This document shows, in pieces, positions 1 to 42,633 of a stretch of 42,633 nt of DNA (positions are counted from its first letter, which is position 1; the number at the start of each line of letters is the position of its first letter). The notes beneath the pieces are model-generated. The model had not been told where the DNA came from, did not search any database, and worked only from the letters and a program-made list of their open reading frames with translations. The position numbers and the translations under genes were made by a program. Where the stretch lies: positions 1 through 42,633 of the forward strand of contig JANYDO010000090.1 in assembly GCA_025363605.1 (NCBI GenBank), in the 5' to 3' direction. Source of the stretch: Candidatus Kapaibacterium sp. GTDB lineage: Bacteria; Bacteroidota; Ignavibacteria; Kapaibacteriales; UBA4661.

Positions 1-10
1 ACTATCTACC

Positions 11-73
11 CAGACAAGAATGTCTGTGCTACGGCATAAAATCTGGCTTTGGTAGCACAGACATTCTTGTCTG
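11..73. repeat. REP-like inverted pair, family A
   Basis: Two 22-nt arms (11-32 and 52-73) are exact reverse complements separated by 19 nt. Each arm is itself a hairpin, ACAGACA-ttct-TGTCTGT (7-bp stem, 4-nt loop), preceded by GTAG plus C. A 28-nt identical copy of the right arm with its flank lies at 21852-21879. The hairpin after a GTAG tetranucleotide, and the paired inverted arrangement, resemble REP/REPIN elements mobilised by RAYT (TnpA-REP) transposases. No such transposase is in this window. The pair lies 60 bp beyond the stop codon of the minus-strand T9SS gene, a usual place for REPs. Confidence 0.8.
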
Positions 74-132
74 TGTTCCGAATATTACCGTCCAGATGCT
101 TAGATCGTGAAAAAGTGGTGATGTTTTCCGCG

Positions 133-3100
133 TCAATACGACACCGAAAACTGACGTGTCATGCGGGTCTGAGAGGTTTGTACTTGATACCAATAAATAC
201 CCGGCTTGAGACTTGTCACATCCAAAACTACTTCGTGTTCACCTGTCTGAAGTGTACCCAAGGAAAGGCGGTCAATTTCTATGCCCATCATGGAGAAAAT
301 CGTTAACGTGACAGGGGATTCTTCTGCCATGCCGATTCTGAGAGTCGTTTGTCCGCCGGAAGCAGGATTGGGGTAGTTTTGCTCCATGAAGTAATTAAGC
401 GGTGCGCGGGCTGTACGGAGTTGTACGGTGGCATTACAACGACTTGTATCGGTGCGAATAAGCGGCGTACCATGCCCCGAAAGCACAAGCACTTCCTGCA
501 AGCAATACCCTTCTATCACAAGCGAATCCATGTAATTAGCTTCTTCCAACGGTGCAAAGCAAACACGTAATGTAGAACTGCCGCCCGCCGCAATGGTAAG
601 CGGAAACTGGCTTTCGCTCATGCTGAACCACCTATTGCCACGCGGAACAAGCCGCTCCAACCGATAAGGCTTGATGCCGACATTACGGATTTCAACGCTT
701 TGGCAATCAAGGCTTGTGATGGGAACATTGCCCCAACTTCCCGTACCGCCGCGCTCGTTCATCGTGCGAACAATTTGTAGTGTGAAGCCTTGTACGGTAT
801 CGCGCACGATGGTACGATTTCCGGCAGAGTCCGTGAGTGCAAGAGCATAGACCGCATCGAGGCGAGGATTGAGAATGGTGATAAGAATTTCACGAGGAGC
901 CGTAGCGCTTGGCGTAGCGCTTTGCGGGGAGATAGTGAGCGTACAGTTGACCGGAGGACTAAGAATTTCGATACCCGACAATCCAGACGGGAACGGCTCT
1001 GCGTCTTGTATGCGGAGCGTGACACGCCGAGCGCATACGTCTCGTTCACTGGTTAAAGCTGGCGGAGTAATGTCTTTGCCTGCTTCTGCTAGAATTTGAG
1101 CCACTTGGCGAACAGCACAAGCATTGCCAAAGCCCAGTGTGGCGCTGTACATACCGTTCTGCACAGCATCCAGCGCAATGACGACCGTATCGCGTGTGCC
1201 GGGCGGCAACGTGAGCGGCACGCTGGGCGAGAGAAGACGCATTGGTGCTGGGTTTGCGGCGGTATTTTGCAGCGTAATCGAAGTGAGCGTTTGCGTTGTT
1301 ATGCCATAATTCACTATGGGTAAACGGAATGTGCGGCTTCTGCCCGAATCCAACGTGAAGCGTAGCGTCTGAGTAGCACTTGCATTCTGACCTTCCATCG
1401 CAATAGTAAAGCCCGGAATGACAAAACGGCGGCGCGTTACAAAGCCCGCAGAATCCTTTGCTTCAAGTGTGAATTCTCCGTCTAGTAAGGTGTTTTGGAG
1501 CGTCGCACGGAAACGTACACTATCAGCAAAGGGCGTGAATGGTGTGATGGTGACGTTTACATTGCGCGGCGTGAGTGCTTGCACTGAGGCTATGCGTGAG
1601 TCTGTCAAGAGCGTGTCATAGACGGTGCCGCTCACACCAAAGCACGTGTCGCGTGCAATGAGGACAGGTGCATCGCGGTCGGGTGCGATAATCCGTAATC
1701 GTCCGCCACCCACGTAACCGTAGGAGTTCATAAGACCATAACCATAGACGTATATGGCAAAAGCACTGTCACCAAGCGCTGTATGAATACCACCGCGAAC
1801 CGAAAGGTTGGCAAAGGAGTACGCAGCGCCGGAGATAGCTTGGAAATTGGATGGTGCTATCGGCTGTCCGTCTAAGCGCAAGCTCCCAAGCGAGTTCGTA
1901 GGCGCAACGACTGTCACAAAATGTTCGCTAAAGACCTGTCCACCCGGTAGAGTTCGGTCACTTACCTCCGCATTGATAAATCGGTACGTTCGGTCGTATT
2001 GTTCCACCGTTGGGACAAGGAGCATGAAGGGGTCGCCGTTGAGATTGCCGCCGCCGGAGGTCTTTTTGAATTGTGCGACGAGTATAACATCGCTTGCGGT
2101 AATAACGCCTGACGCGGTCAGTTGTCCTTCGTAATACCGCCCCGCATTGAGCGTTGCAAGTGGTTGTCCGTTCAGAAATACCCGCGTGGTGTCGTAAGCG
2201 GCAAGGACGCGGTAGAGATTTGTACCGAGTTCAATTTCGTTGCTACTGCGTTGCAAAGGCGTGATAAAAGCTCGCTTGCCCCAGGTTTCCAGACCCGGCA
2301 TCTGCTCGACAAGGTGATCGCGTGAGGCGAGACTGGGCTTGAACTCTACCGGTAAAGCGGTACGCTGGTGTCCGCCGAAAACAGAGATGGGCTTTGTAGC
2401 AATAATTCGTGAACCTGTCAAATCTGCCAAGCCTTCGCGTGTGCGAGGATCTGCCTGCACAAGATATGATTCACCTTCATTCAATCGAACACGTAGCGTA
2501 GCAATTGTTCCGCCAAAAAGCACGGGGTCGGTGGGGCGAATGACAACATCGGTTGCATCTTGCGTGGCGACGATAGCAAATTCAGAAGGCGTAGAGGTTT
2601 CGTCGCGGTCACTCGTGGTAAAATTCTGCCCGCGAGCGTCGCTTTTGTATGCCATGACGAGGTACTCCGTCCCCAACGCCGATACAGGTAATGCTAAAAA
2701 CGCATCACTGGTAAAATAGGCTTGGTTTAAGCCATAAACCGTCACATCGTCATTGGCTGTTACGCGCACATACTGTGGTGCAACGCGCTCTGACTGGGAG
2801 TTGGCAAAGGTAATGACATCGCCGCTTCCCGAAAAATATCCTTGCAATTCAACGTCGCGGTAGTAGATGCGATGAATATAAACTTGATTCGGGTTAGTGA
2901 TACTGAATGGCTGCGAGAAAACCTGACGGTTGCGATTACGATAGCGAATTACACCGCTTGTTGCCACATCGGATGTAATGTACAGATAGAGTGTGTCAGT
3001 GATGCCTCCTTGTCTGTTATCGTGAACATTCGGCATGAAGGTCATGTAGAAATCACGCCCACGGCTGGAGCGAGCCGGTGCCGAGGTGCTTTGAGCAAGG

Positions 3101-3174
3101 CTTTCAAAGGGTAGAAGACTAAGGCTGATAAGAAAGAAAGCCAAACAAGCGTGAAATATAATGCGAGTATTCAT
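133..3174 (-). CDS. IgGFc-binding-like surface protein with T9SS sorting domain
   Basis: This is a 1013-residue exported protein. I chose the ATG at 3174 because it gives a clean signal peptide (MNTRIIFHACLAFFLISLS..., cleavage near AQS at about residue 28); an upstream in-frame ATG at 3249 only adds a non-signal hydrophobic stretch. After the signal comes a GRDFYMTFMPN motif and a region up to about residue 430 that resembles the IgGFc-binding N-terminal domain found in many Bacteroidota surface proteins. The middle has Ig-like segments. The last 80 or so residues (NYPNP, then GIYWYQVQT, ending FSVSY) are a type A T9SS sorting domain. Inference: it is carried over the outer membrane by the T9SS and anchored or released there. 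Its ligand is unknown, and the family name does not prove that it binds IgG. Confidence 0.85.
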   Translation of the reverse strand: MNTRIIFHACLAFFLISLSLLPFESLAQSTSAPARSSRGRDFYMTFMPNVHDNRQGGITDTLYLYITSDVATSGVIRYRNRNRQVFSQPFSITNPNQVYIHRIYYRDVELQGYFSGSGDVITFANSQSERVAPQYVRVTANDDVTVYGLNQAYFTSDAFLALPVSALGTEYLVMAYKSDARGQNFTTSDRDETSTPSEFAIVATQDATDVVIRPTDPVLFGGTIATLRVRLNEGESYLVQADPRTREGLADLTGSRIIATKPISVFGGHQRTALPVEFKPSLASRDHLVEQMPGLETWGKRAFITPLQRSSNEIELGTNLYRVLAAYDTTRVFLNGQPLATLNAGRYYEGQLTASGVITASDVILVAQFKKTSGGGNLNGDPFMLLVPTVEQYDRTYRFINAEVSDRTLPGGQVFSEHFVTVVAPTNSLGSLRLDGQPIAPSNFQAISGAAYSFANLSVRGGIHTALGDSAFAIYVYGYGLMNSYGYVGGGRLRIIAPDRDAPVLIARDTCFGVSGTVYDTLLTDSRIASVQALTPRNVNVTITPFTPFADSVRFRATLQNTLLDGEFTLEAKDSAGFVTRRRFVIPGFTIAMEGQNASATQTLRFTLDSGRSRTFRLPIVNYGITTQTLTSITLQNTAANPAPMRLLSPSVPLTLPPGTRDTVVIALDAVQNGMYSATLGFGNACAVRQVAQILAEAGKDITPPALTSERDVCARRVTLRIQDAEPFPSGLSGIEILSPPVNCTLTISPQSATPSATAPREILITILNPRLDAVYALALTDSAGNRTIVRDTVQGFTLQIVRTMNERGGTGSWGNVPITSLDCQSVEIRNVGIKPYRLERLVPRGNRWFSMSESQFPLTIAAGGSSTLRVCFAPLEEANYMDSLVIEGYCLQEVLVLSGHGTPLIRTDTSRCNATVQLRTARAPLNYFMEQNYPNPASGGQTTLRIGMAEESPVTLTIFSMMGIEIDRLSLGTLQTGEHEVVLDVTSLKPGIYWYQVQTSQTRMTRQFSVSY

Positions 3175-3618
3175 GGGTGGTGGAGTGAGAAAGGAAGCGA
3201 GAAGAATATGGAACAAAAAGAAATAGAGTACGAATTCATTCCATGACAAATTTGGAAAATCCTTTTGAACCTACAACAAAAAACCGCAACAAAAGAGTTC
3301 CGAAGCGCTTTTTTGCAATACTTTTTGCAATAAATGTGCTTATGTGAGCATAAAAGCAAAGAACATTGAAAGTGACAGCTTCGTTACAAGGGGAGTGTGT
3401 AGATGTCGTAGGTAGAGCATTTTTTGGTAGTGTTCCTTGTGAGTTGATGAATACAGCAAGACAGTATGCAGCCTTGTTTATCAAGCGTAGTATCAACATC
3501 GTTTGAACACCACCCATTTTTTTAGTGATGCCAACCTTTTTAGGACGACTCAGTTTGAGCTGTACGAGCGTTATACAACGTCGCTCACGGAAGAAGTGGA
3601 GCAACGGACAGCTTTTTC
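3175..3618. other. 444-bp intergenic region, upstream of the T9SS gene
   Basis: No convincing gene is visible. The region precedes the minus-strand T9SS gene and follows the minus-strand acyltransferase gene, so it should hold the T9SS gene's promoter. A tandem TTTTTGCAATA repeat occurs at 3310-3320 and 3322-3332. The 20 nt before the ATG at 3174 read CTCACTCCACCACCC on the minus strand, without a Shine-Dalgarno sequence. Confidence 0.5.
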
Positions 3619-4590
3619 TTACAACCAAATTTCCATCGTATCCCGAAAGATTCCCCGTGCGCCGAAAGTCTCCTTGAATTTTCCCAAGCCGAAATTGGGT
3701 TGCATATTCAGCGTGAATGTGCCGAAATCATACCATTCTATGCCGTTTCGTGAGCACTCGCGGAAGATGTCGTAGAAAAGCAAATTTAATGCGCGATATT
3801 CCTGAAATTCTTTATTGTCGCTGATGTAAAAACCCAGCATCGTGCGAGCGTTCGCAAGAAAGTTCACCACACCAGCTATCATGCGCCCTTCGAGGTAGGC
3901 GGCGTGAAGTCGGATACGGTTTGGAAACGTCGCAGCGAGATATTCCAGTTCGGCAAGCGTGTGTGTGGGCGTTACGCCGTGCCGCATCATTAGGTTGTGG
4001 GACAAAATTTCGTAGTATGCAGCGTAATCGTTGGTGATGCGGACGCTCACGCTCTGCTTCTCTGCTTTGCGCGTGGCGGTGCGAGCTTCTTGCTTGAACA
4101 TGGCGAAAATATCTTCTTCCTGATGGGGAATCTTCACAACAGCCGTCAATTCACGCTTTTGGTAGCGAAAGCCTTCGCCCAAAAGCGCAAATTCACAGTA
4201 GTTCGTAGGATGCTGTGCATAAACGATAGGCGGAAGCGTCATCAGCACCCGCGTAAAACCTGTCTCCTGTGCGTAGCGCTTCAACGCTTGCACCCAACCG
4301 ATAGTCTGCTCCAGCCCTGCATCCTTATACACAAAACCGCCATACGATGCACCTCTGTGGGAATAGAGTGTTTTGTCCTTGTCAATCGTCCACTCAACGG
4401 CAGGCAAGAGTGCTTGCGGAGCGGCTTTGGAACGAATGACGAGCGAGTGGTCAATAAACCTTTCGGCGGGATGATAGTTCAAAAAAATACGCTCGTGGAA
4501 TATCGTGCCGTTGTCGGCAGCAAGCACGAATTCATCCCATTCGTGAGGCTTTAGGCTTGAGGGCGACCAGCGTTCAATCATGTAATTCAT
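3619..4590 (-). CDS. FemAB/GNAT-like acyltransferase (BioF2-like domain)
   Basis: This is a 323-residue soluble protein from the ATG at 4590 (MNYMIERWSP); an in-frame ATG at 4614 would add eight residues and one at 4581 would remove three. The pattern is that of the FemAB-like half of the GNAT superfamily: an N-terminal W..F....GTIFHE segment, a central charged helix (FKQEARTATRKAEK), then LHAAYLEGRMIAGVVNFL and NLLFYDIFRECSRNGIEWYDFG, which match the acetyl-CoA-fold strands and helices. Relatives transfer amino-acyl or acyl groups in peptidoglycan bridge formation or polysaccharide and lipid modification. The substrate cannot be deduced. It diverges from the LRR gene across a 258-bp AT-rich region and has no clear operon partner. 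Confidence 0.65.
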   Translation of the reverse strand: MNYMIERWSPSSLKPHEWDEFVLAADNGTIFHERIFLNYHPAERFIDHSLVIRSKAAPQALLPAVEWTIDKDKTLYSHRGASYGGFVYKDAGLEQTIGWVQALKRYAQETGFTRVLMTLPPIVYAQHPTNYCEFALLGEGFRYQKRELTAVVKIPHQEEDIFAMFKQEARTATRKAEKQSVSVRITNDYAAYYEILSHNLMMRHGVTPTHTLAELEYLAATFPNRIRLHAAYLEGRMIAGVVNFLANARTMLGFYISDNKEFQEYRALNLLFYDIFRECSRNGIEWYDFGTFTLNMQPNFGLGKFKETFGARGIFRDTMEIWL

Positions 4591-4728
4591 AGTGTTAGGC
4601 AACAAAAAAATCACATTATTTACACAATGTGAACAAAAAGCAAAAAAATTTTGTATCTTATACGCGAAGCATGATAGAAGTATTTGCTACGGTTTCGCTG
4701 AAGCAATCTACGAATTTTTTATTCTACT

Positions 4729-4772
4729 TTGTGTGTTTCTGCTTGTGCGCAGATTGCTGCACGTTGTGTGTT
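4729..4772 (+). promoter_or_regulatory. Paired TTGTGTGTT motifs upstream of the LRR gene
   Basis: TTGTGTGTT occurs at 4729-4737 and 4764-4772, 35 nt apart, 77 nt before the ATG at 4849. An almost equally spaced pair lies before the TonB-dependent receptor (8874 and 8910), and one copy sits before the ketoacyl synthase-like gene (6493-6501). The role is unknown; promoter or regulator-binding elements are possible. Confidence 0.35.
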
Positions 4773-4848
4773 TTCTCTTGAACAATTCTTTTTCTCGAAT
4801 CATTCATTACATTGTATCCCCATCTTGCGGGAATACGGAGGTTTTACT

Positions 4849-5322
4849 ATGAAACGCTGGTTCTATGCGCCGTTAGGCGTACTTTTCGCGCTGGTAATAT
4901 GCGTGAATTTCGCTTTTGGCAATGTTGCGGTTGCACAAGAAGCATCGTTACTGGACGATGCGGCGCTCTCCAAGCAAAAAGAGTTCACCTCTTTGGAAGA
5001 GGCACTCAAAGATCCATCGAAGGTATATCGGCTGGACTTGAGCCATAGCGGACTTGCAGAGTTTCCGATGGAAATTTTTCAATTTCCCAATCTGCAAAGC
5101 CTGAATTTGAGTAGCAATGGTATCGAAAAAATTCCGTCGGAAATTGCAAAATTGCCGAAGCTGCAAAAGCTGAATCTTTCTACCAATGGCTTGAAAAAAT
5201 TGCCCGTGGAAATTGCTTCGCTCAAGCAACTCAAGGTGCTGGACGTATCGCAGAATCAATTCCTGACAAGCGAGTTGACAAGAGTGAAGACCGCCTTGCC
5301 GCAAGTTGCTATCAACGATTAA
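4849..5322 (+). CDS. Secreted leucine-rich-repeat protein
   Basis: This is a 157-residue protein. The ATG at 4849 has a strong ribosome binding site (GGAGG at 4837-4841, 7 nt before the start), so the open frame upstream of it is not coding. Residues 1-30 form a signal peptide with the hydrophobic core YAPLGVLFALVICVNFAFG and a likely AQ|E cleavage. From about residue 62 there are roughly four leucine-rich repeats of 23 residues (VYRLDLSHSGLAEFP, LQSLNLSSNGIEKIP, LQKLNLSTNGLKKLP, LKVLDVSQNQF), the consensus of bacterial LxxLxLxxNxL repeats. No T9SS tail, lipobox or catalytic domain is visible. It probably acts in the periplasm or outside the cell as a protein-binding module. A terminator follows directly, so the gene is monocistronic. 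Confidence 0.85.
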   Translation: MKRWFYAPLGVLFALVICVNFAFGNVAVAQEASLLDDAALSKQKEFTSLEEALKDPSKVYRLDLSHSGLAEFPMEIFQFPNLQSLNLSSNGIEKIPSEIAKLPKLQKLNLSTNGLKKLPVEIASLKQLKVLDVSQNQFLTSELTRVKTALPQVAIND

Positions 5323-5351
5323 CCTTTGTGTGGGCACGTAAGAAGCACACC

Positions 5352-5388
5352 AAGCAATCTTCATTTTTTTTGTGGAGGTTGCTTTTTT
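5352..5388 (+). terminator. Rho-independent terminator after the LRR gene
   Basis: A 12-bp stem (AAGCAATCTTCA at 5352-5363 with TGGAGGTTGCTT at 5373-5384, including two G-U pairs) has a 9-nt T-rich loop and runs into a T-tract at 5383-5388. It lies 30 nt after the LRR stop codon. Confidence 0.75.
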
Positions 5389-5463
5389 GTTGCGCAAATC
5401 TTAGCGTTTTAAGATATTGAGCCTTTGCGCATTTCGGGCAAGCCACCTTCAAAGAGAGCTGTT

Positions 5464-6171
5464 ATGAGAATTCTTGTTATTGAAGACGAAAAAAAAGTTG
5501 CCAGCTTTATCCGCAATGGACTGAGCGAAGAGATGTACGCCGTAGATGTCGCCCATGACGGCGAAAACGGCTTAGAAATGGCAATGGAGAAGCATTACGA
5601 TGTGATAATTTTGGACGTGATGCTCCCCAAAAGAGATGGTATGAGCGTGATACGAGATTTGCGAGCCTCCGGTAGCGTTACGCCCGTGCTGATGCTCACC
5701 GCACGCGCCACAACGCAAGACCGTGTGCAGGGTTTAGACCTCGGTGCGGACGATTACCTCACCAAGCCTTTCCATTTCGAGGAACTTGCCGCCCGTGTGC
5801 GGTCACTGCTCCGCCGCACCAGTTCTGAAAAATCAACCGTTCTGACCTGTGGCGAACTTTCACTGGACACCGTGACGCACCGAGCAATGCGGAGTGGAAA
5901 AGAATTTGAGTTAACGACCAAGGAGTATTCTCTTCTGGAATATCTGATGCGCAATAAAGGGCGCGTTCTGAGCCGGAGCCTCATTCAGCAACACGTGTGG
6001 TCGTACAGCTTCGATACCGAATCGAACATTATTGATGTCTATGTCAAGCGTCTGCGCGGTAAAATCGGCGACGAAGTCGTAGCAAAGATGATTCGTAGTG
6101 TGCGCGGCGTAGGCTACATCATGCGCGAGCCGGACACAAATAATCCCGACGGAGAAGACGACGACGAATAA
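5464..6171 (+). CDS. OmpR/PhoB-family response regulator (orphan)
   Basis: This is a 235-residue two-component response regulator. I chose the ATG at 5464, preceded by AAAGAGAG, because it begins directly with MRILVIEDEKK; an upstream TTG at 5425 would add 13 unconserved residues. The receiver domain (1-115) has the acidic pair E7/D8, phospho-acceptor D51 in IILDVMLP, T79 and K101 (LTKPF). The C-terminal winged helix (about 125-222) has the OmpR-type LTTKEYSLLEYLMRN, IDVYVKRLRGKIG and IRSVRGVGYIM motifs. A very acidic tail (GEDDDE) ends it. It most resembles the CusR/CopR/MprA-like branch. No histidine kinase gene is adjacent, so its sensor must be elsewhere. Targets are unknown; the next gene downstream starts after 345 bp. 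Confidence 0.95.
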   Translation: MRILVIEDEKKVASFIRNGLSEEMYAVDVAHDGENGLEMAMEKHYDVIILDVMLPKRDGMSVIRDLRASGSVTPVLMLTARATTQDRVQGLDLGADDYLTKPFHFEELAARVRSLLRRTSSEKSTVLTCGELSLDTVTHRAMRSGKEFELTTKEYSLLEYLMRNKGRVLSRSLIQQHVWSYSFDTESNIIDVYVKRLRGKIGDEVVAKMIRSVRGVGYIMREPDTNNPDGEDDDE

Positions 6172-6516
6172 TTCGCAGTGACTACCGACTTTCACGTCGT
6201 CAGTAAAGGTTAATAGCATTTGCGCCAAAGCAAAGGTTTTATGCGGTCTGCAATGGGCTTGTGCAAATATGAGGTGATTTTACGTTTGAAAATTTTCAAA
6301 TGTTTGATACGATACGCAGAATTTTCTTGACATTAAGCAAAACTTCTCCTATTTTGCCGAAGTGTGTTGGGATTATCATTTGAAATCGTGTGCGCTTGCA
6401 ACTATTTGAAAATTTTCAAACGATTCAAATGTTTGCGTAATTGATTTCTCCCTCTCATCTGTCATGTAGCCGTTTAGAAACTATGTGAAAAATTGTGTGT
6501 TGTACAAGGAAAAATT
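6172..6516. other. 345-bp intergenic region before the ketoacyl synthase-like gene
   Basis: No gene is visible. The region is AT-rich and carries two identical palindromes (annotated separately) and a TTGTGTGTT motif at 6493-6501. It is the only long non-coding gap before the acyl-CoA cluster, so the cluster's promoter probably lies here. Confidence 0.55.
6285..6420. promoter_or_regulatory. Two identical 16-bp palindromes, candidate operators
   Basis: The perfect palindrome TTTGAAAATTTTCAAA occurs at 6285-6300 and again at 6405-6420, exactly 120 bp apart. Near each copy is ATGTTTG (6300-6306) or CAAATGTTTG (6426-6435). Both copies lie upstream of the ketoacyl synthase-like gene at 6517. TTTGA..TCAAA dyads are typical of operators for dimeric regulators; the FabT-type MarR site in lactic acid bacteria has a comparable outline. 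Inference: a fatty-acid or acyl-CoA responsive regulator may bind here. No regulator of that kind is next to it. Confidence 0.5.
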
Positions 6517-7521
6517 ATGAATAATGCTACCATTCGAGCAACTGGCTCATACGCACCTCAGCGTGTCATTCCCAATAGTTATTTCAACGAACTCCTCGGC
6601 GAAGACGTGGATACATGGCTGAGGGAAAACCTCACTATACGCGAACGCCGATGGTGCGCGGAGAACGAATCTACGGCTGATTTGTGCATAGAAGCGGCAA
6701 AGAGTACCCTCCAAAATGCAGGACTGAAGCCGGAGCAACTTGATTTGCTTATTATCGCCACCGATACGCCCGAATTTGTTTCGCCATCCACGGCTTCGGT
6801 TGTTCAATACCGTTTAGGAGCTACTCGTGCCGGAACATTCGATGTGAACACCGCCTGCGCAGGCTTCGTGACGGGTATGGACATTGCCACAAAGTTTATT
6901 CGTGCCGACGAACGCTACCAAAATGTACTCGTGATTGGGGCGTATGCCATGAGCAAATACCTCGACAAGACTGATAAAAAGACCGTGACGCTCTTTGCCG
7001 ACGGAGCAGGTGCAGCGCTGCTTTCTGCCGAGAAAATGACGGATGATGCAAAGCCGACCAAAGGCTACCTTGCCTCTGAACTTCGCACTCAAGGACAATA
7101 CTACGACTGGATGGGGATTTATGGGGGCGCAGCGCATCAGCCTTCCACGCCGGAAACGGTGACACACAAAGACCATCTTCTGAAATTTGTCAAAAAATTT
7201 CCTCGCGAACTCAATCCTGAGATTTGGACGGAAATGATTGAGACCGTCAGCAAACGTGCCGGCATTTTGCCTACCGATGCCCGTCACTACTTCTTTACGC
7301 AAATCAATATCAATAGCATCCGTGACACCTTGGAGCGCCTTGGCGTACCGGAGACGGCTTCGCATAACGTCATGGATAAGTATGGTTACACAGGTTCGGC
7401 ATGTATCGGCATGGCGCTCGACGATGCGATGCAACAAGGAAAAATCAAGCACGGCGACGAACTAGTCTTTATGGGTTCGGGCGGCGGTTTGGCATTTGCA
7501 AGTTCCATTTTCCGTTTTTAA
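6517..7521 (+). CDS. Ketoacyl synthase III-like (FabH-like) thiolase-fold enzyme lacking His/Asn
   Basis: This is a 334-residue thiolase-fold protein of FabH length. The ATG at 6517 follows AAGGAAA; a TTG at 6493 would only prefix eight residues. The nucleophile is present (C114 in FDVNTACAGF), and so are the ERRWCAENE and GDELVFMGSGGGLAFASS regions typical of KAS III. The other two catalytic residues are not. Where FabH has HQAN, this has TQIN (T261), and where FabH has GNTSAA, it has GYTGSA (Y291). His and Asn are needed for decarboxylative condensation, so the enzyme may be a non-decarboxylating acyltransferase or another Cys-only catalyst. It opens the acyl-CoA cluster, and the MFS gene follows after 13 nt. 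The fold is certain; the reaction is not. Confidence 0.85.
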   Translation: MNNATIRATGSYAPQRVIPNSYFNELLGEDVDTWLRENLTIRERRWCAENESTADLCIEAAKSTLQNAGLKPEQLDLLIIATDTPEFVSPSTASVVQYRLGATRAGTFDVNTACAGFVTGMDIATKFIRADERYQNVLVIGAYAMSKYLDKTDKKTVTLFADGAGAALLSAEKMTDDAKPTKGYLASELRTQGQYYDWMGIYGGAAHQPSTPETVTHKDHLLKFVKKFPRELNPEIWTEMIETVSKRAGILPTDARHYFFTQININSIRDTLERLGVPETASHNVMDKYGYTGSACIGMALDDAMQQGKIKHGDELVFMGSGGGLAFASSIFRF

Positions 7522-7534
7522 GGAACACGTCATT

Positions 7535-8830
7535 ATGCAAACCATACCTACCTCCGCCGAACTATCCGCTTCCCACCGCGAACGTGTACCAATCTATGCT
7601 TGGATGGTGCTTGGCTTGCTATCATTGGTCTATACGCTCAATTTTCTTGACCGTACGCTCATCTATATTCTTTTTCCACCTATCAAGCGCGAAATGGTGC
7701 TGACAGATTTCCAGCTTGCGCTCTTGGGTACAACCTCATTTGTGATTTTTTACACGCTCTTGGGCATCCCCTTCGGGCGACTTGCCGACAGAGTTACGCG
7801 CAAATATCTGATTGCGGGCGGCTTGGCGGTATGGAGCATTTTTTCCGGTTTAACGGGCTTTGCGGGTGATTTTTGGACAATCTTTTTCTGCCGCGTGATG
7901 GTGGGCGTAGGCGAGGCAACGCTTGGCCCGGCGGCAATGTCGCTTTTGAGCGACTACTTTCCTCTTTCCAAGCGAGCGACCGCGCAATCACTCTATTCAG
8001 CAGGTATTCCGCTTGGCGCTGCGGCTGCGTTCTTTCTGGGCGGCGCTATTGCTGAAACGCTCTCGTGGCGCTGGGCGTTCTATTTGTTAGGTTTTCCGGG
8101 TGTCGCGCTGGCAATTCTTGTTCTGTTTATCAAAGAGCCGGAGCGAGGCGTACAAGAATTAAAAACGCAGGAAACAAGTTCAGATACAGATGATGGCGGC
8201 TGGCGGCGCTTGGTCTCCAATAAAACACTTTATCTGCACCACATTGGCTATGCGTTTTTTGCTGTGGCGACCAATAGTTTGAGTATTTGGGTTCCGACCT
8301 TTTTGAATCGCGCTTACGGGATGTCGCTTACGTCCATCGGCATGATGTCGGGAACATCCATGCTTCTTGCGGGCGGCTTGGCGACTGCTTTCGGTGGTGT
8401 TATTGCTGACCGCTTCCGCGCTCGTTTTCCGGGCGGGCGGATGATTTTCACTGCACTCGCAGCACTTTTCTGTGCGGTGCTATGGAGTACGTTTTTGTGG
8501 TCAGGTACGCTTTCGGTGATGATTGTTTGCTACTTTTTCCTCGCCGGAATGGGGCTGGTCTGGCTTGGTCCGGGGGCTGCGGATGTGCATGACATCGTTG
8601 GTCCTCGCCTGCGTGGGCTTGGTGTGGGTGTGTATTTCTTTACGGTAAACATTATCGGTTATGGCTTCGGACCGCCAATTATCGGACGTTTGAATGATAT
8701 GGTCGGAGTGGCACAGAATCCCTCTGCGATGGTCTATGGCTTGCTGATATGCCCCGTTGCCTGCCTTGTGGCGGCATTACTGCTTTTTGCCGCCAGTCGT
8801 TCGCTTCAGGCAGCTTCAGCAAAACAATAA
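7535..8830 (+). CDS. Spinster-like MFS transporter
   Basis: This is a 431-residue inner-membrane protein with about 12 hydrophobic helices. The ATG at 7535 follows AGGA at 7521-7524 and lies 13 nt after the preceding stop, so the two genes are probably co-transcribed. NFLDRTLIYILFPPIKREM in helix 1, GIPFGRLADRVTRK in the loop between helices 2 and 3, and GVGEATLGPAAMSLLSDYFP in helix 4 match the Spinster-like branch of the major facilitator superfamily. Family members move lipids, sphingolipids or organic acids; bacterial ones often sit beside catabolic genes for aromatic or lipidic acids. Inference: it brings the substrate, or a processed acid, across the inner membrane after the TonB-dependent receptor has taken it across the outer membrane. 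Confidence 0.85.
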   Translation: MQTIPTSAELSASHRERVPIYAWMVLGLLSLVYTLNFLDRTLIYILFPPIKREMVLTDFQLALLGTTSFVIFYTLLGIPFGRLADRVTRKYLIAGGLAVWSIFSGLTGFAGDFWTIFFCRVMVGVGEATLGPAAMSLLSDYFPLSKRATAQSLYSAGIPLGAAAAFFLGGAIAETLSWRWAFYLLGFPGVALAILVLFIKEPERGVQELKTQETSSDTDDGGWRRLVSNKTLYLHHIGYAFFAVATNSLSIWVPTFLNRAYGMSLTSIGMMSGTSMLLAGGLATAFGGVIADRFRARFPGGRMIFTALAALFCAVLWSTFLWSGTLSVMIVCYFFLAGMGLVWLGPGAADVHDIVGPRLRGLGVGVYFFTVNIIGYGFGPPIIGRLNDMVGVAQNPSAMVYGLLICPVACLVAALLLFAASRSLQAASAKQ

Positions 8831-8872
8831 CTTTTGGCAGGAAGAATAAATTCAAGGTAGCAATAAAGCGCT

Positions 8873-8919
8873 GTTGTGTGTTCGTCAGTTGGCTGTTCAT
8901 TTCTATTCGTTGTGTGTTC
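8873..8919 (+). promoter_or_regulatory. Direct repeat GTTGTGTGTTC before the TonB receptor gene
   Basis: The 11-nt sequence GTTGTGTGTTC occurs at 8873-8883 and 8909-8919, 36 nt apart, in the 145-bp gap between the MFS and receptor genes. The core TTGTGTGTT also forms a pair with 35-nt spacing before the LRR gene. A promoter or activator-binding role is possible. Confidence 0.35.
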
Positions 8920-8975
8920 TATCAATGCGCATTAAATAACTCTTTTACATTATTACATTGTTCGGGATGGTTGTT

Positions 8976-11636
8976 ATGGTACGATATATTCTACTTTTTT
9001 GCACCGCTTTGGTGCTGAGTTCTGTAGCCGGATTTGCTCAAATTACCGGCAAAATAACGGACAAAGAATCGAAAAAAGCCATGCCCGGTGTGCGCGTGGC
9101 AATCAAAGACACGCGCTACGGCGCTCAATCGGATGCCCAAGGGAATTACGCCGTCAAAGGTGTTCCCGCAGGCACATACAAACTCACGTTTACCTACATC
9201 GGCTACAAAACACTGGAGCAAACCATTACCGCCGGTGACGCACCGCAAACGGTGGATGTAGAAATGGCAATCGGCGCTATCTCCACGCAAGATATTATCG
9301 TCCTTGGTGCATCGCGGCGGGCAGAGAAAGTGACAGACGCTCCGGCATCTATTCAATCAGTAAGCGCACAAGAGCTTGAGCGACAGCCGCTTGCAGCCGT
9401 CGGACAGGCGTTTGCAACATTGAAAGGTGTTGATTTTGTTCGCTCCGGTATTGACGGCATCGGCATCAATGCTCGCGGTTTCAATAGTGCTTTCAATTCT
9501 CGCATGATGGTCGTCAGCGACGGACGCTTTTCGCTTTTGCCCGGCACAGGGCTTGCTATCGGCAACCTGAACACGAATATCAAAGAAGATATTCAGACAA
9601 TGGAAATGATTCTGGGTCCTTCGTCGGCATTGTATGGTCCAAATGCGCACAACGGCACGGTCAATATCGTTAGCAAAGACCCACGCAACTCGCAAGGCAC
9701 AACAATTGCCGTTAATTACGGGCAACAAAATTACTTCTCCGGTCGCATCCGTCATGCGGGCGCTGCGGGCGACTTTGCGTGGAAAGCAACGTTTGAATAT
9801 ATGACCGCCCGCGATTGGGATTTTACCGATACCGTCTATCAAACAGCAGCCAATGGCGGTTCGATTCCGCACTTCAATCCCGCAAACCCCAAAGTGAGCA
9901 AAGCCGGCTTCACCGCAGACGGTCGTGGTGATAACACCGTGGACGTGCTGGAAGTGCGCCACGTGCGCTTTGAAGGTTCGCTTTATTGGAATATGCCGTT
10001 TGAATCGGACTTCTTCGGTGGTCGCCCTGACCTGATTTTGTCATATGGTCAAAGTACCAATCGTGGCGCTGGTCCCACCAATGCCGGACGCAACTACATT
10101 AACGATTGGCAATTCTCCTACATTCAGGCAAAATTTGCTTCCCCTCGACTCTTTGCTCAAGTCTATAACACGATGAACAATTCGGGTAATACCTTCCCGC
10201 TTCAGAACGTGACCAACATTATGAACGGCAACATCGTTCCGGTGCCGACGCTCTTCGGACCGCTCCGCAACGCAGATTTGGTCACGAAGGTAACAACAGG
10301 TAAAATTACCGCCGGAGAAGCAATTCAGGCTTCCAAATTTGCCGAACTCTCGACGCGCCTCAATGCAGAAATTCAGTACAACAATAGCATTGGCGACAAT
10401 CTGAAATACGTTCTCGGCGTGAACTATCAACTGGAATCACCCAAAAGCAACGGCACGTACTTGGGTGATAACGTAGCCTTCCGTGGAGACGGCACAACCA
10501 CGCTTGGTTCGGGACGTATGCTTTCTGAAGGTTACATCAGCATTGCTCCGATTAGCCAAATTGGTGGCGCTGTGCAACTGGACTGGGATCCGATTTCCGA
10601 AATCCGCGTCACAGCTGCTGCGCGTGTTGATAATCACGCTATTTTTGGGACGCTCTTCGCACCCAAAGCAGGCATTATTTTCAAAGGTGCAGGCGGCGCA
10701 TTTCGCGCAACATATGGTCGCGGCTACGTTACGCCAACACCGCTCAATCTCTTTATTTTCGTTCCGGCGGCTCTTGTCAATATACCCGGTGGTCAAGGTC
10801 AACAATCCACATTAAGCATCGTCGGCAATTCCGAAGGCTTCACGCTGGAAAATGGTCAGGTGTTCGACAAACTCCGCCCTGAGCAAGTAGATACCTACGA
10901 AATTGGCTACAAAGGCGCTCCGGTGGACAAACTCTTTATTGACATTTCGGCATATTACCAAAACTCTAAAGACTTCATCAGTCCTGCTATCCCGACCTAC
11001 GCTTCCACTTTTGCATCAAATACCCGCGTTGTTAAAATTGGCTCTACCCCGATTCAACCGCAGTATATTCAGACGTATGTGAACTTCGGTCAGATTGATG
11101 CTTTCGGTCTTGATGTCGGCGTAAGCTATGCGCTCACCGATAACTTCACCATTTCGGCAAACTATTCGTTCTTCAATCCGAACTACGATTCCACTCGCCG
11201 CGATGCGACGGGCAAACTTGTCTTCGACGTAAACCGCGACGGGCGCGTCACGCCGAATGAAATCGCCGTTAATACTGCTCCGCACAAACTGTCGGTCATT
11301 CTGGGTGCAAAAGACCTTTTCGACGGAAGATTCTTCGCATCGCTTTCGGCACGCTACGTGGCACAGTACGACTTCGTTTCCGGCGTTCACTTCGCAGGCA
11401 CATTCAGCCAAAATGCTCGCCCGCTTGCACTGGGGAACTTCCTCTTCAATCGCGGTCCGCTTGGCGGCTTCACAAGCATTGACATCAGCGCGGGCTACAA
11501 AATCCTCAGCAACCTCACGGTTTCGCTCTCGGTGACAAATTTGCTTGATACCGTACAGCGCGAGATGGTTGCTTCGCCTTCTATACCACGTTTTATTTTG
11601 GGTGAAGCTCGTTTTGATATTCCGGCATTTTATTGA
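8976..11636 (+). CDS. TonB-dependent outer-membrane receptor
   Basis: This 886-residue receptor begins with the signal peptide MVRYILLFCTALVLSSVAGFAQ; an ATG at 8967 and a TTG at 8958 are alternative starts. Residues 23 to about 105 form a carboxypeptidase-regulatory-like domain (ITGKITDKESKKAMPGVRV, GNYAVKGVPAGTYKLTFTYIGY). The plug follows (about 110-230; ASIQSVSAQELERQP, INARGFNS, GPSSALYGPNAHNGTVNIVSK). The rest is a 22-strand-type barrel ending in an aromatic residue (DIPAFY). D751-E762 spells an EF-hand-like loop (DVNRDGRVTPNE), probably extracellular. The plug fits Oar/FecA-like rather than SusC-type receptors, and no SusD gene is nearby. Inference: it imports the hydrophobic substrate of the acyl-CoA cluster, but iron-chelate uptake cannot be excluded. 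A terminator follows. Confidence 0.9.
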   Translation: MVRYILLFCTALVLSSVAGFAQITGKITDKESKKAMPGVRVAIKDTRYGAQSDAQGNYAVKGVPAGTYKLTFTYIGYKTLEQTITAGDAPQTVDVEMAIGAISTQDIIVLGASRRAEKVTDAPASIQSVSAQELERQPLAAVGQAFATLKGVDFVRSGIDGIGINARGFNSAFNSRMMVVSDGRFSLLPGTGLAIGNLNTNIKEDIQTMEMILGPSSALYGPNAHNGTVNIVSKDPRNSQGTTIAVNYGQQNYFSGRIRHAGAAGDFAWKATFEYMTARDWDFTDTVYQTAANGGSIPHFNPANPKVSKAGFTADGRGDNTVDVLEVRHVRFEGSLYWNMPFESDFFGGRPDLILSYGQSTNRGAGPTNAGRNYINDWQFSYIQAKFASPRLFAQVYNTMNNSGNTFPLQNVTNIMNGNIVPVPTLFGPLRNADLVTKVTTGKITAGEAIQASKFAELSTRLNAEIQYNNSIGDNLKYVLGVNYQLESPKSNGTYLGDNVAFRGDGTTTLGSGRMLSEGYISIAPISQIGGAVQLDWDPISEIRVTAAARVDNHAIFGTLFAPKAGIIFKGAGGAFRATYGRGYVTPTPLNLFIFVPAALVNIPGGQGQQSTLSIVGNSEGFTLENGQVFDKLRPEQVDTYEIGYKGAPVDKLFIDISAYYQNSKDFISPAIPTYASTFASNTRVVKIGSTPIQPQYIQTYVNFGQIDAFGLDVGVSYALTDNFTISANYSFFNPNYDSTRRDATGKLVFDVNRDGRVTPNEIAVNTAPHKLSVILGAKDLFDGRFFASLSARYVAQYDFVSGVHFAGTFSQNARPLALGNFLFNRGPLGGFTSIDISAGYKILSNLTVSLSVTNLLDTVQREMVASPSIPRFILGEARFDIPAFY

Positions 11637-11656
11637 TAGATTGCGATATAACGCGA

Positions 11657-11691
11657 GGGGCGGGTACTTTCAGGTTCCGCCCCATTTTTTT
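11657..11691 (+). terminator. Rho-independent terminator after the TonB receptor gene
   Basis: GGGGCGG (11657-11663) pairs with CCGCCCC (11677-11683) around a 13-nt loop and is followed by a T7 run at 11685-11691. It lies only 26 nt before the acyl-CoA ligase start. It should separate, or attenuate, transcription between the uptake and enzyme halves of the cluster. Confidence 0.8.
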
Positions 11692-11717
11692 AGGGTATTT
11701 TTCAAGAGACAGATTTC

Positions 11718-13238
11718 ATGTACGCCTTCGATCTTCTCCAAAAGCGCACCGAGCTTTCGCCGGACACCGTCGCCCTTGTGGATACGGCAACAGCGCGTGA
11801 ATATACCTACCCGCAAGTGAATGAGCGTTCAAGCCGCTTGGCGGAATTTCTCACTCGTGAATTGCGCCTGAGCAAAGGCGACCGCGTGGCGGTGCTCTGC
11901 CAAAACTGTACGGAATGTATCGAAATTCTCTACGCCTCAGCCAAAGCGGGCTTGGTGATGGTTCCGCTTAACTGGCGGCTTTCGGTGGCGGAATCGCAAT
12001 CTATTCTTGACGATTGCACCCCAAACGCACTTTTTTATGATGATTATTGCTTGAACGCCGCACAGCATCTTACGGTGCAAGATAAGCACTTTATTGGTTT
12101 TCGCTCACCCGAACTTCCCGACGGACATTTTGACTACGAACAAGCACTGGCAAGCGCTTCTGGGCAGATTGTGGTAATGCCGGAGCGTGATTTTTCGGAA
12201 TTGTGGTATTTGCTTTATACCTCCGGCACGACCGGCAAACCCAAAGGCGTATTGCAAACCTACGGCACAACCGTTGTCAACGCGCTCAATATCGGCTTTG
12301 CGACCGATTTGACTTCGCGCGACACAACGCTTAATCTCTTACCGCAATTTCACGCGGGCGGACTGAACCTCTTCACCAATCCCACACTCCATGCGGGCGG
12401 CACGGCGATGATTCAGCGTTCATTCGAGCCGTCGGAAACATTCCGTTTGCTGGCAGAGCGGGCAACGATGTTCTTCGGTGTTCCGGCGGTCTATTTGTTT
12501 TTGAGCCAGCATCCCGATTTTGAGAAGACCGAATTTGCCCAAATGCGCTCGTGGAGCTGTGGTGGAGCGCCAATGCCCGTACCGCTTTTGGAAATGTATG
12601 CCTCGCGGGGCATCGTGATTCGGCAGGGAATGGGTATGACCGAAACAGGTCCCACATGCTTTCTGATTGATGAAAAAAATGCTGTTACAAAAATTGGCTC
12701 GGTCGGAAAACCGCAACTCTACGTGCAAACCCGCATCGTTGATGCCGACGGCATAGATGTGAAGCGAGGCGAAGCGGGCGAACTGATGATGCGCGGTCCC
12801 GGCATTACGCCCGGCTACTGGAATATGCCCGAAGCCACCAAAGCCGCCTTCACGAGTGACGGCTGGCTGCGCTCCGGCGATATTGCCCGCGAGGACGAGG
12901 ACGGCTACTACTACATCATTGACCGCGCAAAAGATATGTACATTTCGGGCGGCGAAAACGTCTATCCGGCAGAAATAGAAAATGTGCTGTACGCTTGCCC
13001 GGATATTGCCGAAGCCGCCGTTATTGGTGTTCCTGACAAAAAATGGGGCGAAGTCGGCAAAGCAGTTGTCGTGCCTAAGCCCGGGCATACGCCGACGGAA
13101 GCAGCAATTGTCGCCTTTTGCGCCGAGCGTTTGGCAAAGTTCAAAGTGCCCAAAACAGTCATTTTTATGGAGTCACTGCCACGCAATGCGTCGGGCAAAG
13201 TTGTCAAACCTGAATTACGTGCGCTGTATGGCAAATAG
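11718..13238 (+). CDS. AMP-forming acyl-CoA ligase (FadD-like, ANL superfamily)
   Basis: This 506-residue enzyme activates a carboxylic acid with ATP to an acyl-AMP and transfers it to CoA. The length is that of short FadD13/4-coumarate-CoA-ligase-like members. The P-loop YTSGTTGKPKG is at 168-178, the GMTETG motif near 310, the hinge region WLRSGDIAREDEDGYYYI near 390, DRAKDMYISGGENVYPAEIE after that, and the catalytic lysine in PRNASGKVVK near 495. The substrate pocket cannot be read from sequence. The ORF begins just after a strong terminator. Its stop overlaps the start of the MaoC gene by 11 nt (ATGGCAAATAG), so those two are translationally coupled. Inference: it primes the imported acid for the hydratase, isomerase and reductase encoded next. 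Confidence 0.92.
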   Translation: MYAFDLLQKRTELSPDTVALVDTATAREYTYPQVNERSSRLAEFLTRELRLSKGDRVAVLCQNCTECIEILYASAKAGLVMVPLNWRLSVAESQSILDDCTPNALFYDDYCLNAAQHLTVQDKHFIGFRSPELPDGHFDYEQALASASGQIVVMPERDFSELWYLLYTSGTTGKPKGVLQTYGTTVVNALNIGFATDLTSRDTTLNLLPQFHAGGLNLFTNPTLHAGGTAMIQRSFEPSETFRLLAERATMFFGVPAVYLFLSQHPDFEKTEFAQMRSWSCGGAPMPVPLLEMYASRGIVIRQGMGMTETGPTCFLIDEKNAVTKIGSVGKPQLYVQTRIVDADGIDVKRGEAGELMMRGPGITPGYWNMPEATKAAFTSDGWLRSGDIAREDEDGYYYIIDRAKDMYISGGENVYPAEIENVLYACPDIAEAAVIGVPDKKWGEVGKAVVVPKPGHTPTEAAIVAFCAERLAKFKVPKTVIFMESLPRNASGKVVKPELRALYGK

Positions 13239-14097
13239 TGGTTTGGTAACAAATACGGATAACAACAACGTTTTCACGCGAACATTTTCGCAAGAAGACT
13301 TCAACCGCTTTGGCGCTCTGAGTGGCGACGGCAATCCTATTCACGTCAGCCCGGAATTTTCTGCACGGACACGATTCGGGCGAACTGTTAGTCATGGGAT
13401 GTTGCTCTACACCGCTATTGACGCGCTCTTGAGCAGACAATTTCCAAACCTCCGTCCCATAAAACAAGAACTGATGTTTCCCAACCCGACCTTTACGGGC
13501 GAGGAAATTACGTTCACGGTGTTTCCCCCAGACACAATCAACGACGGACGTTCTGTCGCAATCGTTCTCACAAAAAAGGACGGCACGTGCGTCTGCGAAA
13601 GCCAAACGGAACTTGTTTCCGCAGAAATGCCACGTGCAAAGATGGAAAATACAACAAGTGAGATAAAAGCACATACTGGCGAAGATACCGAGACGTACAA
13701 GCATCTCGCCGTTGGGCAACGAGCCTCTGTGCGGCGCATCTTCACAGCAAGCGACATTGCAGAATATAGGCAACTTGCAGGATTGCCGGACGAATTGGAC
13801 ACGCAGCACATCTTGGGCGCACAACGCATCGCGCCACCACTTCCGGCAGGCATGATTTCTGCGCTGCTCGGCATGACGCTCCCGGGCAAAGGTACGAACT
13901 ACCTCAAGCAACGCTATATGCTTTTTGACACCGCCCGCGTGGGCGAAGAAATCACGGCAAGTGTCGAAATTGTGCGGATTCGCGGCGGCAAAGCACTTGT
14001 CAATCTCCGAACGCTCTGCCGCGTAGAAGACCGCATTATTGCTGACGGCGAGGCGCTTGTGCTGGCGAAGGATGTTGAGGTATCAACCAATCAGTAG
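13228..14097 (+). CDS. Double-hotdog MaoC-like hydratase/dehydratase
   Basis: This 289-residue protein starts at the ATG at 13228, inside the last codons of the ligase gene; the frame stays open upstream but only as a shadow. The N-terminal hotdog domain (about 15-135) has the R-specific hydratase motif: D34 and H39 in SGDGNPIHVSPEF, then FGRTVSHGML. A second hotdog domain (about 155-285; VRRIFTASDIAEYRQLAG, IAPPLPAGMISALLG) keeps the fold but has lost the catalytic D/H pair and the HG motif. Eukaryotic-type hydratase 2 is also a double hotdog with one active half. Inference: it hydrates a trans-2-enoyl-CoA (or performs the reverse reaction) in the cluster's pathway. The crotonase gene follows after 12 nt. 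Confidence 0.85.
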   Translation: MANSGLVTNTDNNNVFTRTFSQEDFNRFGALSGDGNPIHVSPEFSARTRFGRTVSHGMLLYTAIDALLSRQFPNLRPIKQELMFPNPTFTGEEITFTVFPPDTINDGRSVAIVLTKKDGTCVCESQTELVSAEMPRAKMENTTSEIKAHTGEDTETYKHLAVGQRASVRRIFTASDIAEYRQLAGLPDELDTQHILGAQRIAPPLPAGMISALLGMTLPGKGTNYLKQRYMLFDTARVGEEITASVEIVRIRGGKALVNLRTLCRVEDRIIADGEALVLAKDVEVSTNQ

Positions 14098-14109
14098 GCA
14101 AAAAACATA

Positions 14110-14874
14110 ATGGCGCTTATTCTTACAGAACAACACGGCACAACAACAATCATAACGCTGAATCGTCCCGAACGGCATAACAGCTTGATTCCTGAATTTC
14201 TCCGTGAATTCTTGGAAGTATTATCTAACATTGCTCACGATGCAAGCGCTCGTGCGGTTATCCTCAAAGCAAATGGACGCTCATTTTCTACTGGCGGCGA
14301 CGTGCAAGGTTTTATGAACCACGCAGACACACCGGAAAATCTTGAGCGGTACGCACAAGAACTTGTTGGTTTGCTGAACGATGTGATGCTTGCTATCATG
14401 CGCCTTCCTGTTCCTGTCATTACCTGCGTTCAGGGTATCGTGACGGGTGGTTCACTCGGACTTGTTTTGGCTTCTGATATGGTACTCATCTCACCCGAAG
14501 CCACCTTTACTCCCTACTACGCGACAGTCGGCTTTAGTCCTGACGGCGGTTGGGGAACGCTTCTTGCCCTTGCCATCGGTACAAAGCGGGCAGCGGAACT
14601 GCTCTTGACCGATAACACGCTCACAGCAGAAGATGCCGTCTCATTCGGGCTTGCAAACCGCATTGTTCCTCGCACCAAACTTGAAGAAGAGGCATTACTT
14701 TTGGCTGAAAGAATTGCCGGAAAAGAGGCGGGCGGCGTTGCTGAGGCAAAACGACTTCTTTGGCGTGGGATTGATGATACTGCCTCCGCGCTCGAAGAAG
14801 AGCGTTCGCGCTTTGTACGTCAGATTCTAACGGACGAAGCCCGCACAGGAATGACGAAATTTTTGACGACATGA
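14110..14874 (+). CDS. Crotonase-fold enoyl-CoA isomerase/hydratase, PaaG-like
   Basis: This 254-residue crotonase-family protein has the usual oxyanion-hole segments (GRSFSTGGD near 56-64 and GIVTGGSLGLVLASD at 109-123). Both hydratase glutamates are missing: the position of rat Glu144 is G117 and that of Glu164 is Y137. Instead D145 in GFSPDGGWG falls where PaaG and related enoyl-CoA isomerases carry their catalytic aspartate (PDxGG). It is therefore more likely a double-bond isomerase or ring-opening enzyme than a hydratase. That division of labour fits the neighbouring MaoC protein, which retains hydratase residues. A REP-like repeat begins 3 nt after the stop codon. The substrate is unknown. 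Confidence 0.85.
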   Translation: MALILTEQHGTTTIITLNRPERHNSLIPEFLREFLEVLSNIAHDASARAVILKANGRSFSTGGDVQGFMNHADTPENLERYAQELVGLLNDVMLAIMRLPVPVITCVQGIVTGGSLGLVLASDMVLISPEATFTPYYATVGFSPDGGWGTLLALAIGTKRAAELLLTDNTLTAEDAVSFGLANRIVPRTKLEEEALLLAERIAGKEAGGVAEAKRLLWRGIDDTASALEEERSRFVRQILTDEARTGMTKFLTT

Positions 14875-14877
14875 ATT

Positions 14878-14953
14878 GGAGTGCGAACGCAAGTTCGCAA
14901 CAAGAAGATAATATTCGATAATTGGCTATGGTGCAAACTTGTGTTTGCACTCC
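14878..14953. repeat. REP-like inverted pair, family B
   Basis: Two 24-nt arms (14878-14901 and 14930-14953) are inverted copies with 20 of 24 positions alike. Each folds into a 7-bp stem with a 4-nt loop: TGCGAAC-gcaa-GTTCGCA on the left, TGCAAAC-ttgt-GTTTGCA on the right. A G-C pair in one is replaced by A-T in the other, a compensatory change. GGAG precedes each hairpin, at the outer ends. The element fills the gap between the crotonase and hydrolase genes. Confidence 0.75.
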
Positions 14954-14985
14954 GAAGTCATCACCATTTTTACTCCCCAAACACC

Positions 14986-16146
14986 ATGACACAGCTTGAA
15001 TCACTACTTTCGTCGCTTCTCCGCGAAACGCTCTGCATTGCCACATTGGGTATCATTGGCGTGACGGTGATGTTCGCTCAAAAGCAGGAAATCCCTGTGT
15101 TGAAAGGCATCACAGCGAAAACTGTTACCACAAGCCGCATTACCACGCGGGTTCTTTTTTCTGGCACAGAAAATGGCGTACCCGTGCTGTTTCTACATGG
15201 AAATCTCTGCTCGGCGACGTGGTGGGAAGAAACGATGCTTGCGCTTCCGAAGGGTTTTCGCGGCGTTGCACCCGACCAGCGCGGCTTTGGCGATGCGGAC
15301 ACTGCCAAGAAAGTAGATGCTACGCGGGGTATGGGCGATTTAGCGGATGACGCATTAGCACTGATGGACGCACTGAAGGTGACGAAATTTCATGTCGTGG
15401 GTAATTCGCTCGGTGGTTCGGTCGTTTGGCGGCTGATGATGCAAGCACCGGAGCGGCTTTTGTCGGTAACGCTGATTGCGCCCGGCTCGCCTTACGGCTT
15501 TGGCGGTACGAAAGATACCGCGGGAACACCATGCTTTGCAGATTTTGCCGGAACGGGCGCAGGCTTGGCAAATAAACTACTGCTCAAAGCAATACGCGAC
15601 GGAGACCGCACCACGTCTTCGCCTTTTACCCCCCGCTCAGCTATTCGCAGTGTGATTGTGAAGCCGCCATTTATTCCTGCCAACGAAGAAGCATTGCTTT
15701 CTTCCATGATGAGCGTTCATCAAGGCGCAGAAGCAACCCCGGACGACATTACGCCAAGCCAAAACTGGCCTGGATTTGCACCCGGCAAATGGGGTGTTGT
15801 CAACGGGCTGTCGCCACAATACGCAGGCGATGTGTCAAAAATTTGGCTAGCAGCGAAGAAAGTATCGGTGCTGTGGGTGCGCGGTGCAAACGATATGCTT
15901 GTTTCCAACACAGCCGCTTCCGATATTGCCACGCTCGGTGTGCGAGGTTTTGTGCCGAAGTATCCGGGCAAGGACATTTATCCGCAACAGCCGATGCTTG
16001 ACCAAACACGGGTGGTACTGGAAAAATACAAACAAGGCGGCGGACAATACCGCGAAGTCGTAATAGAAAACACCGCTCACGTCCCGCACCTTGAGAATCC
16101 AAGCGAGTTCAACAAACATTTCCACCATCTTTTACAATCAAAATAA
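14986..16146 (+). CDS. Exported alpha/beta hydrolase
   Basis: This is a 386-residue protein from the ATG at 14986; the open frame upstream runs through the REP-like repeat and is not coding. An N-terminal hydrophobic segment (CIATLGIIGVTVMFAQ, about residues 17-32) looks like a signal peptide or anchor, so the enzyme probably works in the periplasm. The alpha/beta hydrolase core is complete: oxyanion motif HGNLCSATWW (71-80), nucleophile S141 in GNSLGGS, acid D303 in RGANDML, and base H365 in NTAHVPH. The DQRGFGDAD segment is typical of esterase, epoxide hydrolase and haloalkane dehalogenase relatives. Inference: it releases an acid from an ester or lipid before CoA activation. The SDR gene starts 4 nt after its stop. 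Confidence 0.85.
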   Translation: MTQLESLLSSLLRETLCIATLGIIGVTVMFAQKQEIPVLKGITAKTVTTSRITTRVLFSGTENGVPVLFLHGNLCSATWWEETMLALPKGFRGVAPDQRGFGDADTAKKVDATRGMGDLADDALALMDALKVTKFHVVGNSLGGSVVWRLMMQAPERLLSVTLIAPGSPYGFGGTKDTAGTPCFADFAGTGAGLANKLLLKAIRDGDRTTSSPFTPRSAIRSVIVKPPFIPANEEALLSSMMSVHQGAEATPDDITPSQNWPGFAPGKWGVVNGLSPQYAGDVSKIWLAAKKVSVLWVRGANDMLVSNTAASDIATLGVRGFVPKYPGKDIYPQQPMLDQTRVVLEKYKQGGGQYREVVIENTAHVPHLENPSEFNKHFHHLLQSK

Positions 16147-16150
16147 TACC

Positions 16151-16897
16151 ATGACGAAACGACTTGACAAGAGAATCGCTATCATCACCGGCGGAGCGCA
16201 AGGAATCGGCTTCCGCACCGCAGAACGCTTTGCCGAAGAAGGCGCAACCGTCATTCTTTGGGATGTCAATGCCGACAAAGGCGCACTGGCTGTCGAAAAA
16301 CTGACGCAAAAAGGATTCACGGCAGAATTTCAGCGCGTCAACGTGGCGAGCCATGCCGACACGCAAGCCGCATCAAAAGCCACTTTCGAGAAGTACGGAC
16401 AGATTGATATTCTGGTCAATAACGCCGGAATTACGCGCGATGCGACGCTTGCCAAAATGACACCCGAGCAGTGGCAGCAAGTAATTGACATTAATTTGAC
16501 GGGCGTGTTTAATTGCGCACAAGCCGTGTCGCAGTACATGGCGGAACGTGGCTACGGGCGGATTCTGAACGCCTCGTCGGTTGTGGGCTTGTACGGCAAC
16601 TTCGGGCAGACCAATTATGTGGCAGCAAAGGCGGGGCTTATCGGCATGACGCAAGTGTGGGCAAAGGAATTGGGTAAAAAGGGCATCACGGTTAATGCCG
16701 TCGCGCCGGGCTTTATTGCGACGGATATGCTGGAAACAGTACCGGAAAAGGTTCTGGACGGCATCCGTGCCAAAACACCGCTTGGGCGCTTGGGTTCGGC
16801 GGATGACATTGCAAATGCGTACTTGTTTTTAGCGTCGGAAGAAGCAGCATTTATCACGGGCACGGTTTTGAGTGTGGATGGCGGCGTGGTGCTATAA
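16151..16897 (+). CDS. Short-chain dehydrogenase/reductase, FabG/PhaB-like
   Basis: This 248-residue enzyme has a classical SDR plan. The cofactor loop is TGGAQGIG (13-20). D38 at the end of strand 2 (ILWDVN) favours NAD(H) over NADP(H). The NNAG motif is present. The catalytic residues are S143, Y156 and K160 (NASSVVG, NYVAAKAG). It ends VDGGVVL. Length and motifs fit 3-oxoacyl-ACP reductase or 3-hydroxyacyl-CoA dehydrogenase activity. The NAD preference, if real, points to oxidation of a 3-hydroxyacyl-CoA rather than to synthesis. It is the last gene of the plus-strand cluster and converges on the OmpA-like genes across a 141-bp gap. Confidence 0.9.
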   Translation: MTKRLDKRIAIITGGAQGIGFRTAERFAEEGATVILWDVNADKGALAVEKLTQKGFTAEFQRVNVASHADTQAASKATFEKYGQIDILVNNAGITRDATLAKMTPEQWQQVIDINLTGVFNCAQAVSQYMAERGYGRILNASSVVGLYGNFGQTNYVAAKAGLIGMTQVWAKELGKKGITVNAVAPGFIATDMLETVPEKVLDGIRAKTPLGRLGSADDIANAYLFLASEEAAFITGTVLSVDGGVVL

Positions 16898-16974
16898 CGC
16901 TTTTGAAGAAATCTGTGCAAGAAAAAATCCGTGCAATCGGCGTAATCATCTTTAATCCGTGTCAACGGATAGCT

Positions 16975-17021
16975 ACAAAAAAATGCCGTCAAACGTGAGT
17001 ATTTCTCCGCTTGACGGCATT
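16975..17021 (-). terminator. Rho-independent terminator for the OmpA-like genes
   Basis: AATGCCGTCAA (16982-16992) and TTGACGGCATT (17011-17021) form an 11-bp stem with an 18-nt loop. Read on the minus strand, the stem is followed by TTTTTTGTAGC. It lies 17 nt beyond the stop codon at 17039. Confidence 0.75.
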
Positions 17022-17038
17022 GCTGTTTCGTTGGAACA

Positions 17039-19396
17039 TTATTTCACGGGAGATTCCACGCGAATGCGCACCATGCGGTTGTATGCCTGCGCTTCGGGTT
17101 GCTGCGTATTGCTCAGAAGCGGCGTTCCGGCATCGCGTAAGACGGCAGTGCGAGCATCGAGACGAAGTGCCTCAGCAACGGCACGGGCATTGACATTAGC
17201 ATTACCACCAAAGACCGTGATGCTCACGCGGGACTGCGGCGTAATAGCACGCTTCGCAGCCTCAAATGCCGCTTTCGATGAAGCATCCATTTCGCTGAGA
17301 GACGCGCCAAAGAGTGCTTCGTAGAGATTCACTGTTTTGTCGGGTGCATTATTCTTGCGTTTGTCGGCAAGAGAAACCTGCTCTACTTTGATGGATTTGA
17401 GCGCCGCGTCGGGAGCGGCAGCGTTGTTGATGTCATACGCACCGATGCGGATGCTGAGTGGGTCGTTCGATTGCGGAATCGTTGCCGGTTCGTCGTTCAA
17501 ACGCCATTCGTAGCGCTTCGGGTACGGCTCCCCGCCACGTGCTTCTTTGAGCGTTGTGGGCTGATTGTTCACGATTTGCTGCATTTCGAGTTCCCACTGC
17601 TTCAGTCCCGCACCGGTATTGATTTCCATGCCGATATTCAGCACGGGCGGCGAAGCAAGACGCGTGGTGTATTCAATCGTAAGCGGCGCAAGTGTTTCGG
17701 CATTGTCGCTTGTGAAGCTCACACTGCGCTTGTCCGCTTGGTTACTTGCTTCAGGAGGCTTGGCGGTGCGAACAAGTCGCGCTACGGGAATTTTCCATAC
17801 GTCTTGAAGATAGACGGCGATTGCTTCAGCACGTTTTTCGGCAAGTTTCGTATCGGCTTCATCGCGGGTTTGTTGTCCCGTGATAGTAATTTTTGCGGAC
17901 GACGTAGCCATGCGTTTTCCGATGATATTGAGCACGTGCGCATACATATTGGTCGGGCTGGCATTCGCATCGGAAGGCAGTTTGTACGCCTCGCGCTCGG
18001 TGCTTTGAATCCGGCGATACCGTGAGGACGGCATCGCAGAGCCTTGGTCAAAAAAGATGACGGGAAGCAAGGTACGCTGCGATGTAGCGGCAAATTGTTC
18101 CACGCGGAGCGTTGGGTTTTCTATTTCGGTGCCGTCTTCTTTTGTACCCGTGATAGTCGTCAACAGTGCTTGAAAGACTTTTTTCTTCGTTTCGGTCAGC
18201 TCGGTCGAAATGACTTGTTTTTGCTTTTCAATAACAGCTTTTTCTGCTCTCGCAATACGGTCGCTAATCTTGGAGGATGCAATAATCAGGTTTATGGCAG
18301 AATCAGCCAAGGCAATAGATTTATCACGAAGATACTCGTTTTGTCCTTGTGCTTTAAGCGAGAGACTGCGCACACTGTCGGCTTTGCGCTCTTCGCGGAG
18401 AAATTCGTCTTGTATGTCTTTATTGGTGAAGTTAAAGATAAAACTCAGTCCGGCAGAAATGGAAAGAGGCTTCACGATAATATCATCAATGGGTTTTCTT
18501 TTACTGTCTTCGATTGGGAATCGGAAGTTGGATTTTGTGTACCCTAGACCAGTAAGAGCCGAGTCCATTTGGGTAATTATAGGCTGTAACGCATCATTTG
18601 TAAGCGGTGTAGTAAGGCTATAGCTAGCATTTGCATTAAAATAGAAAGTTCCGACATTCTTGATAGAAAGCAATGCAACCTGCACACCAATTCTTGGCTC
18701 AAAAATAAAGGGACTAATTTTATCTGTTTGAATATTGCGTGTTTGTTGCGCCAACTTCAATGCTTCAGATTTTCTTGTTTCAATTGTTGAAGTAAATAAA
18801 GGAATGCCCAAATTAACCCCTAAAAGAAACCCACCAAGGTTTAGCATTGGGGAGAAAGTTAAGAATTTGAGGTTTGTTTGGAATAGCGCATTTTTTTCTT
18901 GAGCAATAGCACTTTTATACAAAGCAGTATCTTTTTTCTCTAATGCTGCCTTTGCATTAGGTATTGAATTGAAGTAATTTTTTTTTGATGTATCGTTTAA
19001 GATAAATTCAGGCCATAGCAATGTACCAAAAGAATAAGTAGAAAGTCCAATGTCAAGATTTAATCCTACTTTTTCACCAAATAGCATCGGTGCGTAAATC
19101 GTCAACCCAAAATCGGGTTGTGGGATAATATCAAGCGAGAATCCATTGGAGCCAACAAAAGAAACTGATGGTGTAGATGTCGGAAATTCGTTATTAAAAA
19201 CAGTATTTATCGTCCCCCGCACACCACCATACACCCCAATTCCCCAGTTAATCACCTCCGAGGGCGGCAAGAGTTTCTTATTATCCTCTTCATCGGTGCG
19301 AACAGGCGGATTTGGGTTTGGCGCGGTTTGTGAGAAGAGCGACGGTGCGCCGAACAACAACGCACAGAGAAGTAACGTAGGAAAAAACCGTTTCAT
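17039..19396 (-). CDS. Outer-membrane barrel protein with two OmpA-like domains (paralog 1)
   Basis: This is a 785-residue envelope protein with the signal peptide MKRFFPTLLLCALLFGAPSLFSQ. The N-terminal part (about 45-325) looks like a beta-barrel, with alternating strands and repeated FxxxLxLG patterns. A helical, probably coiled-coil stretch (about 330-405) follows. A first OmpA-like domain (about 430-560; KITITGQQTRDEADTKLAEK, RAEAIAVYLQDVWKIP) leads into an Ig-like linker domain (WELEMQQI, YEWRLND, LSIRIGAYD) and a second OmpA-like domain (about 690-785). The next gene upstream is a paralog sharing the C-terminal order. Inference: it links outer membrane and cell wall, or supports surface machinery. 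DNA coding for the barrel (about 18580-19200) is visibly more AT-rich than that for the C-terminal half. Confidence 0.8.
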   Translation of the reverse strand: MKRFFPTLLLCALLFGAPSLFSQTAPNPNPPVRTDEEDNKKLLPPSEVINWGIGVYGGVRGTINTVFNNEFPTSTPSVSFVGSNGFSLDIIPQPDFGLTIYAPMLFGEKVGLNLDIGLSTYSFGTLLWPEFILNDTSKKNYFNSIPNAKAALEKKDTALYKSAIAQEKNALFQTNLKFLTFSPMLNLGGFLLGVNLGIPLFTSTIETRKSEALKLAQQTRNIQTDKISPFIFEPRIGVQVALLSIKNVGTFYFNANASYSLTTPLTNDALQPIITQMDSALTGLGYTKSNFRFPIEDSKRKPIDDIIVKPLSISAGLSFIFNFTNKDIQDEFLREERKADSVRSLSLKAQGQNEYLRDKSIALADSAINLIIASSKISDRIARAEKAVIEKQKQVISTELTETKKKVFQALLTTITGTKEDGTEIENPTLRVEQFAATSQRTLLPVIFFDQGSAMPSSRYRRIQSTEREAYKLPSDANASPTNMYAHVLNIIGKRMATSSAKITITGQQTRDEADTKLAEKRAEAIAVYLQDVWKIPVARLVRTAKPPEASNQADKRSVSFTSDNAETLAPLTIEYTTRLASPPVLNIGMEINTGAGLKQWELEMQQIVNNQPTTLKEARGGEPYPKRYEWRLNDEPATIPQSNDPLSIRIGAYDINNAAAPDAALKSIKVEQVSLADKRKNNAPDKTVNLYEALFGASLSEMDASSKAAFEAAKRAITPQSRVSITVFGGNANVNARAVAEALRLDARTAVLRDAGTPLLSNTQQPEAQAYNRMVRIRVESPVK

Positions 19397-19525
19397 AGCG
19401 TGGCATCCCTAAAACATGATAACAAACAATGTGATTTGCAAATGGAAACACGCAAAAGCGCGTCAGCGTCGTAATCTAACGACGGGAACACTTTAACGCA
19501 AGAAATTTTATAGGCGAAGGGCAAA

Positions 19526-21832
19526 TTATTTTTGCCAATCCTCGCCAAGCGGTGTTTCGACCGTGAGTAAGACTGTCCGCGAGTACATTCGCCCTTCCGG
19601 CAGACGCTCATCGTAGAGCGGTTTTTGAGAACCATAGCCCTGCACCTCAAGCTGTGCGCCGCGCACAAAGGACTTGAGCGATTGCGCTGCCGACTGCGCC
19701 CGTGCGCGGGAGAGCCGTCTATTTGCCTCTTCGTCGTCCGATTTGTCCATGTAGCCTTCGACCAGTACCTTTGACCGTGCCGTAATCCGTGCATTGAGCG
19801 CCTTCAGCGTCAGTGCCTGCGTCTGGGCAACCGAACTTTTTGTCGCATCGAAGAGAATCAAATTATATTTTTCGATAAGTACGTTCTCGCAATATTCTTC
19901 ATCGGTAACACGGAAAATACGCGAGGCGACAGGTACGGAACGCACGGGCGCAATCAGACTCGTACCTGATTTTTCCTGTACTGTGAGCGCAATTTGGAGC
20001 GGCTTGTCTATGCGCAAAAGAGCAAGTTCTCGTTCGTCCGCTCGCCAGTCCAGCGTAGCAGGAAGCGTGCTGTCGCCGCGTAATTCCTTGATTATACGGT
20101 CTTCTTGACGAAGAGCGAGATTCCACGACGTAATTGCAGGAGTGCTAGCATTTGCACCTCGCAACGTCGGAAGAAAGCGTACTCGCAAAGGAGCGCTTCG
20201 CTGCACAGTATCGAAGAGTTGAATAGGCTCAAGCAGTGCTGTGGTGTCGCTGGAAAGCTCCACGCGGCGGTTTTCCGCTTGACGGTCTTGCTCGTTGAAT
20301 ATACGTCCCGATTTGGCGGTCAATCGTGCTTCGCCCATCACTAACCGCGCCGAATCTATGCCCCAGACCGTGCGTAAATACATCGCCACCGCCGAAGCCC
20401 GTTGCCGCGCTACGCGGAGATTGTCACGTTCACCGCTTGCACCATCTATACCTCCCAGAATATTTAATTTTGCTTCGGGAAAACGTTTCATGCGCTGCCC
20501 GACGATGTTGAGAAGGTGATAATACGGATGTTCTCCGGCAGTAAGCGTCGTCGAAACGCGCAATTTTTCAGCAGCAAACTGTGCCGTTGCTTCAGTAGAA
20601 AGCCGCGCATATCGCTGCGGAATCGCTGCCGAACGGTCACCATCAAAAAAGATATACGGCAAAAGTGAGTAATTATGACGCACAATCACTTCTTGCTTTG
20701 GTAGAATGACGCTTTGTTCTCGTTTTTCCTCCATTTGCTCTTTCTCACCGCGCTCTTTACTACTTCGCTGTGCCGTGCGAACAATGCCAAATGTCTGTAC
20801 ATCCAGTGTTGGTCGTGCGGCAGACGCGGTTGAGCGCTCCGTCACTATCGTCGGATTCTTTGATTCGGTGCTTGTTGATGGTGGGTTTGTTCGGGTGCTG
20901 TTTTCAGGCTTGGAGTTATTGGCAAGAATTGTTGTGTCCGGGCTTACGGTGCGAGGCAGAGGGCGGCTCTCAAGAATTTCGTCAAAAGCATCGCCCGACA
21001 TTTGCAGCACACCATTCGAGAGTGCCTGAAACGTGAAGAGCGCAGAGATACCCGCTCGTAACTGGTCAGTGCGCCAGACCGTCCCGCCGGAAAGAAGGCT
21101 TGTCAAGCCCAACATATACCCAATCTCCGGCGCAAGCCGCATCACACCAAGCGGAATCTCATAGCCAAGCGAAGCGTTGCCCCAGAATTGCATGGGAGCA
21201 AGTGCTGGAATAGCGCCCTCTTGCTCATTGCGCACTCGCGGAAAGGTTTGCCTGTCAAAGCCGCCTGTGAGCGACGTGGCGGTATTGGCTGCTATCAAAC
21301 GTTCTTCCTGCGAAAAGGTGCTTTGTAGCATCCACGCACCTCGCACCCCTGCCGCCACGTACAAACCACCCACAGGAGTCCATTTTACGCCCACATCAGC
21401 ACCAAGGCTTGCCAAATGAGCACTCAGGCGGTATTCGTGGAGAGCATCTATCACATTTCCTTGTGCGTCGCCCAGAAGTGTTTTGTCACTGGTCGTAAGC
21501 AAGCCGTCATGCGCGGTATAGCTGAGACGGGCTGTGAGCGAGAGACTTTGTGCAAGTGGCATTTCATAAAGCGCTCCCAAGCTCAATCCCATACCCGTAC
21601 CAGCGCGAAAATTTGCCGGACCCTGATTAAAACTTGTTCGCGGCGAAAAAATCGGATACCCGCTCAGTTCGGGAAAATCTGCGGTGTGCGTGTTCATGCC
21701 GTAAGCGCCCCACAATCCCAAGCGAAATGGACGGACATTACCGGAAGCGGCATCATTGCTTTGTCCGTAAAGATGGTACTGACTGCCTAGAACGAAGCAA
21801 AGCAGAATGAGACGACGTAATAGCAGAAGCAT
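19526..21832 (-). CDS. Outer-membrane barrel protein with two OmpA-like domains (paralog 2)
   Basis: This is a 768-residue protein from the ATG at 21832 (MLLLLRRLILLCFVLGSQYHLYGQ, a signal peptide); extending to 21919 would read through a REP-like repeat. A barrel-like N-terminal region (about 40-290) is followed by a low-complexity Ser/Thr/Pro and charged stretch (about 315-400). Then comes an OmpA-like domain (about 434-540; LNILGGIDGASGERDNLRVA, RQRASAVAMYLRTVWGIDSARLV), an Ig-like domain (SWNLALRQEDRIIKELRG, DWRADE) and a second OmpA-like domain (about 660-760; VEGYMDKSDDEEANRRLSRA, VQGYGSQKP). The order matches paralog 1, 129 bp downstream, so the two arose by duplication with divergent barrels. 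They are probably co-transcribed. Confidence 0.8.
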   Translation of the reverse strand: MLLLLRRLILLCFVLGSQYHLYGQSNDAASGNVRPFRLGLWGAYGMNTHTADFPELSGYPIFSPRTSFNQGPANFRAGTGMGLSLGALYEMPLAQSLSLTARLSYTAHDGLLTTSDKTLLGDAQGNVIDALHEYRLSAHLASLGADVGVKWTPVGGLYVAAGVRGAWMLQSTFSQEERLIAANTATSLTGGFDRQTFPRVRNEQEGAIPALAPMQFWGNASLGYEIPLGVMRLAPEIGYMLGLTSLLSGGTVWRTDQLRAGISALFTFQALSNGVLQMSGDAFDEILESRPLPRTVSPDTTILANNSKPENSTRTNPPSTSTESKNPTIVTERSTASAARPTLDVQTFGIVRTAQRSSKERGEKEQMEEKREQSVILPKQEVIVRHNYSLLPYIFFDGDRSAAIPQRYARLSTEATAQFAAEKLRVSTTLTAGEHPYYHLLNIVGQRMKRFPEAKLNILGGIDGASGERDNLRVARQRASAVAMYLRTVWGIDSARLVMGEARLTAKSGRIFNEQDRQAENRRVELSSDTTALLEPIQLFDTVQRSAPLRVRFLPTLRGANASTPAITSWNLALRQEDRIIKELRGDSTLPATLDWRADERELALLRIDKPLQIALTVQEKSGTSLIAPVRSVPVASRIFRVTDEEYCENVLIEKYNLILFDATKSSVAQTQALTLKALNARITARSKVLVEGYMDKSDDEEANRRLSRARAQSAAQSLKSFVRGAQLEVQGYGSQKPLYDERLPEGRMYSRTVLLTVETPLGEDWQK

Positions 21833-21851
21833 CGCATAGATACTGGTTCCC

Positions 21852-21879
21852 GTAGCACAGACATTCTTGTCTGTGTTCC
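21852..21879. repeat. REP-like hairpin, family A single copy
   Basis: This is identical over 28 nt to 52-79, beginning GTAGC and containing the ACAGACA-ttct-TGTCTGT hairpin. It lies between the stop of the 1711-residue gene (21934) and the start of OmpA-like paralog 2 (21832), 20 nt before the latter's ATG. As an mRNA hairpin it may affect expression across this junction. Confidence 0.75.
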
Positions 21880-21933
21880 AAATACCAAGATTCCCATGTT
21901 TATCGTGAAAAGTATTCATAGCTTTTTCAAATC

Positions 21934-24900
21934 TTATCGCACAATCTGTATGCGTGTGGAAGTGCGTTCCGGCAAGGATGTGGTATTGGTAAGGCTTGAG
22001 GAGCGTAGCTCAAGCAAATATGTACCCGTAGGCAACTGCGAAAGGTCAAAACGAAAATCTCGCTCACCCACATCAATACTGCCAGCGAAGAGTTCTGTTG
22101 CTTGACCAAGAACATTGACGATTCGTAGTACAATATTTGATGCTTCCTGTGCTGACAATTTTACCGAAAGGTTGTCTGTTGCGGGATTTGGGGCAACAAG
22201 CGTAATGAGCGGTGTAAAATACAATCGCGGTTTGCCGCCGGAATAATTCAGTCCTAGCGTTTGGAAACGGCTCTGTGTGCCGCGCACAGGCGTACCGCCC
22301 ACAAAAGCGCTGTCGAGCGTGAGCGTCGTCACGGAGTCACTGCCCAAAAGCCCACGAAGCCGCATTGTTACAAGCGGTTCTGCTTCGTTGACAGAAGGAA
22401 CGGGAAGGCTAAAACGCAGAATACGAGCGCCATTCTCCACGCGATTCTGAACGACACCTTGCGCTGCCTGCAAAGGCGAAAGCACTTGCAGAAGCGATGT
22501 GTTCGCAATCCGTAATCGAAATGTTGCCGTTGTGTTGGCGGCAATGCCGGATCGGCGGCGCAGCATAATCGGTACATCTACTTCGCCAAGTGGTGCAAGT
22601 TTGATAGAATCCGGCAGCGCGATTTCGCCGTCGGTTATTCTCGCATTTACGGTGAATGTGCTTTCGCGGGCGCAGGAATCACGCAGCGAAATGCTTCCCG
22701 TCAAGAGTCCGTTCGCACTAGCACTGGTGACGGGTACAAAGCGAATAGTCGCCGTTGCCCGCGCACCCGCCGGTATGGGATTGGGTGCAAGCGACTCTAG
22801 GGAAAGGTTGCCAACGAGAAGTGGCAGACTGATACGCTGCTCAATCGTGCCATTATTTTCGATAGTAAGGCTTCGACTGAGAGGCGTTCCGTCGCTGATA
22901 TTACCAAAGTCTATTGTGGGCGGTACAAATCGTAAAGCACTGGAATCTTTTGTCAGTAAGATACGAAGTTCGGTGTTAAGACTGAGCGGGTCGTTTGTTG
23001 TGATTTGTAGTCGCAAAGTACGCGTGCCCAAACTTTGTGAGCGAAGCAGAACGGTAATGCTATCGCGCACACCTGCCGGAATACTCGCGGGAGCTTGGAG
23101 GATAGAGGCTTCTCGCAGCGTGTCGTTTAGAAAACGAGGCTGCACGGGCAGTGTAAGCGCAGCCGTTCCGATATTTTCTAGCGGTATCATTACGCGGCGT
23201 TCATTTGCGCAGAGCAAACGCACGGAAACATCGCTGAGAGAACCCAATGTGCCTTGTGGTGCTGTGCCTGCGGCGAAGCGAATAGTTTGCGTGGCGTTGC
23301 AAAGAGCATTGGTGAGAGTAAATTCACGCACGACATTCTCTGCCCGTCGAATACCGGCAAAGCGAATAACTGCCTTCGAGATGCTGCCCGGTGCAGTCGT
23401 AGCAGGCTCTATGCGTTCAATGGTAAAAAGGCTATCCAGAATACGCGGAAACCCCTGCCACACAAGCGGTTTTGTACCGGTATTGGTGATAAATACGGTG
23501 TCCCGTACAGGAAGAAAATCTGCCGGGGTAGGAAAGCGTAGTAGAGTTGGGAAAAGCGAAAAACTCGCTGTTTCGCTCACACCGGAAAGTCGTACTCGTA
23601 TAATGCCGTTAGCGCTTGTGGTTGTATCGTTGGAGTGCAGCACAAGCCAATTTTCGCGCAAACCCATGTTTCGTGGACGAAAGATGACGGTAAGCTGAAG
23701 CGGTACACTATTACTATCTACTCCTGCAATTGTCGTTGGAAAAGATTGCCCATTTTCTGTTCGCAAGAGGAAATCGGTTGCGGCACTGCGCCCCGCACCG
23801 ATGCTTGACTCTATAAATGCCGAATCAATACGCAAAGCACGCCTTCCGGCATTCAGAATCTGTACTTGCTGAAGGCGTTCTGTTTCACAAAGTAGTGTAT
23901 CGAAAGAAATAGTGCTGCGTACAATAACCTTTGGCGCGGGTTGGATGGTAATTGCCTCTAAGCCTAATTGCGTCTGGGTATTGCAAATATCACGCAAGTT
24001 AAAATTCGCTGTCGTGCTGACAAGACCGCTTGCAAGACTGCCGTTGAAATGAATCATTACTCGTGATGTGGAGCCATTAGGCGTTGGGTTCGGCTGCACA
24101 GCAATAATACTAAAGTCTGCTGAAAGGCGACGTGGTAGCTCCCACAAAAGCGGACTCTGTGCATTGTTGGTAAAATCAATTGTTTGGTCTGCTTGCGAAC
24201 CGATGTCAATGCGCTCAAAACGTAATACACTCGGTGTCCAGATGTAAATTGGTGCGAGCCTCTGCACACGCAACGTAACATTCGCAATTTGACGAAGGGG
24301 ATCATCCGAACGAATGATAAGCTGTGATTCGCGTACGCCATTCGTTTGGGTAGTCAGCCGAACCCGTAAAACCACGGAATCAAGCGGAAGAATGGTGAAT
24401 GGTAATGTTGGTGTATTGACGATAGTGAAATTTTCATCTATTACACCCATTGTAGTAATCGTTAGCGGTTTGCCGCCTGTGTTCTGAATACGCAACGGTC
24501 GTTCTATGCTATTCTCGCAGGTCAGTGTACCGCCGTCCACAAGTGGCGAAGTGTCTATCTGCTGAAATTCCGGCAGTATACGTGCTTGTATAAACGCGGT
24601 GGATGTGCTGCTACCGCAAAAATAGATTGGTAGGGTTTCTCGAAAAATTCCAAGCTCATTAATTGGTTGCACGCGCACAGTGACCTGCGCTGAAGCACCA
24701 ACGGGTGTGGGATTGGGAAATAAAGACGTGATAAAAACATTGCCCAGCGTACTCCGCGTAGCGACCGTTGACCACTGAAGCGGTGTGTTACCTGTATTGC
24801 GGATAGTTACGGTTGTTGTCAAAATTGTTTTTGTCGGTACATTGCCCAGATTAATGAATGGAGCAGATGGTTCAAAAGCAAGAGAGTCCTTGCGGGCAAG

Positions 24901-27069
24901 AATAAGAGTACGTGCAATGACATTATTCATAACGTCAGTAAAGACCATTTGCGCTGAGGCATCTCCAAATTTCTGTGGTGTATAGCGAACAATGACTGTT
25001 TCAACTGCACGAGCGGGCATAAGCCGTGAAGTGGTCTGCACGAGGGAAAATTCAGATGGTGCGCCGAAATTACCAGAAAGTGACTGCAAAGATGACTCCA
25101 AAATCAAGGCTGCGTTCGTTAGGTTGGTTACTGTAAAACGTGCCGTAGCGGTCGTCTCACACACAAGCGTTGGAAAAGTAAGTGTTTCCTGCGTCACAAT
25201 GACATTCGGTAAGCGGATAGTCCAGAAACCATCGGACATCGCGGTTTGGCAAGAAGAAGATGGTGCTTGCGTGGTAATGACCAATGAGGTATCGCTTAGA
25301 TTATTGTTGACAATATATTGTCGCTCGCTCACATTGGCAATAAGACTACCGGCGGAACTGAGTGGGTACTGCAGTGGTTGTGCCATACCAAGTACTCTGG
25401 GTAGTGCAAATCGTTCTGTCTGACAGCCTGTGGTCGCATCCCAAAAGCTGAGAGTTCGCACATTGGAAGGAAATGATGTGGGAGAAGATAAGGATGAGGC
25501 TTCATAGCCAATAAAGCGTCGTCTATTATTATCCCAGCGAATCTGCTCGACACCGCTCTGCACATCACCTACTATATTGCCCATGCCGAGTACGCGCTCA
25601 AAGGGTGCAGCAGAAAGATTTTGTACAATTGATGTAATAGCAAAAACATCAACATCTAATATCTGAGCTAGTTTGGTACTTTCCTCGAATGCTATCAAGC
25701 TACGACTATCACTACTCCACGAAACAGGACGCATCGCAATGCGTGTGCGCTGTACGCCCGTAAAAAGATTAACGAGGGCAAGCAGATTAGGGAGATTTTG
25801 CTGAGGATTGATGGGAATAGCCATAAGCGCCATAACGGAGTCGCTTGGGGATACAATCAATGTCTCCGGCTTCCATGAATAATTTGCGGGAGCTACAAAT
25901 CGCCGTGCCGAATCTGTGCCGGGCGTATAAAGGAGAATTTCTTGCACTTGTGGCGACGCATTTTCTGTGCTACCGCTCCCGCGCCTCATGGCAAGCCACT
26001 GTCGCCGATTATTGAGTAGTCCCAAATATGTGCTACCCCATCGGTCAAATTCAATTTTGGAGAATTGCGAACCGATAGGTCGGTCAGACAAATCACTCAA
26101 ACTAAAGCGTATAAATTTATCCGACAGTACGGTTCCCGAAGCACCCGAACCTTGTTCGCGCACAAGAACTCGTGCACTGATTTCTCGTCCATCAGTGCTC
26201 CAGCTAACGCTTTGGAGTGCAATATTAAAGCCCTCACGCGGTATGCGAATCGTTCGCTGCAAGCGCCCGTTAGAAGCGTCGAAAACGCCAAATGTGCTAT
26301 CGCTCAATACATTGAGGAGCAGCATATTATCAGGACTGAATTGTGTTTGAATTGAACGTGGTGTAATGCCGGTCGGGGCAAACCGCAGAGTGGTATCGGC
26401 GAGATAATTCGGTAGTGCATAAAGTAGTCGTCCCGATGATGCGTCCCAAACTTGTGTTTGGTATGTTTGGCGCGTAGAGTCGTCGAAGGGAAAGGAACTA
26501 ATAGTGAGAATTTTTGACCCGTCAAACGAAAATCCCGACCAACGATTCAGCCATCGCGGAGACGGACGAGCCTTGCCATAGCTGAGACCGTACGCACTCA
26601 ATTGTATGGCGACGCTGTTATCGCGGGGCTTCGTATTGACCAATATCAAGCATGATTCACTGACGGTAAACGGGATTGGTGACCAACGGTAGGCAAGACC
26701 AGTCGCATTTGGTGTAATGAGCTTCCATGTCTTGCCGGAATCAATACTAAAGGAAAGCTGCACAGTATCCAGCGATGAAACACCAGTCCACAAAATCAAA
26801 TACTCACCGCCGGGCGTGAGCCTCTCACCTTTACTGGGTTGTAGCAGGCGCAGCAGAGGCGATTGCTCTTGTGAATGTACGGTGTCGGTCAGCCCAATAA
26901 TACTTCCGGCAAGGGTACACACCAGAAATACAAGACGGCGGAGTAGAGACAAATAAGGCTTTTTCCGAGTCTCGGCACACAGATTGCAGTCGGCAACTTG
27001 ATTCGGAAGTCCGCAGACATAAGCATTTGTGCTATGTGGAAGTCTCGAATATGTTGATTGTCGAGTCAT
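21934..27069 (-). CDS. Giant T9SS-secreted protein with propeller and choice-of-anchor-D repeats
   Basis: This is a 1711-residue exported protein. The ATG at 27069 lies 29 nt after the mfd stop. It leaves a 44-residue Cys-containing leader before the hydrophobic core LVFLVCTLAGSIIGL; a TTG at 26952 would give a more normal signal peptide (MSLLRRLVFLVCTLAG). After cleavage near SQ|EQ comes an Ig-like domain (LLQPSKGERLTPGGEYLILW). A WD40/propeller-like region follows (about 145-580; FSFDGSKILTIS, VWDASSGRLLYAL, FSPDNMLLLNV). About nine choice-of-anchor-D type Ig-like repeats come next (for example IDFGNISDGTPLSRSLTIEN). The last 85 or so residues are a T9SS sorting domain (NPATDNLSVKLS, LPTGTYLLELRS). 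Inference: a cell-surface or released adhesin-like protein of unknown target. Confidence 0.85.
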   Translation of the reverse strand: MTRQSTYSRLPHSTNAYVCGLPNQVADCNLCAETRKKPYLSLLRRLVFLVCTLAGSIIGLTDTVHSQEQSPLLRLLQPSKGERLTPGGEYLILWTGVSSLDTVQLSFSIDSGKTWKLITPNATGLAYRWSPIPFTVSESCLILVNTKPRDNSVAIQLSAYGLSYGKARPSPRWLNRWSGFSFDGSKILTISSFPFDDSTRQTYQTQVWDASSGRLLYALPNYLADTTLRFAPTGITPRSIQTQFSPDNMLLLNVLSDSTFGVFDASNGRLQRTIRIPREGFNIALQSVSWSTDGREISARVLVREQGSGASGTVLSDKFIRFSLSDLSDRPIGSQFSKIEFDRWGSTYLGLLNNRRQWLAMRRGSGSTENASPQVQEILLYTPGTDSARRFVAPANYSWKPETLIVSPSDSVMALMAIPINPQQNLPNLLALVNLFTGVQRTRIAMRPVSWSSDSRSLIAFEESTKLAQILDVDVFAITSIVQNLSAAPFERVLGMGNIVGDVQSGVEQIRWDNNRRRFIGYEASSLSSPTSFPSNVRTLSFWDATTGCQTERFALPRVLGMAQPLQYPLSSAGSLIANVSERQYIVNNNLSDTSLVITTQAPSSSCQTAMSDGFWTIRLPNVIVTQETLTFPTLVCETTATARFTVTNLTNAALILESSLQSLSGNFGAPSEFSLVQTTSRLMPARAVETVIVRYTPQKFGDASAQMVFTDVMNNVIARTLILARKDSLAFEPSAPFINLGNVPTKTILTTTVTIRNTGNTPLQWSTVATRSTLGNVFITSLFPNPTPVGASAQVTVRVQPINELGIFRETLPIYFCGSSTSTAFIQARILPEFQQIDTSPLVDGGTLTCENSIERPLRIQNTGGKPLTITTMGVIDENFTIVNTPTLPFTILPLDSVVLRVRLTTQTNGVRESQLIIRSDDPLRQIANVTLRVQRLAPIYIWTPSVLRFERIDIGSQADQTIDFTNNAQSPLLWELPRRLSADFSIIAVQPNPTPNGSTSRVMIHFNGSLASGLVSTTANFNLRDICNTQTQLGLEAITIQPAPKVIVRSTISFDTLLCETERLQQVQILNAGRRALRIDSAFIESSIGAGRSAATDFLLRTENGQSFPTTIAGVDSNSVPLQLTVIFRPRNMGLRENWLVLHSNDTTTSANGIIRVRLSGVSETASFSLFPTLLRFPTPADFLPVRDTVFITNTGTKPLVWQGFPRILDSLFTIERIEPATTAPGSISKAVIRFAGIRRAENVVREFTLTNALCNATQTIRFAAGTAPQGTLGSLSDVSVRLLCANERRVMIPLENIGTAALTLPVQPRFLNDTLREASILQAPASIPAGVRDSITVLLRSQSLGTRTLRLQITTNDPLSLNTELRILLTKDSSALRFVPPTIDFGNISDGTPLSRSLTIENNGTIEQRISLPLLVGNLSLESLAPNPIPAGARATATIRFVPVTSASANGLLTGSISLRDSCARESTFTVNARITDGEIALPDSIKLAPLGEVDVPIMLRRRSGIAANTTATFRLRIANTSLLQVLSPLQAAQGVVQNRVENGARILRFSLPVPSVNEAEPLVTMRLRGLLGSDSVTTLTLDSAFVGGTPVRGTQSRFQTLGLNYSGGKPRLYFTPLITLVAPNPATDNLSVKLSAQEASNIVLRIVNVLGQATELFAGSIDVGERDFRFDLSQLPTGTYLLELRSSSLTNTTSLPERTSTRIQIVR

Positions 27070-27098
27070 AGTTTCGCGTGAGAGGTTGCTCGTTATGG

Positions 27099-30000
27099 TC
27101 AAAAGGTTGTGGCAGCTTGATTCGATGAATCCTGCGCAATTTGTTCTGCCAGAATCACCTGCTTTGTCCCTTCGACTATCCGTTTCAAAAGCAAAATAGC
27201 ACTCTCTAGCGAACCTACCGCACTTTGAATGAGAACTTTTTTGCCTTTGGGAATTATTTGTACGTCGCGCATTTGCGCTACGGTGTGCATCATTGCGGGG
27301 AAAACGTTGGTGTAGAACGTCGTGTGGTCTTCGGGCGGGAACTCGCACACGAGTTTGCCGACTTTGAGCGATACGTGCGCAAAGCTGCATGGGAGCGCGG
27401 CGATACGCAAATGGACGGCATCCATGAGACGCAGCGCTTCCGGTGGGAGCGTTCCGAAACGGTCGCGCATCTCGCTCGCAATCGTTTCTGTTTCTTCCAT
27501 GCTCACCGAGCGGAAGAGTTTTTTGTAGAGTTCATAGCGCTCTACCTCGCTTGCGATGTACGTTTTGGGTAGCATCGCATCGCCATCGGTCTCCACCGTC
27601 ATTTCGTCATTGATGGGCAAATCAATGTCGTCCATTACTTCGCCGTGTTCAGTAACGACGTGTTTGCGCCCGCGCTGGCGTTGTTCGTGGGCAAAAATTT
27701 CTGCAAACTCGCCCTCTTTGAGTTCCTGCACGGCTTCGTCAAGAATTTTTTGATACAATTCAAAGCCAATATCGTCAATAAAGCCACTTTGCTCCGCGCC
27801 AAGCAAATTTCCTGCTCCGCGAATTTCCATGTCGCGCATGGCAAGTTTGAAGCCGCTTCCGAGGTCGCTAAATTCTTCCATTGCTTGCAAGCGCCTCAAG
27901 GCCGTGCGCGAAAGTGCTTGGGGCGGTGGAATCAGCAGGTAGCAATACGCTTGAGCATTGGAGCGCCCCACGCGACCACGTAATTGGTAGAGTTCGGCAA
28001 GACCAAAATTATCGGAATTATGAATAATCATCGTGTTCGCGTTTGGAATATCAATGCCGGATTCGATGATTTTTGTTGCTAAAAGTACATCCGCTTTGCG
28101 CTCCATAAACCGTTCCATGCGGTTTTCCAGCTCTTCGGGTGACATTTGCCCGTGAGCAATCACCACCCGCAGACTCGGTACAAGCTCGGTCAAACGCTGC
28201 GCCAGCACATCAAGGTCGCCTATGCGGTCATTGACCATAAAAATCTGTCCGCCGCGCTGCAACTCGCGTTCCAGAGCCATTGTCAATTTTGCATCATTCC
28301 AGACGGTGATTTCCGTTTTGACGGGCAAGCGATTGCGCGGCGGCGTATTGATGACGCTTACGTCGCGTGCGCCCATGAGCGAGAAGTTGAGCGTGCGCGG
28401 AATCGGTGTGGCTGTAAGCGTGATGGTGTCTATCGAAACCCGCATCTGCCGCAGTTTTTCCTTTGCCGACACGCCAAAACGGTGTTCTTCATCCACCACG
28501 AGCAAGCCCAAATCTTTGAATTTTACGTCCTTGCTCAAAATGCGATGCGTACCAATCAAAATATCCACAGAACCCGATTCGACGCGCCTCAGAATCTCTT
28601 TTTGCTCCACCGGAGTACGGAAGCGTGACAAACAAGCGTTACTGACCGCATAACGCTCCAAACGGTCGCGGAAAGAGGATAGATGCTGCTCGGCAAGAAT
28701 AGTGGTGGGAACAAGCACCGCGACTTGCTTTCCGGCTTGTACCGCTTTGAAGGCAGCACGAATAGCAACTTCAGTTTTCCCAAAGCCTACATCACCGCAG
28801 ATGAGCCTGTCCATCGGGGTTGCGGACTCCATGTCGTCCTTGACGGCGCGAGTGGCGGAGGCTTGGTCGGGCGTATCTTCGTACATGAACGAGGCTTCAA
28901 GTTCTTTTTGCCACAGCGAATCAGGTGCGAACTCTACGCCGCGCTGCATCTTGCGTTGAGCATAGAGCGTGATAAGGTCGCGAGCGATGTCTTTGAGGCG
29001 TTTTTTAGTGCGCTCTTTTTTGCGCTGCCATTCGCTGGAGCCAAGTTTGGTAAGCGTAGGTTTTGCGCTTTCTTCAGCAGAATATTTTTGCAAACGGTTG
29101 ATGTAGTTCAAATGAACGTACATTTTATCGCCTCCGGCAAATATCAACCGCACAGATTCTTGCTGCGCACCGCCGACCGTGATAGTTTCCAAGCCGTCGA
29201 ACTGTGCAACGCCTTTATCGGTATGGACGACGTAATCACCACGTCTGAGTTGCTGCAATTCCTTGAGTGAAATGCCTTGATTCGACGATTTTACACCGTG
29301 AGCGCGTTTTTCTTTTGCAATAGCATTTGCCTTGCGGCGCATAAACACTTGATGTTCGGTAAAAAGCGCTATATTCGCTTCTTGCAAAATAAAGCCCTCG
29401 GCAAGCGAAATCGCCGTCAGGAATGTTTTCGCAGAAGTATCGTCAATGCTTGCGTGAGCGCTATTGGGATCGTTTTCGAGCAGCGATGGTGCAATTTTCG
29501 CGTGAGGGGTATCGGGACTCCCCTCGAAGGCGCTTTCTATCAAGTCGCGCAAACGCTTTACCTGCTCCTGCCCGTCCGAAGCGCAATAAATTGTATATCC
29601 AAGTGCCGCCAAGCGCCGCATTTCCGACGTTAGCGCGGTGACGGATGCGTTCAGAATCGGATGTGTGCTTGCGGAGAAGGTAATCGCATTTTCTACTTCA
29701 TTGAAAGGATTCACTTCAAGAGTGTTGAATGCCTGAAGCCGCTCCAGAAAAGCACGTGTATTTTCTTCAGCGAGAGCAGTATCTATCGGCTCTTCCGGCG
29801 GTTCGGGCTGATGATTCTTGTTCCCTTTGGCTCTCAATGCACCGTGAGCGTCTTTGCTCTGTTTTGCCTTGCTATGAGCATCTTTTTGTGCGTCTTTGAG
29901 ATTTTTTTTGTGCGCTTCGTGCAGAGCAGCAGTGATTTGCTCGGGGAAAATCTCCACAAGCACGGTTTCGACGGGAAGATAATCCAGCAACGTTGCATTA

Positions 30001-30737
30001 ACGCTATGCTCGTCGTTATGAAAGAGGTGCGTGATAAGCGCTGCCGTTGCAAGTTCCTTGATGCTACGCTGCGAAAGCGGGTCAAATTCGCGTATGGAAT
30101 CCACTTCATTGCCAAAAAACTCAATGCGAATGGGATTCTCCATGCCGGGTGCAAACACGTCCACCAGCCCGCCGCGCACGGCGACATCGCCCTGCATTTC
30201 GACAAAATCTTTGCGGTCGAAGCCGCTTGTGGTCAGCGTTGTGATAAATTCGTCAAATTTCAACGGTTCGCCACGCCGTACTTCGAGCAAATTTTGCGAA
30301 AGTGCTTTGGGCTGGGGTACGGGGAAAATGAGCGCATGCGCCGGGGCGACGATACAGGCACGCTCCATAGCGACCAATTCCGTGAGCGCACCTGTCACGC
30401 CAACAAGCTGCGTGTTTAATTGTTCGGCATCCAATGCCAGCTTTTTGTCACTTTCGGCATACCACAGCACGGAATCTGCACCAACGAGCGTTTCAAGGTC
30501 GGCGCGTACGGCTTCGGCACTGTCATCGTCCGGGGCTACAACCAAGATGTGCTTGGGAGAGTGCTTCCATGCAAGAGCTGCTACGACAGATTTCAAGCTG
30601 CCGACGGCGTTTTTAATAGTAATGTGCGTAGTTTTTTTTTCGCCATGCTGCGCGGTAAGCTGTGCAGCAAGTGTTCTCAACGACGGTGCGTCTTCGAGAG
30701 TTTTGAAAATAGACTGAAAGGAGGAAAGAGTTTTCAC
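27099..30737 (-). CDS. mfd: Transcription-repair coupling factor Mfd
   Basis: This 1212-residue ATP-dependent translocase removes stalled RNA polymerase and recruits UvrA. Domains in order: UvrB-like N-terminal domains (1 to about 350), the CarD-like RNA-polymerase-interacting domain (about 490-560; LRRGDYVVHTDKGVAQFDGL), and the RecG-like helicase. The helicase has Walker A GDVGFGKTE near 650, DEEH in VVDEEHRFGV near 748, TATPIPRTL, and the motif VI-like QLRGRVGRS. A C-terminal TRCF domain (about 1040-1170; YELYKKLFRSV, MRDRFGTLP) completes it. It is slightly longer than E. coli Mfd (1148), partly because of a Lys/Ala/Asp-rich insertion at about 267-325. It is first in a minus-strand series with the giant T9SS gene 29 nt downstream; a functional link is not implied. 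Confidence 0.97.
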   Translation of the reverse strand: MKTLSSFQSIFKTLEDAPSLRTLAAQLTAQHGEKKTTHITIKNAVGSLKSVVAALAWKHSPKHILVVAPDDDSAEAVRADLETLVGADSVLWYAESDKKLALDAEQLNTQLVGVTGALTELVAMERACIVAPAHALIFPVPQPKALSQNLLEVRRGEPLKFDEFITTLTTSGFDRKDFVEMQGDVAVRGGLVDVFAPGMENPIRIEFFGNEVDSIREFDPLSQRSIKELATAALITHLFHNDEHSVNATLLDYLPVETVLVEIFPEQITAALHEAHKKNLKDAQKDAHSKAKQSKDAHGALRAKGNKNHQPEPPEEPIDTALAEENTRAFLERLQAFNTLEVNPFNEVENAITFSASTHPILNASVTALTSEMRRLAALGYTIYCASDGQEQVKRLRDLIESAFEGSPDTPHAKIAPSLLENDPNSAHASIDDTSAKTFLTAISLAEGFILQEANIALFTEHQVFMRRKANAIAKEKRAHGVKSSNQGISLKELQQLRRGDYVVHTDKGVAQFDGLETITVGGAQQESVRLIFAGGDKMYVHLNYINRLQKYSAEESAKPTLTKLGSSEWQRKKERTKKRLKDIARDLITLYAQRKMQRGVEFAPDSLWQKELEASFMYEDTPDQASATRAVKDDMESATPMDRLICGDVGFGKTEVAIRAAFKAVQAGKQVAVLVPTTILAEQHLSSFRDRLERYAVSNACLSRFRTPVEQKEILRRVESGSVDILIGTHRILSKDVKFKDLGLLVVDEEHRFGVSAKEKLRQMRVSIDTITLTATPIPRTLNFSLMGARDVSVINTPPRNRLPVKTEITVWNDAKLTMALERELQRGGQIFMVNDRIGDLDVLAQRLTELVPSLRVVIAHGQMSPEELENRMERFMERKADVLLATKIIESGIDIPNANTMIIHNSDNFGLAELYQLRGRVGRSNAQAYCYLLIPPPQALSRTALRRLQAMEEFSDLGSGFKLAMRDMEIRGAGNLLGAEQSGFIDDIGFELYQKILDEAVQELKEGEFAEIFAHEQRQRGRKHVVTEHGEVMDDIDLPINDEMTVETDGDAMLPKTYIASEVERYELYKKLFRSVSMEETETIASEMRDRFGTLPPEALRLMDAVHLRIAALPCSFAHVSLKVGKLVCEFPPEDHTTFYTNVFPAMMHTVAQMRDVQIIPKGKKVLIQSAVGSLESAILLLKRIVEGTKQVILAEQIAQDSSNQAATTF

Positions 30738-31168
30738 AAGTAAGCAGACAGTGACTTCGTATAGTGAATTCGAGAGCGATACTAGGGAGAAGCGTGATAG
30801 AAGCGATGCCGTCGCAGTGTAAAGGTAACTATAAAAGCAGAGGACAGCACTACAAAATACAAAAAATTGAGCGAACAGCGTTGGTGAGAAGTATAGGCCG
30901 AGAAGGAATACTTGGTAAGAGTAATATCGGCAAAGAATTGAGTGAAATGCGGAGAGATAATTAAAAACTCAACGACTTATTTTTATCGCCCTAAGACATT
31001 GAGATTTCATGCGCATTACAAGTCAAGTTAAAATTTCATTACAAGCGAAATTTCGCTATTGGCAAAAATGAGCTAAATGTTAATGACAAATTCATTGAAA
31101 ATTCATAAATAACAGAGTATGTTTGTGATGTACTTATTCACGATTGTTTCACAACCCTTGAGGTTTTG
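30738..31168. other. 431-bp divergent intergenic region between mfd and the TonB-like gene
   Basis: No gene is visible. It must hold the promoters of mfd (minus) and the TonB-C protein (plus). It contains a perfect 14-bp palindrome AGCGAAATTTCGCT at 31044-31057, a direct repeat CATTACAAG at 31014-31022 and 31037-31045, and a Bacteroidota-type promoter match (annotated separately). The right half is strongly AT-rich. Confidence 0.55.
31095..31125 (+). promoter_or_regulatory. Possible Bacteroidota-type promoter of the TonB-C gene
   Basis: TTG at 31095-31097, a 20-nt spacer, and TATGTTTG at 31118-31125 fit the -33 TTG / -7 TAnnTTTG pattern of Bacteroidota primary-sigma promoters. The start codon is 44 nt downstream. 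This is a match by eye only. Confidence 0.45.
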
Positions 31169-31672
31169 ATGTTTACCATTTCCAACACAACCCGTTCTTT
31201 TACAACCACAATTTTGACCACGTTGGCGAGTTTTCTTCTTGCTCTCGGTACAGCAACCGCACAGACATCACCAATGCCTGTCGCAGCAGCAGACCAAGAA
31301 AATGCTATTGTCAAAGGTCAAACCCAGATTCAGAATAGTGAATCGTTTGTCAGCGCCGCCGAGCTTCTGCAAAACGAAGTAAACTTTACTCCGGCATCCG
31401 TTGACATGAACGCCTTACAACGTGCGGTACGCTATCCGACAACCGCAATGAAAAACAATATTTCCGGCAAGTTTGAGCTTATCGTGTACGTCGGAAGCAA
31501 TGGCGCAGTCAATTCGGTAAATTTTGTTACCGAGCGCTCCGAAAATATCGCCATGAACGCGATTATTGCAGCAGCCTGCGATGCGGTGAAGAAAAGTCAA
31601 TTCACACCAGCTTCGCTGAATAAAAAATCTATCAGCAGCGCAGTGCGCATCCCGTTCAGTTTTGTATTGTAA
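31169..31672 (+). CDS. Periplasmic TonB C-terminal-domain protein
   Basis: This is a 167-residue protein from the ATG at 31169, with GAGG at 31160-31163; a TTG directly before it is an alternative. Residues 1-32 look like a cleavable signal peptide (TTILTTLASFLLALGTATAQ). Residues 85-167 match the TonB/TolA C-terminal fold: RYPTTAMKNNISGKFELIVYVGSNGAVNSVNFV, MNAIIAAACDAVKKSQFTPA, VRIPFSFVL. TonB proper has an uncleaved membrane anchor and a Pro-rich spacer; both are missing here, so it is probably soluble and cannot transduce energy by itself. Similar short proteins are common in Bacteroidota and their function is not established. A terminator about 105 nt downstream makes it monocistronic. 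Confidence 0.8.
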   Translation: MFTISNTTRSFTTTILTTLASFLLALGTATAQTSPMPVAAADQENAIVKGQTQIQNSESFVSAAELLQNEVNFTPASVDMNALQRAVRYPTTAMKNNISGKFELIVYVGSNGAVNSVNFVTERSENIAMNAIIAAACDAVKKSQFTPASLNKKSISSAVRIPFSFVL

Positions 31673-31777
31673 TTTTTGACAAGATAAAAGCCTTGCAAAC
31701 CGCTTCCATTCAAGCGAAACCAAAGGCTCTATGAAAATTGCTATGGAAACATAGCAAACCTCCTGAACACACAAACT

Positions 31778-31820
31778 CTCCTCATCCGCATTTTAAGGGG
31801 CCGGTGAGGAGTTTTTTTTT
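31778..31820 (+). terminator. Rho-independent terminator after the TonB-C gene
   Basis: CTCCTCA (31778-31784) pairs with TGAGGAG (31805-31811), extended inside by CC/GG, and is followed by a run of nine T at 31812-31820. It sits between the convergent TonB-C and MarR genes. The minus-strand side lacks a comparable T-tract. Confidence 0.8.
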
Positions 31821-31850
31821 GCCCTCCGTATTTCCCACATCCGCTTGAAC

Positions 31851-32618
31851 TCAAGATTGAAGAACATTTTTCGCGATAATTTCGCCAAGCGGAAGTGCAC
31901 TATCATTGAAATAAATACTACTGTGGAAATCATTGAGTTCTTCCAGCATTGATGAAAGCTCGTGCTTCTGATCGTCCGAAAGATTCCCAACAACAATTTC
32001 ACTTAGCTCCCAAAGCTGTTGCACAGCCGTCTCCATGATATTATTCCCTCTGGCAGTGATTTTTACCCGTTTCGAGCGCTTATCGTTTTCATCATCAAAT
32101 TCCTCAATAAAACCCAGCTTGATAAGGCGTTTCATCATCTCGGTTCCCGTTGTTTTTTCGAGCAGATTAAAGTGTGCCACCTCCGTCTTTGTCGGCGTTC
32201 CCAAGCCCTGAATACACGCCAAAATGCTAAATTCATTCACATTGGTAATTTCTAAATCGTGAAATGCCTTCTTCGTATAAAATGACGCAAAGCGATGCAT
32301 CCGTGTCAGCAGCGCCGAAATACGAGCGTTGAGCGGCAGATGGCGATAATAATGCAATACGTCTTCGCGTTTCTGCTCGTCGGAAAAGCTGAAATTCTTT
32401 GGTTCTTGCTCTGACGCGGCTTCCGATAAATTGCGCAAAAGCCTTTCTCGTGCAGGTTGTAACTCTTCTGCTGTGCGTACTGCCTGTATGTGTGCTTCCG
32501 CAGCGTGGCTTGTGCGCCGACTTAGCCAGATAGAAAAGCGCTTCATATCTTGACTATGCTCACTTTCCTCGAATTCCTGCCAATACGACAAAAGTTGGAT
32601 GAGATGATCGTATTTCAT
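31851..32618 (-). CDS. MarR-family transcriptional regulator
   Basis: This is a 255-residue DNA-binding protein. The winged helix occupies about 110-225: NEFSILACIQGLGTPTKTEVAHFN as helix-turn region, TTGTEMMKRLIKLGFIEEF as recognition helix and turn, and DDENDKRSKRVKITARG as the wing with the conserved D-x-RS segment. A helical N-terminal extension of about 100 residues makes it longer than a typical MarR (about 145); such extended forms are common in Bacteroidota. It is transcribed away from the efflux operon starting at 32846, across a 227-bp region full of inverted repeats. That is the usual arrangement for a repressor controlling itself and the divergent operon. Its ligand is unknown; a haem or toxic-compound signal is an inference from the operon. 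Confidence 0.9.
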   Translation of the reverse strand: MKYDHLIQLLSYWQEFEESEHSQDMKRFSIWLSRRTSHAAEAHIQAVRTAEELQPARERLLRNLSEAASEQEPKNFSFSDEQKREDVLHYYRHLPLNARISALLTRMHRFASFYTKKAFHDLEITNVNEFSILACIQGLGTPTKTEVAHFNLLEKTTGTEMMKRLIKLGFIEEFDDENDKRSKRVKITARGNNIMETAVQQLWELSEIVVGNLSDDQKHELSSMLEELNDFHSSIYFNDSALPLGEIIAKNVLQS

Positions 32619-32650
32619 GGTTGCTATTGTTTAGAAAATAATAATTCATG

Positions 32651-32701
32651 AATGAACTATTTTTCTTGCAAATATAGTTCATTTTTGAATATATTTGCAA
32701 G
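32651..32701. promoter_or_regulatory. Interleaved inverted repeats, candidate MarR operators
   Basis: Two overlapping inverted repeats, both with 13-nt spacers, lie here: AATGAACTAT (32651-32660) with ATAGTTCATT (32674-32683), and CTTGCAAATATA (32665-32676) with TATATTTGCAAG (32690-32701). They start 32 bp upstream of the MarR start codon, in the region shared with the efflux operon. They may bind the regulator as a tandem of half-sites. Confidence 0.6.
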
Positions 32702-32734
32702 TGTGATTCAACATTGAACAAAAATAATGATTTT

Positions 32735-32754
32735 TTTGTACAATACAGTACAAA
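32735..32754. promoter_or_regulatory. 20-bp palindrome TTTGTAC-N6-GTACAAA
   Basis: TTTGTAC at 32735-32741 and GTACAAA at 32748-32754 form a perfect 7-bp inverted repeat with a 6-nt spacer. It is 91 bp before the SOUL gene's start, nearer to the efflux operon than the interleaved repeats. It is a candidate operator for the operon promoter. Confidence 0.5.
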
Positions 32755-32845
32755 TATGAACGTTTATTGGTCAAGAGTATTGTAAAAGTTCATCACTCGA
32801 TCACTCGCTCGTTGTCACGGGTTTACATTAAAACACTTAATAATT

Positions 32846-33457
32846 ATGTTTATTTTCACCGCCACCATACTAGCTCTTCTTCTGGGCTGGCAAGCTTATA
32901 TGACGATAATGACAAATACAACAGAACAGCAGCAATTCCGCCTCGTTGAACGCAAAGGTGATCTTGAAATTCGCTTTTATCCCCCAGCAAATCGCGCATC
33001 TGTGAGCGTGATGAGCCGTGAAGGAGATTATGAGTTCATGCGTAGTCGCGGCTTTCGTGAATTGGGTGGTTATATTTTCGGCAATAATGAGCGTAACGAA
33101 AAAATTGCGATGACCGCCCCCGTTGTGATGGATATGGATTCGAGCGACCAAGGGCTTTCGGGCAAGATGGCATTTACCATGCCCAAAGATTTCGATATGA
33201 ATACCAAGCCGCAGCCGCGCTCGCAATTTATCGCTTTCACCACGACCGAGCCGCAATTTACCGCATCCCTGACAACAGGAGGCTTCCCGAGTTTGCCGGA
33301 GATGAACTCCCTTAGAGACCGCTTGTATTCTCTCCTTGCCGAGCAGGGGCTTCGGCACAACGCCCAAGCCGAATACCTCTACTATAATCCGCCGACGCAA
33401 ATGGTCGGACGCAGAAACGAAGTATTAGTGCGGCTTGTGGGCTATAGCGAACATTGA
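32846..33457 (+). CDS. SOUL-family haem-binding protein
   Basis: This 203-residue protein has an N-terminal membrane segment or uncleaved signal (MFIFTATILALLLGWQAYM). The rest matches the SOUL/HBP fold: FRLVERKGDLEIRFYPPANRASVSV, SRGFRELGGYIFGNNERNEKIAMTAPVVM, MAFTMPKDF and MVGRRNEVLVRLVGY. The KIAMTAPV segment is the hallmark of the family. Family proteins bind haem or other tetrapyrroles hydrophobically, though some bacterial members are not proven binders. It would face the periplasm if anchored. It is first in the plus-strand operon divergent from the MarR regulator, which suggests a part in sensing, carrying or buffering the exported compound. The next gene starts 67 nt downstream. Confidence 0.88.
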   Translation: MFIFTATILALLLGWQAYMTIMTNTTEQQQFRLVERKGDLEIRFYPPANRASVSVMSREGDYEFMRSRGFRELGGYIFGNNERNEKIAMTAPVVMDMDSSDQGLSGKMAFTMPKDFDMNTKPQPRSQFIAFTTTEPQFTASLTTGGFPSLPEMNSLRDRLYSLLAEQGLRHNAQAEYLYYNPPTQMVGRRNEVLVRLVGYSEH

Positions 33458-33524
33458 AAGCGAATATTGATTGAGTAAAAAGAATACCATTTTTGACAAT
33501 TTTTTACTGTTTTCCACTCCAAGT

Positions 33525-34070
33525 ATGAACGTAAATATGAGCATACGACTACCTTTTTCCTTTACCAACGTAGCATTTTCAGCAGTGCTTCTCGCGCTTG
33601 TGCTTGCGGCAACTTCGATGCTTTTTTCTACGCACATCGCACCGGAGAAACGCGTGAGCGACTTCACGCTGGATGACCAGTTTGAACAGCCCCAAGCGGC
33701 AAAATTTGCCGGCAAACACACGATTGTGATGATTGGCGACCGCAAAGGTGCAGATTTGATGCGCGTCTGGGAAGAAAAATTCACGAAGGAATTTGGCTCA
33801 AAAGTCCAAATTGTCCGCGTTGCCTATTTCAAAGGAATGCCGTTTTTTGTTCCACGTGGACTTGGGCGGAATGAAATCAAAGAAAAATTCCCCAAATCAA
33901 GCGTCCTTTGCGATTGGGACGGTAGTGCCGGCGCACAGTTTGGGTACTCGAGCGGCGCACAGATGTATTACTGCGACCCCAACGCCACTATTCGTGCAAC
34001 GACGAGCGGCGAATGGTCGCCGGAGCGCTTCCAACCATTTGTAGAATCTATCAAAGCATTTTTTCACTAA
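33525..34070 (+). CDS. Thioredoxin-fold protein without a CxxC motif
   Basis: This is a 181-residue protein from the ATG at 33525 (an ATG at 33537 is also possible). An N-terminal hydrophobic segment (VAFSAVLLALVLAATSMLFS) should export or anchor it. The periplasmic part resembles the thioredoxin/YtfJ-like fold: VSDFTLDDQFEQPQ, KHTIVMIGDRKGADLMRVWEEKF, VQIVRVAYFKGMPFF, SVLCDWDGSAGAQFGY. The active-site CxxC position carries DRKG, and the only cysteines are isolated, so thiol-disulphide exchange is unlikely. A TTTTTACT motif lies at 33501-33508, 16 nt before the start. It lies between the SOUL and MFS genes in the same operon. The function is unknown. Confidence 0.75.
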   Translation: MNVNMSIRLPFSFTNVAFSAVLLALVLAATSMLFSTHIAPEKRVSDFTLDDQFEQPQAAKFAGKHTIVMIGDRKGADLMRVWEEKFTKEFGSKVQIVRVAYFKGMPFFVPRGLGRNEIKEKFPKSSVLCDWDGSAGAQFGYSSGAQMYYCDPNATIRATTSGEWSPERFQPFVESIKAFFH

Positions 34071-34088
34071 TTTTTTACTGATAAGAGC

Positions 34089-35390
34089 ATGAACACCGGA
34101 CAAACACACACACCGCAGCACGTAAGCGGGAGACAAGAAATGTTGCTGCTGGCGACGTTGGCATTAGTACAATTTACCGTCGTGGTTGACTTTTTGGTGA
34201 TGGCTCCTTTAGGACCAAAACTGATGAAACTTTGGGACATCACGACCCAGCAATTCGGACTTGCCGTTTCTGCATATGTCTTCACGGCAGGCATTTGTGG
34301 CTTTTTAGGGGCATTTTTTATTGACAAATTTGACCGCAAGCGCGTTGTTACTTTCGCTTTTGCAGGTTTTACGCTTGGTACGATTGCCTGTGGGCTTGCG
34401 CCAAGCTACCTAGCATTAGTGGCGGCACGAGTTTTTACGGGTGTTTTCGGTGGTATTATGGGGACGATGGTCTTTGCTATTATTGCCGATGCTATTCCGG
34501 TTGAACGGCGCGGACGCTCGTTTGGAATCGTAACGGCATCGTTTTCATTAGCATCAATCTTTGGCGTTCCGGGCGGGCTTTATTTTGCCAACATTTTCGA
34601 TTGGCACGCTCCGTTCTTGATTTTGGGCGGCTTGGCAGTGGTTGTGCAATTTTTTATCGCTGCATTTATACCGAATATTACAGCACACTTGCACGCGCCA
34701 CCACGCAACCCGATACAAATTATTCAGGGCATTTCTACCGACCCTAACCAAGTTCGCGCTTTGCTGTTAGTGGTTTGTCTTTCTATCGGGCAGTTTTCGG
34801 TATTGCCTTTCATTACGCCATATTTGGTTACGAATGTTGGCTTGAGTGAGGCGCAACTGCCGCTTCTCTACTTGATTGGTGGTATTTGTACCGTTATTAC
34901 CTCACCCATTATCGGCATTCTTTCCGACAAAATTGATAAGCGTATTATGTACACTATCGCTGCCCTCATTTCAATCATTCCGATTTTTCTTATCACCAAC
35001 TTTGTCGCCGGCGTATCGCTGGTCATTGTCTTTGCGGCTTCCAGCCTGATGTTTATGACGATTAACGGGCGCATGATTCCGGGCATGGCGACCATTCAAG
35101 GAACGGTAACGCCGCAAAATCGGGGAAGTTTCACGAGCATCTCAACGGCTGTGCAGCAGGTGGCATCTGGTCTGGCAACCTTTGGAGCAGGTTTTTTGGT
35201 GCATAAAGGCGCAAACGGCTTGCTTATCAATTACAACATTGTTGGCTTTGTGGCTATTGCCTTTACGGTGGTGTCCATCGTTATCATTCGCGGTATTCGT
35301 CAAGTCGAAATGCCAAATTATGCGGCATTTGCGCCGACAGCAGGCGCGACAAAAACAGATTCTGCGCCTATTGCAGACCGGCAATCGTAA
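34089..35390 (+). CDS. MFS transporter, drug:H+ antiporter-1 type
   Basis: This is a 433-residue inner-membrane carrier with about 12 helices. The MFS signature between helices 2 and 3 appears as GAFFIDKFDRKRVV, and motif C-like glycine-rich segments (FGIVTASFSLASIFGVPGGLYFA) are in helix 5, as in DHA1-type efflux carriers of the AraJ/YdhP type. Helix 1 carries QFTVVVDFLVMAPLGPKLM, the usual D-x-x-x-x-x-P pattern. It starts 18 nt after the thioredoxin-fold gene and 30 nt before the ATPase gene, so it belongs to the same operon. Inference: it moves the compound into the periplasm, alongside the ABC pump encoded next. Confidence 0.88.
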   Translation: MNTGQTHTPQHVSGRQEMLLLATLALVQFTVVVDFLVMAPLGPKLMKLWDITTQQFGLAVSAYVFTAGICGFLGAFFIDKFDRKRVVTFAFAGFTLGTIACGLAPSYLALVAARVFTGVFGGIMGTMVFAIIADAIPVERRGRSFGIVTASFSLASIFGVPGGLYFANIFDWHAPFLILGGLAVVVQFFIAAFIPNITAHLHAPPRNPIQIIQGISTDPNQVRALLLVVCLSIGQFSVLPFITPYLVTNVGLSEAQLPLLYLIGGICTVITSPIIGILSDKIDKRIMYTIAALISIIPIFLITNFVAGVSLVIVFAASSLMFMTINGRMIPGMATIQGTVTPQNRGSFTSISTAVQQVASGLATFGAGFLVHKGANGLLINYNIVGFVAIAFTVVSIVIIRGIRQVEMPNYAAFAPTAGATKTDSAPIADRQS

Positions 35391-35420
35391 GTTATTTTCA
35401 TAACACCACATTTTACTTTT

Positions 35421-36146
35421 ATGTCTCACCTCATTACTTCCGAAAACAGCGTCGTTGCTCATGTGGACGGTGCATCGAAAGTCTATAAAACGGGCGATAC
35501 CGAAATTACCGCACTTGAGCCGACGACGATGCACGTCAATCGCGGTGAGCTGTTGCTGATTATCGGTCCTTCCGGCTCTGGTAAAACCACGCTTCTGTCG
35601 CTTTTGGGCTGTGTGATTTACCCTTCGACGGGCAGCGTTACCATTAACGGCATTGATAGCAATTCTCTGAACGCCAAAGAAATGGCGGCACTCAGGCTGG
35701 ACAATATCGGCTTTGTCTTTCAAAGTTTCAACCTTGTCGCGCCGCTCTCTGCGGAGCAGAACGTCATGCTCCCGCTACGTCTGCAAGGCGTAGGCGAAAA
35801 GGAAGCACGCGAAAGAGCGCACGAGGTCATCAAGCGCGTCGGAATGTCGCACCGCGTCAAGTCTCTCCCCAGAATGCTTTCCGGCGGTGAGCAGCAGCGC
35901 ATTGCGATTGCACGTGCCCTCGTTACAGAGCCGAAACTTATGCTCTGCGATGAGCCGACCGCAGCGCTGGACGTGAAGTCTGTTGGAATTGTGATGCAAG
36001 AACTCCGTGAAATTGCTGACTCCGGACGAGCGCTCGCAGTTGTTACCCACGATATGCGCCTCCGTCCATATGCACATCGCGTGATTGAGGTCGAAAATGG
36101 TATTGCGCGAGAAGTAAGCCCCGATGCCATTTTGGAACATCATTAA
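35421..36146 (+). CDS. ABC transporter ATPase, MacB/LolD/DevA type
   Basis: This 241-residue nucleotide-binding subunit is complete: Walker A GPSGSGKTT (49-57), Q-loop in FVFQSFNLVAPLSAEQNV, signature LSGGEQQR (153-160), Walker B LMLCDEPTAALD with catalytic E178, and the H-loop VTHD. The AENV/NLV spacing is characteristic of the MacB-LolD-FtsE-DevA group, which powers mechanotransmission rather than membrane translocation. The cognate FtsX-type permease is encoded at 38546, now separated by the adaptor gene and the GxxExxY cassette. With the TolC-like channel, these parts make a tripartite efflux pump. Confidence 0.95.
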   Translation: MSHLITSENSVVAHVDGASKVYKTGDTEITALEPTTMHVNRGELLLIIGPSGSGKTTLLSLLGCVIYPSTGSVTINGIDSNSLNAKEMAALRLDNIGFVFQSFNLVAPLSAEQNVMLPLRLQGVGEKEARERAHEVIKRVGMSHRVKSLPRMLSGGEQQRIAIARALVTEPKLMLCDEPTAALDVKSVGIVMQELREIADSGRALAVVTHDMRLRPYAHRVIEVENGIAREVSPDAILEHH

Positions 36147-36175
36147 CACCACTTTTTACTCTTTTTTCTATAGCC

Positions 36176-36715
36176 ATGAAAATTTTTTTTGCTCTTCTCT
36201 GCACCGTTTTGCTCATGTCTTGCGGTACATACACTCCCAAAACAAGCTCCGATGCTCGTAATACACGCTCTCCACGTGAGATTGTACAAGAGCATCTCCG
36301 CGCCGCCGAGGCGGGTGATTTCGATAAAGCCAATTCGCTTCTTGCTGAGGATTACACGATGAAAATGAAAGGAATGCCATTTTTTATCAGCATCAAAAAA
36401 CCGAATGCGCTGGATATGCACAAAGCGCGTAAAATCGCGTTCCCCGACTTCCGATTCAATGAAAAAATCGAATGGGAAAAAGATAATCAAGTCAAAATTG
36501 CAGTGTATCTGACCGGTACACATTTGGGCGTACTGGATTATCCTTCAGCAGTCGGGGTACCGCGCACAGAGCCAACGGGCAAGAAAATTGACCTCCCCGC
36601 AGAATACTTTGTCTATTCGGTTGAAAATGATAAAATCGTTCGCACCGACGGCGAAATTCCCGAAGGACACGGACCCGTAGCGCTGATGAAGCAGCTTGGA
36701 ATCGAGAAAAAATAA
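36176..36715 (+). CDS. Lipoprotein with an NTF2/SnoaL-like domain
   Basis: This is a 179-residue lipoprotein. The signal MKIFFALLCTVLLMSC places a lipobox at LMSC with C16 as the lipidated residue. The rest looks like an NTF2-like cone fold (SnoaL/ester-cyclase type): SPREIVQEHLRAAEAGDFDKANSLLAEDYTM as the N-terminal helix, then a beta sheet with PDFRFNEKIEWEKDNQVKIAVYLTGTHLG, ending near GHGPVALMKQLG. Family members include small-molecule enzymes and inert binding proteins, and no catalytic set is evident. The gene is 29 nt after the ATPase gene and 42 nt before the adaptor gene. It may bind the pump's substrate in the periplasm. Confidence 0.75.
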   Translation: MKIFFALLCTVLLMSCGTYTPKTSSDARNTRSPREIVQEHLRAAEAGDFDKANSLLAEDYTMKMKGMPFFISIKKPNALDMHKARKIAFPDFRFNEKIEWEKDNQVKIAVYLTGTHLGVLDYPSAVGVPRTEPTGKKIDLPAEYFVYSVENDKIVRTDGEIPEGHGPVALMKQLGIEKK

Positions 36716-36757
36716 ATTGTCAAAAAATCTTTCACTCATCACATTCTTTTACTCACC

Positions 36758-37759
36758 ATGAAACCTCTTATTCGTCAGATTGTACCTTTTGCCATCGGTA
36801 CGATTATTGTCATCAACGCCTTTACGCTCACCAGCTGCGGAAGCAAGCAAGAAGCCAAAGCCGCCGACGGACCGCAAGCGCAAAATCTTGCTGCCGAGAG
36901 CAATAATGCCGCACTGCGCGTTACGTCGCCCTCAAAAATTGTGGCTCTTGGGCGAATTGAGCCGGAGCAGGAAATTACCGAACTCAGCATGGATGCTAGC
37001 GGCGTTGTCAAAAAAATCTATGTCGAAGATGGCGCAAGCGTCAAATCGGGGCAAGCACTTTTAGAGCTTGCACATGATGTGGAAAGTGCAAAACTCGCAC
37101 TATCTGAGGCAAAGTCAAACACCCAGACACAAGAAGTGAAGGGGCTTCGCGCTCAACTTGCTTCTGCAACTATCAAGCTCCAAAACCAAAAAGAGAAGTC
37201 CGAGCGTATCCAGAAAATCTTTGAAAGCGGCGCGGAAACCCGCCAAAATGCTGACAACGCAAAAGCTGACTTCGAGACCGCGCAGCGCGAAGTAGAGCGC
37301 TTGCAAGCCAGTTTGCAATCGGCAGAAAGCAAGGTCGGGGAGTTCAATGCCGATGCCCGCGTTTCGGCAGCAGAAGTGGAGCGCCGGACGCTGCGTGCGC
37401 CTTCGGACGGCACGGTTTTGAAATTAGCTCCTAACGTCGGAAGTGCTGTTACGAGCGGCAAATCGGTTGGTGATTTTGCCACAAAAGGCGCAACGACGGT
37501 ACTTTGCGAAGTAGATGAATTATTTGTGAACGATGTCCAAGTGGGTCAAAAGGCGCTTATTCGTCGTCAAGGTATGTCGGATACGATTGCGAGTGGTTCG
37601 GTCGTGAGCGTGGGTGCGTATCTCAAGAAAAAATCGCTCTTTTCCGACGAAGCCGGAGCGCTCGAAGACCGCCGCGTACGCGAGGTGCGTGTTCGCTTGG
37701 ACGACGCACGAAACGTCCTGCTTAATAGCCGCGTGGAATGTGTGATTCAGGTGAAATAA
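36758..37759 (+). CDS. Lipoprotein membrane-fusion adaptor (HlyD/MacA/DevB type)
   Basis: This is a 333-residue periplasmic adaptor. The signal ends in LTSC (C27), so it is anchored by lipid rather than by a transmembrane helix. It has a split lipoyl-like domain (KIVALGRIEPEQEITELSMDASGVVKKIYVEDGASVKSGQALLEL). A helical hairpin at about 105-205 (LRAQLASATIKLQNQKEKSERIQKIFES, ETAQREVERLQASLQSAESKVGEF) contains the RxxxLxxxxxxS-like region used by adaptors to meet TolC. The second lipoyl half and a beta-barrel domain follow (RRTLRAPSDGTVLKL, VGQKALIRRQG). It links the ABC pump in the inner membrane to the TolC-like channel. Its natural neighbour, the permease gene, lies beyond the inserted cassette. 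Confidence 0.9.
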   Translation: MKPLIRQIVPFAIGTIIVINAFTLTSCGSKQEAKAADGPQAQNLAAESNNAALRVTSPSKIVALGRIEPEQEITELSMDASGVVKKIYVEDGASVKSGQALLELAHDVESAKLALSEAKSNTQTQEVKGLRAQLASATIKLQNQKEKSERIQKIFESGAETRQNADNAKADFETAQREVERLQASLQSAESKVGEFNADARVSAAEVERRTLRAPSDGTVLKLAPNVGSAVTSGKSVGDFATKGATTVLCEVDELFVNDVQVGQKALIRRQGMSDTIASGSVVSVGAYLKKKSLFSDEAGALEDRRVREVRVRLDDARNVLLNSRVECVIQVK

Positions 37760-37769
37760 TTCTAGTGTT

Positions 37770-37813
37770 TTCTAGGTGGTAGTACGCGGATTATCGGGAT
37801 TTATCAGGATTTT
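37770..37813. repeat. Left terminal inverted repeat of the cassette
   Basis: It begins TTCTAGGTGG, then ACGCGGATT from 37784, then GGATT and TCAGGATTTT ending at 37813. It starts 10 nt after the adaptor stop codon. Confidence 0.7.
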
Positions 37814-37849
37814 AGGAATGTTTATCTGAAAAGTATTTTATTAGTGAAT

Positions 37850-38329
37850 ATGAGTAAAAATGAGATTGAATTTAGCCAAAACACGAAGGCAAAACTTCAG
37901 CACAAAGACCTGACAGAGCGTATTATTAGGGCATACTATAACGTCTATAACGACCTTGGGTATGGATTCCTTGAAAAGTGCTATGAGCGGGCGATGCTCA
38001 TTGAGCTGGAAAGTCTTGGTATGTCCGCTCAAGCGCAAGTTCCGCTAAAAGTCTATTACAAAGGCAATAGCATTGGAGATTTTTATGCGGACATCGTTGT
38101 CGCAAATACCATTATTGTTGAGTTAAAAAGCGTAATGGAAATTGCTAAAGAGCATGTTTCGCAACTATTGAATTATCTTCGCTCAACGGAAATTGAGGTT
38201 GGCTTGCTCATGAATTTTGGAGTAGAACCCAAAGTGTACCGACGTGCATTTGCAAATGAGTACAAAAAAAGTATCCACACACAAATTCTGCATACAGCCA
38301 CCCAAAAGCCTACAACGACCGATCAATAA
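37850..38329 (+). CDS. GxxExxY protein (PD-(D/E)XK nuclease-like, PDDEXK_3)
   Basis: This is a 159-residue protein from the ATG at 37850; a GTG at 37844 is an alternative start. It has the family-naming motif GFLEKCY at 39-45, in the context YNDLGYGFLEKCYERAMLIEL. The conserved core YYKGNSIGDFYADIVVANTI and IVELKSV supplies D81, E91 and K93, the D-(E)xK set of the PD-(D/E)XK nuclease fold. HVSQLLNYLRSTEIEVGLLMNFG completes the domain. The family's biological role is not established; nuclease activity is a fold-based inference. Its gene is the only one between the terminal repeats. It has no functional connection with the surrounding efflux genes and probably arrived by insertion. Confidence 0.88.
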   Translation: MSKNEIEFSQNTKAKLQHKDLTERIIRAYYNVYNDLGYGFLEKCYERAMLIELESLGMSAQAQVPLKVYYKGNSIGDFYADIVVANTIIVELKSVMEIAKEHVSQLLNYLRSTEIEVGLLMNFGVEPKVYRRAFANEYKKSIHTQILHTATQKPTTTDQ

Positions 38330-38374
38330 CCCTGAAGTTATGCTTGTGCAGAAATTCAATGAATCATGGAACTT

Positions 38375-38399
38375 CGGATTATCAGGATATATCAGGATT
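38375..38399. repeat. Internal direct copy of the cassette end
   Basis: This is CGGATTATCAGGAT followed by ATATCAGGATT, differing from 37787-37811 at 2 of 25 positions, in the same orientation. With the inverted right end at 38461 it forms a small inverted pair, like a REPIN, beside the gene's 3' end. Confidence 0.7.
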
Positions 38400-38460
38400 G
38401 TTGCTGCAAAGCACGCATTTGTCTCTGTCGTAGAGAAAAAATGGTATTCTGAGAATCTTG

Positions 38461-38506
38461 AAAATCCTGACCAATCCTCAAAATCCGCGTTCTGCCCCAC
38501 ATAGAA
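38461..38506. repeat. Right terminal inverted repeat of the cassette
   Basis: It reads AAAATCCTGACC, AATCCT, AAATCCGCGT and then CCCCACATAGAA, the reverse complement of the left end with six core mismatches. It ends 39 nt before the permease start. Confidence 0.7.
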
Positions 38507-38545
38507 TTACAAAAGAAATAAAAACTACAAACACAAGGAAATATC

Positions 38546-39667
38546 ATGTTCGCAAACGCATTTCGATTTCTTATTTACGACAAACCCAAGTCCATTGGCG
38601 CACTTTTCGGCATTGTCATTTCAGTCTTTCTTATCGGTCAGCAGACGGGTATTTTTCTGTTCCTCACGGGCTTAATGTCCGGCTTGGTGGACGGCTCTCC
38701 GGCGGGATTGTGGGTGGTCAATAGCAAAACCAATAATGCGAACTCACTAGGACTAATTGATGCCCGCCTTCAACGCCAGATAGAATCTATTCCCGGCGTG
38801 GCAAGAGTCTATCCGATTGTCTTGGCTGGCGGCGTGGCGAAATTTCCCAATGGCGAGTCCAGCCCTGTAACGATGGTCGGTACGCAATATCCCGCTTTTC
38901 GTGGCGGTCCGTGGAAACTGGTGAAAGGCAACAAAGAAGACTTGCTCCAAGAAGGGGCGGTGACGTGCGACGAGTTCGACAAAAAATCGCTCGGCGGCGC
39001 TACGCTCGGCACACAGTTTGAAATCTCCGGCAAAAAAGCCTTTATTGCCGCACAAACACGCGGCGCACGGGGTTTTGGCGGATTGTATATGTTCACAACG
39101 ATTGAGCGAGCGCGGTCTATCGGCAAAGTGTCGCCGAACAGCGTCAGCGCATTACTTGTGGACTTGGAGCCGAATGCCGATACACTCGTCGTTCGAGACC
39201 GCATTAACGCTACGATTTTTGGCGTGAAGGCGTGGAAAACAAAAGATTTATCGCGGGCAACCGTTACGTTTATTTTGGGTTCGAGCGGTATCGCCATTTC
39301 GACCGGAACGCTGATTGTTTTTGCCATTATTTCCGGCTTGGTCATTATCGGTCTCACGCTCTATTCGGCGACCATTGACCGCATACGCGATTACGCCACT
39401 CTCAAAGCGATTGGCTCCACCAACGGCTTCATCACAAGGCTCATTCTACTGCAATGTCTCATTCTCGCTTTTGCGGGCTATGTGCTCAGTTCGATTTTGC
39501 TGGAGGGCTTTAAGTTTGGTATCAGCCAAGGCGGTGTTCTTTTTGAATACACTCCGCTTATTCGTATTGGCTTCTTTGTCGTAACTCTGGTTATTTGCGT
39601 CTTCGGGGCGGTTTTTGCTATCAGGCGCATCACCAAACTTGAGCCGGCGACGGTCTTTAGAGGTTAG
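38546..39667 (+). CDS. FtsX-type ABC permease, DevC/HrtB-like
   Basis: This is a 373-residue inner-membrane permease. AAGGAA lies 5 nt before the ATG. The topology is the MacB/FtsX plan with four helices: one near residues 18-45 (IGALFGIVISVFLIGQQTGIF), a periplasmic domain of about 220 residues, then three helices in the FtsX domain (GTLIVFAIISGLVIIGLTLYS, LILLQCLILAFAGYVLSSIL, IRIGFFVVTLVICVFGAVFAI). The coupling segment IRDYATLKAIGSTNGFI between helices 2 and 3 and the ending KLEPATVFRG are typical. A short stand-alone permease like this is closer to DevC and HrtB than to fused MacB. It should dimerise with the ATPase at 35421 and work with the adaptor and the TolC-like protein. Confidence 0.92.
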   Translation: MFANAFRFLIYDKPKSIGALFGIVISVFLIGQQTGIFLFLTGLMSGLVDGSPAGLWVVNSKTNNANSLGLIDARLQRQIESIPGVARVYPIVLAGGVAKFPNGESSPVTMVGTQYPAFRGGPWKLVKGNKEDLLQEGAVTCDEFDKKSLGGATLGTQFEISGKKAFIAAQTRGARGFGGLYMFTTIERARSIGKVSPNSVSALLVDLEPNADTLVVRDRINATIFGVKAWKTKDLSRATVTFILGSSGIAISTGTLIVFAIISGLVIIGLTLYSATIDRIRDYATLKAIGSTNGFITRLILLQCLILAFAGYVLSSILLEGFKFGISQGGVLFEYTPLIRIGFFVVTLVICVFGAVFAIRRITKLEPATVFRG

Positions 39668-39741
39668 AATCTTTTTTGCGCAATCAAATCAATGCCCTTT
39701 TCCTAAATCATTGCGAACCATTTCCGAAACTACCTACAACC

Positions 39742-41082
39742 ATGAAACTATCACAATTTACCACCACGATTAGTGTTTTTTACACACTACTATTTTTTGC
39801 CCCGCTTTCGGCACAAGAGCAAACGCTTTCGTTGAAGGATGCCATGAAACTAGCTGTTGAGCGTAATCCCACATTCCGTAATGCGCTCGTGGATGAGCAA
39901 ATCAGCACCGAGAAAGCGAATGAAGCCGGAACGCGCTATTATCCTCGCCTCACCGGAACGCTTGACGGGCGCTATAACACTCAACTTCCGACCAGCATTA
40001 TTCCCGGGCGAGTCTTCAATGAGCGCTTGGGCGACACTCTTCTCAAAACCCAATTCGGCACTAACTGGAATATGACCGCCGCGCTCGACCTGACGCAGCC
40101 AATTCTCGACCTGAGCATTAGCGCGGAAGTAGCTGCGGCAAAAGCCTCACAAAACCTTGCTTCAGCGAACACCGAGAAAGCAAAGAACGATCTCAAACTC
40201 ACTATTGCTCGTGCGTATTACACGGTGCTGCTGAATCAAGAAAAGCTGCGACAAGCAGAAGCAAATCTTGTGCGGATTGAAAATTTTTACAACGATGTGC
40301 AGGCTAAATTCCAGAACGCAAATGCGCTTAAAACCGACCGTAGTAAGGCGTATCTCAATTTTTCTAATGCTGCACTTACTCTCAAAAAAGTGCAGGATGC
40401 CGTGCGCATTAGTTTGGCAAATTTGGCAAGCCAACTAAACTGGGAAGGGAGTCCTGAAAATCTACGCCTTACCGACAGATTGGATGCGCTCTTCAGTGCC
40501 GACACTACCTTTGTCAATCGCTCTCTTAATGGTGCTTTAGAATCCCGCGCCGATGCAAAGGCTGAGTTGGCGCAGCGCGAAGTAAACGTGCAGAACCTCG
40601 CCCGCTTGCGCAATCAGAATTTACCGACTGTCTCCGGCTATGGGTATTTGGGAACGCAGGGCTTGACGAATGACTTGTCGAAACTGGTGTTTTATCCACT
40701 GAGTTATCTTGGTGTGCGTGTTTCTGTACCGCTTGCAGACTGGTTTACACGCACTCCGGCTCTTCAGCAGCAGGCGTATCAACTGGACAAAAGCGAAAAT
40801 AATCTTCGCAATCTGCGCCAAACCACGACGTATGAACTCCTGAACACCCAAAGTACACTCAAGAATGCGTACAGCAGCATTCGCATTCAGAAAGAAAATG
40901 TTGCCATTGCCGAAGAAGTCGTTGCCACCGCTACGAGCCGCTTCAAGCAAGGACAAGCCGCACAGCAAGAGGTTCTGGAAGCAGAATCAACGCTGCGCGA
41001 CACGCAACTGAACTACCTTCAGGCACTCTACGACGCACTTGTAGCAAAATTGGATTGGGAAAAAGCAAACGGGATGTTGTAA
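39742..41082 (+). CDS. TolC-family outer-membrane efflux channel
   Basis: This is a 446-residue outer-membrane factor. I chose the ATG at 39742 because it gives the signal peptide MKLSQFTTTISVFYTLLFFAPLSAQ; the ORF opens earlier but without one. Two repeated halves of long helices and short strands are visible: SLKDAMKLAVERNPTFRNALVD, AAKASQNLASANTEKAKNDLKL, and in the second half ALESRADAKAELAQREVNVQNLARLRNQNLPTVSGYG, SVPLADWFTRTPALQQ, SRFKQGQAAQQEVLEAESTL and TQLNYLQALYDALVAKLDWEKANG, the usual family ending. Trimers form the exit duct for the ABC pump. It is the last gene of the operon; a hairpin follows. Confidence 0.93.
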   Translation: MKLSQFTTTISVFYTLLFFAPLSAQEQTLSLKDAMKLAVERNPTFRNALVDEQISTEKANEAGTRYYPRLTGTLDGRYNTQLPTSIIPGRVFNERLGDTLLKTQFGTNWNMTAALDLTQPILDLSISAEVAAAKASQNLASANTEKAKNDLKLTIARAYYTVLLNQEKLRQAEANLVRIENFYNDVQAKFQNANALKTDRSKAYLNFSNAALTLKKVQDAVRISLANLASQLNWEGSPENLRLTDRLDALFSADTTFVNRSLNGALESRADAKAELAQREVNVQNLARLRNQNLPTVSGYGYLGTQGLTNDLSKLVFYPLSYLGVRVSVPLADWFTRTPALQQQAYQLDKSENNLRNLRQTTTYELLNTQSTLKNAYSSIRIQKENVAIAEEVVATATSRFKQGQAAQQEVLEAESTLRDTQLNYLQALYDALVAKLDWEKANGML

Positions 41083-41108
41083 AAAATACACTCTCTTGTG
41101 TTGAATCT

Positions 41109-41138
41109 CGCCCGAAGTGTTTTCTAGTGCTTCGGGCG
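41109..41138 (+). terminator. Stable hairpin after the efflux operon
   Basis: CGCCCGAAG (41109-41117) pairs perfectly with CTTCGGGCG (41130-41138) around 12 nt. It lies 27 nt after the TolC-like stop codon. There is no T-tract on either side, so it may end transcription inefficiently or protect the 3' end. Confidence 0.55.
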
Positions 41139-41225
41139 GTTGCGTATTGTGGGCTTGTCTTGGTGAAGTTTTCTGCTTAATTTACGCCAATAATTTCTAC
41201 CGCTCAATTTATCCTTGGAGTTGTC

Positions 41226-42545
41226 ATGGTTTCTTGGCTGCGAAAAATGTGCTTTGCTTTAATGGTGCTGGTTGTGCCGTTTATTACTGATTGTAGCTCA
41301 AATCCTACCGATCCAATCAAAGATATTCCTTCATCTCTTTCTTTTTTTTGGAAGAAAGAGTTAGCATCCTTTGAGATTGTTTATCCGGTGGATAAGATGC
41401 TCATAATTAGTTCACAGGGTATCTTAACTCATACATCGGGGCAAAATAGCCCGATTTTACAACTCATTACTTTAGAACATGGTGATCTTCTTTGGTCTCG
41501 CGCTTATAAAGAATATGTCCGTGATTCCCAAAATTTTCCAGCATTTTACGACGACATCCTTTATATCCCATTTGAAGAGATAGCGATAAATGTTAAACAC
41601 AAAGATATTGCATGGCATTTTCCTTCACATGACATCTGGTTTGGTCAACCTAGGAATTTCAAGCAATTTGGACGTTATATGTCATGGGAATCGCTTGATT
41701 TCTTGGATACCGTACATTGGAATTTGGGCTGGCGAGTGAGAATGCTTGATTTGCGTACTGGTTTAATAAGAATGTATAACCTACCGCAAACTGATTCGGG
41801 GGCAACCAGTAATTTTGCCTACGCAATTCAACCAGAAAAGAATCAATTGCTGTGGTGCATACTTTCAAAACTCGATAGTATTTCTCACAAAACATATTTT
41901 ATTGTTCAAGATATTTCAACACAACAGGAATTGACTCGGACGATTGCTTCCGAAAATATTATGGGTATAACCAGCAGTGGATTTCTGAATTCAAGCCCTC
42001 TTCTGTATAATAACCGTCTCTATTTCGTTACGCAAGACACCATTAGATGCTTTGAAAGTAGTGGTAAATTACTTTGGAAATACAATATTGTTAATACCCC
42101 TTCTTCTTCCAGCCAAACTTCATCGGCAACTACAAATTTTGTTGGCTCAACGAGTCAAATTAAGCCTATTATCGTAAACAACGTTTTATTAGTTGCTCAA
42201 TATACGAATGTGGGTGTTTTTGGGTTTGGAGGCTTGATTCAAACCGATAAAGGCCCAGGTAATCTTTTTGCCTTTGATGTAAATACGGGACAAATACTCT
42301 GGCATATGAAAATTCCAGCAGATAACTATACTCAACTAACTCTAATCAACAATTTAGTTTTTGTAGATGGCAACTATGATGGATTTCCAAGAGTAATCAT
42401 TGCCATTGAACCGCGTACAGGCAAAATTGTCTGGAGAACTCCTTCCACAACAAACGAGGAATTTATTGCTGTTGCCTCAAATGGTGGTGATACTCTCTAC
42501 GTTCAAAGCACTAAAGCGCTCTACGCCTATAAGACTCCGCGATAA
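41226..42545 (+). CDS. PQQ-type beta-propeller repeat protein, probable lipoprotein
   Basis: This is a 439-residue protein with GGAG 6-9 nt before the ATG. The N-terminus (MVSWLRKMCFALMVLVVPFITDCSS) looks like a lipoprotein signal, but the residue before the cysteine is Asp, which is unusual for a lipobox. The body has repeated PQQ-like blades: LITLEHGDLLWSRAY, YFVTQDTIRCFESSGKLLWKY, NLFAFDVNTGQILWHMKIP, VIIAIEPRTGKIVWRTPS and DTLYVQSTKALYAYK. This pattern also occurs in BamB and in proteins without PQQ; no dehydrogenase residues are evident, so it is probably a binding or scaffold propeller. Its base composition is clearly more AT-rich than that of the efflux operon before it. Partners are unknown. 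Confidence 0.8.
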   Translation: MVSWLRKMCFALMVLVVPFITDCSSNPTDPIKDIPSSLSFFWKKELASFEIVYPVDKMLIISSQGILTHTSGQNSPILQLITLEHGDLLWSRAYKEYVRDSQNFPAFYDDILYIPFEEIAINVKHKDIAWHFPSHDIWFGQPRNFKQFGRYMSWESLDFLDTVHWNLGWRVRMLDLRTGLIRMYNLPQTDSGATSNFAYAIQPEKNQLLWCILSKLDSISHKTYFIVQDISTQQELTRTIASENIMGITSSGFLNSSPLLYNNRLYFVTQDTIRCFESSGKLLWKYNIVNTPSSSSQTSSATTNFVGSTSQIKPIIVNNVLLVAQYTNVGVFGFGGLIQTDKGPGNLFAFDVNTGQILWHMKIPADNYTQLTLINNLVFVDGNYDGFPRVIIAIEPRTGKIVWRTPSTTNEEFIAVASNGGDTLYVQSTKALYAYKTPR

Positions 42546-42564
42546 AAAGCTCATTGAAACAGAA

Positions 42565-42633
42565 ATGCCAGAACGCTTATTCAAATTTTCACCACCTCAA
42601 TACTCCTCAGCCACCGCACGTGACGTGGTCCCG
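42565..42633 (+). other. Open frame at the window edge, possible start of a gene
   Basis: ATG at 42565 opens 23 codons to the edge (MPERLFKFSPP...). Two minus-strand frames are also open at the edge and end within the window, so the direction of any gene here cannot be decided. No family can be recognised. Confidence 0.2.

Follow-up and report, generated by a model that had tools for sequence, protein, structure and literature searches.

GxxExxY nuclease genes and their matched inverted unit arrays as a probable minimal mobile unit

Genes of the GxxExxY family were found to lie, in most of the loci surveyed, between terminal inverted repeats (TIR) built from short direct units, and we consider it somewhat probable that gene and ends form a minimal selfish, probably mobile unit, i.e., a nuclease gene together with its own inverted ends. 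The co-occurrence of gene and ends extends across phyla, and the period of the units is particular to the protein family. The unit was analysed in detail in the window, i.e., the whole stretch of 42,633 nucleotides that is contig C52 of the 5.3-Mb draft genome (G000) of a Candidatus Kapaibacterium sp. At this locus, an ABC ATPase gene lies upstream of an HlyD-type adaptor and FtsX-type permease pair, between which the cassette is situated. The features of the locus are as follows:

36758–37759, + strand: HlyD-type efflux adaptor, the stop codon of which forms the left side of the insertion point
37778–37813, + strand: left terminal arm, units ACGCGGATT / ATCGGGATTT / ATCAGGATTTT, of a unit type common to other GxxExxY loci
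37850–38329, + strand: GxxExxY / PDDEXK_3 gene, ATG start, 159 aa, with an in-frame GTG at 37844
38332–38500, + strand: decayed copy of a MITE derived from an insertion sequence (IS), left end CTGAAGTTATGCTTGTGCAG, aligning to the MITEs L006 and L004
38375–38399, + strand: third, internal copy of the arm core, in the same orientation as the left arm, forming the left inner arm of the MITE-like insert
38461–38496, − strand: right terminal arm, AAAATCCTGACCAATCCTCAAAATCCGCGTTCTGCC
38546–39667, + strand: FtsX-type permease, directly after the adaptor in the related genomes G005 and G033

The original prediction of a single GxxExxY gene between imperfect inverted repeats was confirmed. The window arms are 36 nt long, 81% complementary, and 647 nt apart, and their gapped alignment reached a score of 29, compared to at most 24 in 5000 Markov shuffles; the predicted length of about 45 nt agrees with the grading of the 36-nt arms into weaker complementarity. 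The GxxExxY nuclease is the sole gene inside the unit, in which no transposase gene was found, and the predicted splitting of adaptor from permease is borne out by the adjacency of the two genes in G005 and G033. The internal third copy is 92% identical over 25 nt in direct orientation, and a 24-mer of it (up to 3 mismatches) matched in the window only at the third copy itself and at the left arm (chance expectation 0.00). It was thus present as predicted, but it belongs to the decayed IS-derived MITE within the cassette. Since the right part of this MITE remnant (38332–38500) is the source of the right arm, the cassette is a composite of left arm, gene, and MITE remnant. Intact relatives of the MITE with outer ends ACTGAAGTTACGCTT occur elsewhere in the genome, and the parent DDE insertion sequence is a 1.17-kb element (at L023) with the same outer ends that encodes a DDE transposase. 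The proposed target duplication GAAATAA (37753–37759 and 38515–38521) was rejected because the left copy contains the adaptor stop codon, the copies do not abut the arms, and none was found across 57 related elements; at each boundary tested there, the rate of direct repeats did not leave the range given by shuffled pairs.

The window protein matched only PF13366 (E-value 9.5e-40; 136 bits, cut-off 22 bits) and TIGR04256 (E-value 3.1e-38; 130.7 bits, cut-off 35 bits). Over 72 family proteins, D81, E91, Q105, and Y109 were invariant and K93 was conserved in at least 90%; the GxxExxY motif itself was also conserved, and the motif order D81, E91-x-K93, Q105xxxY109 is that of a Cas4/RecB-type (QxxxY) nuclease. 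The predicted model (pLDDT 86) resembles Cas4 SSO0001 (E-value 1.1e-4), LHK-Exo, the Holliday-junction resolvase Hjc, and lambda exonuclease, and Cas4b models were matched by 28 of the 72 family members. Predicted fold and the order D, ExK, QxxxY are thus shared with Cas4, lambda-type exonucleases, and Hjc, from which the GxxExxY proteins differ in being shorter, in lacking a CRISPR, phage recombination, or resolvase setting, and in having no sequence-level relative in the PDB (profile search of the family, best E-value 0.36).

For the survey of ends, 122 GxxExxY loci were compiled (a genome-wide scan with named organisms gave 80, the phylum 30, and the family 12), 117 of which had sufficient flanking sequence. 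The 350 nt upstream of the conserved core were aligned to the reverse complement of the 350 nt downstream, and a score of at least 18 was taken as TIR-positive. This threshold was reached by 77% of the 117 loci (median score 24), and the TIR-positive loci included ten named phyla; about one quarter of the genes had no detectable TIR. The loci are not fully independent, and proteins related to that of the window are over-represented by the scan. Of the controls, 1.5% of 131 windows shifted within these loci, 0.9% of 585 Markov shuffles, 8.4% of 700 pairings of arms from two different loci, and 4.7% of 236 other open reading frames from these loci scored this high. Roughly half of the 395 phylum genomes searched encode GxxExxY proteins, in up to 11 copies. 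The proteins were nearly absent from plasmids (8 of 72,556) and absent from the phages searched (0 of 50,697), and hence do not represent a typical travelling element; an assignment as plasmid or phage gene was discarded on these counts.

The arms are arrays of three to five direct units with the consensus ACRCNGAT, or CACAGAG in many Bacteroidia, and the array is preceded by a conserved outer stretch near ATAGA. Autocorrelation of GxxExxY arms peaked at 9–10 nt (z 17.6 and 13.6), i.e., about one helical turn. The description of the ends as REP-like therefore holds as an analogy, but not for their build, which is that of 9–10 nt direct-unit arrays and not of palindromes. The left and right arms of an element share 81% identity, much more than arms taken from different loci do. 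Mismatches between arms carried no G-U bias (167 vs 158), hence no RNA-level pairing constraint was detected, and such a constraint was dropped as an explanation of the arms. Genes for S23 four-helix-bundle proteins (PF05635) are likewise bounded by inverted arms of short direct units, with a TIR score of at least 18 in 57% of 30 loci and 88% of 17 further loci, compared to 0 of 90 shifted windows. Within the same phylum set, however, S23 units repeat every 7 nt (peaks at 7, 14, and 21) instead of the 9–10 nt of GxxExxY. The spacing of the units thus varies with the protein, an argument for recognition of its own ends by each protein and against one carrier enzyme for both.

The unit pair ACRCNGATNACRCNGAT was matched 846 times in the 395 phylum genomes, compared to nine matches for the reversed pattern. 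Genomes with a GxxExxY gene held on average 4.17 unit pairs and those without 0.34, a 12-fold difference, and the presence of at least three matches was associated with presence of the gene (Fisher p 4.5e-18). Family f33 alone accounted for 105 matches in 30 genomes with the gene and two matches in ten genomes without, and two genomes (G011 and G187) had many unit pairs and no detected GxxExxY gene. The unit-pair copy number partly reflects hitch-hiking, given the gene-free copies inside MITEs of insertion sequences in G000, G002, and G104. About ten core-like places were found in the window genome, most of them away from the GxxExxY gene, a distribution that the original prediction had named as speaking against a joint unit. 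It does apply to the window genome, but the gene-free copies there lie largely within MITEs of an ordinary DDE insertion sequence with ends ACTGAAGTTACGCTT, and the copy-number test is therefore confounded and not decisive. For the same reason, gene-free copy number was dropped as proof of GxxExxY mobility. In all three genomes examined closely (G000, G002, and G104), most gene-free copies were inside MITEs with ordinary IS-type ends, and the hairpin-carrying MITEs had three unrelated outer ends, ACTGAAGTTACGCTT, GTAACTGGTCAGGTC, and GAGACCTCTGAAAAAT; either GxxExxY-type hairpins prefer to enter MITEs, or MITEs capture the hairpins repeatedly. A GxxExxY-type hairpin forms the core of the MITEs L003–L006 in G000, L195, L196, L202, and L208 in G002, and L298, L308, and L309 in G104. 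Separately, a dispersed hairpin of about 80 nt (TAGTGGCACAGACATTCTTGTCTGTG), unrelated to the cassette, recurred in each of the five genus genomes sampled, irrespective of GxxExxY, at L196, L204, L215, and many other loci of the genus.

The gene-free hairpins bear on the best-surviving alternative, according to which the arms are substrates of another enzyme (a DDE transposase, RAYT/Y1, or a reverse transcriptase) and the GxxExxY gene rides along as cargo. We regard this as unlikely, even though hairpins of the GxxExxY unit type do sit within MITEs with three different outer ends and Y1_Tnp domains are found in most genomes of the genus. Gene-bearing cassettes are generally without such outer ends and without target duplication, and the unit type follows the protein family (GxxExxY 9–10 nt, S23 7 nt), not the genome. 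Moreover, G005 has a Y1 match but no such hairpins in 310 kb, and G008 has three Y1 matches but no GxxExxY. As the distribution of Y1_Tnp in the genus does not follow that of the hairpins, RAYT was largely, if not completely, set aside as carrier. The cassette does resemble RAYT/REPtron and REPIN systems (PMC3116915, PMC8266576) in having one enzyme gene between inverted ends, doublets without the gene at other places in the genome, ends whose sequence varies from lineage to lineage, and doublets that are enriched where the enzyme is present, the last in part through the IS MITEs. It differs from them in its enzyme, a Cas4/Hjc-like PD-(D/E)XK protein instead of a Y1/HUH enzyme, and in its ends, as REP sequences are GTAG-tagged palindromes with a conserved tetranucleotide foot. 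With MITEs of DDE insertion sequences, the cassette has short inverted-repeat units and dispersed gene-free copies in common, but the gene-bearing form shows neither target duplication nor IS ends, and IS MITEs appear to have captured its arm sequences.

In relatives, the site between adaptor and permease is filled by a GxxExxY gene in the window genome and in three congeneric species (G002, G004, and G007). The arm sequences at this same site differ (GTACGCGGATTATCGGGATTTATCAGG in G000, GGGACGCAGATGAAGATGATTGGATGG in G002, TTTTTGACACTGATTTGACTGATGG in G004, TTTTGACACAGATTGTCATGATTC in G007), and in each of the four elements the left and right arms still match each other; the match between the arms is thus retained within an element even though the elements at one site have come to differ in unit sequence. 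Clean empty sites exist, with adaptor and permease adjacent and no gene between them, in G005 and in G033, a genome of the same taxonomic order. The permease tree groups G005 with G002 and G004 (support 96/94), inside the carriers, which implies either a clean loss in G005 or more than one entry. At a second site, between epimerase and glycosyltransferase genes, the element is present in G000 and G007 and the site is empty in G009. In the protein tree, the four same-site proteins and L021, a copy located elsewhere in G004, form a supported clade (95/86), which implies that the gene changed place at least once; a clade of the four same-site proteins alone was not rejected (AU p 0.42), nor was it demonstrated. 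GxxExxY genes occupy several unrelated positions among members of the genus, and their tree mixes phyla and does not follow the organisms. Between near-identical genomes, no excision or insertion event was seen. A setting that resembles that of the window occurs in G003 (contig C543; L016/L053), where the GxxExxY gene, with arms CCACGAATCGCACGAATTGACACGAATC, immediately follows an FtsX-like permease gene and precedes another membrane protein gene.

A static reading would take the protein as a domesticated chromosomal nuclease and the arms as a control device, i.e., a cleavage site or hairpin regulating the operon or gene copy, with apparent movement reflecting loss plus horizontal transfer via homologous recombination. 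The same site in four congeners, the near absence from plasmids and phages, and the end-to-end closure of the cassette transcript when folded whole (z −4.75) fit this reading, but the several unrelated sites in the genus, the empty sites, the mixing of phyla in the gene tree, and the empty site of G005 in spite of its permease branching inside the carriers render it improbable. A defence or restriction-like role, in which the nuclease would guard against DNA with unit arrays, can draw on weak matches in PADLOC, to Cas4 and to candidate systems, and is very improbable, as the gene is itself bounded by the arms, the genomes that encode it are also those enriched in unit arrays, and no defence neighbourhood was seen at the window site.

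For the selfish, probably mobile unit, the claim that repeats and nuclease-like protein belong together thus holds far beyond the window, and we infer its mobile part from empty sites, unrelated positions in the genus, and a tree that ignores the organisms, which support it well, if indirectly. The nuclease would bind its own ends via the array of units of about 9–10 nt with a GAT or GAG core, and would cut them as double strand or as hairpin/cruciform, as suggested by its nearest folds (Cas4, lambda-type exonucleases, and Hjc). Host recombination or repair might then complete excision and insertion. The units would settle between operon genes, where pairing of the transcript ends may limit harm; that the end-to-end folding makes insertions between operon genes tolerable is a conjecture. 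No paper giving GxxExxY a role or a link to repeats was found in the open-access literature and the few subscription papers and preprints covered. A very common family with no settled role hence looks like the enzyme of a small mobile element that has gone unrecognised, and its usual bounding by recognisable ends gives this nameless family an obvious biochemical test, namely cutting of the arms.

A wider reading, which we put forward tentatively and hold to be doubtful as yet, is that GxxExxY cassettes are a new class of transposable element (stand-alone Cas4/Hjc-like nuclease, helically phased 9–10 nt ends, no target duplication), joined with S23 elements (7–8 nt) in a superclass whose small proteins would each recognise a spacing of their own, the unit sequence being free to change if the arms match. 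Such a grouping would place the long-known 23S rRNA intervening sequences (IVS) in the same architectural class. In Coxiella, the 23S rRNA IVS consists of an S23p open reading frame between terminal inverted repeats, with three tandem heptamers upstream, and was termed a selfish element (PMC4990558). Like the cassette, the IVS holds one small open reading frame between terminal inverted repeats, but it encodes an S23 four-helix bundle and has 7-nt units instead of a PF13366 protein and 9–10 nt units, and elements of the IVS type are by definition inserted in rRNA and excised from the transcript by RNase III, whereas the window unit lies in a protein operon. No S23 gene (PF05635) was found in the window genome.

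The spread of heptamer arrays in cyanobacteria and Bacteroidetes was published with the remark that "no mechanism is evident" (PMC4679880), and the S23 parallel offers a carrier for these arrays. Among S23 genes fetched from cyanobacterial plasmids, seven of eight scored at least 21, most with obvious 7-nt arrays beside the gene, and S23 elements are a candidate source of the cyanobacterial heptamer repeats (STRR) and of TAACTGA-type arrays; a Ca. Parabeggiatoa genome, searched to test the TAACTGA link, yielded no S23 gene. The S23 loci (L165–L194, L315–L331, and L341–L348) have 7-nt, in some cases 8-nt, units, with nearly every locus having its own unit. On a Pseudanabaena and an Anabaena plasmid (L341 and L347), a CRISPR operon contains an S23 element between its cas6 and cas4 genes, the position being similar on the two plasmids, and the neighbour at L347 is annotated as type I-D cas1d. 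In G007 (contig C20; L254), the 7-nt unit TTGGTTACTTGGTTCTTGG, which is of the S23 type, makes up an inverted array of 579 nt at positions 11737–12315.
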